Below, in pieces: positions 1-64,000 of a DNA stretch of 64,000 nt. The DNA comes from an uncultured Tateyamaria sp. Lineage in GTDB: Bacteria > Pseudomonadota > Alphaproteobacteria > Rhodobacterales > Rhodobacteraceae. Position numbers and translations under genes: made by a program. How positions within the stretch are numbered: position 1 is the first letter of the stretch; every line of letters begins with the position of its first letter. The stretch covers positions 305,481 through 369,480 of the forward strand of contig NZ_CANLAG010000004.1 of NCBI RefSeq assembly GCF_947488715.1, given 5' to 3'. The notes under the pieces were generated by a model, which was given only the letters and a program-made list of their open reading frames with translations, was not told the origin of the DNA and made no database searches.

Positions 1-1
1 T

Positions 2-235
2 GCATTCATTCTCTCAAACATATGGCTTGAGCCGAATTGGAGTTTTTTTTGGGCGAGGTCCTTGGTGATTTTTGCGGGCCTTATGTTTGCGTTGGAAATG
101 GTTGATGGAATTATTTTCTCCAATATGAAGCTAGTCTACGTTGATCGAGGAAAGTGGAACGAGTTCCCTTTACTGGATGAAAATGGTGATTTGACTGAGA
201 AAGCAAAGAATATGTTGCGAGAACTATCAAGCTAA
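2..235 (+). CDS. C-terminal fragment of an unknown membrane protein (5' end outside window)
   Basis: An open frame runs from base 2 to a TAA at 233-235, giving 77 residues without a start, so the gene begins before the window. The visible part has an aromatic, hydrophobic stretch (roughly residues 8-38, with WARSLVIFAGLMFALEM) that could be one or two membrane segments, then a charged tail ending in AKNMLRELSS. The base composition is clearly AT-richer than all the genes that follow, which suggests horizontal origin. I do not recognise a family. The frame is supported by the absence of stops and by sensible amino-acid composition only. Confidence 0.55.
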   Translation, partial: AFILSNIWLEPNWSFFWARSLVIFAGLMFALEMVDGIIFSNMKLVYVDRGKWNEFPLLDENGDLTEKAKNMLRELSS

Positions 236-237
236 CG

Positions 238-298
238 GGCACGGAATCAAGGCCAAAGGCCGCCGTGCCAGCGCCGGACCGCCCCCCGGGCCGGCGCT
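238..298. repeat. Two GC-rich hairpins after the partial gene
   Basis: The arms GGCACGG (238-244) and CCGTGCC (263-269) enclose a smaller GGCC-AAA-GGCC hairpin. A second hairpin pairs AGCGCCGG (270-277) with CCGGCGCT (291-298). They lie just after the TAA of the partial gene. No T-tract follows, so a classical terminator is not supported. They could be a processed 3' end or part of the repeat-rich element that follows. Confidence 0.5.
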
Positions 299-303
299 AC
301 GTC

Positions 304-414
304 ACCACCACCACGCCGCCGAACCAAACTCACTAACATCACAACTATGAATCGCTGCAGCGCAACCCTAGCTGCGCCAACCCGCGGTCCGCCGCTGTCA
401 CGGCTCCGCGCTTA
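304..414. repeat. Direct repeat, copy A
   Basis: About 110 bases here recur at 501-608 with scattered substitutions and small indels. Shared blocks include GCCGAACCAAACT, CTAACATCACAAC, TAGCTGCGCCAACCCG and GGTCCGCCGCTGTCACGGCT. The offset shifts from 194 to 193 bases along the repeat. No open frame is shared between the copies, so this is a non-coding repeat. Function is unknown. Confidence 0.7.
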
Positions 415-442
415 ACGGCGCTACGTCTCCGGGGCTTCGCCC

Positions 443-498
443 GTCAGCCATTCAAACCGTCCCCCGGACGGTTTGCCGCTACGCGGACCATGGCTGAC
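443..498. repeat. Nested inverted repeats between the two direct-repeat copies
   Basis: The outer arms GTCAGCCAT (443-451) and ATGGCTGAC (490-498) enclose an inner perfect 10-bp hairpin, CAAACCGTCC (453-462) against GGACGGTTTG (466-475), with a 3-base loop. The structure sits in the spacer between the direct repeats and would fold strongly in RNA or single-stranded DNA. No gene is attached to it. Confidence 0.6.
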
Positions 499-500
499 CC

Positions 501-608
501 ACCACCACGCTGCCGAACCAAACTTACTAACATCACAACCATAAATCACGCCGCGCACCCGTAGCTGCGCCAACCCGTGGTCCGCCGCTGTCACGGCTCC
601 ACGCTCAA
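501..608. repeat. Direct repeat, copy B
   Basis: Second copy of the repeat at 304-414, diverged by point changes (for example GCTTAAC at 410-416 corresponds to GCTCAAC at 603-609). It is preceded by the same ACCACCACGC-like run. Two copies with about 85 bases between them are too few and too diverged for a CRISPR array. Confidence 0.7.
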
Positions 609-625
609 CGATCCCCGGCCCTCTC

Positions 626-645
626 ATGCATTGCAAGCAATGCAT
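626..645. repeat. 20-base palindrome
   Basis: ATGCATTGC (626-634) and GCAATGCAT (637-645) form a perfect inverted repeat with a 2-base centre. It ends the repeat-rich block. It could be a protein-binding site or a recombination relic. Confidence 0.55.
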
Positions 646-1181
646 TGCCGGGCGACGCGCCACCTGCGGTGACGCTGGTCCGGCGCGGCCACGGTTCAGT
701 GCTCTGCCATTCAGACCCCCTCACACATCGAAGCCCGCCAACGCACCAGCACCGCCAACGCTTGTGCCTTTCCCTGCAAAAAACACGCCAATGCCTTTGC
801 CTGCTTCCTCACAATCCAAAAACACGCCACCGGCCTCAAAAATGCGCTCCCCGCCGAAGCGGCAACGCCCCATGTTAACCCTTCGCCCGCACCCCGCGCC
901 GTCCCGCATCCAAAACGTACAGTTTCCGGCAACATCTGCACATTTTGCCAAAATGGCCCCATGTCGACCGATCCCACCCCCGCGATTTCCGTACAGATTT
1001 GGCCCAGAACTGTACGTTTTCTCGGAATATCCCTGCCAAACCATCGGTCCGGCACCCACAGTCCTATGTGTAAACACAAGGTGCGCTGCCGCCCCTTTTC
1101 CCGCAACGGACGCGGATCGTTTCATCAAAAGTGACCAAACTATTTATCCACAGCGCGTCATAAATCTGTTACGTTTGAAAC
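646..1181. other. Gene-free interval
   Basis: No credible gene is seen on either strand. Open frames here overlap one another in different frames and lack ribosome-binding sites and family resemblance. The interval contains a 13-base inverted repeat (912-924 and 1008-1020), a small CATTTT/AAAATG hairpin near 939-953 and a single perfect TTATCCACA DnaA-type box at 1144-1152, just before the next gene. Confidence 0.55.
912..1020. repeat. Spaced 13-base inverted repeat with TGTAC cores
   Basis: AAAACGTACAGTT (912-924) and AACTGTACGTTTT (1008-1020) are exact reverse complements, 83 bases apart. A related CCGTACAG lies at 989-996. The spacing is too wide for a simple operator. It may be the ends of a small non-coding element or two binding sites for one regulator. 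Confidence 0.45.
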
Positions 1182-1463
1182 ATGATCAGAGCAGCGTTTT
1201 TGGGCCTCTTTCTGACCGCCACGTCAGCCGCGGCCACACCCATCGCAGAGGTCCTCTGCGCGCCCAGTCACGAGATGCAGAAAAAGCTGGAACAGCAGTT
1301 CCGGTCGTCCCGCGCGGCCACGGGCATGCGCAGTCCGGATGAGATGATGGAAGTGTGGACGGACAAGCGCGGAGATTGGGCCATGGTCGTCCGTTACGCC
1401 GGTGGCACATCCTGCATCGTCGCGATGGGAGAGCATTGGGAAGTCACGGAAAATCCGGCTTAG
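1182..1463 (+). CDS. Small secreted protein of unknown function
   Basis: A 93-residue protein. Residues 1-18 look like a Sec signal peptide ending in an Ala-rich cleavage region. The mature part has two cysteines (26 and 78) that could form a disulphide, and a basic, Met-rich middle. I do not recognise a named domain. It resembles short periplasmic proteins common in Rhodobacterales. The stop overlaps the stop of the next, convergent gene by four bases. No strong Shine-Dalgarno sequence precedes the ATG. Confidence 0.7.
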   Translation: MIRAAFLGLFLTATSAAATPIAEVLCAPSHEMQKKLEQQFRSSRAATGMRSPDEMMEVWTDKRGDWAMVVRYAGGTSCIVAMGEHWEVTENPA

Positions 1464-1744
1464 GGGGTGGCGCGGTCCCGCAATTGGGCGACCAGCACGC
1501 CGTTCTCGACTTCCCAGGTTTTCCAGGCGCGATATCCTTCGATCTGTGCCTGTGGTCCGGTCAGGTCCCCGGCGAAATGCGCCTTGACCGCGTGGTAGTG
1601 ACCCATGCAGCGGGCCCATTCGGTCGGCGAGGGGAATTGCGTCTCTGCGGTCACTTCGCAGGCATAGTAGAGGGCCAACAGTCGGATCAATTCGGTCATA
1701 GCGGTCACCGTTTGTGTCGTGGAGACTGTTTCCAGCTTAGCCAC
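1460..1744 (-). CDS. Hypothetical protein, 94 residues
   Basis: A short, probably soluble protein with Trp, Tyr and Cys in its middle (EWARCMGHYH) and no signal peptide. The longest frame begins at a GTG (1742-1744). An internal ATG at 1697-1699 (MTELIRLL) is an equally reasonable start, giving 79 residues. No family is recognised. It is convergent with the preceding secreted-protein gene. Confidence 0.55.
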   Translation of the reverse strand: MAKLETVSTTQTVTAMTELIRLLALYYACEVTAETQFPSPTEWARCMGHYHAVKAHFAGDLTGPQAQIEGYRAWKTWEVENGVLVAQLRDRATP

Positions 1745-1872
1745 AAATCCCCAAAATTTGAGTAAATCATGCGCGCGCTGGCGTGAACGGGCAAATTTTC
1801 TGGACTTGTGACCCTGTCACAGGCATCGTGTGCCCATAGATTTCGTGGTTAACATACCAAACGAGGGAAGAT

Positions 1873-2178
1873 ATGCGTTTTACACGAGTTATCGCCGCCG
1901 CAGCGGCTGTGACGGTGTTCGGAGCCGTTTCGGCGATGGCACAGGGGCAAACGGCTGGTCCAAAGATCTACAGCTATCACAGCACCCACAATTATTGCCC
2001 GGCTGGCCTGCAGCCCGTGACCATGGACGGCAAAATCTGCTGTGGTCGTCCAAACCAGTCGATCAGCTACCAACAGGCGCTGGCCCATGCCGTTGCCAAG
2101 AAAAAGCGGGTCAAGCGCGTCCGTCACGTACGTCAGACGCATTGCCCCGTCGGCACCAAAGGCTGCACCTTCGACTGA
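1873..2178 (+). CDS. Small secreted cysteine-containing basic protein
   Basis: A 101-residue protein preceded by the ribosome-binding site AGGGAAG. A signal peptide covers roughly residues 1-23, ending AVSAMA. The mature part has five cysteines (NYCPAG, KICCGR, THCPVG, KGCTFD) and a basic stretch KKKRVKRVRHVRQ. The Cys pattern suggests an exported, disulphide-bonded small protein. The function is unknown. It may be a lineage-specific envelope protein. Confidence 0.7.
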   Translation: MRFTRVIAAAAAVTVFGAVSAMAQGQTAGPKIYSYHSTHNYCPAGLQPVTMDGKICCGRPNQSISYQQALAHAVAKKKRVKRVRHVRQTHCPVGTKGCTFD

Positions 2179-2201
2179 GCCTGACGGTTTTTTCTGGATT
2201 A

Positions 2202-2228
2202 CGGCGCATGGCGAAATGTCATGCGCCG
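2202..2228. other. Intergenic hairpin between convergent genes
   Basis: CGGCGCATG (2202-2210) pairs perfectly with CATGCGCCG (2220-2228) across a 9-base loop. It lies between the stops of the secreted-protein gene (plus) and the cold-shock gene (minus). No clean T-run follows on either strand, so a role in ending transcription is likely but not proved. Confidence 0.4.
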
Positions 2229-2247
2229 CAAATATGTGCTGTTGCGA

Positions 2248-2454
2248 TCAGAGCAATTTCAAATCGCCGGCCATCTGACGCCCATCGCGCCCTTCGAGCA
2301 TCTCAAAGCTGACCTTTTGGTTGTCGGCAAGCCCGGTCAGACCGGACCTTTCGACGGCTGAAATGTGAACAAAAACGTCCTTGCCGCCCTCGTCAGGGGC
2401 GATAAATCCGTAGCCTTTTGTGGTGTTGAACCACTTCACGGTGCCAGTTGGCAT
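2248..2454 (-). CDS. cspA: Cold-shock protein (CSD fold)
   Basis: A 68-residue single-domain cold-shock protein that binds single-stranded nucleic acid and acts as an RNA chaperone. The two RNA-binding motifs are present: KGYGFI at residues 13-18 and VFVHI at 27-31, with the family N-terminus GTVKWFN. The start is set at 2454 because AAGGAGG sits a few bases upstream and residue 2 onward matches the family. The frame is open 26 codons further upstream, but that extension is not family-like. Which Csp paralogue it is cannot be told from the sequence. Confidence 0.95.
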   Translation of the reverse strand: MPTGTVKWFNTTKGYGFIAPDEGGKDVFVHISAVERSGLTGLADNQKVSFEMLEGRDGRQMAGDLKLL

Positions 2455-2639
2455 ATCCCGTGCCTCCTTTTGCATTGCAGTCTGTCCCGCACGCGGGCCG
2501 TCACTGCGCCAGCCCGTGCTTTGATGCATCACGCGCCGCCGCCAGTTTAAAAGATTGCGCAGATGGCTTGAAAATCAAGTCAGAGGACATTCAAAGGGGC
2601 GTGCGTGCTGTATTATTCAACGAAATCGTGAGGGATGTT

Positions 2640-2957
2640 ATGGAAATATACGGTTTGAAAACCTGCGATACGTGCCGAAAGGCGATCAAGGCCTTGCCGC
2701 AAGCGCGATTTGTCGATGTCCGATCAGAAGGTGTGCCGGACGCGGTTATGGCGGCCGCACGTGACACCTTTGGCGATGCGTTGGTCAACACCCGTTCGAC
2801 CACGTGGCGCGGCCTCGATGAGGCGGCGCGGCGGGGGACACCAGAGGCGTTGTTGTCTGAACATCCGACGCTGATGAAACGCCCCTTGATCGCGGATGGC
2901 GACCGCCTGTTTCTGGGGTGGACCAAAGATGTGCAGGCGGCCCTGGGCGTGACCTAG
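2640..2957 (+). CDS. ArsC/Spx-family thioredoxin-fold protein
   Basis: A 105-residue protein of the ArsC/Spx/YffB superfamily. The N-terminal redox motif is CDTC (residues 9-12, in YGLKTCDTCRKA), followed by the family's KRPL segment at 80-83 (PTLMKRPLI). The CxxC spacing fits the Spx/YffB side more than arsenate reductases, which have CxxxxxR. A ribosome-binding site GAGGGA precedes the ATG. Substrate is unknown: arsenate reduction is possible, but no arsenic genes are nearby. Its stop overlaps the stop of the convergent bufferin-type operon. Confidence 0.8.
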   Translation: MEIYGLKTCDTCRKAIKALPQARFVDVRSEGVPDAVMAAARDTFGDALVNTRSTTWRGLDEAARRGTPEALLSEHPTLMKRPLIADGDRLFLGWTKDVQAALGVT

Positions 2958-3511
2958 GCCGCAGGTGCGCGCGGTTTGAGGGCGCGGTCAAACGACAGCG
3001 GACCCGCTCCCTTGACCACCAACACGATCAGCAGGAACACCCAGAGCGACCGCTGGTCCATGATCAGGCTGTTTGAAGGCGCGTCAAACCATGCGCCCAG
3101 CACCAAACCGTCCCCCCATTTGTCGTGGCCATTCAGATCGGTCAGCGATTGCACAACGATGAATACAATCATCGCAAGCGAGGACAGCCGGGTCAAAAGC
3201 CCCACGATGATCAACAATGGCAGAATGAACTCTGCGACGGTGCCAACGGTCACGACAGCCCAATGATAGAAACTCAGCTGGGTGGTGTCATAGCCCACCG
3301 CCTCCATCGCCTTGGGGAAAATCTGCGCATATGCGCCGAGCGAGGGTTGGAAAATGCCCAGCACCCCATCGCCCAATTTGGTCATCCCCGACACCCAGAA
3401 ATACGCGGCCAGCACTGCGGCAAAGAGAAAGCGCGCCAGTGTGGGCAGGATCCAATCGTTGCGATCGAGCGGGGCAAACAGGGATGTGTGCAGGCGGGAC
3501 AAGGCGGTCAT
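2954..3511 (-). CDS. DoxX-family membrane protein, last gene of the bufferin-type operon (BufD-like)
   Basis: A 185-residue DoxX-type protein with four hydrophobic segments (about residues 24-44, 85-105, 108-125 and 155-172). It starts three bases after the stop of the DUF2063 gene, so it is translationally linked to it. DoxX-like proteins are a frequent fourth member of DUF2282-DUF692-DUF2063 operons. Its exact role there is not established and could be redox partnering or membrane support for peptide modification. A general quinone/thiosulphate oxidoreductase-type DoxX role is the alternative reading. Confidence 0.8.
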   Translation of the reverse strand: MTALSRLHTSLFAPLDRNDWILPTLARFLFAAVLAAYFWVSGMTKLGDGVLGIFQPSLGAYAQIFPKAMEAVGYDTTQLSFYHWAVVTVGTVAEFILPLLIIVGLLTRLSSLAMIVFIVVQSLTDLNGHDKWGDGLVLGAWFDAPSNSLIMDQRSLWVFLLIVLVVKGAGPLSFDRALKPRAPAA

Positions 3512-3514
3512 AAG

Positions 3515-4273
3515 TCAATCCTTCGGCGTGGTGATGTCGGCGATACAGCCCTGTTGCAACAACAGGGTCAGAAGCGGTGTGAGGTCAAAATCGGGGTCTA
3601 TGCTGGCGGCGGCATCCTGAGCACCGGCCAAGGTGTTGCCGTCTTGCGTCGCCGCAACCCAAGCGGCCTGTGCCGTGGTGAGCGGGAAAGGCGCTGGGTC
3701 AAAAAGGCGGCGCGCCACGAGCACGGGTTGCGCGATGGCGCGCGGTTTGTCGGCACCTGCCTGCATGTTGTAGCGCCAGATATCAAAAAGCGGCCATTGC
3801 GAGGGAACCAGTTGGACAGCAGGCGCAAGGCGCAGGGTTGATGCCATCAGGCGGTCAGGCGTGATCTGCGACAGTCTTTCGGCGTCAAAGGGGGCCACGT
3901 CACCTGCATGATAAGCACGGCGCATTGCCAGTTCCAGGTGCGCCACGTCCGGCAGATAGCCGATATGGGCCAGCGGCTGAAACGCGGCCAGAAACTCCGG
4001 CATGTCCACACCATAGTGCATCATCATCGGCGTTCGCGGCGGGTGCGCCCGCGCATAGAGACGGGCTAGTGACGCAAAGTTTTCGTCGCCCAACAGCTTT
4101 TCGAGAACCGGAAAGGCCGACCGCAAGGCTTCGGTCAATGCCACGGTGACGTTGTTGCGGTAGACCGCAAAGCGTTTTTCAGTCGGCTGCCCATCGGCGC
4201 CGACGAGACCCTCGGGCACGGAGCGTTCAGGGTCAAGAAGTGCGGCCCGAAACTGTGATTGAACGCCGGACAT
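3515..4273 (-). CDS. bufC: DUF2063 family partner of a DUF692 oxidase (BufC/HvfC-like)
   Basis: A 252-residue protein. The N-terminal half carries the DUF2063 domain that begins QSQFRAALLDPE and contains RFAVYRNNV and ARLYARAHPP. The C-terminal half resembles the RiPP-recognition-like region of BufC/HvfC proteins. In characterised systems this protein presents the precursor peptide to the DUF692 iron oxidase. The start at 4273 (MSGVQSQF) is preferred because the family homology begins there and it lies only four bases after the DUF692 stop. The frame is open 62 codons further upstream, but there it overlaps bufB. Confidence 0.85.
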   Translation of the reverse strand: MSGVQSQFRAALLDPERSVPEGLVGADGQPTEKRFAVYRNNVTVALTEALRSAFPVLEKLLGDENFASLARLYARAHPPRTPMMMHYGVDMPEFLAAFQPLAHIGYLPDVAHLELAMRRAYHAGDVAPFDAERLSQITPDRLMASTLRLAPAVQLVPSQWPLFDIWRYNMQAGADKPRAIAQPVLVARRLFDPAPFPLTTAQAAWVAATQDGNTLAGAQDAAASIDPDFDLTPLLTLLLQQGCIADITTPKD

Positions 4274-4277
4274 GAGG

Positions 4278-5141
4278 TTACGATCCAGCGGTTGCGCTCT
4301 GCAACGCCAGTGCGGCGCGTTCGGCCTCGGCTTGCAGGATTGGCCATTCAGGTACGTCGTTGTCCCATTCCACCAGAACAGGCGCGGGCCCGGTGCGCTG
4401 TAGGGTATGGCGCAAAAGGTCCCAGACTGGTTCGGCGGTTTTGCGGCCGTGGCTGTCAATCAACAGCGGCGCACCCTGATCGTCGTGGTCATGGTCATGG
4501 CCGCCGACATGGATTTCCCCAACGGCGTCAATGGGGTAGGCATCGACGTAGCCTTGGGGCGTGTAGTCGAGATTGGTGGCGGAGATAAACACGTTGTTCA
4601 CATCGAGCAGCAGCCCACACCCGGTACGACGGACCAACTCGGCCAGGAAATCCGTCTCGGACCACGTGCTTTGTGAGAAGGCGAGGTAGCTCGATGGGTT
4701 TTCCAAGAGCAGGCGACGACCCAGCCGTGTTTGCACCTGGTCGATATGTTCGGCCACACGCGCGAGGGTCGCGTCGGTGTAGGGCAGGGGCAGCAAGTCG
4801 TCGAGAAACTCGGCGCCGTGGGTGGACCAAGCAAGGTGTTCGGAAAAGCTTGCCGGTTCCAACCAGTCCAGCAAGTGTGCCAGCCGGGTCAGGTGGTCCT
4901 GATCAAGAGGCTGTTCACCGCCGATCGACAGGCCAACGCCGTGTACGGACACCGAAAACTGATCGCGCAGGGCGCGCAGTTGCGCGTGGGGGCGACCGCC
5001 GTCGCCCATGTAGTTTTCGGCGTGCACTTCGATCCATTTGACGGGACCCGGATCGTCACGCAAAGCATTGAAATGCTGCGCTTTGTAGCCAACGCCGGGT
5101 GCTGCTGGCAGGCGGGGAGGGGTCAGTGTCGCGTCCAGCAT
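4278..5141 (-). CDS. bufB: DUF692 multinuclear iron-dependent oxidase (MNIO), BufB-like
   Basis: A 287-residue TIM-barrel MNIO, the family of MbnB, TglH and BufB that oxidises cysteines in precursor peptides. Expected metal-ligand motifs are present: [10 protein letters not shown] (from residue 40), [50 protein letters not shown] and LVEWDND. The start at 5141 has AGGAG nine bases upstream. An upstream in-frame codon at 5177 lacks a site. It lies between the DUF2282 peptide gene and the DUF2063 partner, the canonical order. Known family chemistry converts Cys to thiooxazole-type heterocycles; the exact product here is inferred. Confidence 0.9.
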
Positions 5142-5201
5142 GTCGAGGCTCCTGGCGGTGGGAGTGCTGCGCCACAACGGGGCGGCGCAGCGCGGTCCGC
5201 A

Positions 5202-5507
5202 TCAGGCGGGCAGGTCGCGGGTCAGTTCTTCGAGCGAACCGGTGCGTGCGGTGCCATCCGCCATTTGGGGCAGGTCGATTTCCGCGCATGTACCAGCGTC
5301 AACAAGGGTCCAAGCGTTGCCTTGGTAGTCCACAGTCGATGTGCCGGCGCAGGTGGTACCCGGTCCGGCGGCGCAGTCGTTTTCGCCTGCGAGCGAGATG
5401 CCATAGCATTTTTCCTTGGCGGCGGCTTCGGCGCTTGTGGCTGTGTGGGCGGTCATCGCGGCGGCGACGGCACCGACGATTGCTACTGTCTTCATGGTCT
5501 TCGACAT
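5202..5507 (-). CDS. bufA: DUF2282 precursor peptide, bufferin-like (BufA1 type)
   Basis: A 101-residue exported peptide with a signal sequence (about residues 1-28) and a core with four cysteines at 34, 45, 53 and 74 in the DUF2282 pattern KCYG..NDCA..TTCAG..YQGNAW..GTC. In the Caulobacter bufferins this family is matured by BufB/BufC into a copper-binding peptide. That makes copper buffering in the periplasm the likely role here, inferred from family and operon. The start is placed at the ATG 5505-5507 with GGGACG upstream. A TTG two codons earlier and an ATG at 5493-5495 are alternatives. The long C-terminal tail after Cys74 is acidic. Confidence 0.88.
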
Positions 5508-5628
5508 CTTCAACGTCCCTTTCGGATATCGGTTACAATACGGTCGTGCGCTTTACATAGGGCACCATGTTCCAAAGTTACCACCCACGCAGGGCTGTGT
5601 CACAGAGGCGTTATCAGATGTCAGCAAA

Positions 5629-5658
5629 AAGGCCGGAATTTGCGTAAATTCCGGCCTT
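5629..5658 (-). terminator. Rho-independent terminator of thrS
   Basis: A perfect 13-bp stem, AAGGCCGGAATTT (5629-5641) with AAATTCCGGCCTT (5646-5658) and a 4-base loop. On the minus strand it runs straight into TTTTT (5625-5629), 40 bases after the thrS stop. It also isolates thrS from the bufferin-type operon promoter. Confidence 0.9.
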
Positions 5659-5698
5659 GCTGTGCGGTGTCATAGGCGCTCGCGGGGGTGAAACCGCG

Positions 5699-7645
5699 TC
5701 AGCGCAGGTCTGGTGGCGTGGCTTCCAGTCCCAATGTTTCAGTGATGTCTGCCAACGACTGCACGCTGGTTTGCTTTTCGCCCAACCGACGGACAGAGAC
5801 GGTGCGTTCCTCGACCTCGCGCGCGCCAACGGCGAGGATCACGGGCACCTTGCCGACCGAGTGTTCGCGGACCTTGTAGTTGATCTTTTCGTTGCGGATA
5901 TCCGCCTCGACTCGGACACCAGCGGCGCGCAGTGTCTCGACCACTTCGGCCACGTAATCGTCGGCCTCTGACGTGATTGAGGCCACAACCACCTGCCGGG
6001 GTGCGATCCAGAACGGCAGTTTGCCAGCGTGTTCCTCGATCAGAATGCCGATGAACCGCTCGAACGAGCCAAGGCAGGCGCGGTGCAGCATCACGGGGCG
6101 GTGCTTGGCGCCGTCGGCCCCGATATAGGTCGCGTCCAGACGCTCAGGCAGAACAAAGTCGACCTGGTGGGTGCCGCATTGCCAGTCACGCCCAATGGCG
6201 TCGGTCAGCACAAACTCCAGCTTGGGGCCGTAGAATGCGCCTTCGCCGGGGTTCAATTCTGGTTCGATACCCGCCGCGCGGGTCGCGGCCAAAAGTGCGG
6301 TTTCGGCCTTGTCCCAAATCTCGTCCGACCCGGACCGCTGTTCCGGCCGGTCGGAAAACTTCACGCGGAAGCTTTCGAACCCGAGGTCTTTGTACACGCT
6401 GGTCAGGTAGTCGATGTAGACGGCGGTTTCTTCTTCGATCTGGTCCTCGCGGCAGAAGATGTGACCATCGTCCTGGGTAAAGCCGCGCACCCGCATGATG
6501 CCGTGCAGCGCGCCCGACGGCTCGTACCGCGCGCAAGAACCGAACTCGGCCATGCGCAGCGGCAGATCGCGGTAAGACTTCAGACCTTGGTTGAAGATTT
6601 GCACGTGGCAGGGGCAGTTCATCGGCTTCAGGGCGTTCACGGCTTTTTCGCGCGCGTGATCCTCGTCCACTTCGACGATGAACATGTGTTCCTGATATTT
6701 GTCCCAGTGGCCCGATGCTTCCCACAGTTTGCGATCAACCACTTGCGGGGTGTTCACCTCGACGTAACCACCCGCGCGCTGCTTGCGCCGCATATAGTCC
6801 TGAAGGCCGGTGTAGATGTTCCAACCGTTCGGGTGCCAAAAGATTTGGCCCGGTGCTTCTTCCTGCATGTGGAACAGGTCCATCTCGCGACCCAGCTTGC
6901 GGTGGTCGCGTTTCGCGGCCTCTTCGAGCATGTTGAGGTGCGCGCGCAGCTTTTCCTTGCCGGTAAAGGCCACGCCATAGATGCGCTGGAGCATCGCGCG
7001 GTTGCTGTCACCGCGCCAGTACGCACCGGCGATGGACATCAGCTTGAACGCATCACCCGGCACCTGGCCGGTGTGTTGCAAGTGCGGGCCACGGCACAGG
7101 TCTTGCCAGTCGCCGTGCCAGTACATGCGCAGCGGCTCGTCGCCCGGAATGCTCTCGATCAACTCGACTTTGTAGGGCTCGCCCCGGTCCTTGTAGTACT
7201 GGATCGCCACGTCGCGGTCCCAGACTTCGGTCCGGACGCCGTCACGCTTGTTGATGATCTCTTTCATCTTTTTCTCGATCACACCCAGATCTTCGGGGGT
7301 GAAGGGTTCGGCGCGGTCAAAGTCATAGTACCAGCCATCCTTGATGACGGGGCCGATGGTGACCTTGGTGTCGGGCCAGATTTCCTGCACCGCGCGGGCC
7401 ATGATGTGCGCCAGATCGTGGCGCACCAGTTCATTGGCCTGCTCTTCGTCGGCCATGGTGTGAATGGCAATCTGCGCGTCGGCGTCGATAGGCCATTGCA
7501 GGTCCCAATGCTGGCCGTCCACGGTGGCGCTGATGGCTTTCTTGGACAGGGATTTGGAAATGCTTTCGGCCACTGCGGCAGGGGTGATCCCCGCCTCATA
7601 GTCGCGTGCATTGCCATCAGGAAAAGTGAGAGAGATTCGGGCCAT
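5699..7645 (-). CDS. thrS: Threonine-tRNA ligase
   Basis: A 648-residue threonyl-tRNA synthetase, which charges tRNA-Thr and edits mischarged serine. Domains in order: TGS (about 3-62), the editing/SAD domain with HDLAH (76-80), the class II catalytic core with MNCPCH and the motif-2 arginine region around [15 protein letters not shown], and a C-terminal anticodon-binding domain. The start [11 protein letters not shown] at 7645 is chosen because GAGGAG precedes it and the TGS domain begins there. The frame is open 46 codons further upstream. Length is normal for the family. It is a monocistronic gene with its own terminator. Confidence 0.98.
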
Positions 7646-7886
7646 GTCGGCACTCCTCGTCAGTTTGGCGCCCACGGAACGCCCGGTTGCGGGTAAATGT
7701 GTCTGGCGGATGTGGCAGGACCGCCCGCGCAGGTCAAGCGCCTGCGTTGCCCTGCATACAATGGCATGCTGATTTTCCGACATTTTCGGGTCTTTTTGCG
7801 ACGTTTTGGGCTGGACCTTTTGCGGTGGATACCTATTTTGCCAATCAGTTCACTATCGGAAACTTTTGATCGCAAGGGGAACGAAC

Positions 7887-8081
7887 GTGCCCAAGTACAA
7901 CACTACATTCGAGCTGTCGGTCGACGATCTGGACCTGATCGAAGACGCGCTGCGTGTCGCCAAACAGGCCAAGGCAGACGCCAAAGCGGCCAAGACCCGC
8001 AAAATCCATGATTTGTTGGGGCGGCTTCACAATCAAAAGACGTTCTTCCGCCCCGCCAAAGGCACTTACGTCAGCGGCTGA
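7887..8081 (+). CDS. Small helical hypothetical protein (GTG start)
   Basis: A 64-residue protein starting at GTG 7887 (first residues PKYNTTFELS), with AAGGGGA just upstream. The middle is helical and rich in Lys and Ala (AKQAKADAKAAKTRK). No domain is recognised. The frame is open upstream to 7806, but that part has no ribosome-binding site and reads like intergenic DNA. It overlaps the stop of the convergent GNAT gene by 16 bases. Confidence 0.7.
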   Translation: MPKYNTTFELSVDDLDLIEDALRVAKQAKADAKAAKTRKIHDLLGRLHNQKTFFRPAKGTYVSG

Positions 8082-8533
8082 TCCAGCGAAATGGCGAAAC
8101 GCGGCCCACTGGGCAGGCGTGGGACGAACCCGCGCGTTTCATAGAATTGCGCCGCTGCGTGGTTGTCCGGATGCGTGCCGACCGTCATGAGAGAACAGCC
8201 CAGCGTGCGGCACAGATCGTGACAGGCCGCGACCAGCGCCCGCCCCACGCCGGTGCCGCGTGCAGAGGGGCGCACGAACAGGTGGTGCATATCCATCCCC
8301 TTTGCGCTGCTCTGCAATTGCCCAAGCGGCAACAGTGCGGCGTATCCAATCAGACCTTTTGACCCGGCCTCTGCCACCAGCACCCTGTACCAGGGCGAGG
8401 GCCCAATCACGTCCTTGCGCAATTGGTTGGGGTTCACGTTTGGTGTGTCACCGTGATGCGCGGCAAGCGCGCAGATCAGCTGGTGCAACTGAGGCAGGTC
8501 GGTTTCTGTGACGGGTCGGATTGTCGGTGCCAT
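8066..8533 (-). CDS. GNAT-family N-acetyltransferase
   Basis: A 155-residue single-domain acetyltransferase. The acetyl-CoA pyrophosphate-binding motif is visible as RPSARGTGVGRALV, preceded by the beta-strand LFV. The C-terminal HPDNHAAAQFYETRGF is the usual beta-bulge and catalytic helix of the family. The N-terminus IRPVTETDLPQL is typical. The substrate cannot be read from sequence. The neighbours, a small hypothetical and an alpha/beta hydrolase, give no clue. Confidence 0.9.
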   Translation of the reverse strand: MAPTIRPVTETDLPQLHQLICALAAHHGDTPNVNPNQLRKDVIGPSPWYRVLVAEAGSKGLIGYAALLPLGQLQSSAKGMDMHHLFVRPSARGTGVGRALVAACHDLCRTLGCSLMTVGTHPDNHAAAQFYETRGFVPRLPSGPRFAISLDQPLT

Positions 8534-8841
8534 TTTGGCTCTCCTTTGTGCGCGGCACAGGGAGGTTGCAAATGACGGTGCCGCGGTTGCGGCGGGTGGG
8601 GTCAGATAGAAGACACGGCACAGGCACGCAGGATATGCGTCTGTGTAAAATACCAGTTTGTGCGCGTGTGTGTCATGCGCGGACCGTGCCGATTTCCGGT
8701 GCTCCGGTCAAGAGGGCGTTCTGTTGAAAACCGCCGGTCGTCCCGGTGCGATTTGTCATCGTTGCGGCGATGGCCCTTGCGTCAGTATGGACAGCGCCCC
8801 GCCAGACACCCATGATCCGCCCAACGCAATCGGGGGGTATC
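8534..8841. other. Intergenic interval without a gene
   Basis: I see no supported gene, RNA or terminator here. The region carries the divergent promoters of the GNAT gene and the hydrolase operon. A GTG at 8746 could extend the following hydrolase by 32 codons with a hydrophobic start, but no ribosome-binding site or homology supports it. Confidence 0.5.
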
Positions 8842-9594
8842 ATGCACGCACCTAACACTTTTGAGACGCCGCAGGGGCGCAACATTGCCTACCACAAAAC
8901 CGAAGGGCAGGGACCGTGCGTCGCCTTTCTGGGCGGTCTTAAGTCAGACATGGAGGGCACGAAGGCCATTCATCTCGAGGCGTGGTGCCGGGCGCAGGGG
9001 CGTGCGTTCCTTCGGTTTGACTATTCCGGGCATGGCCAAAGCTCTGGCACGTTCGAAGAGGGGTGCATTGGTGACTGGGCTGAGGATACGGCGGCGGCAT
9101 TGGGGACGTTGACCGAGGGCAAGGTGATCGTCGTCGGCAGTTCCATGGGGGGCTGGCAATCGTTGTTGTTTGCCCGTGCGCAGCCTGACCGTGTTGCAGG
9201 TCTCGTGACCATCGCTGCCGCGCCGGATTTCACAGAAGACGGGTATTGGGCCACCTTCAGCGATGCGCAAAAGGCGGCACTGGCGCGGGATGGCCAAGTC
9301 GAAATGCCTTCGGACTATATGGAGCCGTACATCATCACCAAACGGTTGATCGAGGACGGTCGGCGCAACCTTGTACTGCGCGATCCGCTGCATCTGCCGT
9401 TTCCGGTGCGCTGTTTGCAAGGCACAGAGGACACGGCCGTGACCACCGCCACCGCCGTGCGGTTACTGGAGCATGCCGACAGCCCGGATATGCGCCTGAC
9501 ATTGGTCAAAGGGGCGGATCACCGGTTTTCGGACGGGCCGTGCCTTGGGATGATCGAGGCCGCCGTTCTTGATGTTCTGGGGGCCGCGCAATGA
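8842..9594 (+). CDS. Alpha/beta hydrolase, short (ABHD10-like)
   Basis: A 250-residue serine hydrolase. It has the nucleophile elbow GSSMGG, the conserved FDYSGHGQSSG after strand 4, an acid residue in GTEDTAV and a histidine in GADHRF. It most resembles the small ABHD10/acyl-thioesterase type esterases without a cap domain. A run of G bases acts as ribosome-binding site for the ATG at 8842. It is the first of four genes with overlapping stops and starts (8842-11640). Substrate unknown; an ester or thioester is expected. Confidence 0.88.
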   Translation: MHAPNTFETPQGRNIAYHKTEGQGPCVAFLGGLKSDMEGTKAIHLEAWCRAQGRAFLRFDYSGHGQSSGTFEEGCIGDWAEDTAAALGTLTEGKVIVVGSSMGGWQSLLFARAQPDRVAGLVTIAAAPDFTEDGYWATFSDAQKAALARDGQVEMPSDYMEPYIITKRLIEDGRRNLVLRDPLHLPFPVRCLQGTEDTAVTTATAVRLLEHADSPDMRLTLVKGADHRFSDGPCLGMIEAAVLDVLGAAQ

Positions 9595-10580
9595 GGGCAA
9601 TCGGGAAATTCATTGGCCGGCTGCTGCTGACATTTGTGGCATTGATCGCGGCGATGTGGACATTTGGACCCTATGAGGACGCGACCCTGACGCCGGCACC
9701 TGGCGCAACTGCCGTGGATGGCGACCTTGATGCCCATTTTGCAGGTGTCGAGGCCGCCTATGACGACATCACGCCGGGTGTCGAGAAACGGGTGATCTGG
9801 GCGGGCGATGCTGGCGCGCGGACAGACTGGTCGATCCTGTACGTCCACGGGTTTTCCGCCACGTCCGAAGAAATCCGCCCGGTTCCCGATCAGGTCGCGG
9901 CGGCGCTGGGTGCAAACCTGATCTATACCCGCTTGCAGGGGCATGGTCGCAGCGGTGCCGCAATGGCCGAAGGCAGTGTTCAGGGCTGGGTCAACGATCT
10001 CGCCGAAGGACTGGCGGCGGCGCGGTTGGCGGGCGACCGTGTGCTGGTGATGTCGACATCGACCGGCGGGACTTTGGTCGCGGCGACTGCGCAGAACAGT
10101 GACATGATGCAGGATGTGGCGGGGCTCGTGTTTATCTCGCCGAATTTCGGCTTAAACAACCCACTCGCCAAGCTGCTGAGCTGGCCCGCGGCGCGCTATT
10201 GGTTGCCGCCGCTGGCAGGCGCGGAACGCAGTTTCGAGCCGCGCAACGCCGAACATGGCACCTATTGGACAACGCAATATCCCAGCGTTGCGGTGATGCC
10301 GATGGCCGCCCTGATCGACGCAACAGTTGCGATGGATCACAGCAAACAGACCATTCCCGCCCTGTTCTGGTTCGCCGAGGCGGATACAGTGGTGCGGCCT
10401 GACATCACGGCGGACATAGCCGCCGCCTGGGGCGGTCCGACACAGGTGGTCAATCCGGTGATGGGGCCGCAGGACGATCCGCAATCGCATGTGATTGCGG
10501 GCAGGATCATGTCGCCAGGCCAAACGGATGATGCCGTCGCTGGGATTACCGAGTGGGTGCAGTCGCAGGTGGAGCGCTGA
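9591..10580 (+). CDS. Membrane-anchored or exported alpha/beta hydrolase
   Basis: A 329-residue hydrolase whose ATG overlaps the previous stop (ATGA). Residues about 8-26 form one hydrophobic segment (LLLTFVALIAAMW) that reads as a signal anchor. The hydrolase fold begins near YVHGFSATSEE. The nucleophile lies in STSTGG, the acid in AEADTVV and the histidine in PQSHVIAG. It differs strongly from the upstream hydrolase, so this is not a tandem duplication. A lipase/esterase acting outside the inner membrane is likely. Confidence 0.87.
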   Translation: MRAIGKFIGRLLLTFVALIAAMWTFGPYEDATLTPAPGATAVDGDLDAHFAGVEAAYDDITPGVEKRVIWAGDAGARTDWSILYVHGFSATSEEIRPVPDQVAAALGANLIYTRLQGHGRSGAAMAEGSVQGWVNDLAEGLAAARLAGDRVLVMSTSTGGTLVAATAQNSDMMQDVAGLVFISPNFGLNNPLAKLLSWPAARYWLPPLAGAERSFEPRNAEHGTYWTTQYPSVAVMPMAALIDATVAMDHSKQTIPALFWFAEADTVVRPDITADIAAAWGGPTQVVNPVMGPQDDPQSHVIAGRIMSPGQTDDAVAGITEWVQSQVER

Positions 10581-11008
10581 TGGAACACCGTGTATCGCTG
10601 ATCACTGTGGGCGCGCGCGACGTCGAAACACTTGCCGCATTTTATGAGGCGTTGGGGTGGACGCGCGTGGACAGTCCGGACGGCGTCATCGCTTTTGACC
10701 TGTTGGGGCAAAGTCTAGGCATCTATCCCTTGGCCGCTCTGGCCGACGAGATCGGTGTGCCGGAAAGCGACCTTGGCCACGGGGCCATGGCGCTAAGCCA
10801 CAATGTCCGCGAAAAAGCGGACGTTGCCCCCTTGCTTGATCGGGCGCAAGCGGCGGGTGGGCGTTTGCTCAAGCCCGCGCAGGATGTGTTCTGGGGCGGG
10901 CATCACGGTTATTTTGCCGACCCCGAAGGCCACATTTGGGAAATCGCCTGGAACCCGTTTTCGGCCCTCGGGCCACGGGGTGAGTTCCAGTGGAACGGAA
11001 TGGGCTGA
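10580..11008 (+). CDS. VOC-family (glyoxalase/bleomycin-resistance fold) protein
   Basis: A 142-residue vicinal-oxygen-chelate protein with two beta-alpha-beta-beta-beta modules: LITVGARDVETLAAFYEALGW at the N-terminus and the characteristic GGHHGYFADPEGHIWEIAW near the C-terminus. Metal-binding candidates are the N-terminal region and the Glu in HIWEIAW. Start ATG overlaps the stop of the hydrolase (TGATG). Such single-domain VOC proteins act as dioxygenases, isomerases or binding proteins; the reaction is not predictable here. Confidence 0.88.
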   Translation: MEHRVSLITVGARDVETLAAFYEALGWTRVDSPDGVIAFDLLGQSLGIYPLAALADEIGVPESDLGHGAMALSHNVREKADVAPLLDRAQAAGGRLLKPAQDVFWGGHHGYFADPEGHIWEIAWNPFSALGPRGEFQWNGMG

Positions 11009-11640
11009 TGCGCCGCCCGGCCAGCATGTGGAGCCTTGAAACACTTGGGCGGGTGCGTCTGTCCAAACATTTCTACATGCGCGACTTTCTCTATTCAGAG
11101 ATCGGAAACTTTCACCAAATCAAGAACATACCGGAGAACCCTGACCGTGCTATCGCGCATGGGAAGATGTTGTGTACGCTGTTGCTTGACCCGCTGGAGG
11201 AAACCTTTGGCCGGATTGCGATACGGTCCGGGTACAGGTCCCCGCGCCTCAATCAATATGGCAATGCGAACAAGCTGAATTGCGCGCGCAACGACAATCC
11301 AATTGAATGCCACATCTGGGATTGGGGCGAGGGCGAGGCGGCCATAGCGGGGACCTCGCTGGCTATTCCATGGTTCACCGACCAGTACGAGCTGGGGCGC
11401 GATTGGCGGGATTTGGCGTGGTGGATTCACGACCATTTGCCCTATTCCGGCATGTGGTTCTTTCCCAAACTGTGCGCGCTGAACCTCGACTGGCGCCCGA
11501 CGCCGCATCGGATGATCGGCAGTTACATCGCACCCAAGGGGCTGTTGCTGAGGCGGGGCGATGCACCGGGTGAAAGCCAGGCCGAACGCGCCGCTCGCTA
11601 TGCGGATTTTCCAACCTTTCGGGGAATCGCCTACCCATAG
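11008..11640 (+). CDS. Peptidase M15-like protein
   Basis: A 210-residue protein starting at ATG 11008, overlapping the VOC stop (TGATG). It contains IRSGYRSPRLNQYGN, close to the substrate-binding SGYRSPxVN segment of M15A peptidases and phage endolysins, plus scattered His, Asp and Cys residues (IECHIWDW, WWIHDHLPYS, TPHRMIG). The classic HxxxxxxD zinc site is not obvious, so it may be a divergent or inactive relative. No signal peptide is visible. The family link rests on one motif. Confidence 0.6.
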   Translation: MRRPASMWSLETLGRVRLSKHFYMRDFLYSEIGNFHQIKNIPENPDRAIAHGKMLCTLLLDPLEETFGRIAIRSGYRSPRLNQYGNANKLNCARNDNPIECHIWDWGEGEAAIAGTSLAIPWFTDQYELGRDWRDLAWWIHDHLPYSGMWFFPKLCALNLDWRPTPHRMIGSYIAPKGLLLRRGDAPGESQAERAARYADFPTFRGIAYP

Positions 11641-11762
11641 GGCGGTGATCGCCCATGGCCGATGTCAACATGTATACTTGATCACAATATCTAGCTTAGA
11701 CATTGACGTACCCCAGCGAAATAAGGGATTTTCGCGCACATCGTGATCTGGGGGAAACGGGC

Positions 11763-12851
11763 ATGAAACGATTCTTGGGCGCGGCGTTTGCTGCGTTGAC
11801 GGCATCGGCTGTATCTGCGGCTGCGCAATCCTGTGGTGGTGTCTATACTGTTTCGGCAGGTGACAGCCTGTCGGCCATCGCGGACAGGCATTACAAGAAC
11901 GTGTCTGCCTGGACCGAGGTGCATCGCAACAACCTGTCGGTGATCGGTGAGAACCCCAACGCCTTGCGGATCGGGATGAAACTGCGCCTCGGTTGTATCG
12001 ACGGTCTGCCCCAAGGCCTCGAAGGCGGTTTGCCCGTCGTGACCGAAACAGCCGTGGCGCCCGCATCCACGCCCGCACCGGCCCCGTCCGCCCCGCGCCG
12101 CAAGTTGGAACAGACGATCAATATCGTGACGGCCGGTGATTTTGCACCTTTCACGGATCAGACCTTGGAAAACGAGGGGCTGATTACGGATGTGGTCAAC
12201 ACCGCGATGGGGCAATCTGCATCCAGCGAAGCCTACCGCGTGCATTGGGTCAACGATTGGTCCTCGCATCTGGATCCGCTGATGAGCACGGCGATGATGG
12301 ATATGGCGTTCCCATGGTACAAACCGGACTGCGAAGGGTCCCCGGACAATTACCGTTGCACGAATTTCCATTTCTCCGACCCTATGTTCGAGATGCTGAT
12401 CCTGCTGTTCGTGGACAAGACGCGGCCCATCCCCTTTGCGCAGGACAGCGACATCGAAGGGCGGACGCTGTGTCGCCCCGCCGGGTATTTCACCCATGAT
12501 CTCGACCGGGCCGACCGCCGCTGGATCACGGATGGCAAGATCACGCTGGAACAGCCCAGCACGGTGCGCGCCTGTTTCGAGATGCTGGTGGCCGGAGAGG
12601 TCGACGCCGTAGCAATGAACGAGTTTACGGGGCGTGCCGCGATCAAATCGCTTGATCTGAAAGACCAGGTTGAGGTGGTGCAGGGCCGTCCGGTGTCCAT
12701 CGAAGGGCTGCACGTGCTGGTTCACAAGGAACATCCGGAGGCTGACGCGCTGCTGGCCACCATCAACGGTGGTCTGGATGTGATCAAAGCGTCCGGTGCT
12801 TATCAACAGGTGATCGACCGCCACATGACCAAAATCTGGTCCGACTTCTGA
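11763..12851 (+). CDS. LysM domain fused to a family 3 solute-binding domain (first of two)
   Basis: A 362-residue exported protein. It has a signal peptide (about 1-20), a LysM peptidoglycan-binding domain (about 26-76: YTVSAGDSLSAIADRHY), a Pro/Ala linker (about 80-115) and a periplasmic amino-acid-type solute-binding domain (about 118-362, starting INIVTAGDFAPFTD). Two cysteines flank the hinge motif (PDCEG and YRCTNFHFSDP) and are conserved in the next gene. GGGGGAA precedes the ATG at 11763. No transporter permease lies nearby. Being tethered to the cell wall suggests sensing or retention rather than uptake. Confidence 0.9.
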   Translation: MKRFLGAAFAALTASAVSAAAQSCGGVYTVSAGDSLSAIADRHYKNVSAWTEVHRNNLSVIGENPNALRIGMKLRLGCIDGLPQGLEGGLPVVTETAVAPASTPAPAPSAPRRKLEQTINIVTAGDFAPFTDQTLENEGLITDVVNTAMGQSASSEAYRVHWVNDWSSHLDPLMSTAMMDMAFPWYKPDCEGSPDNYRCTNFHFSDPMFEMLILLFVDKTRPIPFAQDSDIEGRTLCRPAGYFTHDLDRADRRWITDGKITLEQPSTVRACFEMLVAGEVDAVAMNEFTGRAAIKSLDLKDQVEVVQGRPVSIEGLHVLVHKEHPEADALLATINGGLDVIKASGAYQQVIDRHMTKIWSDF

Positions 12852-12862
12852 GGAGAGGCGCG

Positions 12863-13891
12863 ATGTTGCGCACTGTATTTCTGAGCGGTTTGAGTGGTGT
12901 GGCGCTGGCCGGTGCGGCCTCGGCCTGCCAGCCGACGCTGACGGTTGGGCCGGATGACACATTGTTTTCCATCGCCGAGGAACAGTTGGGCGATCTGTCC
13001 CGCTGGTCGCTGATCTTTTACAATAATCCCGACATTCAGGGTGGCAGCCTTCTGGAGTTGCCCGAAGGCACGGTTCTGTCGATCCCGTGCCCCGATGACG
13101 TGGTGCGCGCGCCTGATCCTACGCCCTTGCAGCAGCCCGACGATGACGCGGAGATGAAGCTGGTCACGGCCTCGAACTATGCCCCGTTCACGGATCTCGA
13201 TTGGCCGGGGCAGGGCATGTTGACGGAGCTGGTGAACGCGGCCCTCGAGACCACGCCAAACCCTGTAACCTATTCGATCACTTGGGAAAACGACTGGTCC
13301 AAACACCTGTTTCCCATGCTTGATTCCAAAAAATTCGACATGGGTTTCCCTTGGTTTCAGCCGGACTGTGCTGGCAACCCCGGCCACGAACGCTGCGTGA
13401 ATTTCCATTTTTCTGACCCGCTGGTCGATCTGGTGATCCTGCTGTTTTCCAAGAGTGACGACCCCATCACCTTTGAGACCGACAGTGACCTGCATGGAAA
13501 GGTTCTGTGCCGTCCGGCGGGGTATTTCACGCATGATCTGGACCGTGCAGACCGGCGTTGGCTGACCGACAATCTGGTGACGCTGGAACAACCGGCCACG
13601 CCTGATGCCTGTTTCGACATGCTGGTCGCAGGGGAGGTCGATGCGGTGGCGCTGAACGAGTTCCTGGGCGTCCAGAAGATGTTCGAGATGGGGCTGACGG
13701 ATGTTGTCTCGCCAGCCGCACGTCCGCTGTCGGTCGAAGGGCTGCACGTGCTGATTTCCAAGAAGCATTGGCGCGGCACGGCGCACCTATACCGGTTCAA
13801 CGCGGGTCTGGCCAAGCTCAAGCAGACGGACCGCTACAACGAGATTGTCAGCCGTCATCTCGCGCTGTTTTGGGATCAGATCAAAGGCTGA
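12863..13891 (+). CDS. LysM domain fused to a family 3 solute-binding domain (second of two)
   Basis: A 342-residue paralogue of the preceding gene, 11 bases after it and in the same order: signal peptide (about 1-21), LysM (about 26-76: LTVGPDDTLFSIAEEQLG) and solute-binding domain (about 98-342). Shared blocks include CRPAGYFTHDLDRADRRW and VAGEVDAVA.NEF. The linker is shorter and acidic. The pair looks like a tandem duplication that has diverged mainly in the ligand cleft and linker. Good ribosome-binding site GAGGAGAGG. Confidence 0.9.
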   Translation: MLRTVFLSGLSGVALAGAASACQPTLTVGPDDTLFSIAEEQLGDLSRWSLIFYNNPDIQGGSLLELPEGTVLSIPCPDDVVRAPDPTPLQQPDDDAEMKLVTASNYAPFTDLDWPGQGMLTELVNAALETTPNPVTYSITWENDWSKHLFPMLDSKKFDMGFPWFQPDCAGNPGHERCVNFHFSDPLVDLVILLFSKSDDPITFETDSDLHGKVLCRPAGYFTHDLDRADRRWLTDNLVTLEQPATPDACFDMLVAGEVDAVALNEFLGVQKMFEMGLTDVVSPAARPLSVEGLHVLISKKHWRGTAHLYRFNAGLAKLKQTDRYNEIVSRHLALFWDQIKG

Positions 13892-13989
13892 CAGGCGCAA
13901 GTTGGACTTGCCGCGCACCCCGTGGTGAGACATGGTGCTCAAAAGGCAAAACGGCAGGCAGCAGATGGCGGTAAACGCAGGGCAGGGGC

Positions 13990-14700
13990 ATGGCTGAGCC
14001 TCTGGTATTCCTTCCCGGTATGATGTGTGATGCGCGGCTTTTTGGGCCGCAGATCGCGGCGTTGTCCTCCGAATTTTCGGTGATGGTGTCCCCTGTCACA
14101 CGCGGTGAACGGATCGAAGAGATTGCGAGCGGGTTGCTGGACGAACTGCCGCAACGCTTTGCGCTGGCGGGGCTTTCGATGGGCGGGATCGTCGCGATGG
14201 AGCTGTTGCGTCGTGCGCCTGACCGGATCACGCGGTTGGCGTTGATGGACACCAACCCCCTGGCCGAGACACCACAGGTCGCCGCCGCCCGCGAGCCGCA
14301 AATCGTCAAGGTGCGCGCGGGCCGCATGTTTGATGTCATGCGCGAAGAGATGAAGCCCAATTACCTTGCGCCGGGGCCGTTTCGGAATGAAATCTTGGAT
14401 CTGGTGATGGATATGGCCGAAGCCTTGGGCCCCGACGTGTTTATCCGCCAGTCTCGCGCATTGCAGCGCCGGCGGGACCAGCAGGGGACGTTGCGCAAAT
14501 GCAAAGTGCCTACGATGGTTTTGTGCGGTGCGCACGATGCCTTGTGTCCGGTCAAGCGTCACACGTTCATGGCCGAACTGATCCATGGGGCAGAGCTGCG
14601 GGTGCTGGAACATGCGGGCCATTTGCCCACGCTTGAAATGCCGGATGAAACCACGCAAGCGATACGCGACTGGATGCGTCAGCCACTGGTCCTGCGCTGA
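13990..14700 (+). CDS. Alpha/beta hydrolase
   Basis: A 236-residue soluble hydrolase of the small lipase/esterase type. The oxyanion region is FLPGMMCDARLF, the nucleophile elbow GLSMGG, the acid in GAHDALCP and the histidine in EHAGHLPTLE, all in the expected order and spacing. No signal peptide. It stands alone between the LysM proteins and the convergent DUF6151 gene. Homologues include carboxylesterases and C-C hydrolases, so the substrate stays open. Confidence 0.9.
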   Translation: MAEPLVFLPGMMCDARLFGPQIAALSSEFSVMVSPVTRGERIEEIASGLLDELPQRFALAGLSMGGIVAMELLRRAPDRITRLALMDTNPLAETPQVAAAREPQIVKVRAGRMFDVMREEMKPNYLAPGPFRNEILDLVMDMAEALGPDVFIRQSRALQRRRDQQGTLRKCKVPTMVLCGAHDALCPVKRHTFMAELIHGAELRVLEHAGHLPTLEMPDETTQAIRDWMRQPLVLR

Positions 14701-14752
14701 CGCACAACGGATTGGGACACGACGCCCGGCTTTTGAATGAATTGCATTTGGA

Positions 14753-15334
14753 TCAGCCGTCGGGCAGCAGCGCGGCGCGTTCTGCATCTGTCACGACATA
14801 AACGTCGCGCACGGGGGTTTTTGTGCCGGGTTCAAAAAACGGCGTATCTTTCCACCGTCCTGTGACGCGACGCGACAAGGCGCGTCCTGCAAATCCCATC
14901 AGAAACCGCCAGCCGCCTTCGTGACCGCGTTTGCCGTTGGGTTTGCGCGCAAACGCGCGCGCGACGATGGGGCCAAGTGGGCTGGGGTCCGCCAAACGGT
15001 CCGTTCTGAAAGAGGCAAATGATACTTTTGGCGTGCGCATCGTGTTGAACAGCACCGCACCGCAACAGCGTGCCTGCCAGCGCAGCAAACCGGTTTCCGA
15101 CAGTGAGAACGCGGCCAACTGGTCAAGCCCTGCGTCAAACCGCACCCGGTCAGGCACGGTTTGATAAAGCTGCACGCCGCCGGGTGCCGGGTCGGGCTGG
15201 CCCGCAAACAGTTCCGTTGCGCGGCAGTCGTGGCAATAGCATTCGGCGCGGGTGCCATTGGTTGGCGAAACGCCCAAAAGCGTTCCGCGCAGTTTCCCGC
15301 AGTCACAGGCAAAGGGCAGATCAACGCCCGCCAC
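14753..15334 (-). CDS. DUF6151 / GFA-like zinc-binding protein
   Basis: A 193-residue protein with Cys pairs typical of the glutathione-dependent formaldehyde-activating (GFA/CENP-V) fold: CDCG near residue 10, CYCHDC at about 33-38, and RCCGAV near the middle. These likely hold one or two zinc ions. It starts four bases from the stop of phaZ upstream, so the two are probably co-transcribed. DUF6151 proteins have no assigned reaction. Whether it has any role in PHA breakdown is unknown. Confidence 0.75.
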   Translation of the reverse strand: MAGVDLPFACDCGKLRGTLLGVSPTNGTRAECYCHDCRATELFAGQPDPAPGGVQLYQTVPDRVRFDAGLDQLAAFSLSETGLLRWQARCCGAVLFNTMRTPKVSFASFRTDRLADPSPLGPIVARAFARKPNGKRGHEGGWRFLMGFAGRALSRRVTGRWKDTPFFEPGTKTPVRDVYVVTDAERAALLPDG

Positions 15335-15337
15335 AGG

Positions 15338-16609
15338 TCAGGCCGCCGCGTTCTTGTTGGCCGCCTTTTTCTTGGGCTTAGGCGAGTTTGCATCGATGAA
15401 ATCGAGCACCAGCGGGCGGATATTGTTGCGCCAGCTGCGCCCGGCAAAGATGCCATAGTGACCGGCGCCCGGTTCGACGTGGCTGGCCTTTTTGCTGTCG
15501 GGCAGGCCCGTGCACAGATCGAGTGCGGCAACACATTGGCCGGGGGCGGAGATGTCGTCGTTCGCGCCCTCGACCGTTTTCACGGCAACGGTTGTGATCT
15601 TGCCGATGTCGACGCGTTTGCCTTTGACGGTAAAGACGTTCTTGGCAATCTCGGCACGTTTGAAGATGCGGTCCACGGTGGACAGGTAGAACTCGGCCGT
15701 CATGTCCATCACGGCGAGGTATTCGTCGTAGAACGTGTTGTGTTTGTCGTGATCGCCTGCATCGCCACGGGCGACGGCGCTGATCTGGTCGGTGAACGCC
15801 TTGGAGTGCTTTTCCCCGTTCATCGACATGAATGACGCCAGTTGCAGCAGACCGGGATACACTTTGCGTCCCACGCCGGGGTATTTGAACCCGACGCGTT
15901 GGATCATCATTTCCTCAAGCTGGCCCATGGTGACCCGGCGGCCAAAATCCGTGACGTCCGTGGCGTTGGCGTCCGGGTCGATTGGCCCGCCGATCAGGGT
16001 CAGGGATCGCGGCTGCGCCTCTGGGTCCTCTTCGGCGAGGTATGCGGTGGCGGCCAATGTCAGGGGGGCGGGTTGGCAAACAGCAATCACATGTGTGTCT
16101 GGCCCCATGTGGCGCATATAGTCGACAAGGTAGAGGGTATAGTCCTCGACATCGAATTTGCCTGCACTGACCGGGATGTCACGGGCGTTGTGCCAGTCTG
16201 TGACATAGACCTCGCAGTCCTGCATCAGCGAAATAACGGTGGAGCGCAGCAGCGTCGCGTAGTGCCCCGACATGGGTGCAACCAGCAGAACCTTGCGCTT
16301 GCGTGGCTTGCGCCCCGCGACGTTGAAATGGATCAGGTCGCCGAAATCGCCCGGAACGGCGATGTCGATGCTGACCAGATGATCCTTGCCGTCTTCGGCG
16401 GAAAAGGACGGGATGCCCCAGTCGGGTTTGACCACCATGCGCTGAAAGGTGCGTTCCGTGACCTCACCCCAAGCACGCATCCATTGCATCGCCGGGTTCG
16501 GGATCATTGAAAACGCGGGGTAGGCGCCCAGTGCTTGTGCGGTTGCCCCAAGCCACTGGTTGGTGTTCCGCATGGTTTCCATCAGATCGTAACTGGCCAT
16601 ATAGCGCAT
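15338..16609 (-). CDS. phaZ: Intracellular polyhydroxyalkanoate depolymerase
   Basis: A 423-residue enzyme of the intracellular PHB depolymerase family, which mobilises stored polyhydroxybutyrate. The N-terminus (YDLMETMRNTNQWLG) and the LLVAPMSGHYATLLR block are family hallmarks. The nucleophile is a cysteine in VCQPAP, and the terminal catalytic histidine is in EPGAGHYG. The C-terminal tail is Lys/Ala-rich. ATG 16609 is preferred over a second ATG three codons later because AGGAA is correctly spaced. It is divergent from phaC across a 151-base shared promoter region. Confidence 0.95.
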   Translation of the reverse strand: MRYMASYDLMETMRNTNQWLGATAQALGAYPAFSMIPNPAMQWMRAWGEVTERTFQRMVVKPDWGIPSFSAEDGKDHLVSIDIAVPGDFGDLIHFNVAGRKPRKRKVLLVAPMSGHYATLLRSTVISLMQDCEVYVTDWHNARDIPVSAGKFDVEDYTLYLVDYMRHMGPDTHVIAVCQPAPLTLAATAYLAEEDPEAQPRSLTLIGGPIDPDANATDVTDFGRRVTMGQLEEMMIQRVGFKYPGVGRKVYPGLLQLASFMSMNGEKHSKAFTDQISAVARGDAGDHDKHNTFYDEYLAVMDMTAEFYLSTVDRIFKRAEIAKNVFTVKGKRVDIGKITTVAVKTVEGANDDISAPGQCVAALDLCTGLPDSKKASHVEPGAGHYGIFAGRSWRNNIRPLVLDFIDANSPKPKKKAANKNAAA

Positions 16610-16760
16610 AACAGTTCCTTCGTACCCGGTTGGCCCGCGCGGATATCATTCCACGTCGGACGGTTTGTCGCTTTGCGCCCTGAAACATGCGACCATACAT
16701 ACGCCGCAACCGCGGTTCTGCGGATGCTGCACGTGCGAAGACTACGGGGAAGACGTTAAC

Positions 16761-18566
16761 ATGACAACCAATGACACAACCGATGGTGCTGTGTCGGGCG
16801 AAAACCTCGACAAATTGAATGCAAATCTTCGTAAAGTCGAAGAGTTAACGCAGCGACTCACCCAGGTTTTGACGCACCGCAGCACGCACAATACGGCGTT
16901 GGACGGGCCGAATCAGGAATTGTTCGCCAAGGCCGCGACCGCCTATTGGCATGAGGCGTTTCGCGAACCGGCCAAGGTGCTGGAGCATCAGCTGCAATTC
17001 TGGTCGAAATCCGTAACGCATTTCGTCGAGGCGCAACAGGCGCTGGCCTCGGGCAAGTTGCAGGCGCCCGAAGATCCCGGACCAAAGGATCGGCGTTTTG
17101 CCAATCCGTTGTGGGAAACGCACCCCTATTTCAATTACGTTAAACAACAGTACCTGATCAACGCGGATGCTGTGCGTCAGGCGGTCGAGGATGTGGGTGA
17201 TCTGGAGCCGCTCGAAAAACAGCGGTTGGCGTATTTTTCCCGCCAAATCGTCGACATGATGAGCCCGACCAATTTCCTGGCGACAAACCCCGACGCTCTG
17301 GAAAAGGCAGTGGCCACCGAAGGACAATCGCTGGTGCAGGGGCTTGAGAACCTGATTTCCGACCTTGAGGCCAACAACGGCGAACTGATTGTCAAACTGG
17401 CCGACGACCGTGCGTTTGAGCTGGGCGGCAATATCGCGACCTCACCAGGCAAGGTTGTCTATCGCAACCGCATGATGGAGCTGATCCAATACAGCCCGAC
17501 TACGGAAACGGTTCACAAAACCCCTGTCGTTCTGTTTCCGCCCTGGATCAACAAATTCTACATTCTGGACCTCAAGCAGCAAAACAGCCTGGTCAAATGG
17601 ATCGTCGATCAAGGGCATACGTTGTTTGTGGTCAGCTGGGTCAACCCTGACGCGGCCTATGCCGAGGTCGGTCTCGAAGAGTATATCGAAGAGGGCTATC
17701 TGGCCGCGATCCGCGAAGCCAAGGCAATCACCAACGAGAAACAGGTCAATGCCATCGGGTATTGCATCGCCGGCACCACGCTGTCGTTGACGCTAAGCTT
17801 GCTCAAGCAGCGCAAGGACAAGTCGATAAAGTCCGCGACCTTCTTTACCGCGCTGACGGATTTTGGGGATCAGGGCGAGTTTACGCCGTTCCTGACCGAT
17901 GACTTTATTGACGGGATCGAGGCAGAGACCAAAGACAAGGGTATTCTGCCGTCGGTGATCATGGCGCGGACGTTCACGTTCCTGCGGTCCAATGACCTCG
18001 TCTATACGCCAGCCATCAAAAGCTACATGATGGGCGAGACGCCCCCGGCCTTTGACCTGCTCTATTGGAATGGGGATGGGGCCAATCTGCCGGGCAAGAT
18101 GGCGATGCAATATTTGCGTGGGCTGTGCCAGCGCAATGAACTGGCCACGGGCGGGTTCGACCTCATGGGGCATCACCTTGAACTTGGTGACATTGACGTG
18201 CCGCTGTGCGCCATCGCCTGCGAGACGGATCACATCGCGCCTTGGAAAGACTGTTACCGCGGTGTGCAACAGATGGGGTCCAAGGACCGCACGTTCATCA
18301 TGACGCAATCGGGTCACATCGCGGGCATCGTCAATCCGCCCAGCAAGAACAAGTACGGCCACTACACCAACACCGATTTGGCGTTGGATCATGGGGACTG
18401 GCTTGAGGGCGCAAAATTCCATCAAGGGTCCTGGTGGCCGCGTTGGGGCACGTGGCTGAAAAAACGCGCAGGCGCACAAGTTCCTGCACGCACTCCGGGA
18501 GATTCGGAACATCCTGTGCTGTGTGATGCACCCGGCACCTACGTTGCCGTTAAGGCAAAGCCCTGA
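16761..18566 (+). CDS. phaC: Class I poly(3-hydroxyalkanoate) synthase
   Basis: A 601-residue PHA synthase that polymerises (R)-3-hydroxyacyl-CoA into storage polyester on granules. The N-terminal PhaC_N domain includes RRFANPLWETHPYFNY. The lipase-like box GYCIAGT has the catalytic Cys at residue 335, with the Asp in the CETDHIAPW region and the His in SGHIAGIVNPP. Start at ATG 16761 with GGGGAAG upstream. The open frame extends 32 codons further but without a site. Single-subunit length fits class I (no phaE partner). Confidence 0.97.
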   Translation: MTTNDTTDGAVSGENLDKLNANLRKVEELTQRLTQVLTHRSTHNTALDGPNQELFAKAATAYWHEAFREPAKVLEHQLQFWSKSVTHFVEAQQALASGKLQAPEDPGPKDRRFANPLWETHPYFNYVKQQYLINADAVRQAVEDVGDLEPLEKQRLAYFSRQIVDMMSPTNFLATNPDALEKAVATEGQSLVQGLENLISDLEANNGELIVKLADDRAFELGGNIATSPGKVVYRNRMMELIQYSPTTETVHKTPVVLFPPWINKFYILDLKQQNSLVKWIVDQGHTLFVVSWVNPDAAYAEVGLEEYIEEGYLAAIREAKAITNEKQVNAIGYCIAGTTLSLTLSLLKQRKDKSIKSATFFTALTDFGDQGEFTPFLTDDFIDGIEAETKDKGILPSVIMARTFTFLRSNDLVYTPAIKSYMMGETPPAFDLLYWNGDGANLPGKMAMQYLRGLCQRNELATGGFDLMGHHLELGDIDVPLCAIACETDHIAPWKDCYRGVQQMGSKDRTFIMTQSGHIAGIVNPPSKNKYGHYTNTDLALDHGDWLEGAKFHQGSWWPRWGTWLKKRAGAQVPARTPGDSEHPVLCDAPGTYVAVKAKP

Positions 18567-18596
18567 TTCAAAAACAGTTTTACCCAAGGTAAGGCT

Positions 18597-18643
18597 ATTT
18601 TGCCGCACTGCAGCAAAATGCTTGAAATGCTGCGGCGCAGCAT
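18597..18643 (+). promoter_or_regulatory. Two PhaR-type operators upstream of phaP
   Basis: ATGCTGC-GGC-GCAGCAT (18627-18643) is a perfect inverted repeat that contains CTGC-N3-GCAG, the TGC-rich pattern reported for PhaR of Paracoccus. A second dyad, ATTTTGC (18597-18603) and GCAAAAT (18613-18619), overlaps CTGCAGC. Both lie 65-110 bases before the phasin ATG, consistent with repression of phaP by PhaR in the absence of granules. Confidence 0.7.
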
Positions 18644-18707
18644 CTATGTTGTTTGCAGACGCAGAAACGCGGGGTGTTCCCGCAGCGACGCAAAAGGAAT
18701 TTAGGCA

Positions 18708-19151
18708 ATGGCCAAGACACAAGATATGACCGCGATGTTCAAAGACGTTATGGGCTCTTTCCCCGTTGATACAGCAGCGATGGAAGACGCATTCAAAACA
18801 GCCACATCGCTGAACGAAAAACTGAGCACCGTCGCCATCGACGCCGCTGAAAAATCCACCGAGATCTCCTCGAAGTGGACAAAAGAGACACTCGCCAAAC
18901 TGGCCGACATGTCCAAAGCGAAAACAGAGCCTGCCGACTACGCCAAGGCGATGACCGACTTCGCATCGGCCTACGCCGAAGTGACAGCCGAGCACATGGC
19001 AGCCTTCGCGGAAGTTGCGAAGAAAGTCCAAATGGACACAGTCGAGCTGATGATGGCCGCTGGCAAAGACATGAGCGAAGACGCATCTGCCGCCGTGAAA
19101 AAAGCCACAGGCGACATGACTGCTGCTGCGAAAAAAGCGGCTGCTAAGTAA
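18708..19151 (+). CDS. phaP: Phasin
   Basis: A 147-residue, Ala/Lys/Glu-rich all-helical protein of the phasin_2 type that coats PHA granules and limits their size. The body (residues about 10-120) is amphipathic helix (ADYAKAMTDFASAYAEVTAEH), and the tail ends in the Lys/Ala run AAAKKAAAK. AGGAATTTAGGC precedes the ATG. It has its own PhaR-type operators and a strong terminator downstream, so it is expressed as a single abundant transcript. Confidence 0.93.
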   Translation: MAKTQDMTAMFKDVMGSFPVDTAAMEDAFKTATSLNEKLSTVAIDAAEKSTEISSKWTKETLAKLADMSKAKTEPADYAKAMTDFASAYAEVTAEHMAAFAEVAKKVQMDTVELMMAAGKDMSEDASAAVKKATGDMTAAAKKAAAK

Positions 19152-19204
19152 GTCACACAAGAGATATCGCGCCACCTTTCCTCCCTGAAAGGCGCGATGA
19201 CTTT

Positions 19205-19231
19205 GGCGGGCCCCGCGTGGCCCGCCTTTTT
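19205..19231 (+). terminator. Rho-independent terminator of phaP
   Basis: GGCGGGCC (19205-19212) and GGCCCGCC (19219-19226) form a perfect 8-bp GC stem with a 6-base loop, followed by TTTTTCTTT, 50 bases after the phasin stop. Confidence 0.92.
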
Positions 19232-19302
19232 CTTTGTCCGAAGCCCGTTGGCAGGTTCTGCAGAGTGGGTTGGGTGACGCCGGATCGGCGTCTCAATCGG
19301 TA

Positions 19303-20178
19303 TCAGACCAGATTTTGCGCCAACCAGTCGTAAACGCGGCGGACACGCGGGATGCGACGCAGATCGGAATGAGCAGTCAGCCAAAGCGGCATGCCCCCCA
19401 CATCTATGTCGCCGGATAGGCGCACAACACGCGGGTCGTTGTCGCCAACCCGTTGCGGTGCAAAACCGATGCCGTAGCCCGCGGTGACCATGTGCCAGCA
19501 CAGAACCTGATCGTCGCTCCGAAATGCGAAAAAGCTGCGCCCGACTTCAAATCCGCGCAATGCAAATCCATCTATGATCAGGGTGCTGCGATCATAGCCA
19601 ATCACACTGTGCCTGTGCAGATCGTCGACGGTTTCTGGCGCGCCGTGTGTTTCAACATATTGCGGCGTGGCATACATCCCCAGATCCAGGTTGGTGACGT
19701 GTTTTGCAATGACGTCAGGCTGCGTGGGGCGGTACATCCGCAGCGCGATATCTGCTTCGCGGCGCAACAGGTTTTCACTTGTATCGGATGCAACGACTTC
19801 GATTTCGATATCGGGATAGCGGTCGTGCAGCGCGCACAGGATGGGCGGCAGGATGAAATTGGCGACCACATGGCTTGCCGTCAGCCGAACGGTTCCTGCG
19901 ATGTTTTGCCCTGTGCCGTCCTTGTCCGTGGCAAAGCGCGCAGCGGCGTCCGCCATGACCGTGGCGTGGCCCAAGAGGTCCGTGCCCTCGGTCGTCAGGG
20001 ACATGCCACCGCTTTGCCGTTCAAACAATCGCATGCCCAGCGTCGCCTCCAACTGGGCGATATGGCGGCTGAGTGTTGGCTGGCTGATCTGGATCGCACG
20101 CGCCGCTGCGGACAGGGACCCGTGTTCGGCCACCGCGGCAAAGGATTGGATCTGAGACCAGTCTGGTGTGTTATCCAA
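19303..20178 (-). CDS. LysR-family transcriptional regulator
   Basis: A 291-residue LysR protein with the N-terminal winged helix-turn-helix (IQSFAAVAEHGSLSAAARAIQISQPTLSRHIAQLE, about residues 10-44) and a C-terminal co-inducer domain. The best start is a TTG at 20176-20178, because the residues that follow match the family N-terminus and no ATG is available. It is divergent from the SDR gene at 20270, the usual arrangement for a LysR protein and its target. Effector unknown. Confidence 0.93.
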   Translation of the reverse strand: MDNTPDWSQIQSFAAVAEHGSLSAAARAIQISQPTLSRHIAQLEATLGMRLFERQSGGMSLTTEGTDLLGHATVMADAAARFATDKDGTGQNIAGTVRLTASHVVANFILPPILCALHDRYPDIEIEVVASDTSENLLRREADIALRMYRPTQPDVIAKHVTNLDLGMYATPQYVETHGAPETVDDLHRHSVIGYDRSTLIIDGFALRGFEVGRSFFAFRSDDQVLCWHMVTAGYGIGFAPQRVGDNDPRVVRLSGDIDVGGMPLWLTAHSDLRRIPRVRRVYDWLAQNLV

Positions 20179-20188
20179 TTTTGAATAA
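20171..20188. promoter_or_regulatory. Candidate LysR operator
   Basis: TTATCCAATTTTGAATAA is an 18-base palindrome with one mismatched pair. It overlaps the LysR start codon in the intergenic region shared with the SDR gene, a common position for autoregulation. Assignment is by position and symmetry only. Confidence 0.35.
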
Positions 20189-20269
20189 CCTATTGCAATT
20201 TATCCCAAGTGATATCCGTTTTTGTGACCTGTATCTATACGAAAGGCAAACCAAAATAGGAGAAAAGCC

Positions 20270-21199
20270 ATGTCATCAGTGATCGTTTTGGGGGCAAAGG
20301 GACGGTTCGGCCGTGCCGCGGCTCAGGCATTTGCAAACGCAGGTTGGAACGTCGTACGCGCAGGGCGCGGTCTGTCCGGAGCCGGGACTGTCGAGGTGGA
20401 TGCCACTGATGCGGCGGCCTTGTCGTTGGTGTGCATGGGGCATGATGTGATCGTGAACGCCGTTCACCCGCCATACACCGAGTGGGAGGGAACAGTTCCG
20501 CGTGTGACCGATGCGGTGATCACCGCTGCGCGCAAGAGCGGTGCCACCGTGATGCTGCCGGGAAACATCTACAACTACGGCAATCTGTTGCCCAATCGAC
20601 TGACAGAACGCACGCCTTGGGTGGGCAATTACCGCAAGGCAAAGATACGGATTCGTATGGAGGATACGTATCGCGACAGCGGTGTGCGCACGATCGTGCT
20701 GCGGGCGGGTGATTTTATTGAAGCCTCGAAGAGCGGCAATTGGTTTGACACCTATATCGCGCACAAGGCGGCCAAGGGGCAGGTGACGTATCCCGGTCCT
20801 CGTGATCAGGTGCATGCCTGGGCCTATTTGCCGGACATGGCGCGGGCAATGGTTGGGCTGGCAGAACAGCGCGCGTCCTTCGAGGCCTATGAAGAATTCG
20901 GTTTCGGTGGCTATGCACTGACCGGGGAAGAAATGGTGGCCTTGATTGAAAAGGCCGTGGAGCGCCCGATGCGTGTACAGGCGTTTCCATGGTGGTTCCT
21001 GAAGGTTGCACAGCTTTGGTCGCCACTGATGCGCGAGGTTTTGGAGGTCCGGTATCTGTGGGAACGGCCGCATTTCGTGGATGATGCCAAGCTGCGCGCG
21101 CAGTTGCCCCAGTTTCAGCCCACGCCGGCATCCACTGCCATCGCAGAAGTGTTGGCGCAACATACGGAGGTGGATGTTTCTGCGCCTGTTACCGCCTGA
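20270..21199 (+). CDS. NAD-dependent epimerase/dehydratase-like (atypical SDR) protein
   Basis: A 309-residue protein with an N-terminal Rossmann nucleotide-binding motif VLGAKGRFGRAAAQAF and the extended-SDR layout. PGNIYNYGN carries the Tyr region where the active site usually lies, though the standard YxxxK is not clear. It has AGGAG before the ATG and is transcribed away from the LysR gene, presumably under its control. Likely a sugar-nucleotide or small-molecule oxidoreductase/isomerase; the substrate is not readable. Confidence 0.85.
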   Translation: MSSVIVLGAKGRFGRAAAQAFANAGWNVVRAGRGLSGAGTVEVDATDAAALSLVCMGHDVIVNAVHPPYTEWEGTVPRVTDAVITAARKSGATVMLPGNIYNYGNLLPNRLTERTPWVGNYRKAKIRIRMEDTYRDSGVRTIVLRAGDFIEASKSGNWFDTYIAHKAAKGQVTYPGPRDQVHAWAYLPDMARAMVGLAEQRASFEAYEEFGFGGYALTGEEMVALIEKAVERPMRVQAFPWWFLKVAQLWSPLMREVLEVRYLWERPHFVDDAKLRAQLPQFQPTPASTAIAEVLAQHTEVDVSAPVTA

Positions 21200-21283
21200 T
21201 TTTGCCGCAGGTGCACATACCCTTTCTTTTTGTCCACGCCGCGCCTAAGCTGCAACGCAGCACGGCATCGGGGAGACAGGCAC

Positions 21284-21841
21284 GTGACAGACAAACCAGC
21301 ACCATTGTTGATCAAACGCTATGCCAGCAGGCGTTTGTACAACACAGAGACCAGCGATTACGTCACGCTCGAAGACATTTCCGGTTTCATCCGGGACGGT
21401 CGTGAGGTGCAGATTGTGGACTTGAAGACCGGCGATGATCTGACGCGCCAGTATCTGTTACAGATCATCGCCGAACACGAAAGCCGTGGCGAAAGCGTGT
21501 TGCCCGTGGACGTGTTGAACGATCTGGTGCGCAGCTACATGGGCGGCGGGGCATCGGTTGTGCCACAGTTCCTGCAAGCCTCGTTCGAGATGTTGCGGGA
21601 TGGTCAGAGCAAGGTCATGGAGAACATGACAGCGATCAACCCAATGACCAAAATGCCGGGCTTTGAGATGATGCAGGCGCAGCAAGAGGCCTTCATCAAG
21701 GCGATGACAGGCGGTTTGTCGTCCGGCTGGACCGGTGGTAGCGGCGGCCCGGAAGCCGAGGCACAGCCCGAGGGTGAAGACCTTGATGCGATCAAAAAGC
21801 AGCTGGCGGAACTGCAGGACAAGTTATCGAAACTGTCCTGA
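21284..21841 (+). CDS. phaR: PHA synthesis repressor PhaR
   Basis: A 185-residue granule-sensing repressor. The N-terminal PHB_acc_N DNA-binding/polymer-binding domain is unmistakable (LLIKRYASRRLYNTETSDYVTL), followed by the accumulation-regulator repeats (about 60-140) and a Gly/Glu-rich tail ending in a short coiled coil (IKKQLAELQDKLSKLS). The start is GTG 21284 with GGGAG upstream, since the family begins within a few residues of it. It probably controls phaP through the dyads at 18597-18643. Confidence 0.95.
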   Translation: MTDKPAPLLIKRYASRRLYNTETSDYVTLEDISGFIRDGREVQIVDLKTGDDLTRQYLLQIIAEHESRGESVLPVDVLNDLVRSYMGGGASVVPQFLQASFEMLRDGQSKVMENMTAINPMTKMPGFEMMQAQQEAFIKAMTGGLSSGWTGGSGGPEAEAQPEGEDLDAIKKQLAELQDKLSKLS

Positions 21842-21859
21842 GCGGCGGGGGGCGCGCGT

Positions 21860-23038
21860 CTAGGCGGCGCGCTGCTCGGTCGCGTCGGCCACCGCGGCCA
21901 GCAATACATCTGCGATTGCCTTCAGCGTGTCCGTAGGCAAGTGCACGGGCAGTCGCACATCGCAGGCACGCATCAGCATCTGGCGGGTTTTCGGCAGTTC
22001 GGGCAGATCCGGGATGAATTGCCAGTTCCAAAAGGCCCGCGCGTTGTCGGTGCTGGCGCCGAAGACCTGAACTTTCACACCATTGGCCGCTGCGGTTTCA
22101 ACAAAGGTGGCGACCTGCGCATCGGTTACATCGACCAGGTTGAACTGAATGGAATCCGGTGCGCGGACCTCACCGGCAAGTGGGGCAGGCACGTGGATGT
22201 GGGCGCTTTGGTCCAGCAGGTCCGCCACGAAGTCGTGGTTGCGTCGCCCGTCTTCGACACGGCGAGCCAGATGCGGCAATTGCGGACGGATGACCGCGGC
22301 GCTGAGGTTCGACATGCGCAAATTGTAGAGCGGCCATTGGTTTTGGTGCGTGGCAAAGGCGGTTTGCAGCACCGGGTGCTTTTTCCAATTGTGCTCGTAT
22401 GCGCCGGACATGATGATCGCGCGGGCGACGAGATCGGCATCGTCGGTGATCATGATCCCGCCTTCGCCCGCGTTGATCATCTTGTAAGACTGGAACGAGA
22501 AACAGCCGATCCGCCCCAGCGTCCCAATCTTGGCCCCGTTCCAGGTTGTGCCCAGCGAGTGCGCGGCATCTTCGATCAGGGGGACGCCCGCTGCGTCGCA
22601 CAGCTCCTTGATTGCATCCATATCCGACGTGTGACCCCGCATATGGCTGACAATGACGGCCTGAACGGACGGAAGTTTGGCCGCGAAATCGTCCATATCA
22701 ATGCGGTAGTTGTCGCCCACCTCGCAAAGAACGGGCAAACAGTCGGCGTGCAGAACAGCCGACGGCACCGCCGCAAAGGTAAATCCGGGGATCAACACCC
22801 GTGCATCGCGGGGCAGGGCCAGGGCTTTGAGCGACAAAAACAAAGCGGCGGAGCATGAGGAAACGGCAAGTGCGAATTTGGACCCCATGAGGTCGGCAAA
22901 CTCAGCCTCGAGCAATGTGACAGGTGCATCTGACGCCGCAGTGTACCGAAACAGGTCGCCAGAGCTGAGCAGGCGATCAATCTCGGCGCGTGCCTCTTGC
23001 GGAATGGCTTCGGCACTGTGCATGTCAGGCAGCGTCAT
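21860..23038 (-). CDS. DegT/DnrJ/EryC1/StrS-family PLP aminotransferase
   Basis: A 392-residue PLP enzyme of the sugar aminotransferase (AHBA synthase-like) family. The PLP lysine is in QSYKMINAGEGG, the phosphate/aspartate region is EDAAHSLGTTWNG, and the substrate-entry segment is VSSCSAALFLSLKAL. Such enzymes usually aminate keto-sugars for polysaccharides or natural products. No sugar-biosynthesis genes adjoin it, and it lies 116 bases downstream of an amine-catabolic operon on the same strand, so its role here is unclear. Confidence 0.88.
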   Translation of the reverse strand: MTLPDMHSAEAIPQEARAEIDRLLSSGDLFRYTAASDAPVTLLEAEFADLMGSKFALAVSSCSAALFLSLKALALPRDARVLIPGFTFAAVPSAVLHADCLPVLCEVGDNYRIDMDDFAAKLPSVQAVIVSHMRGHTSDMDAIKELCDAAGVPLIEDAAHSLGTTWNGAKIGTLGRIGCFSFQSYKMINAGEGGIMITDDADLVARAIIMSGAYEHNWKKHPVLQTAFATHQNQWPLYNLRMSNLSAAVIRPQLPHLARRVEDGRRNHDFVADLLDQSAHIHVPAPLAGEVRAPDSIQFNLVDVTDAQVATFVETAAANGVKVQVFGASTDNARAFWNWQFIPDLPELPKTRQMLMRACDVRLPVHLPTDTLKAIADVLLAAVADATEQRAA

Positions 23039-23154
23039 ATTTCAGATTCCTTATGTATCATTGTTGGTTTATTAAAACTGTTAAGCGGAAAAAGAAACGC
23101 TTTTGTGACCTATGCGCTGTCACTTGCTGAAATTACGTGTGGTCGGGGTTGGGA

Positions 23155-24456
23155 TCAAAAACCGAGGCGGTCGCGCAGGCTGTACCAGGTCATTGCCAGC
23201 GCCAGCAGCGGCGTACGCGCCATTGCGCCACCGGGGAACGGGTGCGTCGGAATGGCTGCCATGGTGTCAAACCCGTCGCTGTCGCCCTGGACAGCGTGGG
23301 CCATCAGTTGCCCAGCATGGATTGCCGTGCCCACGCCGTGACCGGAGTAGCCGGACGCCGACAGCACATTGGGCGCCACGCGGGCAAGGTAAGGCAGGCG
23401 TTTCATCGTGATGGCCAAAGTCCCACCCCAGGCGTAGTCGATGGGCGTGTCTGCCAGATGGGGAAAAATCTCTGTCATCGGACCGCGCACTTTGGCGGCA
23501 ATATCGCTTGGAAAGCGGTAGCCATAACTTTCGCCACCCCCGAACAACAGGCGACCATCCTCGCTCAGGCGAAAGTAATTCACCACAAAGCGACTGTCAG
23601 AAACGGCGATGTCACGTGCCAGCACGCGCGCCGCGTCATCCCCCAAAGGGGCCGTTGCCGCGATAAAGTTGTTGATCGGCATGACGCGCGCCGCGACTTT
23701 GCGGTCCAGCCCACCAAGATAGCCGTTGCAGGCGAGGATCACGTGATCTGCCGTTACAACGCCGCCATCCGTGTGGACACGCGCCTGCGCGCCGTGGGTG
23801 ATGTGATGCACGGCGCTGCGCTCACAAAGGGTTGCACCCGCCGCCTCTGCCGCCTTGGCGAGGCCAAGTGCAAGGCGCAACGGATGCAGGTGGGCTGCGT
23901 CCCAATCGAGGATACCGCCCTTGTAGGCGGGCGATGGGCAAATGTCGTGGAACGCCTCGGCATCCAGCACATCAAGCGGATAGTCGTATTGGCGGGCCAT
24001 ATGATCGGCGTAGTGGCGCAGATCATCCACGTCACCTGCACGCTCTGCCGTCCATGCAATGCCGGGTCGCAGGGCGCAGTCGATATTGTGCCGGGCGATC
24101 AGATCCTTGACCAGCGCCTTGGCATCCTGCCCCAGATCCCAAAGCTGGCGGGCGGTGTCGATCCCCAGCATCTGCTCAAGATAGGGCTGTTCGACCCGCT
24201 GGCCCGATCCCAACTGTCCGCCATTGCGACCGGATGCGCCGAACCCAACGCGGTGCGCATCGACCACCACCACCCGGCGCCCGGCCTCGGCCAGATGCAA
24301 AGCTGCCGACAGGCCCGTATATCCCGCACCCACGATGCACACGTCCGCACTCTGCTCTCCGCGCAAGGGCGGGCGTTCCGGCGTGACCTCTGCCGTCGCG
24401 GCATACCAACTTGGCGGATAGGTCCCGGCACGGTCATTGGCAAAAAGCAGGTTCAT
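23155..24456 (-). CDS. FAD-dependent oxidoreductase, gamma-glutamyl-amine oxidase-like (PuuB type)
   Basis: A 433-residue DAO-family flavoprotein. The FAD-binding GxGxxG is VCIVGAGYTGLSAALHLAEAG (about residue 45), followed by the DAO fold (GGGESYGYRFP, SGYSGHGVGTAIHAGQ). It is the last gene of an operon with two glutamine-synthetase-like ligases and an amidotransferase, the set found in the putrescine (Puu) route. It would oxidise a gamma-glutamyl amine to the aldehyde. The exact amine is not determined. Confidence 0.87.
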   Translation of the reverse strand: MNLLFANDRAGTYPPSWYAATAEVTPERPPLRGEQSADVCIVGAGYTGLSAALHLAEAGRRVVVVDAHRVGFGASGRNGGQLGSGQRVEQPYLEQMLGIDTARQLWDLGQDAKALVKDLIARHNIDCALRPGIAWTAERAGDVDDLRHYADHMARQYDYPLDVLDAEAFHDICPSPAYKGGILDWDAAHLHPLRLALGLAKAAEAAGATLCERSAVHHITHGAQARVHTDGGVVTADHVILACNGYLGGLDRKVAARVMPINNFIAATAPLGDDAARVLARDIAVSDSRFVVNYFRLSEDGRLLFGGGESYGYRFPSDIAAKVRGPMTEIFPHLADTPIDYAWGGTLAITMKRLPYLARVAPNVLSASGYSGHGVGTAIHAGQLMAHAVQGDSDGFDTMAAIPTHPFPGGAMARTPLLALAMTWYSLRDRLGF

Positions 24457-24499
24457 CAGACGCGCCCCCAGTTTCGGTCCAGCAGGATCAATGCGCCGA

Positions 24500-25861
24500 T
24501 CAGACGTTCAGCAGCAGGTGTTCCCGTTCCCACGGTGAAATCACTTGCAAGAACTCGTCATATTCTGCGCGCTTCACGATGGAGTAGACCCGCGCAAACT
24601 CAGGCCCCAGAACGCCGTGCAGATCAGTGGCCGCATCAAACAGGTCCAGCGCCGATCCCAAAACGCGGGGAATGTCGCCGTTGCCCTCGTAAGCATCACC
24701 GCGAAACTGCGGCGAGGGGCGGCGTTCTTGGATCAAGCCGAGATAGCCACACGCCAGCGATGCCGCGATGCCCAAGTAAGGGTTACAGTCCATGCCCGCG
24801 ATCCGGTTTTCGACCCGGCGCGCCTGTGGGTCGGACAGGGGGATGCGGATTCCGGTTGTCCGGTTGTCGCGCCCCCATGCCAGATTGATCGGGGCGGCGT
24901 GGTCTTTGACATAGCGGCGGTAGCTGTTGACGAAGGGCGCCATCACCGCAAGGGCTGCGGGCAGGTGGTTTTGCAATCCGGCGATAAAGTGGAAGAAGGC
25001 GTCAGTATCGCCCCCTTGTGGTCCGACAAACAGGTTTTCACCACTGGCTTTGTCGATGATCGAATGGTGGATGTGCATTGCACTGCCGGGTTCATCCTCG
25101 ATCGGTTTGGCCATGAATGTCGCAAAGCAATCGTGCCGCAGCGCGGCCTCACGGATCAGCCGTTTGAAGTAGAACACCTCGTCCGCCAGCTTGACGGGAT
25201 CGCCATGACGCAAGTTGATCTCCAGCTGACCAGCGCCGCCTTCTTGGGTGATGCCGTCGATCTCGAACCCTTGCGCCTCGGCAAAGTCATAGATGTCGTC
25301 GATCACGGGGCCAAATTCATCCACCGCTGTCATGGAATAGGCTTGTCGCGCAGCGGCAGGCCGGCCTGAGCGGCCAACCATCGGCTGGATTTCCTGCGCA
25401 GGGTCCAGATTGCGCGCAATGAGGAAAAATTCCATTTCCGGGGCCACAATCGGCTCCCACCCCCGGTCGTGATAAAGTTGCACAACCCGCTTGAGAACAT
25501 TGCGCGGGCTGAACGGCACGGGAACGCCCTTGCGGTCGAAGGCGTCATGGATGACCTGCAACGTCCAATCCCCGGTCCACGGTGCGGCAGTTGCCGTGCT
25601 CATGTCCGGGCGCAGGATCATGTCCTTTTCGATGAACCCGTCCTCGTCCGCGGCCTCGCCCCAATCGCCTGTGATGGTCTGATAGAAAATGCTGTCAGGC
25701 AGGTGAAAATAGTCCTGCCGCGCAAATTTGGAGGCAGGCACCGCCTTGCCACGGGCAATGCCCGGCAGGTCGGAAATGATACATTCAACCTCATCGAGGC
25801 GTTTGCCCTCGAGGTACTGTTGCGCGGCGTCCGGCAGATCGGGAATTGTCAAATCGGCCAT
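24500..25861 (-). CDS. Glutamine synthetase-like gamma-glutamyl ligase (first of two)
   Basis: A 453-residue GlnA/PuuA-family ligase that uses ATP to join glutamate to an amine. The N-terminal beta-grasp is short. Catalytic blocks include MEFFLIAR (metal-binding Glu), MHIHHSIIDKASGENLF (Glu/His loop) and AWGRDNRTTGIRIP (Arg/substrate). It lacks the C-terminal adenylylation tyrosine segment typical of true GlnA. It starts three bases after the amidotransferase stop and is co-transcribed with it. A PuuA-like role is favoured by the linked PuuB-like oxidase. Confidence 0.88.
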   Translation of the reverse strand: MADLTIPDLPDAAQQYLEGKRLDEVECIISDLPGIARGKAVPASKFARQDYFHLPDSIFYQTITGDWGEAADEDGFIEKDMILRPDMSTATAAPWTGDWTLQVIHDAFDRKGVPVPFSPRNVLKRVVQLYHDRGWEPIVAPEMEFFLIARNLDPAQEIQPMVGRSGRPAAARQAYSMTAVDEFGPVIDDIYDFAEAQGFEIDGITQEGGAGQLEINLRHGDPVKLADEVFYFKRLIREAALRHDCFATFMAKPIEDEPGSAMHIHHSIIDKASGENLFVGPQGGDTDAFFHFIAGLQNHLPAALAVMAPFVNSYRRYVKDHAAPINLAWGRDNRTTGIRIPLSDPQARRVENRIAGMDCNPYLGIAASLACGYLGLIQERRPSPQFRGDAYEGNGDIPRVLGSALDLFDAATDLHGVLGPEFARVYSIVKRAEYDEFLQVISPWEREHLLLNV

Positions 25862-25864
25862 GCG

Positions 25865-26542
25865 TCAGACCTCGCGCTTGAGAAAGGCAGCCATGTGCGC
25901 AGCGATGGCCGCGTTGGACACAGGGTCGGGCAGGGTGGCGCGGGCGGCGTCCAACTGGTCGTCAGGAACGACGCCGGGGCCACGGTGGGTGGCCAGCGCC
26001 TCGACCATGTCGGCGTCGAATTCCGGATGTGGCTGGATCGTCCAGATGCGGTCGCCATAGACGAGGGCCGCGTTTTCGCAAAAGTCATTCGTCGCTGTCA
26101 CGGTGGCACCTGGCGGGACTTCGACAACCTGATCCTGATGCCAGGCATTCAGCGCCACGGTCTCATCGTTCAACGTGTATTCCGTTCGCCCCACGCGCCA
26201 GCCGCCGTCGAACTTGACCACACGCCCACCCATGGCTTGCGCGATGATCTGATGCCCAAAACAGATGCCAACCAGGGGCCGGCCCGAGGCATGGACCGCG
26301 CGGATCAAGTCCTCGAGCGGGGGGATGAATGCGTGGTCTTCGTATGCGCCGTGTTTTGAGCCGGTGATCAACCAACCGTCGCAGACCTCGGGCCTGTCAG
26401 GAAAGGCCATATCGACCACGTTGTAGGTTTCAAATTCAAAACCATGCCCATCCAAAAGACGATGGAACATGGCGTCATAGTCACCGATCGTTCCCAACAC
26501 TTCGTCGGGCGCGTGACCGGTTTGCAAAATGCCGATTTTCAT
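25865..26542 (-). CDS. Class I glutamine amidotransferase (PuuD-position enzyme)
   Basis: A 225-residue triad amidotransferase. The nucleophile is Cys in VGICFGHQI, with His and Glu in QPHPEFD. It resembles GMP-synthase-type amidotransferase domains standing alone. Within this operon the likely job is to hydrolyse a gamma-glutamyl product (as PuuD does) rather than to feed ammonia to a synthase, because no synthase domain is present. It lies three bases upstream of the first ligase. Confidence 0.85.
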   Translation of the reverse strand: MKIGILQTGHAPDEVLGTIGDYDAMFHRLLDGHGFEFETYNVVDMAFPDRPEVCDGWLITGSKHGAYEDHAFIPPLEDLIRAVHASGRPLVGICFGHQIIAQAMGGRVVKFDGGWRVGRTEYTLNDETVALNAWHQDQVVEVPPGATVTATNDFCENAALVYGDRIWTIQPHPEFDADMVEALATHRGPGVVPDDQLDAARATLPDPVSNAAIAAHMAAFLKREV

Positions 26543-26581
26543 GGATCACCTGAGGGTTACACCGCCTTGATAAAGCGCGGC

Positions 26582-27916
26582 TTACACAGTGTCGAGATAG
26601 ATTTCAGTTTGCTCTTCGACGCTCAATTCCGCCATCTCGCGCAGCTCTTGCCGTTTTGTCAGTACCATGTTGGCGACCAGCTCGGGCGCAAAGATGCGCG
26701 CGACCTCTTTGCTGTGCTCAAAGGTGTCGATGGCATCGGACCAATTGGCCGGAACGCGCGGCAGGTCCTGCGCATAGGCGTTGCCGGTGATGGGGGCAGG
26801 CGGATCCTGCCTGTCCTCGATCCCGTTCAATGCCGCACCCAAGACCGCCGCCACAGACAGATAGGGGTTCACATCCCCGCCGGCGAGGCGGTGTTCGATG
26901 CGCCGTGCTGCGGTCGGCCCGGATGGTACACGAATGGCGGCCGTCCGGTTTTCGTAGGCCCAGGCAATGCCAGTCGGCGCATGCGCCCCCGGCACGAACC
27001 GCGCATAGGAATTGGCATGGGGCGCAAAGATCAGCGTCGCGCCCGGCATTGCCGCCAAACAGCCCTGTATCGCATGACGCAACATGTCGCTGCCGCGTTC
27101 GGTTCCATCGTCAAAGACGTTGCGGCCCTCACCATCCAAAACCGAAAAGTGCATGTGAAGCCCAGAACCCGCATAGTCCTCATAAGGCTTGGCCATGAAT
27201 GAAGCCGCAAACCCATGTTTGCGTGCCATGCCTTTGACCAGCATCTTGAACAACCACGCATCATCCGCGGCTTTCAACGCATCGGCCTGATGCATCAAGT
27301 TGATCTCGAACTGGCCCAAACCCGCTTCGGAAATGGCAGTGTCGGCAGGAATGTCCATCGCCTCGCAGGCATCGTACAGCTCGGTAAAAAACGCATCAAA
27401 CTGGTCCAGAGCCCGTAGCGACAGGATTTCGCCTGCCACACGGCGTTTGCCTGACCGTGGCGACGGCGGCACACGTAGCCGCGTGCCAGCATCATCAATC
27501 AGAAAGAATTCAAGCTCTACCGCAACAACGGGGGTCAAGCCCTTGGCTTCGAACCGTTTCTGCACATCGGCCAAGGCGTGTCGCGGATCACCCATAAACG
27601 GGCGACCATCTTCGTGATACATCCAGATCGGCAACAGACCGGTGGGCGTTTCCAACCATGGCATCGGCATAAAACCACGCTCGGTCGGGCGCAGCACGCC
27701 GTCCCGGTCCCCGCTTTCCATCACAAGCGGGCTGTCCTCGATGTCTTCGCCCCAAATGTCGAGATTCAATACAGACAACGGAAACCGCGTCCCCGTTTCT
27801 GTCACCTTGTCAGCAAAGCGCACTGGCATGCGTTTGCCCCGTGCCACACCGTTCAAATCGGACGCCGCCACACGGATCGCGCGGATTTCAGGGTTTTCAA
27901 TCAGCCAATCGTGCAT
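26582..27916 (-). CDS. Glutamine synthetase-like gamma-glutamyl ligase (second of two)
   Basis: A 444-residue paralogue of the ligase at 24500 with the same catalytic blocks: VELEFFLIDD, SGLHMHFSVLDGEGRNVF and AWAYENRTAAIRVPSG. The two differ enough (N-termini and substrate loops unlike) to have different amine specificity or to form a hetero-oligomer. It sits between the ABC permeases and the amidotransferase. Having two ligases with one oxidase suggests a broad-substrate amine pathway. Confidence 0.88.
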   Translation of the reverse strand: MHDWLIENPEIRAIRVAASDLNGVARGKRMPVRFADKVTETGTRFPLSVLNLDIWGEDIEDSPLVMESGDRDGVLRPTERGFMPMPWLETPTGLLPIWMYHEDGRPFMGDPRHALADVQKRFEAKGLTPVVAVELEFFLIDDAGTRLRVPPSPRSGKRRVAGEILSLRALDQFDAFFTELYDACEAMDIPADTAISEAGLGQFEINLMHQADALKAADDAWLFKMLVKGMARKHGFAASFMAKPYEDYAGSGLHMHFSVLDGEGRNVFDDGTERGSDMLRHAIQGCLAAMPGATLIFAPHANSYARFVPGAHAPTGIAWAYENRTAAIRVPSGPTAARRIEHRLAGGDVNPYLSVAAVLGAALNGIEDRQDPPAPITGNAYAQDLPRVPANWSDAIDTFEHSKEVARIFAPELVANMVLTKRQELREMAELSVEEQTEIYLDTV

Positions 27917-27963
27917 GGGGCTTCATTGTTCCAAAAATATGCCCGCCGGAGGCATGAAACCTG

Positions 27964-28770
27964 TCAGCGGATGAGGTTGAGGCGCAGTTTCATCTTGCTG
28001 CGCGCGTTCGCGGGCAAGTGTCGGTTGAGCCGCCGGTTCACCAATCCAAAGAGGCCGATGATCACCAGGGTCAGCAAAATGAAATACCCGGCCAGGATCG
28101 GGTAAGGGACAAAGGGGTTGAACGTCTTGTCCGCAAAGTAGCTTGCATAATACAGCGCGTCGCCCCGTTGCTGCCACGCCGGAAACCCCGAGAAATAGAC
28201 AAGCGTGGTGGCGTGAAACAGAAAGATTGCCTCGTTCGTATAGGCGGGCCAGGCCAGCCGCAGCATCGTGGGCCAGACGATCCGACGAAACCGCGACCAT
28301 CCCGACAGCCCATAGGCATCCGCCGCCTCGACCTCGCCTTTGGGAATGGATTGCAGCGCGCCATAGAAAATCTGCGCCGAATAGGCACCTGTGTTCAGGA
28401 ACAGCACAATCAACGCACCCAGCCACGCCGCCGTAAAGGGATCAAAAAACGGGTACGCGCCTTTGAGATTCAGAAACAGGAAGTAGGCAAAGAAGAACTG
28501 GATAAACAGCGGCGAACCCCGGAAGAGAAAGATGAACCATTCCGCAGGTTTGCGCAGCCAAGGGTTTGCCGAACCTTTGCCAAGCGCAATTGCCGTGGCG
28601 AGGAAAAAGCCCGTCGTCAGCGCCATGAGGCCGAAATAGACGTTCCAGATCATACCCGATCCGATCAGCACCACCTGTTCGCACAAGGTGAAGTCGCTGC
28701 GCGGCAACAACCGTTCGCCGATGCCGATAGACCGCAAGCTGTAGGATTGTATGGTCTCAAGGCAACTCAC
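27964..28770 (-). CDS. Amino-acid-type ABC transporter permease (second)
   Basis: A 268-residue HisM/ArtM-type permease with about five membrane segments. The EAA loop (SIPKGEVEAADAYGLSGWSRFRRI) contacts the ATPase. The start is GTG 28770, overlapping the previous permease stop by four bases (GTGA). With the upstream permease, solute-binding protein and ATPase it completes a polar amino-acid (PAAT) importer that probably feeds the ligase/oxidase pathway. Confidence 0.93.
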   Translation of the reverse strand: MSCLETIQSYSLRSIGIGERLLPRSDFTLCEQVVLIGSGMIWNVYFGLMALTTGFFLATAIALGKGSANPWLRKPAEWFIFLFRGSPLFIQFFFAYFLFLNLKGAYPFFDPFTAAWLGALIVLFLNTGAYSAQIFYGALQSIPKGEVEAADAYGLSGWSRFRRIVWPTMLRLAWPAYTNEAIFLFHATTLVYFSGFPAWQQRGDALYYASYFADKTFNPFVPYPILAGYFILLTLVIIGLFGLVNRRLNRHLPANARSKMKLRLNLIR

Positions 28771-29666
28771 GCGGGCGCCCCCTTGCGCTGTGCCTCACCA
28801 CCCGTGGTGGCCTGACCACGTGTCAGCCGCGCCATGATCCGCGACAACACCTTTTCCGACCCCCAGGTCATAAAGAGGTAGAACACCAACAGAGCGAGGA
28901 AATACCACATGCGCCAATCGCCATGCGGATACGCCGTAAAACGAGCCGTCTTGGTCCCACCCAGTTCACGGGCCCAATACACCACGTCCTCGATGCCCAA
29001 CAGAAACAGCAGGGGCGTCGCCTTGATCAGAACCTGCCACAGGTTCGACAGACCGGGCAGGGCATAGACCCACATTTGCGGCACAAGAATGCGCCAGAAC
29101 GTCTGACGCGGTGACATGCCATAGGCCTCTGCGGTCTCGAGTTGCGCCTTGGGCACGGCGCGCATCGCGCCAAAGATCACGTTGGCCACAAAGGCCCCGA
29201 ACACCAAGGCAAAGGTCATGACGGCCAGGGCAAAAGCATATGCCTGATGGACCGCCTGGGGGGCCGTACCCAGCGGCAGCTTGGCCTGCGGGCACACGAG
29301 AAAGTCGTTGCCTTGCCTGATCGGGTCAGTCCAGTCGGGACACAGCGCCTGATGGCGCAGCCATTCAAAGCCCTGATCCAGCGCGATGACGAAAAACAGG
29401 AAAAATGCGATGTCCGGTACACCGCGCACAATGGCGATATAGGCCTTGCCCAACCAGGACACCGGCAGGATTTGCGACCGTGCCGACATCGCACCCGCGA
29501 ACCCAAAGGCAAGCGCCACTGGGGCTGTGACCGCCAGAATGCCAATCACCTTCAAAAAGCTCAGGTAGAAAGAAAAATGCACGCCTGTGGTAAGGTAGCA
29601 GCTAAGCCACCAGAGCCGCTCCAACGTGTCGGGATCACTGCAATACGAAAACACTAGCGCCACCAC
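28767..29666 (-). CDS. Amino-acid-type ABC transporter permease (first)
   Basis: A 299-residue PAAT-family permease with about five to six membrane segments (about residues 38-58, 67-87, 140-165, 215-235 and 255-275). The ATPase-contact loop is AVPKAQLETAEAYGMSPRQTFWRIL. The GTG start at 29666 lies inside the end of the preceding small gene, so translation is likely coupled. A periplasmic insert of about 40 residues (CPDWTDPIRQGNDF) is longer than usual for this family. Confidence 0.92.
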   Translation of the reverse strand: MVALVFSYCSDPDTLERLWWLSCYLTTGVHFSFYLSFLKVIGILAVTAPVALAFGFAGAMSARSQILPVSWLGKAYIAIVRGVPDIAFFLFFVIALDQGFEWLRHQALCPDWTDPIRQGNDFLVCPQAKLPLGTAPQAVHQAYAFALAVMTFALVFGAFVANVIFGAMRAVPKAQLETAEAYGMSPRQTFWRILVPQMWVYALPGLSNLWQVLIKATPLLFLLGIEDVVYWARELGGTKTARFTAYPHGDWRMWYFLALLVFYLFMTWGSEKVLSRIMARLTRGQATTGGEAQRKGAPA

Positions 29667-29977
29667 TGCCGATGAAAGTGGTGGTGATGTGCGGCACCGA
29701 AATGTCTGACGCGCCCAACCTGCTGCAAGTAGGCGTCGGGCAAAGGGAAGTCTCTGATGTCGTCGGGCCGCATGGTTTCGATCGAGACCTCAACACCCTC
29801 AGCAACATCCGGGTAGTCGATCGCCAGCTCACGCGCTTTGACTTCGTGCAACTCTTGCACGGCCACCATCATCTCGATGCCGGTCTTTGGTGTGTAGTCG
29901 GCGCGCACGCGGAACAAGTATCCAATAATAGGTTGGGGGTCCGCCGTACGGCGTAGTCCGCGCAGCAGACCCCACAT
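29654..29977 (-). CDS. Small hypothetical protein inside the ABC operon
   Basis: A 107-residue frame lying between the solute-binding protein stop (29981) and the first permease start. Its codon use and amino-acid composition resemble the genes around it (many GAC, GTG, CGC codons), and it fills a gap the operon would otherwise lack. The C-terminus is His-rich (HFGAAHHHHFHRQWWR), a possible metal-binding tail. There is no clear Shine-Dalgarno sequence, so it would be coupled to upstream translation. No family recognised. Confidence 0.6.
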   Translation of the reverse strand: MWGLLRGLRRTADPQPIIGYLFRVRADYTPKTGIEMMVAVQELHEVKARELAIDYPDVAEGVEVSIETMRPDDIRDFPLPDAYLQQVGRVRHFGAAHHHHFHRQWWR

Positions 29978-29980
29978 GGT

Positions 29981-30712
29981 TTAGTACTGGGCCGTTTCTT
30001 CGCCGAACCACTTGACCAGCAGCGCGTTCAGCGTGCCGTCTTCTTTCATCGAGGTGATGGCCGCGTCAAACTTGCCTTTCAGCTCGCCATCGCTTTCGCG
30101 CAGACCCATGCCGACGCCGCCGCCAAGGCCCACGTCCTCACCAACAAACATCAGCTCGCCACCCGATGCCTCGACCAGCGGGACAAGGTAGTCCTTGTCT
30201 GCAAAGACCGCGTCAGCCTCGCCATTGCGGACGGCCGCAACTGTCTCTTCAGGCGTTGCAAACTCGATCAGAGCTGCATTGCCTTCGGCAATGTAGCCCG
30301 CTTGGATCGTGGCTGTTTGTGCTGCGATCACGCCGCCTGTCAGGTCCGCGTCTGCACTGGCCGCAACAAAGGCCGAAGAGGCGGGCGGTACGTAGTTCTG
30401 TGTGAAATCAATGACTTCGTCGCGCTCGTCCGTGATCGACATGCCGGCGATGATTGTGTCGTAGTTGGACGACACCAGGTTCGGGATGATGCTGTCCCAG
30501 TCGTTCTTGACCCACTCGCAGGTCAGCTCGGCACGCAGGCACAACTCGTCGCCCAGTTCGCGCTCGAACCCGTCAATTTCGCCCGCATCGTTGATGAAGT
30601 TGTACGGAGGGTAGGCGCCCTCGGTGCCCATGCGCACGACCGAATGACCGTCGGCCAGTGCAAGCGTCGCAGTGACCGCGACGGCAACCGTAGAAAGAAG
30701 GATGGATTTCAT
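29981..30712 (-). CDS. Periplasmic amino-acid/amine solute-binding protein
   Basis: A 243-residue family 3 binding protein (HisJ/ArtJ type) with a signal peptide (about 1-20, ending ATLALADG). It opens with TEGAYPPYNFINDAGEIDGFE, followed by the hinge region SNYDTIIAGMSITDERDEVIDFT. It binds the ligand for the two permeases and ATPase of the same operon. Two cysteines (CLRAELTC) probably form a disulphide. Ligand unknown; a basic amino acid or diamine would suit the neighbouring ligases. Confidence 0.93.
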   Translation of the reverse strand: MKSILLSTVAVAVTATLALADGHSVVRMGTEGAYPPYNFINDAGEIDGFERELGDELCLRAELTCEWVKNDWDSIIPNLVSSNYDTIIAGMSITDERDEVIDFTQNYVPPASSAFVAASADADLTGGVIAAQTATIQAGYIAEGNAALIEFATPEETVAAVRNGEADAVFADKDYLVPLVEASGGELMFVGEDVGLGGGVGMGLRESDGELKGKFDAAITSMKEDGTLNALLVKWFGEETAQY

Positions 30713-30739
30713 GAGTGATACTCCCGTTGTTTTATTGGT

Positions 30740-31513
30740 TTACGCGGCGTGGGTCGCAGAAAGGAACCCGCGCAGACGTTCTGATTTGGGCGCGCCGAAC
30801 AGCGTGTCGGGCGGGCCCTGTTCCTCAATCAGGCCTTGATGCAGGAACACGACATGGTCGCTCACATCGTGGGCCAGTTTCATGTCGTGTGTGACGATCA
30901 GCATCGTGCGCCCTTCGGCGGCCAAGTCCTTGATGACCTTGATGACTTCCTGTTCCAGCTCTGGGTCTAGCGCGCTGGTCGGCTCGTCAAACAGCAGCGC
31001 CTCAGGCTCCATGCACAGGGCGCGGGCAATCGCTGCGCGCTGCTGTTGGCCGCCGGACAATTGGGCCGGATACACATCGCATTTGTCGCCGATACCGACC
31101 TTGTCCAGATAGGCGCGCGCCGCTTTTTCGACCTCGGCAGGATCGCGGCGCAGCACTGTGACGGGTGCTTCCATCACGTTCTGCAGGATCGTCATATGGG
31201 CCCACAGATTGAACTGCTGGAACACCATAGACAGGTTGGTGCGGATGCGCAGCACCTGTTTGGGATCAGCGGGCCGGCGGGCGTGGTTTGACCCTTGCCA
31301 TGTCACCGGCTCACCTTTGAACGTGACATCACCCTGCTGGCTGTCTTCGAGCAGGTTACAACAGCGCAACAGCGTCGACTTGCCCGATCCGGATGACCCG
31401 ATCAGCGACACCACGTCGCCGCGTTTTGCGGCAATATCCACGCCTTTCAGCACTTCGAGCGCGCCATAGGCTTTGTGGAGGTTGCGGATTTCGATAACGG
31501 GTGTGTCGGTCAA
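30740..31513 (-). CDS. ABC transporter ATP-binding protein (polar amino acid type)
   Basis: A 257-residue ATPase with Walker A GSSGSGKST (39-47), signature LSGGQQQR and Walker B LLFDEPTSALD in the normal order. Sequence type is HisP/GlnQ. It is the first gene of the minus-strand operon that runs to 23155, so its upstream region (31514-31635) should hold the operon promoter. No operator or riboswitch was recognised there. Confidence 0.96.
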   Translation of the reverse strand: MTDTPVIEIRNLHKAYGALEVLKGVDIAAKRGDVVSLIGSSGSGKSTLLRCCNLLEDSQQGDVTFKGEPVTWQGSNHARRPADPKQVLRIRTNLSMVFQQFNLWAHMTILQNVMEAPVTVLRRDPAEVEKAARAYLDKVGIGDKCDVYPAQLSGGQQQRAAIARALCMEPEALLFDEPTSALDPELEQEVIKVIKDLAAEGRTMLIVTHDMKLAHDVSDHVVFLHQGLIEEQGPPDTLFGAPKSERLRGFLSATHAA

Positions 31514-31635
31514 GGGGCACGCTGCGCTAATTGTGTCAGCGGGTATAAGGACGCAATTTTTCAGCCGAGTCTACGGGCAAATCGACGGTTTCGGGGTGCA
31601 TCTGCCCGATTTGACGCCAAGTGACGCCGGATTGA

Positions 31636-32373
31636 TCAGGGCATCGCCGGTATGGGCAGCGCACGGTACGTGTCCGCGTCGATCCGAGCCAGCCCTTTTA
31701 GGTGCAGAATGTCACGGTCAGACGCCGACATCTGTGCAATGGCATTGCGGACCGCATGGGCGATGGGGGCAGGATCGCGCCCCTTAGCAGTGATCAGGGG
31801 CAAGCCCGGCGTGGGGTCGGTGCGGATAAACGTCTCGATACCTCGGGCCGTTTCGGGGTTTGCGTGTTGCCACATCAGGTAGGTGATGGCGTCAATGCCT
31901 GCGAAATCGGCGCGACGTTCCAGCACGGCATGAATGGACGCCACATGCGCACCCGTTTCCAAGGTGGCCGGAACCGTCAGGTTCAACGCCCCTGCGGCAG
32001 CGACGGGGGCCGCCCAGCCGGATTGCGACAGCCCGTCATTATAGGCCAAGATGCCCGAACGGGCCAAGGAACGCAGATCCCTGTCGTCCCCGCGCCGCCT
32101 GATGATATAGCTGTAGTAGTACCCGCTGGGGCAATCGCGCAGGCCATAGTCCGGCGTGCCGACCAGCGTCACCTGACCATACAGGCGCGCCCGAAACGGC
32201 AGCCCGCATGTCTGCGCCAGCAAAAGGTCCGGCGATTGCCAGATGCCCCAACTGTCGTGCGTTCTGTCCAGTTTTTCGGGGCCATAGCCCAACGCGTCGC
32301 GTATGCCGTCCCAAAAGCGATCATAGGCGTCGCGTGCATGGGGCATGTCATACATGCCCAGCGATGCGATCAT
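31636..32373 (-). CDS. PhnD/SsuA/transferrin-type solute-binding domain protein without a signal peptide
   Basis: A 245-residue protein of the phosphate/phosphonate-binding (PhnD-like) fold, recognised by LVGTPDYGLRDCPSGYYYSYII and ASIHAVLERRADFAGIDAITY. The ATG at 32373 overlaps the TerB-like stop by four bases (ATGA) and the protein begins directly with the fold (MIASLGMYDMPHARDAYDRF). No export signal and no permease are present, so it may act in the cytoplasm. The ligand is unknown. Confidence 0.8.
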   Translation of the reverse strand: MIASLGMYDMPHARDAYDRFWDGIRDALGYGPEKLDRTHDSWGIWQSPDLLLAQTCGLPFRARLYGQVTLVGTPDYGLRDCPSGYYYSYIIRRRGDDRDLRSLARSGILAYNDGLSQSGWAAPVAAAGALNLTVPATLETGAHVASIHAVLERRADFAGIDAITYLMWQHANPETARGIETFIRTDPTPGLPLITAKGRDPAPIAHAVRNAIAQMSASDRDILHLKGLARIDADTYRALPIPAMP

Positions 32374-32804
32374 CCGCTGACCCGTTGCCGCGCCATGGCA
32401 CTGTCCGGGTCCGAAATCCCCAGCAGGTTTGTCACCAATCTCAAGAGCGCGTCTTCTTCTTGCGCGCGCTGGCCGTCTGCCAGGACAACTTTCCACAGTG
32501 CCTCGATCACCGCCAATCGGTCCTCATAGGCGACGGCAGCCTTGATCGCGCGGGTAAACCGGACGGTGTCAGGTGCCTCGGCTTCCATGGCCTCGGCCTC
32601 ATCGCGCAGGGCTTGGGCGTCACCGGCCGTAAGGCCATAGCGGTCCTGTGTGATCTGATCGATCAAGGCGCGTTCATCACCACTGTAATCGTTGTCAGAG
32701 CGGGCGACGCGCACCAACAGGGCGGTCAGTGCCAAACGCGCATCGGCATCCGCGATGGGGGCGGGGTCAGGCTGTGTCAGCCGGCGAAGGAGGTCTTGGA
32801 ACAT
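32370..32804 (-). CDS. TerB-family (tellurite-resistance-like) helical protein, first
   Basis: A 144-residue all-helical TerB-like protein. Acidic/hydrophobic heptads (ALTALLVRVARSDNDYSGDE, AVIEALWKVVLADGQRAQEED) match the family, with acidic residues that may bind divalent metal. It lies in one operon with a second TerB-like gene, rlmJ and the PhnD-like gene. TerB-like proteins often associate with membranes or stress responses. No tellurite operon is present. Confidence 0.82.
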   Translation of the reverse strand: MFQDLLRRLTQPDPAPIADADARLALTALLVRVARSDNDYSGDERALIDQITQDRYGLTAGDAQALRDEAEAMEAEAPDTVRFTRAIKAAVAYEDRLAVIEALWKVVLADGQRAQEEDALLRLVTNLLGISDPDSAMARQRVSG

Positions 32805-32831
32805 ACCCGCTATATATGGACGTTGCGCAGA

Positions 32832-33272
32832 TTAGCCAAGCGCACGCGTCTTGATATCGGCGCTATCCTCCGGCGTGATGCCCAGTGCGGCTTCGATCTC
32901 GTGCAGTGTTGCCTCTTCGATCGCGGCATGTTCGCCATCTGCCAACAGCACCTGCCACATCGCAAACGCCAGACCCAATCGGTCGGCGTATGGCACGGCG
33001 TCGCGCAGGATTTCGGCAAACTCCGGCGTGCCCGGGGCATGGCGCTCCAGCGCCTCGCAGGTGGCACGCAGTTTTGCGGCCTCGAGCGGTTTCAAATCGA
33101 ACGTGCCGGATAGGATCTTGTCAATCGCCGCAACTTCCGGAGCCTGGTATTCGCGGTCGCTCATCGCGATGCGCACCAGCAAAGCACCCAGTGCCAACTG
33201 GGGTGTCGGTTCGGGCAACGGTTTGGTTTCTCTGGGTCTTTTGGGAAATAGGCGTTCAAACATGGGCATCAC
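32832..33272 (-). CDS. TerB-family helical protein, second
   Basis: A 146-residue paralogue of the neighbouring TerB-like gene, 27 bases upstream of it. It shares the pattern LALGALLVRIAMSDREYQAPEV and AFAMWQVLLADGEHAAIEE. Its ATG (33272) overlaps the rlmJ stop by four bases. The basic N-terminus (MFERLFPKRPRETK) and Pro-rich lead may tether it. The pair is a tandem duplication that has diverged considerably. Confidence 0.8.
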   Translation of the reverse strand: MMPMFERLFPKRPRETKPLPEPTPQLALGALLVRIAMSDREYQAPEVAAIDKILSGTFDLKPLEAAKLRATCEALERHAPGTPEFAEILRDAVPYADRLGLAFAMWQVLLADGEHAAIEEATLHEIEAALGITPEDSADIKTRALG

Positions 33273-34042
33273 TTCAGTTGGTCAAAGCGATTTTTCAGCT
33301 TTGCGGCCTCTGCTGCAAGACCAAAGGGCGGTCGGATCACAAACAGACCCGATCCGATCATCCCATGACCGGGTCGCGCGGGCGCAAAACGTACTTCGTG
33401 CCGCAGCGCATCGGGGTGATCTTTCTCTAATGACTTCAACATGTTGTGGTGGGCGCCGGAGGTCAAAAGCGGGTACCACAATGCGATGATGCCCACATTC
33501 CATGCGCGCACGTACTTTTTTATGTGGCCGGGTATCGTGTCGTAGTCGTCTTTGATCTCGAAGCTGGGGTCGATCAGCATCAAACCGCGCCGTGGCGTCG
33601 GGGGCACCATGCCATGCGCCATGTCGAAACCGTTCATGTTGCGACAGATGGCCGTGGGCAGCGCCAGTTCCAGTGCGTTGTGTTCTTGCGGGTGCAGTTC
33701 GGCGATGGTGATCGTGTCGGTGTCGCGCAAGCGTTGCGTCGCGATCAAGGGCGAGCCGGGATAAGCCGTTTCACCTGCAATGCCGCAGGTCTCGGCGAGG
33801 GATTTCGCATAAGGGTGCGCATCCGGAAACCAGTGGCGCGTTCGCGCAATTCCCTGCGCCGCCTCGCCTGTTTTCAACGCTTCGGGTGCGTCCAGATGAT
33901 ACAGCGCCCGACCGCCATGCGTTTCGATATAGCTGACCGGTTTGTCCTTGGCGGTGAGGTAATCCAGCATCCACGCAAGCAAGCTGTGCTTGTGCACGTC
34001 AGCCAGATTTCCGGCATGGTAGATATGTTGATAACTCAGCAT
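33269..34042 (-). CDS. rlmJ: 23S rRNA (adenine-2030-N6)-methyltransferase
   Basis: A 257-residue RlmJ. The family N-terminus MLSYQHIYHAGNLADVHKH is present, as is the N6-adenine methyltransferase catalytic tetrad as DPSFE (variant of DPPYE) in the middle, and the SAM-binding region ETHGGRALYHL. It modifies A2030 of 23S rRNA. It is the first gene of the run that continues into the two TerB-like genes, with which it shares a four-base overlap. Confidence 0.93.
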   Translation of the reverse strand: MLSYQHIYHAGNLADVHKHSLLAWMLDYLTAKDKPVSYIETHGGRALYHLDAPEALKTGEAAQGIARTRHWFPDAHPYAKSLAETCGIAGETAYPGSPLIATQRLRDTDTITIAELHPQEHNALELALPTAICRNMNGFDMAHGMVPPTPRRGLMLIDPSFEIKDDYDTIPGHIKKYVRAWNVGIIALWYPLLTSGAHHNMLKSLEKDHPDALRHEVRFAPARPGHGMIGSGLFVIRPPFGLAAEAAKLKNRFDQLK

Positions 34043-34205
34043 GCGGCGGGTGTAGCGAAAACCACGCCATGTGCAACGCCCAAGCGCGGGATGTTGCGCG
34101 CGGACACTGCGTTCTCATCAGGCCGCTCTGGCGGTCCTTTGCCTATCGAGGGATGGTGGCGCAAATAGCTGCCCGACCTGTCGCACAGCGGGCTAAGGTG
34201 CACAC

Positions 34206-35183
34206 ATGAAACGAATTTTGAAATGGGCGGCGGTGGTCGTTTTGATCGCTTTGGCCGGCCTTTGGGTCGGCAACACATCCCTGTTCATCACTGACCGAGC
34301 ACAGCATGACACCCGGTTGATCGCCCATCGGGGCGTGCATCAAATCTATGCCGGATCGGACCGGTCCGCCACGTCGTGTCAGGCGGCACCGGTGGAACCG
34401 ATTGAGCATGGGTTCATCGAAAACACCCTGCCGTCTATGCAAGAAGCGTTTCGCCTTGGGGCAGATGTCGTCGAAATTGATGTGCATCTGACGCAGGACA
34501 GCGTGTTTGCCGTGTTCCATGACTGGACACTTGAGTGTCGGACCAATGGCACCGGGGTCACGCACAAACAGACGTTCGAGACACTTGCAGGCCTCGACCT
34601 CGGATACCGCATTGACGACGGGTCGGGGACGTTTCCTTTGCGCGGGCAGGGCGCAGGCCTGATGCCGTCGCTACCGGATGTCTTTGACGCAGACATGGAT
34701 GGCCGCTTTCTGATTAACTTCAAAAGCCGCCGCGCCGAGGACGGTCTGGCGCTTGCCGAGATGTTAGAGACGCCTTCGCGCCGTGCGCAGGTGTATGGCG
34801 TCTACGGTGGCGCGCCGCCGACATATGCCGCCGCCGATGCGGTGCCGGGGTTGCGGGGGTTCGACAGGGCGTCGGTCAAGGCGTGCCTGATGGGTTATAT
34901 CGCAACCGGTTGGACCGGGCGGGTGCCACCGCCATGCCACGGGTCGGTTGTGCTGGTGCCTCAGAACTACGCGCCATTCCTGTGGGGCTGGCCGCACAGG
35001 TTCACCCGGCGCATGGCTGCCGCGGGTACGGATGTTGTTTTGATTGGTGACTATGACGGGTCCGGTTTCACCAGCGGTGTCGATACTGAGGCCGCATTCG
35101 CGGATGTCCCTGCCGACTTTGACGGATACATCTGGACCAACCGGATTGAACTGATTGGTCCGCTGCTCGCCAAAAGGCCTTGA
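34206..35183 (+). CDS. Glycerophosphodiester phosphodiesterase, membrane-anchored
   Basis: A 325-residue GDPD enzyme with an N-terminal signal anchor (about 6-24). The TIM-barrel active site shows HRG (LIAHRGVHQ), EIDVHLTQD and the general-acid His in FHDWTLECRTNGTG. It would hydrolyse glycerophosphodiesters to glycerol-3-phosphate outside the inner membrane. Its stop lies three bases from the convergent pyrG stop. Phosphate or lipid turnover is the likely setting. Confidence 0.9.
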   Translation: MKRILKWAAVVVLIALAGLWVGNTSLFITDRAQHDTRLIAHRGVHQIYAGSDRSATSCQAAPVEPIEHGFIENTLPSMQEAFRLGADVVEIDVHLTQDSVFAVFHDWTLECRTNGTGVTHKQTFETLAGLDLGYRIDDGSGTFPLRGQGAGLMPSLPDVFDADMDGRFLINFKSRRAEDGLALAEMLETPSRRAQVYGVYGGAPPTYAAADAVPGLRGFDRASVKACLMGYIATGWTGRVPPPCHGSVVLVPQNYAPFLWGWPHRFTRRMAAAGTDVVLIGDYDGSGFTSGVDTEAAFADVPADFDGYIWTNRIELIGPLLAKRP

Positions 35184-35186
35184 GCG

Positions 35187-36830
35187 TCAGACTAGGCGTG
35201 ACACGTCGCGCGCGGCCCGCACAAAGTCTTGGAACAAAGGGTGTGGCGCAAAGGGTTTGGATTTCAGCTCTGGGTGAAACTGCACCCCGATGAACCACGG
35301 ATGGTCTGTCCATTCGACGATCTCCGGCAACTTGCCGTCGGGCGACATGCCAGAGAACCGCAAGCCAGCCTTTTCCAGCTGTTCACGATAGGCGATGTCG
35401 ACCTCGTAGCGGTGGCGGTGACGTTCATCAATCGCGGTGGTGCCATAAACGTCGGCCACGCGCGACCCTTCGGTCAGAGTGGCGTCATAGGCCCCCAGAC
35501 GCATGGTCCCACCTTTGTCATCGCCCACTTTACGTTCGACCTTGTGATTGCCCTGCACCCATTCCTTGAGGTGGTAGACCACGGGTTCAAAACGCTTTTT
35601 CCCGGCTTCGTGGTCAAATTCTTCGGATCCTGCCGACGTAAGACCCGCGACATTCCGAGCGGCCTCAATCACGGCCATCTGCATCCCGAGACAAATGCCC
35701 AGGTACGGCACCTTGTGGGTCCGCGCGAACTCTGCGGCCTTGATCTTGCCCTCGGTGCCGCGCTCGCCAAAGCCGCCGGGCACCAGAATGGCATGAAACC
35801 CCTCGAGATGGGGGGCGGGGTCTTCGCGATCGAAAAGCTCGGCATCCACCCACTCGACCTTGACCCGCACGCGGTTGGCCATACCACCATGGGTCAACGC
35901 CTCTGCGATGGATTTATACGCATCTTCAAGCTGGGTGTACTTGCCAACAATCGCCACTTTTACTTCGCCATCGGCGTTGTGGATGCGGTCGCTGACGTCT
36001 TCCCACTTGGACAGGTCCGGCTTGGGCGCGGGCGAAATCTGAAACGCATCCAGAACGGCCTGATCCATGCCTTCGCGGTGATAGGCAAGCGGGGCATCGT
36101 AGATGGTCGAAAGGTCCTGCGCCGCGATCACACTGTCGGGCCGGACGTTGCAGAACAGCGCCAGCTTTTCGCGCTCTTTGACGGGGATCGGACCTTCGGA
36201 CCGGCACACCAGAATGTCGGGCGCTATGCCGATGGACCGCAACTCTTTGACAGAGTGCTGCGTCGGCTTGGTCTTCAGCTCGCCGGACGCCTTGATGTAG
36301 GGCAGTAGGGTGAGGTGCATGAAAATGCACTGCCCGCGCGGCTTGTCCTGGCTGAATTGGCGGATGGCTTCAAAGAACGGCAGCCCTTCGATGTCGCCCA
36401 CGGTGCCGCCAATCTCGCACAGCATGAAATCGACTTCGTCATCGCCGATCTCGATGAAATCCTTGATCTCGTTGGTGACGTGCGGGATCACCTGAATCGT
36501 CTTTCCCAGATAGTCGCCGCGGCGTTCTTTCTCGAGCACTGTCGAATAGACACGGCCCGACGACACGGAATCGGTCTTGCGCGCAGCGACACCGGTGAAG
36601 CGTTCATAGTGGCCCAAATCCAGGTCCGTTTCGGCCCCATCATCAGTGACAAACACCTCGCCATGTTCAAAGGGAGACATCGTGCCGGGATCGACGTTCA
36701 AATAGGGGTCCAGCTTGCGCAGCCGCACGGAAAACCCTCGGGCTTGCAGCAGTGCGCCCAAGGCGGCGGATGCCAACCCTTTGCCAAGCGATGACACAAC
36801 ACCGCCGGTGATGAAAATGTAGCGCGCCAT
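35187..36830 (-). CDS. pyrG: CTP synthase
   Basis: A 547-residue CTP synthase that converts UTP to CTP with glutamine nitrogen. The synthase domain begins [18 protein letters not shown] with the ATP-binding loop and contains [14 protein letters not shown]. The glutaminase domain has the Cys nucleophile in YLGICLGMQ and His/Glu in VQFHPEL. The start MARYI at 36830 is the family start; the frame is open 17 codons further. It follows secG on the same strand, 158 bases away. Confidence 0.98.
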
Positions 36831-36945
36831 GTGCTGCGGTCTCCCGTGGTTCAGTCTGGCCCAAGGCCAAGTGAAGGACACGCGACAAAGCGTTCCCCAC
36901 GGGACCTCAGTTTAACAGGATTCGGTTCACAAGGGCAAGGTTGCC

Positions 36946-36960
36946 GCAACATGATGTTGC
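36946..36960. promoter_or_regulatory. 15-base palindrome between secG and pyrG
   Basis: GCAACAT-G-ATGTTGC is a perfect 7-bp dyad in the secG-pyrG interval, 115 bases upstream of the pyrG ATG. No T-run follows, so an operator is more likely than a terminator. The regulator is not identified. Confidence 0.3.
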
Positions 36961-36988
36961 AACACGTTCTTTGCCCTCAATATTTCGT

Positions 36989-37354
36989 TCAGTCTGCGCT
37001 GGGAACCAGCGGTGCGTTGTCGCCAGCGGATGGGGGCAACAGGTCGCCGCCCGGTGGCACAAGGTCATTCGACGGCGCGTTCTGCGCGGGCGGTGTGATG
37101 CCCAGCTGGTCGATCACGGATGTACCGGCAGAGTTCTGCGCGGCAATGATCGTCAGGGTGATCGACGTAATGATAAAGGCAATCGCGAGGACCCAAGTTA
37201 CCTTGGACAGGGCAGTCGCAGCCGCACGGCCGGTCATTGCGCCGCCACCGCCGCCACCCATGCCCAGACCGCCCCCTTCGGAACGCTGCATCAGCACCAC
37301 GGCAATCAAGCCGAGGGCGAGGATCAGATGGACAATAAGAACGACGTTTTCCAT
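36989..37354 (-). CDS. secG: Preprotein translocase subunit SecG
   Basis: A 121-residue SecG with two membrane segments (about 3-22 and 50-70) separated by the conserved [14 protein letters not shown] linker, and a low-complexity Pro/Ala/Asp tail (about 85-121) on the outer side. It assists SecYEG in protein export. The ATG at 37354 is the family start. A longer frame to 37525 is not SecG-like. Confidence 0.96.
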
Positions 37355-37470
37355 GCGGGGGTGGCCCTTCGTGCTGCGCGATGGGCGGTATCTATGCAAG
37401 AATGCGGGCCGGGGCAAGTGGCGCTTTGGGGGGCTGGACAAATGTGTTTGGTGCGGACCATCATCGCCCC

Positions 37471-38082
37471 ATGCCTCATGATCATCACGACCACCCGCAC
37501 AGCCTGTTGCCGTCTGACCCCGCACTGCGTGTCAAGGCGCTTGAGACCATTCTGACCCAGAAGGGGCTGGTGGATCCAGCCGCACTGGATGAAATCATCG
37601 ACACCTACGAAAACCGCATTGGCCCCAAAAATGGCGCCCATGTTGTTGCGCGTGCCTGGGTCGATGCAGAATTTCGTGCGGCCCTTCTGGCAGACGCCGA
37701 TCCGGTTCTGGCCGAAATGGGGTACTATGGTCGGCAGGGCGAACACATGGTGGTGGTCGAAAACACGGATGAAGTGCACAACATGGTCGTTTGCACCCTG
37801 TGCTCGTGCTACCCGTGGCCGCTGCTTGGAATTCCGCCGGGGTGGTACAAATCCGATGCCTACCGCGCGCGTTCGGTGCGTGAACCGCGCAAGGTTCTGG
37901 CCGAGTTCGGGGTCGCATTGCCCGCCGAAACAGCCGTGCGCGTGTGGGATTCGACAGCCGAAGTACGCTATCTTGTGTTGCCGCAGCGCCCTTCGGGAAC
38001 CGAAGATCTGGACGAGGCCGCACTGATGGCGCTTGTGACCCGTGACAGCATGATCGGCACCGGACTGGCGGTGTCACCATGA
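37471..38082 (+). CDS. nthA: Nitrile hydratase alpha subunit, cobalt type
   Basis: A 203-residue alpha subunit. The metal-binding claw is VCTLCSC with Cys at 108, 111 and 113. Thr at 109 (VCTLCSC) marks the cobalt type, since iron enzymes have VCSLCSC. The enzyme hydrates nitriles to amides. The start is set at 37471 ([13 protein letters not shown]), with the His-rich N-terminus usual for these subunits; a longer frame to 37381 is unlikely. The beta-subunit gene overlaps it by four bases. Confidence 0.94.
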
Positions 38083-38753
38083 CCCGGCCGCACGACATGG
38101 GCGGGCGTTTCGGCGACGGACCGGTCACGCCCGAGCCCGAAGACGTGATGTTTCACGCAGACTGGCACCCGCGTGCTTTGGCACTGACGCTGGCCTCCGG
38201 CAGTCTAGGCCTCTGGAACATCGACATATCGCGACACGCGCGCGAGGCGTTGGCGCCCAAAGACTATGCGCGATTTGCCTACTATGAAAAATGGATTGCC
38301 GCCCTTGCCGACTTGCTTGTCGCCAAAGGCGCGCTCAGCCGTGAGGAACTGGCCACGGGACAGGCGATAGGTGACAGCGATCTGGCTGAGAAACGGCTTG
38401 CCCCCGGCGCCGTTGCGGGCGTTCTGGCCAAGGGCGGTCCCGCCACGCGGCCCGGCGGCCTTGCGGCGGAATTTGTACCCGGTGATACGGTGCAAGTACG
38501 GGCGCAGGCTGAAAACATGGTCGTTGACGGCGGGCACACCCGATTGCCCGCCTATCTGGCGGGGCGCACCGGCACCATTGTGCGCCATCACGGCACGCAT
38601 ATCCTGCCCGACAGCAATGCGCATGGACAGGGCGAAGCCCCCGAACCGCTTTACGCAGTGGCATTTCGGGCAACTGATCTCTGGGCGCACCCCGAAAATA
38701 GTGGCGACGAAGTGATCGCCGATCTGTGGCAAAGCTACCTGAGCCGCGCATGA
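38079..38753 (+). CDS. nthB: Nitrile hydratase beta subunit
   Basis: A 224-residue beta subunit. It opens with the family segment [12 protein letters not shown] and has the C-terminal SH3-like barrel [33 protein letters not shown] and [11 protein letters not shown]. It forms the alpha-beta heterodimer with the preceding gene, whose stop overlaps its start (ATGA). Its arginines complete the alpha-subunit claw site. Confidence 0.94.
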
Positions 38754-39058
38754 AACCGGAACCGGTATTCGAAGCGCCCTGGCACGCCCAGCTTTTTGCG
38801 CTGACGGTGCACCTGAATGAGGCGGGGCATTTCGCCTGGCCGGATTGGGCCGAGCGCTTTGGCGCAACGCTAAAGCGTCATGGCCTGACGCGGACATTGA
38901 ACGGCGGGGATGACTATTTTCTCGCCTGGCTTGAAACTCTGGAAACCTTGCTGACCGAAACAGGTGCCGCCGAGGCGGAGGCGCTGACGGATATGCGCAA
39001 CGCCTGGGAGACCGCCTATCTCAACACGCCACATGGCGCGCCTGTCACACTGGATTGA
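38750..39058 (+). CDS. Nitrile hydratase accessory/activator protein (beta-like fragment)
   Basis: A 102-residue protein with FEAPWHAQLFALTVHLNEAGHFAWPDWAERFGATL, the conserved core of nitrile hydratase accessory proteins and resembling the beta-subunit N-terminal domain. In cobalt enzymes this type of protein delivers the alpha subunit with metal (self-subunit swapping). Its ATG overlaps the beta stop by four bases. It closes the cluster. No amidase follows. Confidence 0.88.
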   Translation: MKPEPVFEAPWHAQLFALTVHLNEAGHFAWPDWAERFGATLKRHGLTRTLNGGDDYFLAWLETLETLLTETGAAEAEALTDMRNAWETAYLNTPHGAPVTLD

Positions 39059-39065
39059 TCCGCCG

Positions 39066-39461
39066 CTATTCGTCCACGTCGTCCATGTCGGCCTGACCAG
39101 ACAGCGCACGCCGCACATGGCTCCAGCTCAGCCCAACACCCAGCACGATGGACAATGCCAACAGCGCAAGCCACGTGTTAATGCCGGGATTGTCCAGCTT
39201 GACCAGCCCAAGGTCATAGAGAACCCACAGGATCGCACCCACCAGCGCCAGAACCAGCGCCATGCCAAATCCGCCAATCGAGCGCAGCGTGGCGCGCAGA
39301 TAGATGATGTAACCGATCACGATGATCAAACCGCACAGAACCGCAATCGACAGGTTCTCCGCACCGTACTGCGTTACCCATCGCACATAGTTGTACTCAG
39401 TGGGATTGTAGGTCGCGGCCAAAAGGCAAAATGCAAAGAGCCAGCGTGCAATAAAGCTCAT
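39066..39461 (-). CDS. DUF6524-family membrane protein
   Basis: A 131-residue integral membrane protein with four hydrophobic segments (about 5-20, 38-55, 65-82 and 97-113) and an acidic C-terminus ending DMDDVDE. The pattern NPTEYNYVRWV between the first two segments is characteristic of this alphaproteobacterial family. Function unknown. The start is ATG 39461. The same frame stays open far beyond into purA antisense, which is not coding. Divergent from purA. Confidence 0.8.
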   Translation of the reverse strand: MSFIARWLFAFCLLAATYNPTEYNYVRWVTQYGAENLSIAVLCGLIIVIGYIIYLRATLRSIGGFGMALVLALVGAILWVLYDLGLVKLDNPGINTWLALLALSIVLGVGLSWSHVRRALSGQADMDDVDE

Positions 39462-39632
39462 ATCGAGATCGTCCCTGCGATGGTATCTCGCCTTGTTGAC
39501 CCGAAAATGGCGGGTGCCGCAAGCGGGGCTGCAACGCCGACCGATATTTTTCGGCATATCCGGACCAGTTAGCGGTTTGCGTCCCGGTCCCGCATCGCTA
39601 TACGGGCGCGGGTTTGCATGAAAGGGATCAGC

Positions 39633-40925
39633 ATGGCCAATGTGGTGGTTGTCGGCGCTCAATGGGGTGACGAGGGCAAAGGCAAGATCGTTGACTGGCT
39701 GAGCGAACGCGCTGACGTGATTGCGCGGTTTCAGGGCGGTCACAACGCAGGCCACACGCTTGTCATCGACGGCGAGGTCTACAAACTGCATGCGCTGCCT
39801 TCGGGTGTAGTACGCGGTGGCAAACTTTCGGTGATCGGCAATGGCGTGGTTCTGGACCCGTGGCACCTTGTGTCCGAAATCGAAACCCTGCGTGCCCAGG
39901 GGGTCGATATCACCCCGGAGACGCTGATGATTGCAGAAAACACGCCCCTGATCCTGCCCATTCATGGCGAACTGGATCGCGCGCGGGAATCGCAAAACTC
40001 CGTGGCCAAGATTGGCACCACCGGGCGCGGCATCGGCCCCGCCTACGAGGACAAGGTGGGCCGCCGTGTTGTGCGTGTCGCAGATCTGGCGGATCAGGCG
40101 ACGCTTGAGCTGCGGGTTGATCGGGCACTGGTGCACCACGATGCGCTGCGCCGCGGCCTTGGCCTGCCCCCCGTGGATCGTGCGGAATTGATCGCGAAAC
40201 TGACCGAAATTGCGCCCGCCATTCTCGACTATGCCGCGCCGGTCTGGAAGGTGATGAACGAGGCTCGCAAGGCAGGCAAACGTATCCTCTTCGAAGGCGC
40301 GCAAGGCGCGCTGCTCGACATCGACTTTGGCACGTATCCCTTTGTGACCTCGTCGAATGTGATCGCTGGTCAGGCCGCCACTGGTGTCGGCATGGGACCG
40401 GGCAGCATTGATTTCGTGCTGGGCATCGTCAAAGCCTACACCACCCGCGTGGGCGAGGGGCCGTTCCCGACCGAGCTTGAGGACGAAGACGGTCAACGTC
40501 TGGGCGAGCGTGGCCACGAATTTGGCACCACCACCGGGCGCAAGCGTCGCTGTGGCTGGTTCGATGCCTGTCTCGTGCGTCAGACATGCGCTACATCCGG
40601 TGTGAACGGCATTTCCCTGACCAAGCTGGACGTGCTGGACGGGTTCGAGACGCTCAAGATCTGCGTCGGCTATGAGTTGGACGGCGAGCGGATGGACTAC
40701 CTGCCCACCGCTGCGGATCAACAGGCGCGCTGCACACCTGTCTATGAGGAAATGCCCGGCTGGTCCGAATCCACCGAAGGCGCGCGCAGCTGGGCGGACC
40801 TGCCTGCCAACGCCATCAAATACGTGCGCCGCGTCGAAGAGTTGATCGACTGCCCCGTAGCCCTACTTTCCACGTCACCCGAACGCGAGGATACAATTCT
40901 GGTCCGGGATCCGTTCGCCGACTAA
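39633..40925 (+). CDS. purA: Adenylosuccinate synthetase
   Basis: A 430-residue GTP-dependent enzyme joining IMP and aspartate, the first committed step to AMP. Signature blocks: [17 protein letters not shown] (P-loop and catalytic Asp), [25 protein letters not shown] and [12 protein letters not shown]. The start is MANVVVV at 39633; an ATG five codons earlier is possible. DUF2842 follows nine bases later. Confidence 0.98.
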
Positions 40926-40934
40926 GGAGGTCAT

Positions 40935-41150
40935 ATGGCGCTGCGCTACAAAACGCGAAAGCGGCTGTCGCTGCTGATCCTGATCGTTGGGCTGCCGCTT
41001 TATATCATTGCGGCGGTCAGCATCGTGGCGCTGTTCGACCGGCCTTCGATCCTCGTCGAGCTGATGATTTACGTCGGGCTTGGCGTGCTGTGGGCCATCC
41101 CGCTCAAGGCGGTGTTCAAAGGGATCGGTCAGCCAGACCCCGACGCCTGA
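40935..41150 (+). CDS. DUF2842 family small membrane protein
   Basis: A 71-residue two-helix membrane protein (about 11-32 and 40-60) with the DUF2842 N-terminus LRYKTRKRLSLLILIVGLPLY. The ribosome-binding site AAGGAGG lies just before the ATG, which is nine bases after the purA stop, so the two are co-transcribed. No function is known for the family, which is restricted to Alphaproteobacteria. Confidence 0.88.
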   Translation: MALRYKTRKRLSLLILIVGLPLYIIAAVSIVALFDRPSILVELMIYVGLGVLWAIPLKAVFKGIGQPDPDA

Positions 41151-41280
41151 CACCCGTTTCCCTCAGGCCGCGTGACCAGTGGTCGTGCGTAGTCTGGGTG
41201 GCGTAAAAGCCAAACCCGAAGATCGCCCATCGGCAGAGCAGCACCTGACTGCCGACCTCAAACGGTGCTTCCGGCATAAA

Positions 41281-41307
41281 AAAAGGCGCCTGCAAGAGGC
41301 GCCTTTT
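41281..41307. terminator. Bidirectional Rho-independent terminator
   Basis: AAAAGGCGCCT (41281-41291) and AGGCGCCTTTT (41297-41307) form an 11-bp stem with a 5-base loop. TTTT follows on the plus strand, and a run of A before it gives a U-tract on the minus strand. It can end both purA-DUF2842 and the convergent acidic-protein gene. Confidence 0.9.
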
Positions 41308-41327
41308 CCTGAGTTCTTGCAGTGGAC

Positions 41328-43445
41328 TTAGCCCGCCGCGCGTTGATCCGGGCGGTACCCGATGTCGCCAGTAACGGCAAAGCGGCCCCCTTTTATCTTT
41401 TCGATCTTGCCTGCGCGCAGCAGCTGACCGAACGACCGTAGCCCGTCTTCGCGGCTGAAATCGCCTTGCTCGACCTGACGCACCTTGGTCATCAGCTGCG
41501 GACGCGAGAACTGGTCCCGACCTTCGACAAAGCTGAGATAGCTTGCGGCGGCTTCCAACAGAGCGGGCAGGTCATGCGCGCCCATATCAGAGGCGTAGTC
41601 GGCAAAGCTTGCGGCATCCGCGCTTGGCTGCGGCGCTTCTTCGACGGCTGCGACACGGCGTGGGCGCACTGGGCCCTTGGGGCTCGCGTCCACGTCAACA
41701 CGTTGCTCGGCCACAAGTTTCAGCGGCGCTGGGCGCTTGCCTTCTGGGCGTTCGGCACGTGTGCCGCGTGCGGCAGGGCGGCGCGGTTGGACAACCGATG
41801 CCAGATCCGACCGGAACGCACCTTCGTCCTCTTGCGACTCTGCACCGATGCCGGCATCTGCCTTTTTGGCCATCACGGCGGCCTTGAGGTGAGCAAAGGC
41901 GTTCCGACGGCTGGAGCCTTCGGGCTCTTCCATCTGATTGTCCGCTTCGGCCATCAAACGCGACACGTCATCATCGTTGATTTCGGGCGCCACGTCGGCG
42001 TTGGCGTCGTCGTCAGCGGATGCAATCTCATCAGCAGACGCATCAGCGCTTTCAACCACCGCGTCCTTTTCCAGCTCCGCTTCAACACCGGCCAACTCGG
42101 CCATCAACTCGGCCTCTTGCTCGTCGGACAGTGTGCCCTCTGCATCATCTTCGGAGGCGTCTTCGACCTCTTCCAACTGACCGCTGGCAATGGCCGCGTC
42201 AATATCGGCACGCTTGACCTTGATCACACGGGCACGGCGCGGCGCTTCGGTTGCTTCCTCTTCGACAACAGGGTCCGCCTCGTCGGTTTCGGCACTCAGG
42301 CTGTCCTCAAAGAGGTTGTCACCATCATCGCCATCTTCCGGCTGACCATCATCAGCGGCCAACAGTGCGGCCAATGTGTCCAGGCCCAGATCATCGTCTT
42401 TTTCTGGGGCAGGTGCCTCCGCGGCCTCTGTTGTGGGCACAGGCGCTTCGGCCTCGGCCTCGACCGCTGCCTCGGATGTGTCCGTGTCGAACCGGGCAAG
42501 AATTGCCGCGATGTCGTCGTCGCCGTCCTCTTCTGGCGCGGCCTGTTCGGCCTCATCCATGTCCTGGCTGGCTTCGATGGCGCGTGCTGCATCCTCGATG
42601 ACATCGGGGGCTGTGTGTTCCTGCGCATCAACTTCGGCGTCGGCCACGTCGACAATGTCGCTATGCGGCGCAAAGTCTTCGGCATGCTCGTCTTCAAAGA
42701 GCGGGCTTTCGTCCTCGTCGTCCTGACTTTGCGAAACCACCGCGCGGATGCGCTGAAGTTTGGCGGCAATGCTGTTTTGAGGCGCGGCGTCTGCAGCCTC
42801 GGCGACCAAGTCGTCATCCGACGTGACATCCGCTTCAGCGCCACCTGCGTCGGCATCCGTCGCTGCACCGGCAAAGAACGCCGCCGCTTCCTCGGGCAAC
42901 TCTTCAGCAACGGCCTCAATGTCAGCCGCTTCGTCTTCTACAGCCTCTGCAATGACTTCACCCTGGGCCTCGCCCATGGCGTCTTCCTGAACGGGCGCTG
43001 CGTCTTCGACGTCCGCCATCGCGGTGGGCTGATCCTCAGCGACGGGTGTCGGGTCAACCTCAGGTTCGCTGATCACAGCGTCCTCAGTGACCACGTTGTC
43101 TGCTTCGGGCGTCTCGATCGGGGCCGGTGAGTGCTCTGCCATCAGGGCAGGCGCGGCGGCGGTGACCGCAGCCGCCGCCGGAGCCGCGGCGTCGCCAGCA
43201 CTCAGGACAATGCGTCCTTCCTGCTCGCGGGCCTCAACACGGCGCGATATCTCGCGTTCGGCGATGCGGGCCAGCATTTCCGCGTCTGGTTGGGGTGGTT
43301 CTGCACCGAAATACCGGTCGTCCGAGGCCAGGTCGCGGAAATACTCCGCGATGGCCTTCATGGTGCCAAAGCTGTCATCAAATCCTTCCAACGTGCAGGA
43401 AAACGTGCCGTAGGAAACTGTCAAAATTTTATTGTTACTCATCAT
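41328..43445 (-). CDS. Large acidic low-complexity protein of Rhodobacteraceae type
   Basis: A 705-residue protein with conserved ends and a disordered middle. The N-terminus (about 1-80) is NKILTVSYGTFSCTLEGFDD and AIAEYFRDLASDDRYFGAEPP. The C-terminus (about 610-705) is DLPALLEAAASYLSFVEGRDQFSRPQLMTKVRQ and EDGLRSFGQLLRAGKIEKIKGG. Between them lie about 500 residues dominated by Asp, Glu and Ala. The start is one of two adjacent ATGs (43445 or 43442) with GAGGACG upstream. Proteins with the same ends and variable acidic middles occur in relatives. Function is unknown. Confidence 0.82.
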   Translation of the reverse strand: MMSNNKILTVSYGTFSCTLEGFDDSFGTMKAIAEYFRDLASDDRYFGAEPPQPDAEMLARIAEREISRRVEAREQEGRIVLSAGDAAAPAAAAVTAAAPALMAEHSPAPIETPEADNVVTEDAVISEPEVDPTPVAEDQPTAMADVEDAAPVQEDAMGEAQGEVIAEAVEDEAADIEAVAEELPEEAAAFFAGAATDADAGGAEADVTSDDDLVAEAADAAPQNSIAAKLQRIRAVVSQSQDDEDESPLFEDEHAEDFAPHSDIVDVADAEVDAQEHTAPDVIEDAARAIEASQDMDEAEQAAPEEDGDDDIAAILARFDTDTSEAAVEAEAEAPVPTTEAAEAPAPEKDDDLGLDTLAALLAADDGQPEDGDDGDNLFEDSLSAETDEADPVVEEEATEAPRRARVIKVKRADIDAAIASGQLEEVEDASEDDAEGTLSDEQEAELMAELAGVEAELEKDAVVESADASADEIASADDDANADVAPEINDDDVSRLMAEADNQMEEPEGSSRRNAFAHLKAAVMAKKADAGIGAESQEDEGAFRSDLASVVQPRRPAARGTRAERPEGKRPAPLKLVAEQRVDVDASPKGPVRPRRVAAVEEAPQPSADAASFADYASDMGAHDLPALLEAAASYLSFVEGRDQFSRPQLMTKVRQVEQGDFSREDGLRSFGQLLRAGKIEKIKGGRFAVTGDIGYRPDQRAAG

Positions 43446-43583
43446 CGGATGCTCGTCCTCTGCCAAGATGCGGAGGTTTCTATAGGGGGCGATCCCGGAC
43501 CAAAGCGGCCCGAATCTGTGCCAGAGACCGTATCATTTCGAGGCGACATTGTGATCTGTTTCCGAAAATTGCATTAAAGCCGG

Positions 43584-44303
43584 ATGAAAAACGGGATTGT
43601 TCACAGATTAGAGCCGGTCACGCTGATCGGTGGTGGAGACGGCACTCTGGTCGATGTGGCGGAAGCATTGGCGTTGGCACCGACCTGTGTAGCGGCCGAT
43701 GGGGGGGCGAGGCTGGCATTGTCGGCGGGGGCAGATCCCGTGGCGGTGATCGGTGATTTCGATTCTCTGGACCCCGACACCCGGTCCCGCATTCCCGCAG
43801 ACCGGCAATTCCCCATCGCGGAACAGGACAGCACCGATTTTGAAAAGGCGTTGTCGCGGATCGATGCGCCGCTGGTTCTGGCCGTTGGCTTTACCGGTGC
43901 GCGGATAGATCACCAATTGGGCGTGCTGCATGTTCTCGTGCGATACCCGGATCGGCCTTGCATCGTGATTGGACCGCAAGAGATCCTGCTGGTCTCACCG
44001 CCCGAGATTGAACTGCCGTGTCTGCCCGAAGAAACGGTGTCGATCTTTCCGATGGGTCGTGTGAGCGGTGCGTCACGCGGGTTGAGGTGGCCGGTGGATG
44101 GGCTGGTCTTTGATCCGATGACGCAGATCGGGACGTTGAACGCGGCGGAAGGGCCTGTGTGGATGCGTTGGGATGCACCTGCGGCGGTTCTGGTGCTGCC
44201 CCGCCGGTTGCTGGGCTATGTCACGCGGGTGCTGGCGTCCGCGCCGTCGTCCGCGCGATGGCCCGCTCGCGCAGAACTATATAGAGGCCCGCAGCAATCG
44301 TGA
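43584..44303 (+). CDS. thiN: Thiamine pyrophosphokinase
   Basis: A 239-residue TPK catalytic plus binding-domain protein. Family residues include VAADGGARLAL, VIGDFDSLD, QDSTDFEKAL and GFTGARIDHQLG. It makes thiamine diphosphate from thiamine and ATP. No TPP riboswitch was recognised upstream. Divergent from the acidic-protein gene. Its last 28 codons overlap the convergent transporter gene by 83 bases, so its C-terminal tail (SAPSSARWPARAELYRGPQQS) may be a recent read-through extension. Confidence 0.92.
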   Translation: MKNGIVHRLEPVTLIGGGDGTLVDVAEALALAPTCVAADGGARLALSAGADPVAVIGDFDSLDPDTRSRIPADRQFPIAEQDSTDFEKALSRIDAPLVLAVGFTGARIDHQLGVLHVLVRYPDRPCIVIGPQEILLVSPPEIELPCLPEETVSIFPMGRVSGASRGLRWPVDGLVFDPMTQIGTLNAAEGPVWMRWDAPAAVLVLPRRLLGYVTRVLASAPSSARWPARAELYRGPQQS

Positions 44304-45138
44304 CGCAGATGCCTGCGCTGGCCAGACCATTGGGCAAGTCGGCAAAGACGAGATAGCCAATCACGGTTGCTACTGGAATTTCCAGATACTGCATTGGCGC
44401 CAGCGTGGCCGAAGGTGCATAGCGCAACGACCACGTCATCAGCAGATGCGCCAAGGTTCCCAGCAGCCCAATTGCGACAAGCAGCGTCCACTCCACCTGT
44501 GTCGGGACAATCAGGTCCAGCGCAGGGATGCCCGCATTCTGGGTAAGAAGCAGGAGCGGCAGCATGATGGTGACGGCCATGACGCCACTCACGGCTTGCA
44601 GGCCAATGGGGTCGGTTTCCTTGGCGATCTGGCGCGTGACCAGCATGAAGACAGAAAAGTTGACGGCGACCACGAGGGGCAAAAGGGCAGGCCAGCCGAC
44701 TTGGACAAAGCTGGGCTGGACCACCATCAAGGTGCCGATAAAGCCCACGATGCAGGCGGCGAGCCTGCGGCTGCCAACTTCTTCGTTGAGGACGTAGCGG
44801 CCCAAGAGCAGCATGATGAACGGCATGACAAAGGCAATGGCCACCGCGTCGGCGAGGGGCAGGTATTGCAGCGCAGTGAACATGGCACCAATCCCCACAA
44901 TGTGCAGGACTGTCCGCGTCATCGTCAGCCACAGCACGCGGCCACGCATGCGCCAAGCCCGGCGGGTCAGCCAGACAATCGGAATTAGGATGAGGGCTTG
45001 AACGGCGAACCTTACCAGGAGCAATTCGCCCAAGGGGACAGATTTGCCCAAGAGCTTTGCCACCGCGTCGCCCATTGGCGCCACGAAGCAAAAGCCGAGC
45101 ATGAGAAGAATTCCCAACAGAGGCCGATCCTGAGACAT
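44221..45138 (-). CDS. EamA/DMT-superfamily transporter
   Basis: A 305-residue protein with ten hydrophobic segments in two EamA repeats. The first starts LLGILLMLGFCFVAPMGDA and the second LLPLVVAVNFSVFMLV. Typical of metabolite exporters in the drug/metabolite superfamily. The C-terminal tail (RERAIARTTARTPAPA) lies inside the opposing thiN frame. Substrate unknown. No regulator adjoins it. Confidence 0.9.
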   Translation of the reverse strand: MSQDRPLLGILLMLGFCFVAPMGDAVAKLLGKSVPLGELLLVRFAVQALILIPIVWLTRRAWRMRGRVLWLTMTRTVLHIVGIGAMFTALQYLPLADAVAIAFVMPFIMLLLGRYVLNEEVGSRRLAACIVGFIGTLMVVQPSFVQVGWPALLPLVVAVNFSVFMLVTRQIAKETDPIGLQAVSGVMAVTIMLPLLLLTQNAGIPALDLIVPTQVEWTLLVAIGLLGTLAHLLMTWSLRYAPSATLAPMQYLEIPVATVIGYLVFADLPNGLASAGICVTIAAGLYIVLRERAIARTTARTPAPA

Positions 45139-45287
45139 GGCGGCACGCTAGCAGGCGGCGTGTAGAACACAATGTGGGATTTGCACCGTACTTGACGCGC
45201 ATTGGCGTCAGTTCCGTCGGAGGCTGGTCTGTTCCGCGCCATGCGCGAAATGCGCCCACCCACCGACCCTCGGTTTTGCCACTTTTT

Positions 45288-46661
45288 TCAGCAGTTGGGC
45301 ACGTTTACGGCCAGCCCGCCGAGCGAGGTTTCCTTGTATTTCTCACTCATGTCCACGCCGGTCTGGCGCATGGTTTCGATACAGGCATCCAACGGCACGA
45401 GGTGGGTGCCGTCGCCGCGCAGGGCAAGGGAGGCGGCAGAGACGGCCTTGATCGCGCCCAGCCCGTTGCGTTCGATGCAGGGCACCTGCACCAGACCGCG
45501 TACCGGGTCGCAGGTCATGCCAAGGTGATGTTCCAGCGCGATTTCGGCGGCGTTTTCGATCTGCGCCGGGGTGCCGCCCATCACAGCGCACAGACCGGCG
45601 GCTGCCATAGCTGCGGCAGAGCCGACCTCGGCTTGGCAACCAGCCTCTGCGCCGGAGATGGAGGCGTTGTATTTGACCAGACCACCGATGGCGGCCGCCG
45701 TCAGCAGGAAGTCTTCGACATGCGACTCCGACGCACCCGGCACGTGATCAAGGTAGTACCGCAGTGTGGCCGGGAGTACCCCCGCCGCGCCATTGGTGGG
45801 GGCCGTTACGACTTGGCCACCTGCGGCGTTTTCCTCGTTCACAGCCATTGCATAAACACTCATCCAGTCATTGATGGTGTGCGGCGCACTCAGGTTCATA
45901 CCGCGTTCGTCCATGAGCTTGTCATGGATATCCTTGGCGCGACGGCGCACGTGAAGCCCGCCAGGCAATGTGCCGTCAGTGGTCAGACCACGGTCGATGC
46001 ATGCGTTCATAACCTGCCAGAGCCGTTTGGTGCCGGAGGCCAGTTGGTCCGCACCGCCGCGCGCCACTTCGTTGGCGCGTTTCATTTGGGCGATGGATTT
46101 GCCTGACATGCCAGACATGTCCAGCATTTCAGCGGCGGATTTGAAGGGGAAGGGGACGGGCGCGCCTTCGTCCGTGGCTTTGCCCGCGGCCAATTCCTCT
46201 TCGGTCATCACAAAGCCGCCGCCGATGGAATAGAAGACCTGCCGCAACGTTACGTCGCCCTGGGCGTCAGTGGCCATGAGGACCATGCCGTTGGCATGGC
46301 CTGGCAGCACGGTGTCGTAGTCAAAGATCAGGTCTTCGTCGGGGTCAAAGTGCAGCGGTGGCAGCCCGTCCGGGTGCAGGGTATGCGCGTTTGCCAAGTG
46401 GGCGAGCGTCGCCTCAGCCTTTTTATGGTCGTATGTGTCGGGCACGAAACCGGCAAGCCCAAGGATGGTCGCCCGGTCCGTTGCATGGCCAACACCGGTG
46501 AAGGCGAGGCTACCATGCAAAGAGGCACGCACCCCAGCAAACTGGAACGGCGAGGCGCGCATCATGTCGAGAAAGCGGGCGGCAGCGACCATGGGGCCCA
46601 TAGTGTGCGAAGAGGACGGTCCGATGCCAACCTTGAACATGTCGAAGACGGAGAGAAACAT
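45288..46661 (-). CDS. sdaA: L-serine ammonia-lyase, single-chain iron-sulphur type
   Basis: A 457-residue serine dehydratase. The N-terminal domain has [15 protein letters not shown]. The C-terminal catalytic domain carries the cluster cysteines within [22 protein letters not shown] and [15 protein letters not shown]. It deaminates serine to pyruvate via a [4Fe-4S] centre. ATG 46661 is preferred over an open extension to 46784. It begins two bases after the stop of the GST gene, so the pair is co-transcribed. Confidence 0.96.
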
Positions 46662-46662
46662 T

Positions 46663-47367
46663 TTAGAGGGCGGTCCCTTCTGGTGGGGTCGGCAACCGCG
46701 GAGCGGTGAACGGCGTGGGGCCAAGGCCTTCGGCGGCTTGTGCCACGTGGGCGGATAGGCGGGTTTCAAACTGTTGCGCCACACCTAGCAGGGTAGGGTA
46801 GTCATGCAAGTCGAACCAATCGGTTTGCCCGGCGGGATAGAGCGCGCACCACCGCACAAGGGCAACGGCGTAGCAGTGCAGGACAGATGGGGTGTCGACA
46901 TCGCTTGCCGCGAGCGCCGCGTCCAGCAGTGTCAGCCCCGCGGGCAATGTCATGTCGTTCGTTGATCTGGCTTGCAGGGTCCGGCGCAGCGTGGCCTGAG
47001 CCGTTGTATCGTCGCCCACGTATTTCCAGGGATAAAACGTCATGCGCATTTGTGCGTGCAGCGTGTTCGACACGAAAAAGAGCTTGCGCAGAAATGGCGC
47101 TCGGTCGGGGCTGTCCGGTGTGGGGGCCATCGCGCCGTGTCTGTCCGCCAACCAGAGCAGGATCGCGGCGGTTTCAAAGATCGGGCCGTCCGGCGTTTCC
47201 AGCACCGGGATCAAACCCGCAGGATTGATCCTGCGATAGGCTGCGCTGTCCTGCGCACGGGTTGCGCGGTCGACGAGCACGGTTTTGTAGGGGGCTCCCA
47301 ATTCTTCGAGTGCCAGGCGGATGATCATCGAGGCATTGTCGGGCGCATAGTGCAACACATAAGTCAT
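46663..47367 (-). CDS. Glutathione S-transferase family protein
   Basis: A 234-residue GST with the thioredoxin-like N-terminal domain (VLHYAPDNASMIIRLALEELG, then PAGLIPVLETPDGPIFETAAILLWL with the glutathione-binding E-T/S pair) and a helical C-terminal domain. It is encoded directly upstream of the serine dehydratase and probably in one transcript. Substrate unknown. The start MTYVLHYAP at 47367 is the family start. Confidence 0.9.
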   Translation of the reverse strand: MTYVLHYAPDNASMIIRLALEELGAPYKTVLVDRATRAQDSAAYRRINPAGLIPVLETPDGPIFETAAILLWLADRHGAMAPTPDSPDRAPFLRKLFFVSNTLHAQMRMTFYPWKYVGDDTTAQATLRRTLQARSTNDMTLPAGLTLLDAALAASDVDTPSVLHCYAVALVRWCALYPAGQTDWFDLHDYPTLLGVAQQFETRLSAHVAQAAEGLGPTPFTAPRLPTPPEGTAL

Positions 47368-47440
47368 GGGCGGAGCATAGACACGGGCCGCCACGTGCCA
47401 TTGTCGCAATGCGACCTTTTAGCGAAGTTTCCGGGCATGC

Positions 47441-47455
47441 TTAATACGACCTTAA
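47441..47455 (+). promoter_or_regulatory. CtrA-type binding site
   Basis: TTAA (47441-47444), seven bases, TTAA (47452-47455): an exact full CtrA half-site pair (TTAA-N7-TTAA). It ends 37 bases before the ATG of the small exported peptide and 74 bases from the divergent GST start. Site match is direct; binding is inferred. Confidence 0.5.
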
Positions 47456-47492
47456 CAAAGCTGCTGTTTGTTTGGGGCAGGAGGAATGTGCC

Positions 47493-47639
47493 ATGCGCTG
47501 GTTTATTGTCTTTCTGTCTCTTGTGGCATGCCTGATGCCCTGGCGATTGGGGCTGGCAGGGGGAGAGGGCTTTGTCCCCATGCCTGTTGCGGTCGACGTG
47601 TCTGTGTTGGGCGTTTCGCCCAGACCGAGCGTGCCGTGA
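47493..47639 (+). CDS. Small exported peptide, 48 residues
   Basis: A short gene: ATG 47493 with an excellent ribosome-binding site GGAGGAA six bases before it, ending at TGA 47637-47639. Residues 1-22 are a hydrophobic leader (MRWFIVFLSLVACLM, then PWRLGLAGG) that reads as a signal peptide or a single membrane helix, possibly a lipobox-like VAC. The rest is short and Val/Pro-rich. Its ribosome-binding site, sensible composition and upstream CtrA-type box argue for a real gene. No family recognised. Confidence 0.6.
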   Translation: MRWFIVFLSLVACLMPWRLGLAGGEGFVPMPVAVDVSVLGVSPRPSVP

Positions 47640-47797
47640 CCCAAATGCGCGCCTGATGGCGCACGCTATATTTTGTCCGCCAACGTCACCCTTGTCGCTG
47701 GGCCGACAGCGTCTGGCACGGGTTGCTCGGTTGGGGGTCGTAACGGCCCCGCGCTCCGACTATAAGCGCTTCAACAGATTTGGGGGAGTCGCGCCAT

Positions 47798-48586
47798 ATG
47801 ACCGGAGAATTGTCGCCCATCGACAAGGCAAAGTTTGTCGCTGCCAAACGGGCGGCGGACTATGTCGAGGATGGCATGCGTGTTGGCCTTGGCACCGGAT
47901 CCACGGCGGCGTGGCTTGTACGCTGTCTGGGTGAACAGGTGCGCGACGGTGGTCTGCGGTTCAAGGGCGTGCCCACATCCACGCGGACGGCGCAACTGGC
48001 CCGCGAAGTCGGGATCGAGGTGATCAGCCTGGACGAGGCCAAGTGGCTCGACGTGACCATTGACGGCGCCGACGAATTCGATGGGGATCTCAATCTCATC
48101 AAGGGTGGCGGAGGCGCGCTCTTGCAGGAAAAGATTGTGGCGACCGCCTCTGATCAAATGGTGGTGATCGCGGATATCGGCAAAGAGGTGGAACATCTGG
48201 GCTCTTTTCCATTGCCGGTCGAGCTGATCCCCTTTGGCTGGCAAACCACACAGGCGCTCGTCGAGGAAACCCTTATTTCCATGGACGTACTGGGCCGCCA
48301 GTCCAGCTTGCGGATGAATGGTGAACGGCCGTTTATCACGGACGAGGGCAACTATATCCTTGATCTGCACGTCCAGAGGATCGGCAACCCCAGACAGTTG
48401 AGCCTGGTCATGAACCAGATGCCGGGTGTGGTTGAAAACGGCCTGTTCATTGATATTTGTGACGCTGTCGTAATCGGCTACGGCGATGGTCGGGTCGAGG
48501 TACGGGATATCAATGAAGGCACGGTGGAACAGGAGCGGCTCGATTTTTTTGAGACCGACAACCTGTTCACGGACCTTGCGGACTAA
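47798..48586 (+). CDS. rpiA: Ribose-5-phosphate isomerase A
   Basis: A 262-residue RpiA interconverting ribose-5-phosphate and ribulose-5-phosphate. Active-site blocks: GLGTGSTAAWLVRCLGEQ, DGADEFDGDLNLIKGGGGALLQEKIVA with the catalytic acid/Lys region. GGGGGAG precedes the ATG at 47798. Glutathione reductase follows 11 bases later, so the two form an operon linking pentose-phosphate NADPH supply to thiol reduction. Confidence 0.97.
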   Translation: MTGELSPIDKAKFVAAKRAADYVEDGMRVGLGTGSTAAWLVRCLGEQVRDGGLRFKGVPTSTRTAQLAREVGIEVISLDEAKWLDVTIDGADEFDGDLNLIKGGGGALLQEKIVATASDQMVVIADIGKEVEHLGSFPLPVELIPFGWQTTQALVEETLISMDVLGRQSSLRMNGERPFITDEGNYILDLHVQRIGNPRQLSLVMNQMPGVVENGLFIDICDAVVIGYGDGRVEVRDINEGTVEQERLDFFETDNLFTDLAD

Positions 48587-48597
48587 GGACGGCCAAG

Positions 48598-50058
48598 ATG
48601 GCAGACTATGACTACGACCTGTTTGTAATCGGAGGCGGTTCAGGTGGCGTGCGTGCAGCGCGCGTTGCTGCGGGCGATACGGGCGCGCGTGTGGCGCTGG
48701 CCGAAGAGGACCGGTACGGCGGCACCTGCGTGATCCGGGGATGTGTGCCCAAGAAACTGATGGTATTTGCCAGCGAATTCAGCGACGTGGCCGAGGTCGG
48801 CAGCGCATATGGCTGGAACATGACCGCGGGCAGCTTTGACTGGCAGAGCTTTCGCGGCCACTTGAACACCGAATTGGATCGGTTGGAGGGTGTGTACCGC
48901 AGCCTTCTCAAGAATTCCGGGGTCGAGACGTTCGATGCGCGTGCAAAGCTTGTGGACAAGCACACCGTGGCCCTGTCCACAGGCGAAACCAAGACGGCCA
49001 AAACGATCCTGATTGCAACCGGCGGACGTCCGGTGCGCCCGGACCTGCCCAACGCGCATCTGGGCATTGTCAGCGACGACATTTTCCACCTCGAAACCCT
49101 GCCCAAATCCATCCTGATCATTGGTGGCGGGTATATCGCCTGCGAATTTGCCTGCATCCTGCATGGGCTCGGTGTCGAGGTGACGCAATATTATCGCGGC
49201 GCGCAAATCCTGCGCGGCTTTGACGACGAAGCGCGCGGCCTGATTGCAGAATCCATGCGCGAGCGCGGCATCGATCTGGCCACAGGCACCAACATTGTCG
49301 AGATGGGTCCAGCCTCTGACGATCATTCGGGCGCGACGCCCACTGCATCCGACGCAGCCATGGGGGCCAGCGCCGCCCAGGCAGCAGAGCTGGCAGGTGA
49401 CAGCGCCGCCACGGGCGGGCCGATCTGGGTCAAGTCGACCAACGGCCACGAGCGCGTTTTTGACACCGTGCTCTTTGCCACGGGCCGCGACCCCAATTCG
49501 ACAGATATGGGGCTGGATGCCGTCGGGATCGAAACGGGCCGGCGCGGCGAGATTGTGGTCGACGCCTATTCGCGCACCGCAGCCGACAGCGTCTATGCCA
49601 TTGGCGACGTGACCAACCGGGTCAACCTGACACCGGTCGCCATCCGCGAGGGCATGGCCTTTGTTGAAACGGCGTTCAAGGACAACCCAACCGCAGTTGA
49701 TCACGAGCTGATCCCGTCGGCGGTCTTTACCCAGCCTGAAATGGGCACCGTGGGCCTGAGCGAAGAGGCCGCGCGCGAGCAGGAAGAGGTCGAAATCTAC
49801 TGCACTTCGTTCCGTCCCATGCGCACCGCCTTTGCCGGGCAAAGCGACCGCGTGCTGATGAAACTGGTGGTCAGCGTGGCCAGCCGCAAGGTTCTGGGCT
49901 GTCACATCGTCGCACCGAACGCAGGCGAAATGATCCAGTTGGCCGGTATCGCGATCAAGATGGGCGCGACCAAAGAGGATTTCGACAGGACGGTGGCTGT
50001 GCACCCGACCATGTCGGAAGAGATTGTAACCATGAAGACGCCCATGCGGACTGCTTGA
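48598..50058 (+). CDS. gor: Glutathione-disulphide reductase with an internal insertion
   Basis: A 486-residue FAD enzyme. FAD site: VIGGGSGGVRAARVAA. Redox-active pair: Cys44 and Cys49 in GGTCVIRGCVPKK. NADPH site: GGGYIACEFA with Arg200 and Arg206 (YYRGAQILRG), the NADPH-type arginines. The C-terminal His is in VAVHPTMSEE. It is longer than the usual 450 residues because of an Ala/Asp/Ser-rich stretch at about 238-275, between the NADPH domain strands. It is co-transcribed with rpiA. Confidence 0.94.
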   Translation: MADYDYDLFVIGGGSGGVRAARVAAGDTGARVALAEEDRYGGTCVIRGCVPKKLMVFASEFSDVAEVGSAYGWNMTAGSFDWQSFRGHLNTELDRLEGVYRSLLKNSGVETFDARAKLVDKHTVALSTGETKTAKTILIATGGRPVRPDLPNAHLGIVSDDIFHLETLPKSILIIGGGYIACEFACILHGLGVEVTQYYRGAQILRGFDDEARGLIAESMRERGIDLATGTNIVEMGPASDDHSGATPTASDAAMGASAAQAAELAGDSAATGGPIWVKSTNGHERVFDTVLFATGRDPNSTDMGLDAVGIETGRRGEIVVDAYSRTAADSVYAIGDVTNRVNLTPVAIREGMAFVETAFKDNPTAVDHELIPSAVFTQPEMGTVGLSEEAAREQEEVEIYCTSFRPMRTAFAGQSDRVLMKLVVSVASRKVLGCHIVAPNAGEMIQLAGIAIKMGATKEDFDRTVAVHPTMSEEIVTMKTPMRTA

Positions 50059-50132
50059 TTTTTCCACGAAAAATCACACGTAGTGGGCAAAGGCGCGGCA
50101 CAGGCTGCGTGGCAAAAGGAGACATACACCAT

Positions 50133-51305
50133 ATGGCTGGCAATACAGGCGGCCCCTGGGGGGGTGGCGGAAATTCAGGTGGCGACGACGGGCGCGGCAA
50201 TGGCCCGCGCGATCCCGGTCGTGGCCCCGATCGCGGCAATGGCGGGCGACGCCCCGGCGATGACGGTCCGCAGATCCCCGAAATCGACGAGTTGGTGAAA
50301 AAAGGCCAGGAACAGCTGCGCGTTCTAATGGGCGGTCGCGGCGGTGGCAATACCGGCGGTGGTCGAGGATCCGGCGGCGGCGGTGGTCCGTTCCTGACAC
50401 GAGGCACTGCTCTTCTGGGGATCGCGGCGGCGGTGGGTCTCTGGATCTTTTCGTCCTTCTACACGGTCCGGCCCGAAGAACAGTCAGTCGAACTTTTCTT
50501 GGGCGAATTTTCCTCCATCGGCAATCCCGGCCTGAACTTTGCCCCATGGCCTGTGGTCACCGCCGAGGTGATTCCGGTCACTCGCGAACAGACCGAGGAA
50601 ATCGGAGTGGGCGGGCGCGGCGGGGATGCCGGCCTGATGCTGACGGGCGACGAAAACATCGTCGACATCGACTTTCAGGTGGTCTGGAACATCAACGATC
50701 CTGCGAATTACCTCTTTAACCTGCGCGACCCGCGCCCGACCATCCGGGCGGTGTCGGAATCGGCCATGCGCGAGATCATCGCCCAATCCGATCTCGCACC
50801 GATCCTCAACCGGGACCGGGGTGCCATCGCCAGCCGTCTTCAGGATCTGATCCAGTCGACGCTCGATAGCTACGAAAGCGGCGTGACCGTGATCCGCGTG
50901 AACTTTGACAAGGCTGACCCGCCGCAATCCGTGATCGACGCCTTCCGCGACGTTCAGGCCGCGGAACAGGAACGGGACCGCTTGCAAAACGTGGCTGACG
51001 CCTATGCCAACCGCGTCCTCGCCGAGGCCCGCGGTCAAGCGGCCCAGTTGCTTGAAGAGGCCGAGGGCTACCGCGCCCAGCAGGTCAACCAAGCCGAAGG
51101 TGAGGCCAGCCGCTTCTCCGCCGTTCTGGAGGAATACGCTAAGGCGCCCGAAGTGACGCGCAAGCGCCTCTATCTCGAAACGATGGAACGTGTGCTTGGC
51201 CGTGTGGACAAGATCATCCTCGACGAAAACCAGGGTGGCGGCCAAGGCGTCGTGCCTTACCTGCCGCTCAATGAATTGCGCCGTAACACCGGAGGGTCGA
51301 ACTGA
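50133..51305 (+). CDS. hflK: FtsH protease regulatory subunit HflK
   Basis: A 390-residue membrane-anchored SPFH-domain protein. It has a Gly/Asp/Arg-rich cytoplasmic N-terminus (about 1-85: GNTGGPWGGGGNSGG), one membrane segment (about 93-110), the SPFH domain with VRPEEQSVELFLGEF, and a coiled-coil tail with AEARGQAAQLLEEAEGYRAQQV. With HflC it forms the periplasmic cage around FtsH. Start 50133 has AAAGGAG upstream. The stop and the hflC start overlap (TGATG). Confidence 0.96.
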   Translation: MAGNTGGPWGGGGNSGGDDGRGNGPRDPGRGPDRGNGGRRPGDDGPQIPEIDELVKKGQEQLRVLMGGRGGGNTGGGRGSGGGGGPFLTRGTALLGIAAAVGLWIFSSFYTVRPEEQSVELFLGEFSSIGNPGLNFAPWPVVTAEVIPVTREQTEEIGVGGRGGDAGLMLTGDENIVDIDFQVVWNINDPANYLFNLRDPRPTIRAVSESAMREIIAQSDLAPILNRDRGAIASRLQDLIQSTLDSYESGVTVIRVNFDKADPPQSVIDAFRDVQAAEQERDRLQNVADAYANRVLAEARGQAAQLLEEAEGYRAQQVNQAEGEASRFSAVLEEYAKAPEVTRKRLYLETMERVLGRVDKIILDENQGGGQGVVPYLPLNELRRNTGGSN

Positions 51306-52192
51306 TGCGTAGATCTGCTTTTCTGATCCCTGTGGTCGTGATCATCGCCGCCCTTGGCCTGTCGTCGCTGTTCATCGTCGATGAACGCGAAAAGGCGCTA
51401 GTGCTGCAATTCGGCCGCGTCGTCGCCGTCAAGGAAGACCCGGGGTTGGCCTTCAAGCTGCCGTTGATCCAGGAGGTCGTACGCTATGACGACCGGATCC
51501 TCAGCCGCGATGTCGACCCGATCGAAGTGACGCCGCTGGATGATCGTCGTCTGGTCGTGGACGCCTTTGCGCGCTACCGGATCACTGATCTGAACCAGTT
51601 CCGCCAAGCGGTTGGTACTGGTGGCGAACAGGCCGCCGAACGCCGGATCGACGGCATCTTGCGGAACGAGCTGCGCGAAGTGCTGGGTTCCGTGACCTCC
51701 AACGACATCCTCAGCTCGGACCGGGCGGCGCTGATGCTGCGCATCCGCAACGGGGCCATCCTCGAGGCACGCGCGCTGGGCATCGAAGTCGTCGACGTCC
51801 GCCTCAAGCGGACCGACCTGCCCACCGAAAACCTGGACGCCACATTCCAGCGGATGCGTGCCGAAAGGGAACGTGAGGCGACAGACGAACGCGCCCGCGG
51901 TAACGAGGCCGCGCAACGTGTGCGCGCTCAGGCTGACCGGACCGTGGTGGAACTGACCTCCGACGCCGAACGCCAGGCAGAGATTATCCGCGGTGAGGCC
52001 GACGCCCGCCGTAACGCTATCTTTGCCAACGCTTTCGGGGCGGACCCAGAGTTCTTTGAATTCTACCGGTCGCTCACCGCCTATGAGCGCGCGCTGGGGG
52101 CGGACAACTCGACCATGGTGATGTCGCCGGACAGCGAGTTCTTCAACTACCTGCGCTCCGATCAGGGCACGCGCAGCGCCGAAGGAGACTGA
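51305..52192 (+). CDS. hflC: FtsH protease regulatory subunit HflC
   Basis: A 295-residue SPFH protein with one N-terminal membrane segment (about 5-25: FLIPVVVIIAALGLSSLFI) and the periplasmic domain marked by VDEREKALVLQFGRVVAV, AVGTGGEQAAERRIDGILRNELREVLG and the coiled-coil RAERERE. Partner of HflK in the FtsH-regulating complex. DUF2065 follows three bases later. Confidence 0.97.
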   Translation: MRRSAFLIPVVVIIAALGLSSLFIVDEREKALVLQFGRVVAVKEDPGLAFKLPLIQEVVRYDDRILSRDVDPIEVTPLDDRRLVVDAFARYRITDLNQFRQAVGTGGEQAAERRIDGILRNELREVLGSVTSNDILSSDRAALMLRIRNGAILEARALGIEVVDVRLKRTDLPTENLDATFQRMRAEREREATDERARGNEAAQRVRAQADRTVVELTSDAERQAEIIRGEADARRNAIFANAFGADPEFFEFYRSLTAYERALGADNSTMVMSPDSEFFNYLRSDQGTRSAEGD

Positions 52193-52195
52193 TCC

Positions 52196-52390
52196 ATGGC
52201 GTGGGTCCTGTTGGCCCTCGGATTGGTGATGATTGTGGAGGGGCTGGCCTATGTGCTGGCCCCTTCGCTTATCGAACGCGTGCTTGAGGTACTGCGCAGC
52301 TTGCCTGAAAGCGCCCGCCGCCAGTTTGGCGCACTGGTGCTGGTCAGCGGCCTGATTTGCCTTTGGCTGGCCTTTCATCTCGGGCTATGA
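52196..52390 (+). CDS. DUF2065 family small membrane protein
   Basis: A 64-residue protein with two membrane helices (about 3-22 and 45-62) separated by a basic loop (RVLEVLRSLPESARRQ). The DUF2065 family is commonly found between hflC and a degP-type protease, exactly as here. It may be an accessory to the HflKC-FtsH complex; the role is not proved. Confidence 0.85.
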   Translation: MAWVLLALGLVMIVEGLAYVLAPSLIERVLEVLRSLPESARRQFGALVLVSGLICLWLAFHLGL

Positions 52391-52552
52391 GCCCGCGTGT
52401 TCACGGATTGGTAACGCGGTGTTGAAAGGTTGGGCGTGTGAACCATCTTTAATGTTGCAAGGATGCAACCCTACATGCACCCTGTGCGCAGCCGCGCATA
52501 TATGTGTGCAGAATGGCCAAAACGGCCAAAGAGACGATCCAGGAGAGACCTG

Positions 52553-54025
<1,473 letters not shown>

Positions 54026-54048
54026 ACGGCACAGTCCGAAGCCTATTC

Positions 54049-54076
54049 AAAAGGCGCCCTGCGGGGCGCTTTTTTC
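54049..54076 (+). terminator. Rho-independent terminator of degP
   Basis: AAAAGGCGCCC then GGGGCGCTTTTTT: the stem GCGCCC (54054-54059) / GGGCGC (54064-54069) is extended by A-T pairs and followed by a six-T run, 25 bases after the stop. Confidence 0.9.
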
Positions 54077-54096
54077 GTTGATCTCATGGGTGTCGC

Positions 54097-54627
54097 TTAG
54101 GCGGCGGGTGTCCGTTCGACGGCCACCAGCCCCAGTTTGCGCGCAGCGGCGATGGACAGTGTGGCGCTGTCCAGCCCTTCGGCGTTCTGGTATCGGCGCA
54201 CGGCGCTGCGTGTGCGTGGGTCCATGACACCGGTGATGGGGCCACGGTAATACCCCCGTGCCTCCAGCGCCCGCTGGACCGAAGACAGGAACTCGGGCGT
54301 CAACGTCGCGTCGCAAATGACCTCGTACCAGTTTTCACGACGCGGTTGGACAACGTGTTGCTGGGTCTCGCTCTTGTAGATGGGCGGGGCCTGAACGCGC
54401 CCGTCGCTGCTGATCTGTGCCGGCTGCAAGAGCACTTTGCGGGTGACCGTCTCGACCACGGCGGGGCTGACTGTTTTGCCCCAGCAGGTACCGGGGGCCG
54501 CACCGGGCGGTGCGGTGGCCAGCGAAATGGGGTCTATGTTCGCATTGGAACTGACCACGCCGTTTTGCATGCAGGCGGACAGGGCAAGGGCTGCCGCCAT
54601 GGCGGGAAGGAAGGATCGTTGTATCAT
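54097..54627 (-). CDS. Peptidoglycan-binding domain lipoprotein
   Basis: A 176-residue lipoprotein. The signal peptide ends in a lipobox (LSAC, Cys about residue 20). A C-terminal PG_binding_1 domain covers about 120-165 (RGYYRGPITGVMDPRTRSAVRRYQ). The middle has a single disulphide candidate (GTCWGKT, VICDA). The start is ATG 54627; a 15-codon extension is unlikely. It lies convergent to degP. Probably an outer-membrane or wall-associated structural protein. Confidence 0.88.
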   Translation of the reverse strand: MIQRSFLPAMAAALALSACMQNGVVSSNANIDPISLATAPPGAAPGTCWGKTVSPAVVETVTRKVLLQPAQISSDGRVQAPPIYKSETQQHVVQPRRENWYEVICDATLTPEFLSSVQRALEARGYYRGPITGVMDPRTRSAVRRYQNAEGLDSATLSIAAARKLGLVAVERTPAA

Positions 54628-54717
54628 GCTCGATGCCTCTATGTGGGCGTTTGGCGCAGCATAGCCCGCCACATGTCGTCTGCCTAGCCCTCAGCCGCCC
54701 GCGTGTCTGTCCCCCGC

Positions 54718-55149
54718 CTAGCGCCTGTCCCATGTGTCGCTGCGCGCCTCTGCGGACACGGTGCGGCCCGTGCCCTGGGCCAGCAACTGATCGAGCATCG
54801 GCGAGATATCCTCGACCTCTTCGGCCAGAACATGGGTGACGCTGTGCGCCCGCTGCATCCGGCCTGTGACCCGCAACATGCGCCCCGCCACGACAGCCCG
54901 GCGGAACCGTTCGTAGATGTGCCGCCAGACGATCACGTTCACGACACCGGTTTCGTCCTCCAGCGTGACAAATATCACGCCCTTGGCGGTACCGGGGCGT
55001 TGACGCAGGATCACCAGCCCAGCCACGGCGACCCGCGCGTTCACCGGCGGTATCGCAAGGTCACAGGCCCGCAGGCAGGCCGGCGGGCGCGGCCAATGGC
55101 CGGTGGCCCCTGTGGATGGGGTGCTGGTGGGGGCAGGCAAAACACGCAT
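54718..55149 (-). pseudogene. dnaE2: Remnant of dnaE2: C-terminal OB-fold domain only
   Basis: The frame from ATG 55149 gives 143 residues whose C-terminal half matches the terminal OB-fold of error-prone DNA polymerase DnaE2/ImuC: RVAVAGLVILRQRPGTAKGV, FVTLEDETGVVNVIVW, LRVTGRMQR and DISPMLDQLLAQG. The full polymerase is about 1,000-1,100 residues, so nearly all of it is missing. The ORF itself is intact and starts at an SOS box, so a small product may still be made. The N-terminal 45 residues do not resemble DnaE2. A decayed relic is favoured over a functional gene. Confidence 0.75.
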
Positions 55150-55151
55150 GA

Positions 55152-55597
<446 letters not shown>

Positions 55598-55598
<1 letters not shown>

Positions 55599-56431
55599 TG
55601 CCAACGGGGGCGCCGCGTCTGCCGTTGCGCCAGTGGCGCAGTCATGCCCGCGGCGCGTTGCCAGCGGTGTGCCTGTGGCTGGCGTCGATGGGCGCTTTGT
55701 CAACGGGTGCGCTGGCGCAGGATGCGTGCACCCCTGGAGACGGCACAGTTCTGGCACAGGCGTGCTTTCTGGCCGATCCACCCCCTGTGCAGCGCTATGG
55801 TCACGACATTCTGGGCAACACCCGCGAGTGGGCCAACCTGACGCTTGATTGGGGACCGGGCGCCGACGCGGCTTATGCCGGTGGTGCGCCCTCACTTGTC
55901 TTGCGTCTCGAGGCCGGGATTTTCGAAGACGTGGCCCCACGCGTGATCCAGCTGGACGATGATCCCTTGCCCGAGGTTCTGGTCGTCAACAGCGAACGCG
56001 GCAAAGGGGCCAGGCTGTTGATCCTCGATGTCAACCCAGACGGCATTCGTTCGATCACCAGCCCCTTTATCGGTCAACAAAACCGGTGGTACGCGCCTGT
56101 AGGTGCTGCGGATCTGGATGGCGACGGGGTTGTCGAAGTCATGTGGATCGACCGCCCGCATCTTGCCAAGGTACTGCGTGTCGCGCAGGTGCGCGGCGAC
56201 AGCCTGGTCGAAGTTGCAGCACTGGATGGCCTGACCAATCACCGCATTGGCGAGGACGACATTGCTGGTGGCATTCGCATGTGCAACGGCACGCCCGAGA
56301 TGATCCTGTCCACGGGCAATTGGAGCGATCTGGTCGCGATCACCTGGGACGGCGACAGCTTTACCCGGACCTACATCGGCCAGGACACCCGCCGCCCGGC
56401 CTTTGCCCGCGCGATGGCGTGCGCTGAATAG
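55598..56431 (+). CDS. Exported FG-GAP/beta-propeller-like protein
   Basis: A 277-residue protein with a long positive N-terminus followed by a signal peptide (cleavage near residue 40, after GALA). The mature part has repeating beta-blades with acidic calcium-like loops (GAADLDGDGVVEVMWID, VIQLDDDPLPEVLVVN), resembling FG-GAP/VCBS repeats. Two cysteine pairs are possible (DACTPG, QACFLA, MCNG, MACAE). Start overlaps the ferredoxin stop. Function unknown. Confidence 0.8.
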
Positions 56432-56444
56432 GCCAGCGCGGCTC

Positions 56445-57710
56445 TCAGTCCAGCGCCCGCCAGCCGATGTCACGTCGGCAAAACCCGCCGGGAAAGTCGA
56501 TCTGATCGACCATCTCATAGGCGCGCGCCGCGGCCTCCGACAACTGCGCGCCCCGTGCCGTCACGTTCAACACCCGCCCGCCGGACGCCGTGATGTCCCC
56601 GTCCACGCGCTTGGAGCCCGCATGGAAAACCATCTGGCTCGACGTCTCCGGCAGGCCGTCCAGCCCACGGATCACGGCGCCTTTGGCATAGCTGCCGGGA
56701 TAGCCATCGGCGGCCATCACCACGGTCATCGCATGATCATCGGCCCAGTTGACCTGCGCCGTGTCCAGCCGCGCCTCGGCTGCGGCCTGCATCAGGTCGA
56801 GCGCCTGCGCGCCCAGACGCATCATCAGCACCTGACATTCCGGATCGCCAAAGCGGACGTTGTATTCCACCAGACGCGGTGCGCCGTCCTTGATCATCAA
56901 ACCGGCATAAAGCACGCCCTGATAGGGCATGCCGCGTGCTGCCATCTCTGCCATGGTGGGGCGGATGATCTCGGCCAGGGCGCGTTCGGCAATTGCGTCG
57001 GTCAGCACGGGCGCTGGCGAATAGGCGCCCATACCACCCGTGTTGGGGCCTGTGTCGCCCGCGCCGACACGTTTGTGATCCTGCGCGGTCCCGATGGGCA
57101 ACACGTTGGTGCCATCGCACAGAACAAAGAATGACGCCTCTTCGCCGTCCATGAATTCTTCGACCACCACCTCCGCGCCAGCGCCGCCAAAGGCACCGCC
57201 AAACATGTCGTCAATCGCCGCATGGGCCGCCTCGGCTGTCTCGGCGATGATCACACCCTTGCCAGCCGCCAAACCATCGGCCTTGATCACGATGGGTGCA
57301 CCCTGCGCCGTGACATAGGCCTTGGCGGCCGCCGCATCGGTGAAATGCCCATAGGCTGCAGTAGGCGCACCTGCGGCATCGCAAACCTGCTTGGTGAATG
57401 CCTTAGACGCCTCCAACTGTGCGGCCGCCTGACTGGGGCCAAAGACCAGCACACCGGCATCGCGCAAACGGTCGGCCACACCGGCGGCTAATGGTGCCTC
57501 GGGGCCGATGATCACAAAATCGATCGCCTCTTCGGTCACGAACCCGGCCACCGCGCCGCCATCCTCGATGTCGAGGGCTGCGCATTCGGCAATGGCGGCA
57601 ATACCGGCATTGCCCGGTGCCACGACCAAACGGTCGCATTTCGGGTTCTGCAGCACAGCCCAGGCCAGGCTGTGTTCACGTCCGCCGCCGCCTAAGATGA
57701 GGATATTCAT
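56445..57710 (-). CDS. purD: Phosphoribosylamine-glycine ligase
   Basis: A 421-residue ATP-grasp enzyme (GARS) of purine synthesis. Blocks: ILILGGGGREHSLAWAV, VIGPEAPLAAGVADRLR, GAPIVIKADGLAAGKGV (ATP-grasp) and GDPECQVLMMRLGAQALD. Convergent with the FG-GAP gene (13 bases between stops) and divergent from xseA. Length is normal. Confidence 0.97.
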   Translation of the reverse strand: MNILILGGGGREHSLAWAVLQNPKCDRLVVAPGNAGIAAIAECAALDIEDGGAVAGFVTEEAIDFVIIGPEAPLAAGVADRLRDAGVLVFGPSQAAAQLEASKAFTKQVCDAAGAPTAAYGHFTDAAAAKAYVTAQGAPIVIKADGLAAGKGVIIAETAEAAHAAIDDMFGGAFGGAGAEVVVEEFMDGEEASFFVLCDGTNVLPIGTAQDHKRVGAGDTGPNTGGMGAYSPAPVLTDAIAERALAEIIRPTMAEMAARGMPYQGVLYAGLMIKDGAPRLVEYNVRFGDPECQVLMMRLGAQALDLMQAAAEARLDTAQVNWADDHAMTVVMAADGYPGSYAKGAVIRGLDGLPETSSQMVFHAGSKRVDGDITASGGRVLNVTARGAQLSEAAARAYEMVDQIDFPGGFCRRDIGWRALD

Positions 57711-57780
57711 GGGTCACTGCTCCTTGGCCTTTGCTGAGCGGCGTTCTAAGCTGGGGACCAGCCTTGCACAAGGACGCGCT

Positions 57781-59328
57781 ATGGACCTGCTCGACGATCC
57801 TATCCCCGGTTCCAACACGCCGGAATTCTCGGTTTCTGAAATCGCGGGCAAGGTAAAACGCCTGATCGAGGGTGAACTGGGCTGGGTCCGGATCAAGGGA
57901 GAGGTGGGGCGCGTGGTACTCGCACGCTCCGGGCACCTCTATTTCGACCTCAAGGACGACCGCAATGTGCTGTCTTGCATGACGTGGAAAGGGCAGGTGC
58001 CGGAACTGGGCACCATGCCCGAAGAGGGGATGGAAGTCGTCGCCGAAGGCCGCATGACCGCCAGCGGGTTCCAATCGAAGTTCTCGCTCAACGCCCAACG
58101 GATCGCCATCGCGGGCGAGGGCGCGCTGATGGCGCTGCTGGAAAAACGCAAAAAGGCGCTCGCCGCCGAAGGGCTGTTTGATCCCGCGCGCAAGAAACCT
58201 CTGCCCTACCTGCCGGACGTGATCGGGGTGGTCACGTCACTGCAAGGCGCGGTGATCCGCGATATCCTGCACCGGCTGCGCGACCGCTTCCCGCGCAAGG
58301 TGATGATCTGGCCGGTGGCAGTGCAAGGTGCCGCCTGCGCACCCGAAGTGGCCCGCGCCATTGCCGGGTTCAACGCCCTGACACCGGGCGGGGCCATGCC
58401 GCGCCCTGACTTGCTGATCGTGGCGCGTGGGGGCGGCTCGGTCGAAGATCTCTGGGGCTTCAACGAAGAGGCCGTGGCCCGCGCGGCAGCCGCTTCCGAC
58501 ATTCCGCTGATCTCTGCCGTTGGTCACGAAACCGACACGACGCTGATCGACTTTGTCTCGGACCAACGCGCGCCGACACCGACGGCTGCGGCTGAAATGG
58601 CGGTGCCGGTGCGGCATGAATTGCTGGCTTGGGTCGAACAGGCGGGCGGGCGCATGACCAGTAGCCTCAGCACCGGCCTGCAACGCCGTGATCAACGGCT
58701 GCGGGATCTGGCCCGCGCCTTGCCACGTGCCGATGCGCTCATGGATGGCCCGCGCCAACGGCTGGACCGGGCAGGCGACCGGTTGGACCCGGCGCTGATG
58801 ACAGGGGTGCAGCGGCGGCGCGTGCATCTGTCTGACGTCTCAGGCAGCTTGCGCCCCGCAATCCTGACCCGCCAGTTGCGCAATGACCGTCAGCGCCTCG
58901 CAGATCTGTCCGCACGGCTTGGCCCCGCGTTGGCGCGGGCGACGGCAACGACGCGCGACCGGCTCGACGCACGCGTGGCCCGGTTTTCGCCACGCCTGCT
59001 GGCGCAGGACGTCGCGCGCGAACGCACAAGGCTCGACAGCGTTGTGTCGCGCCTTCAGGGGGCTGGACATCACCAGATCACCAGCCTCAGCGAACGGCTG
59101 ACCAGCATGGATCGCCTGCGCGAAACGCTCAGCTACAAGGCGACGCTGGCACGTGGTTATGCTGTCGTGCGCGGCGGGGCAGGCATCGTGACCACCAAAG
59201 CCGCCGCCGAAGCCGCCGGTGGTCTCGAAATCGAATTCACCGACGGACGTCTGAAACTGGGTGCGGGAACACCGCCTGCACGAGGGACCAAAGCGAAAAA
59301 ACCGCCCGAGCAAGGGTCGTTGTTCTAA
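57781..59328 (+). CDS. xseA: Exodeoxyribonuclease VII large subunit
   Basis: A 515-residue XseA. The N-terminal OB-fold (LGWVRIKGEVGRVVLARSG, about 30-100) is followed by the catalytic domain (VTSLQGAVIRDILHRLRDRFP, ARGGGSVEDLWGFNEE, AVGHETD) and a long helical region. With XseB it degrades single-stranded DNA. The start is ATG 57781 because the OB-fold begins 13 codons later. The same frame is open back to 57508 but overlaps purD. XseB is not in the window. Confidence 0.96.
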   Translation: MDLLDDPIPGSNTPEFSVSEIAGKVKRLIEGELGWVRIKGEVGRVVLARSGHLYFDLKDDRNVLSCMTWKGQVPELGTMPEEGMEVVAEGRMTASGFQSKFSLNAQRIAIAGEGALMALLEKRKKALAAEGLFDPARKKPLPYLPDVIGVVTSLQGAVIRDILHRLRDRFPRKVMIWPVAVQGAACAPEVARAIAGFNALTPGGAMPRPDLLIVARGGGSVEDLWGFNEEAVARAAAASDIPLISAVGHETDTTLIDFVSDQRAPTPTAAAEMAVPVRHELLAWVEQAGGRMTSSLSTGLQRRDQRLRDLARALPRADALMDGPRQRLDRAGDRLDPALMTGVQRRRVHLSDVSGSLRPAILTRQLRNDRQRLADLSARLGPALARATATTRDRLDARVARFSPRLLAQDVARERTRLDSVVSRLQGAGHHQITSLSERLTSMDRLRETLSYKATLARGYAVVRGGAGIVTTKAAAEAAGGLEIEFTDGRLKLGAGTPPARGTKAKKPPEQGSLF

Positions 59329-59334
59329 CCGGCC

Positions 59335-59733
59335 TCAAACCCCAATCTTGGGGCCAAGGCACACCATCTCTTCGCCCACATCCTGCGCTTCGTACAATTC
59401 GGTGCTGGCGGGGTCGTTTTCAAACGTCGCGACCAGACCGCCGCCCTGCTGTTCAAAACTCCAGCACTGCGGGTCGCCAGGACGGTCCTCGTAGACGAAA
59501 CAGATGTTGCGCCCTTCGTTGTACCAATACCCGTCCTTGCATTCGCCATCCAGAAACGACCAGGTGACGCGCCGGTTTTCGCGGTAGATTTCGGCACCAT
59601 AAGAGCGCCCGTCGCGGCCGTAAAACAGCGTCTTTCCAGTCACATAGGCTTCGAACTCCGCCGCGCTCATCGGTTCGGCGGCAACAGGTGCGGCCATGGC
59701 GGCGCACAGGATCAGGGCAATACGCAATGTCAT
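59335..59733 (-). CDS. Small exported protein of unknown function
   Basis: A 132-residue protein with a signal peptide (about 1-19, ending VAA). The mature part has four cysteines (GECKDG, NICFV, PQCWSF, MVCLG) and aromatic Trp/Tyr residues, suggesting a disulphide-bonded periplasmic domain. No family recognised. Convergent with xseA (6 bases between stops). Confidence 0.75.
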   Translation of the reverse strand: MTLRIALILCAAMAAPVAAEPMSAAEFEAYVTGKTLFYGRDGRSYGAEIYRENRRVTWSFLDGECKDGYWYNEGRNICFVYEDRPGDPQCWSFEQQGGGLVATFENDPASTELYEAQDVGEEMVCLGPKIGV

Positions 59734-59782
59734 GGCGCCAATCTGTCAGAGGCCAGCGACCAGCGCCACCCGCGATTGGCCC

Positions 59783-60796
59783 TCAGGATGTCGCAGGCGT
59801 CATGTCGCCACTTGCGCGCCACTGCGCAACGCGGGGCCGCATCATGCGCTTCCACACAGGCGGGACCAGCGCAACAACGGCCATCACGGGCAGCGAATGC
59901 GGCAGCATCGGCATCGTGTCGGGTGTCAGGTCCAATTGGGGGAACGGTTGCGCCGGGCGCGTGTGATGTGCCGAATGACGCGGGGCGTTCAACATCATCG
60001 CCGACGAATACCATTGCGGCGCGTTCCACGAATGCGCGGGCCCCATCGGCGCGCGCCGCCCATCCGGCTGCTCCGCCCGCTCCAACCCATAGTGCTGGAC
60101 ATAATCCGACAGCATCAACTGCACCTGCGCATAGCTGGCAATGCCGATCAAACCCAACACACCCGCACCCCCGCTGAGCAGTGCCGCGATGCCAATGGTC
60201 GCCAGCGCGCCCAGCACGTAGGCCACGTAGGGTGCAGGCCAGCGTACGCCGCCGTGCCGGTGTTGTTCGGCGCGCAGGCCTGCGCGAAAACTGCCGATCC
60301 AGGTGCGCGGCAAATAGGCCCAGAACCCTTCGCCCAAACGCGCGGTGGCCGGGTCACGCGGTGTGGCCGCATGCACGTGGTGAACCAGACGGTGCGCGCT
60401 GGTGTGATGCCCAAACAGGACGGTGACGTAATTCGCAGCCCCCAGCCGAAACGCCCAGCGGTCCGCTCGGTGGATCAGCTCATGGGCGTTCGAATTGGAC
60501 ACCTGCCCGCAATAGAGGCCGCAACCGACCACGATCAAAACCTTGTCGACCACGGGCAGGGGGCCACCCATCGCCCAGACCGCCAACGCCAACAGCGCAA
60601 AATGCACCAGCCCCAGCACTTCTGACAGGCGATGGCCTGCGGTGCGTGCCTCGGGCACGGGTCCCGGCAGCTTGTCAGCGACAAAGGCAACAACCGTGAT
60701 CGCCGCTATCCCGGCCCACACCCACACCCCGCCAAACAGGCAGGCCAGTGCCAGCAATCCGGCTGGCAAAAGCGTCGCAATGGCAAACGGCAACAT
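59783..60796 (-). CDS. alkB: Alkane 1-monooxygenase-like membrane hydroxylase (AlkB type)
   Basis: A 337-residue membrane diiron hydroxylase with about five membrane segments. The histidine boxes are present: NAHELIHR, HTSAHRLVHHVHAAT, YVQHYGLER and LNAPRHSAHHT. Together these are the AlkB diiron signature. It would insert oxygen at the terminal carbon of alkanes or fatty acids. No rubredoxin or alkane operon adjoins it, so the electron donor must be encoded elsewhere. A palindrome at 60826-60840 precedes the start. Confidence 0.9.
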   Translation of the reverse strand: MLPFAIATLLPAGLLALACLFGGVWVWAGIAAITVVAFVADKLPGPVPEARTAGHRLSEVLGLVHFALLALAVWAMGGPLPVVDKVLIVVGCGLYCGQVSNSNAHELIHRADRWAFRLGAANYVTVLFGHHTSAHRLVHHVHAATPRDPATARLGEGFWAYLPRTWIGSFRAGLRAEQHRHGGVRWPAPYVAYVLGALATIGIAALLSGGAGVLGLIGIASYAQVQLMLSDYVQHYGLERAEQPDGRRAPMGPAHSWNAPQWYSSAMMLNAPRHSAHHTRPAQPFPQLDLTPDTMPMLPHSLPVMAVVALVPPVWKRMMRPRVAQWRASGDMTPATS

Positions 60797-60825
60797 GAAA
60801 CAGAATCACCCTCAGAACGGTCGGC

Positions 60826-60840
60826 GTTGTGTAGCACAAC
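60826..60840. promoter_or_regulatory. 15-base palindrome upstream of alkB
   Basis: GTTGTG-TAG-CACAAC is a perfect 6-bp dyad 30 bases upstream of the alkB ATG. A local operator is plausible; no regulator gene is nearby. Confidence 0.35.
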
Positions 60841-60995
60841 AGCGTGTCGCGCGCCTTAACCCCATACACGTTCCCGATGCGCGTCGCCGCGATGCGGATC
60901 GGCGCGTGATTTGCGCGCTGACGGGTCGCTTTTGGGCTGATTGCAGCGCCTGCGCGCTGCTAATCTCGCGACAAATCGGGCCAAGGGAGTGCGGC

Positions 60996-62690
60996 ATGGC
61001 GCTGGATCAAGCAGAAAAAGGCAAAGGTGTCTGGAAGTCCGGCAAGGGCAAGGGCCGTGTGCGTCCCAAGGGCCGCGCGCTCGAGGATCAGGCATGGGAC
61101 GAGGTGCGCGCATTGCTGGGCGACGGGCCCCGCCGCCGCGATCTGCTGATTGAACACCTGCACCTGATCCAGGACACATATGGCCACCTCAGCGCCGCCC
61201 ACCTGCGCGCGCTGGCCGAGGAAATGCGCCTGTCCATGGCCGAGGTCTACGAAGTCGCGACGTTCTACGCCCATTTCGACGTTGTCAAAGAGGGCGAGAC
61301 ACCGCCGCCCGCGCTAACCATCCGTGTGTGCGACTCGCTCAGCTGCGAACTGGCGGGTGCACAGCAGCTCAAAGCAGCACTCGAGGACGGGCTGGACGCG
61401 TCAGAGGTCCGCGTACTGCGCGCGCCCTGCATGGGCCGCTGCGACACCGCCCCCGTTCTCGAACTGGGCCACAACCACATCGACAACGCCACACCCGAAA
61501 AGGTGAAGGCGGCCATCGACGCCGGTGACACCCACGCCCATGTGCCCGACTACGAAACCTACGACGCCTACGCCGCCGCCGGTGGTTACGAGACGCTCAA
61601 ATCCCTGCGCGGCAGCGGCAATTGGGAAGACGTCCAGGCGCAAATCAAGGACAGCGGCCTGCGCGGTCTGGGCGGCGCGGGTTTCCCCTCCGGCACCAAA
61701 TGGGGCTTTGTCCGCGGCAATCCCGGCCCGCGCTATCTAGCAGTTAACGGTGACGAGGGCGAGCCCGGCACGTTCAAAGACCGCTACTACCTCGAACGCA
61801 CCCCGCACCTGTTTCTCGAGGGCATGTTGATCGCCGCATGGGCGGTCGAGGCCGACACCGCCTTTATCTACATGCGCGACGAATATCCCGCCGTGCTCGA
61901 AATTTTGGCCCGTGAAATCAAGGCTCTGGAAGACGCAGGCGTTGTCGCCCCCGGCTATATCGACCTGCGGCGTGGGGCCGGTGCCTATATCTGCGGCGAA
62001 GAATCCGCGATGATCGAAAGCATCGAGGGCAAGCGTGGCATGCCCCGCCACCGCCCGCCCTACGTGGCGCAAGTCGGCATCTTCAACCAGCCCACGCTTG
62101 TCCATAACGTCGAAACCTTGCACTGGATCGCGCGCATTTGTCGTGAGGGTCCAGAGGTCCTCAACACCACCGAAAAGAATGGCCGCAAAGGGCTGCGCAG
62201 CTACTCGGTCTCGGGCCGCGTGGCGCAACCGGGCGTCTACCTGCTGCCCGCAGGCTCGACCATCACCGACATCATCGACGCCGCTGGTGGCATGGCCGAC
62301 GGACACGTGTTCAAGGCCTACCAACCGGGCGGCCCGTCCTCGGGCCTCTTGCCCAGCACCATGGACGACGTCCCGCTCGACTTCGACACATTGCAACCGC
62401 ATGGCACCTTCATCGGCTCGGCGGCGGTGGTTGTCCTGTCCGATCAGGACCGCGCCCGCGATGCGGCCCTCAACATGCTGCGCTTCTTCGAAGACGAAAG
62501 CTGTGGCCAATGCACGCCGTGTCGGGTGGGCTGTGAAAAGGCCGTCAAACTGATGCAGGCGGACACGTGGGATCAGGGTCTGCTGACCGAACTCTGCACG
62601 GCCATGACCGATGCGTCGATCTGTGGCTTGGGGCAGGCCGCGCCGAACCCGATCAAACTGGTGATGAAACACTTCCCCGACGAGGTCTAA
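60996..62690 (+). CDS. fdsB: Fused NuoE-NuoF type formate dehydrogenase subunit
   Basis: A 564-residue fusion. The N-terminal [2Fe-2S] thioredoxin-like domain (about 60-150: FDVVKEG and Cys in CDSLSC and APCMGRC) is NuoE/FdsG-like. The rest is NuoF/FdsB with FMN site GGAGFPSGTKW, NAD site GAGAYICGEESAMIESIEG and 4Fe-4S cysteines ESCGQCTPCRVG. It passes electrons from formate to NAD. The start at 60996 has AAGGGAG upstream. Its catalytic alpha subunit is not adjacent. Confidence 0.9.
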   Translation: MALDQAEKGKGVWKSGKGKGRVRPKGRALEDQAWDEVRALLGDGPRRRDLLIEHLHLIQDTYGHLSAAHLRALAEEMRLSMAEVYEVATFYAHFDVVKEGETPPPALTIRVCDSLSCELAGAQQLKAALEDGLDASEVRVLRAPCMGRCDTAPVLELGHNHIDNATPEKVKAAIDAGDTHAHVPDYETYDAYAAAGGYETLKSLRGSGNWEDVQAQIKDSGLRGLGGAGFPSGTKWGFVRGNPGPRYLAVNGDEGEPGTFKDRYYLERTPHLFLEGMLIAAWAVEADTAFIYMRDEYPAVLEILAREIKALEDAGVVAPGYIDLRRGAGAYICGEESAMIESIEGKRGMPRHRPPYVAQVGIFNQPTLVHNVETLHWIARICREGPEVLNTTEKNGRKGLRSYSVSGRVAQPGVYLLPAGSTITDIIDAAGGMADGHVFKAYQPGGPSSGLLPSTMDDVPLDFDTLQPHGTFIGSAAVVVLSDQDRARDAALNMLRFFEDESCGQCTPCRVGCEKAVKLMQADTWDQGLLTELCTAMTDASICGLGQAAPNPIKLVMKHFPDEV

Positions 62691-63589
62691 CCGGGGTTGC
62701 GATAGATCCGGCAAATGCAGCCCGCGCGCGCCAGCGTGCGGCACAGTTGTCCTGCGCCGTCCCGCGTCTGCCTGCCGATGCGCCCCATGATATAGGGCGC
62801 GCGGCCCCGGATGCGTGAGGGGACGTTGATGTAATCGACGGTTTCCTTGGACACCAATCCCCGACATTCACGCGTTTGGCGTGCGACGTTTGCGCGTGCG
62901 GCCTTGGCGGTTTTGCCGAACCCCAGTTGCACCCCCCAGGGTTTGTACCGTGGTGGCGGTGGCCCCAGCGACGTCACCCGGCGCGCCTTGGCCATGGCCA
63001 GACAGGCGGGCATGAACGGCGTTGTCCCATCCAGCCGGAAATCATGCGCTTTGGGTGGCGCGTCGCGCCAATCCTCGGCGTTCAGCCCGGTGATGATCCG
63101 CACATAGTTGATCGTCTCACGCGCCAATCCTCCACCTTCCAAAAATCCCGACGCCCGCCGTTCGCCACCGTTGTAGGCGACGGCGGCCATGCCCGGATTG
63201 CCAAAACGTCTTTGTAAATCAGCCAGATAATGCGCCGAGCGTTCCATCGCCTCAGCCGGGTTATAGCTGTCCTGCAACCCGCGCAGTTTGGCCGTGCCGG
63301 GCATGAATTGCGCAATCCCCTGCGCCCCTGCGGGGCTGAGCGCGTTGGCGTCAAACCGGCTTTCCTGCCACAACAAGCGCGCGAAAAAACCGGGGTCCAA
63401 CAGGTGTCTGCGGCTGGTATCCTGAATGTGTTGGCAAATGTCGAACGCAGCGTGCGCAGGCCGGATGCAGGCCACCGGACCCAGCGCGCCGGTGCTGCAC
63501 AATGTGCCCGGCGCTTGTGCCTGTGCGCCACCCGGCACCCAAATCCACGCCGCCAGCGCAACGATGCGCCAAAACTCATACCTTTTCAT
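62687..63589 (-). CDS. Lytic transglycosylase
   Basis: A 300-residue SLT-domain enzyme with a signal peptide (about 1-24). The catalytic Glu is in LWQESRFDANAL, followed by the SLT motifs GAQGIAQFMPGTAK and AVAYNGGERR. The C-terminal half is basic and carries conserved cysteines (RECRG, LCRTLARAGCICRIY). It cleaves peptidoglycan in the periplasm. Its stop overlaps that of the formate dehydrogenase gene by four bases. Confidence 0.92.
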   Translation of the reverse strand: MKRYEFWRIVALAAWIWVPGGAQAQAPGTLCSTGALGPVACIRPAHAAFDICQHIQDTSRRHLLDPGFFARLLWQESRFDANALSPAGAQGIAQFMPGTAKLRGLQDSYNPAEAMERSAHYLADLQRRFGNPGMAAVAYNGGERRASGFLEGGGLARETINYVRIITGLNAEDWRDAPPKAHDFRLDGTTPFMPACLAMAKARRVTSLGPPPPRYKPWGVQLGFGKTAKAARANVARQTRECRGLVSKETVDYINVPSRIRGRAPYIMGRIGRQTRDGAGQLCRTLARAGCICRIYRNPG

Positions 63590-63638
63590 GCCGTCGCGCC
63601 CGTATTAGGTCAGGTGGTGGATCAAGTATCGGGGCATC

Positions 63639-64000
<362 letters not shown>

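Follow-up and report, generated by a model that had tools for sequence, protein, structure and literature searches.

Comparative analysis of a Buf1-type bufferin operon, its precursor tail, and its candidate operator in an uncultured Tateyamaria sp.

Results

Four genes lie on the minus strand between 5507 and 2954 of the window, by which we mean the whole stretch of 64,000 nucleotides that was analysed, and all four reading frames are open. The first, bufA (5202..5507), encodes a DUF2282 precursor of 101 aa with a predicted Sec signal peptide and cysteines at residues 34, 45, 53, and 74. It is followed by bufB (4278..5141), which encodes an MNIO (DUF692) bufferin maturase of 287 aa, bufC (3515..4273), which encodes a DUF2063 or PME-type partner protein of 252 aa, and doxX (2954..3511), which encodes the operon's membrane protein of 185 aa. 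The intergenic gaps measure 60 bases between bufA and bufB, 4 bases between bufB and bufC, and 3 bases between bufC and doxX. A preliminary description of this DNA had proposed a bufA-bufB-bufC-DoxX operon at 2954..5507, with four cysteines in the DUF2282 peptide and gaps of 3–4 bases in the last three genes; the gene calls, the cysteine count, and the measured gaps all bear this out.

Pfam supported each of the four products, assigning BufA to DUF2282 (PF10048; 85.2 bits, cut-off 22.4), BufB to MbnB_TglH_ChrH (342.5 bits, cut-off 25), BufC to DUF2063 (PF09836; 93 bits, cut-off 27.2), and the doxX product to DoxX (33.6 bits, cut-off 23.6). The calls for bufA, bufB, bufC, and doxX drew additionally on sequence features, NCBIfam, a fold match, and conserved gene order, respectively. 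BufB cleared the NCBIfam model NF050167, 'MNIO family bufferin maturase' (365.3 bits against a cut-off of 310), in agreement with the bufferin-type operon proposed earlier. Because BufB also stayed under the NCBIfam cut-offs for HvfB (NF003818; 226.6 against 360), MbnB (53.8 against 325), ApyH, and ChrH, Buf1 is the right reading. In NCBIfam, BufC and DoxX gave only Hvf matches below cut-off, and BufA matched no family. The genes stand in the Buf1 order bufA-bufB-bufC-doxX, and judged by sequence the window operon is a complete, canonical Buf1 operon.

Buf1 of Caulobacter vibrioides, as described in the parts of PMC12452194 and PMC3511200 that were covered, has the same components in the same order, namely a four-cysteine DUF2282 precursor, an MNIO, a DUF2063 partner, and DoxX; the window BufA differs in its added R-D-L-P tail motif. 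Operons on Paracoccus plasmids (L308, L311) likewise hold the four genes in this order, but they carry a sigma factor and NrsF/DUF1109 genes after doxX, where the window has none. The oxazolin or EGKCG captophorins (HvfA family) resemble the window in combining an MNIO with a DUF2063 partner and in the expected thiooxazole chemistry, as far as the consulted part of PMC12668002 goes. Unlike them, the window BufA has no EGKCG repeats, and the HvfB, HvfC, and HvfX cut-offs were not reached. The methanobactin system (MbnABC) shares the MNIO superfamily with the window BufB, whereas the window precursor is a DUF2282 protein with a predicted signal peptide and BufB falls under the MbnB cut-off given above.

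The BufA signal peptide is a putative one, read from the sequence by its charged, hydrophobic, and AxA-like stretches at the N-terminus. All four cysteines were kept in 141 of the 142 BufA copies found by profile in the family sample, and the sole exception, in genome G130, lacks exactly Cys45 and Cys53. This profile-based count is the fair figure; the four-cysteine invariance of our alignment A1 is circular, because its rows were selected by the four-cysteine pattern. The structure model of BufA was not confident (pLDDT 66.5), and a fold search with it against the PDB gave no convincing match, none under E 4. BufB aligned with 3bww and with the methanobactin enzyme MbnB over its H, E, D, and N motifs, and across 119 rows 31 of its H/D/E/N/C/Y residues reached a conservation of 98% or more. 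A sequence search of the PDB returned no match for BufC. Its model (pLDDT 95.7) matched the folds of 8hci_A (E 1.9e-6), the non-DUF692 chain of the TglHI complex, and NGO1945 (3dee; E 9e-4), and so appears to resemble known MNIO partner proteins. These folds, together with the PF09836 score, correspond to a PME-type 1 partner, that is, DUF2063 plus an RRE-like domain.

According to the portion of PMC12452194 covered here, modification of Buf1 falls on the central cysteines, and a disulfide links the first cysteine to the last. MNIO-PME1 clusters characterised so far form 5-thiooxazoles and, as a rule, bind copper (PMC12668002, in part). By homology, the same thiooxazole chemistry is expected for the window operon, and we infer that BufA is modified and binds copper in the window's organism.

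Within the family sample of 198 genomes, DUF2282 was found in 140 and MNIO in 139; the source genome has one DUF2282 protein and two MNIOs. The BufA census comprised 142 copies from the 140 genomes. BufB, BufC, and DoxX followed in order in 104 of the 107 copies with more than 3 kb downstream (the exceptions being in G077, G083, and G130), so the gene order is no accident, and with these frequencies the operon as such is ordinary. Based on tblastn, 91 of 135 genomes with sufficient flanking sequence have thrS upstream in the same orientation, as do 78 of the 87 with the upstream box described below and 5 of the 22 with NrsF; the window's downstream cold-shock (Csp) and ArsC-like neighbors each recur in 74 of 105. 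NrsF was matched in 29 of the 198 family genomes, 28 of them over the cut-off, and an upstream sigma-factor-like frame accompanied NrsF in 14 genomes. No other widely conserved regulator was seen beside the operon in loose ORF clusters inspected by eye. A Tritonibacter plasmid, whose record is unannotated and whose other frames were surveyed briefly, has a thrS frame and a copy of the box scoring 31.8 bits.

The box is a multi-half-site sequence, TRAC-N5-YGTGA-N2-CAC-N5-YGTGA-RTGG, which was counted when it exceeded 12 bits. Upstream sequence sufficed in 133 of the 140 genomes, and seven were dropped. With a position weight matrix trained on the same sequences that it scored, the box was found upstream of bufA in 90 of 111 NrsF-negative genomes and in 2 of 22 NrsF-positive ones (G155 and G129, the NrsF match of the latter lying below cut-off). 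The sigma-F-like motif GTAAC-N16-18-CGAA was found there in 0 of 111 and 12 of 22, respectively. The two signals occurred together in 0 of 133 genomes, and neither was present in 21 of the 111 and 8 of the 22. Shuffled upstream sequences (20 shuffles) gave a mean of 0.05 and a maximum of 1 of 133. The comparison shows that, in most relatives without NrsF, the box stands where NrsF genomes often have the sigma-F-like motif; this substitution for a sigma-factor signal makes it likely that a different, putative regulator controls the operon.

The exact box pattern matched 43 times in the 198 genomes, once per genome and always 153–202 bases upstream of the DUF2282 domain, against 0 matches of the reversed control. 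Allowing two mismatches yielded 173 sites in the 43 genomes versus 62 control sites, an excess due in part to one recurrent sequence and to second readings of the same site, so weaker further targets of the box are possible. The copy in G053 is an example of a strong box. Conservation was mostly low outside the box, save for a half-site-like TnAC just upstream, and the upstream alignment displayed a weak −10-like CTAnnTTT at a fixed distance downstream. Among named loci, whose species overlap with the census, 47 of 57 of Rhodobacterales type and 0 of 14 from Hyphomicrobiales had the box. A class-wide search returned 1 of 385 genomes, itself a family member, and says little because its stricter pattern found only one of the five family genomes there. 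The covered parts of the literature on MNIO/DUF692 in Roseobacter, Rhodobacter, and Phaeobacter and on regulon motifs contained no description of such a box.

The window's own candidate operator, TAACGCCTCTGTGACACAGCCCTGCGTGGGTGG (5581..5613, minus strand), was located with the weight matrix and a relaxed pattern. It is a degenerate copy of the box whose score, 17.3 bits, is the lowest among the 90 accepted copies, and the exact pattern misses it. A −10-like TATGTA (5554..5559, minus strand), recognized by eye against the upstream alignment, keeps the fixed spacing from the box that the relatives conserve. Additionally, a hairpin scan placed a terminator-like hairpin with a T run between thrS and bufA (5617..5664, minus strand; −25.3 kcal/mol, z −7.8), indicating that bufA likely starts its own transcript. 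A sigma-70 scan listed neither the proposed −10 element nor this hairpin, and an Rfam search gave no match. The window site was the only zero-mismatch match of the relaxed pattern in the source genome; with two mismatches, 31 sites were found (30 beyond the window site) versus 19 control sites. The closest named relative (L004) scored −11.3 for the box, with a gapped remnant visible by eye, and of seven same-genus genomes, five exceeded 12 bits, one reached 10.7, and one scored −5.0. The weak window copy and these mixed scores suggest that the box may be eroding in the genus. The R-D-L-P tail is kept in all seven same-genus genomes.

Caulobacter Buf1 is under sigma-F (GTAACC-N16-CGAA; covered part of PMC3511200). 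In contrast, the window genome has the different conserved box and gave no NrsF match among the 14 of 19 first-look candidates that were scored, which makes control as in Caulobacter unlikely. GTAAC-N16-18-CGAA is absent upstream of the window bufA. A GTAACC-N6-CGAA near the start codon was considered as a sigma-F promoter and rejected, as its spacing is wrong and it overlaps the likely ribosome-binding region.

The last part of BufA had been singled out in the preliminary description as an acidic tail that may define a subgroup. A residue count makes the stretch beyond Cys74 net acidic, and a tail census of BufA copies delimited a C-terminal motif of 12 residues (residues 90–101; 5205..5240, minus strand). 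The form RD[LIVM]P is present in the tail of 128 of the 142 copies, an RDxx variant occurs in 6, and 8 have none. By this distribution, the tail is a marker of a lineage, much as had been suggested. Past Cys74, family members most often read ELP-spacer-R-x-G-S-L-E-x-L-(D/E)-R-D-L-P-A, in which GSL and RD are separated by four residues in 118 of the 119 copies where the pattern read both; Hyphomicrobiales Buf1 proteins stop shortly past the G-S/T-L motif. The R-D tail or its variant was present in 90 of 90 NrsF-negative genomes with the box. A BufB+BufC tree with 119 rows, of which 110 represent those of the 140 family genomes that passed length filters and 9 are others, requires at least five changes of tail type, and one BufB–BufC clade (10 genomes, SH-aLRT 100) serves tailed and tail-less precursors, five each.

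G130, the exception in the cysteine census, has no MNIO match. Of 371 genomes sampled from the order, some of them shared with the family sample, 277 had DUF2282 and 276 had an MNIO. When the two lists were compared by eye, DUF2282 without MNIO was seen only in G130 and G784, and MNIO without DUF2282 only in G709. In the G784 BufA, too, it is exactly the two central cysteines that are missing, and its gene still lies downstream of thrS, with no BufB, BufC, or DoxX match within the 10 kb taken. A protein search seeded with this BufA scored 491 proteins, the best 120 of which included 112 new ones. Aligning these with 120 from an earlier protein search gave 232 BufA-like proteins, and among the matches listed 204 have all four cysteines, one is without the first, and 27 keep only the outer pair (C--C). 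A quick tree of 103 rows, with few columns, two long rows, and every second census copy, places these 27 proteins, here called hollow, together with G130 on one side of a branch (SH-aLRT 99, and 83 without the central loop); the hollow state may represent a single loss.

RD falls within the last eight residues in 27 of the 27 hollow proteins listed, mostly as RDRP, and as RD[LIVM]P in 1 of the 27. Since the hollow proteins are without the central cysteines and the two genomes checked are without an MNIO match, they support the view that the central cysteines are maturase targets. By the same token, their retention of the RD tail counts against its being a maturation signal, a role that appears unlikely; a role in the fold or with a partner is more likely. 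The UniRef names of the hollow proteins P0242 and P0318 are those of BufA1 bufferins; a further hollow protein, P0241, is listed under Marivita sp. GX14005.

Discussion

Bufferins are widespread modified peptides, and their founding paper is reportedly that of Leprevost et al. We propose, with a probability of about 0.85, that the window holds a complete Buf1 operon whose peptide, predicted to be exported, is likely oxidised at Cys45 and Cys53 to copper-binding thiooxazoles, and that a putative regulator activates the operon via the box. BufC would present BufA to BufB in the cytoplasm, where BufB, acting with BufC, would likely convert the two central cysteines. The modified BufA would then be exported by Sec, Cys34 and Cys74 would likely be joined in a disulfide, and the exported peptide would chelate excess periplasmic copper. 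The putative DNA-binding regulator would activate the bufA promoter from the box.

A simpler account, quite possible though not the one that we favor, is that the tail simply completes the BufA fold and that the box is a global-regulator site, in which case the lineage would not be functionally separate. The core Buf1 features of family assignment and gene order are present, the low-confidence BufA model rates the tail blocks (77–78) about the same as the core strands, and near-matches to the box exceed the control. However, Hyphomicrobiales Buf1 proteins end soon after G-S/T-L, and each of the 43 genomes with the exact box has it a single time, at bufA and nowhere else.

We regard it as improbable that the main metal or stress is something other than copper, namely gold, chromate, or oxidative stress. 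The Caulobacter operons do respond to dichromate via sigma-F, in the covered part of PMC3511200, and the 'gig' gold-induced operons are bufferin clusters according to the portion of PMC12452194 consulted, but copper binding is reported for Caulobacter Buf1 and for thiooxazole peptides related to it (PMC12452194 and PMC12668002, both in part). A conserved motif at the end of a variable-length spacer from the last cysteine might suggest a follower peptide that BufB–BufC reads during modification. The mixed BufB–BufC clade and the RD tail kept in the hollow proteins led us to reject this very unlikely role, against which also stand the preliminary results, in the section of PMC12452194 covered, that put the signal peptide in the recognition sequence. 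Finally, it is scarcely credible that the operon is decaying and yields no modified peptide in the source strain, as its degenerate box and a decaying relative (G666, with bufB in two pieces and the fourth cysteine lost) might hint, given four open frames, a BufB well above the family cut-offs, and a −10-like element in place.

Beyond the preferred reading of a regulated, copper-binding Buf1 peptide, we tentatively consider a second job of the scaffold, which we hold to be rather doubtful. The outer cysteine pair and the R-D tail would serve a periplasmic partner, and the hollow clade would keep only that function, having lost the copper-ligand cysteines and the maturase. The copper version would have moved from sigma-F to a dedicated regulator with a single multi-half-site operator in each genome.

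As far as the literature was covered, neither the tail nor the hollow clade has yet been described, nor has a promoter class free of sigma-F. The once-per-genome operator could serve as bait for the sensor that turns bufferins on in lineages outside sigma-F control. The hollow bufferins offer a natural control separating the scaffold role from the thiooxazole chemistry, and they warn against calling a DUF2282 protein copper-binding without checking its central cysteines.

The closest named protein matches were from Tateyamaria, and some close relatives, P0046 and P0077 among others, already bear the name 'BufA1 family periplasmic bufferin-type metallophore'.

A second MNIO locus

A second gene of the DUF692 (MNIO) family lies elsewhere in the window's own genome (G000:C5:52017-52796; loci L002:896-3201 and L243). 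The protein encoded upstream of it comprises 188 aa with 12 Cys residues, has no obvious signal peptide, and gave no match in Pfam or NCBIfam, while the partner protein at this locus is DUF2063-positive. We found 461 homologues. PMC12452194 associates precursors lacking a signal peptide with partners that lack the DUF2063 signature; this locus therefore appears to be an exception.

A related Cys-rich stretch was detected in G126 (L244:2566-4959), where it makes up the C-terminus of a long frame resembling the product of the gene upstream in L243. This frame is followed by frames resembling the MNIO and DUF2063 genes.

Variation among bufferin and MNIO loci

Tandem DUF2282 copies precede a single bufB in G007:C18 and G100:C45 (L110 and L185). 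In two Paracoccus plasmid operons (L308 and L311), sigma factor and NrsF/DUF1109 genes were located behind doxX. MNIO genes divided between two frames or carrying a stop codon were observed at G149:C1:525482-526265, G100:C45, G160:C288, and G666 (L317), reflecting either decay or assembly error. In the aligned bufA upstream sequences, several genomes contain a short inverted repeat (e.g., ATCGC..GCGAT) directly downstream of the -10-like element, which could possibly form a 5' hairpin of the transcript.
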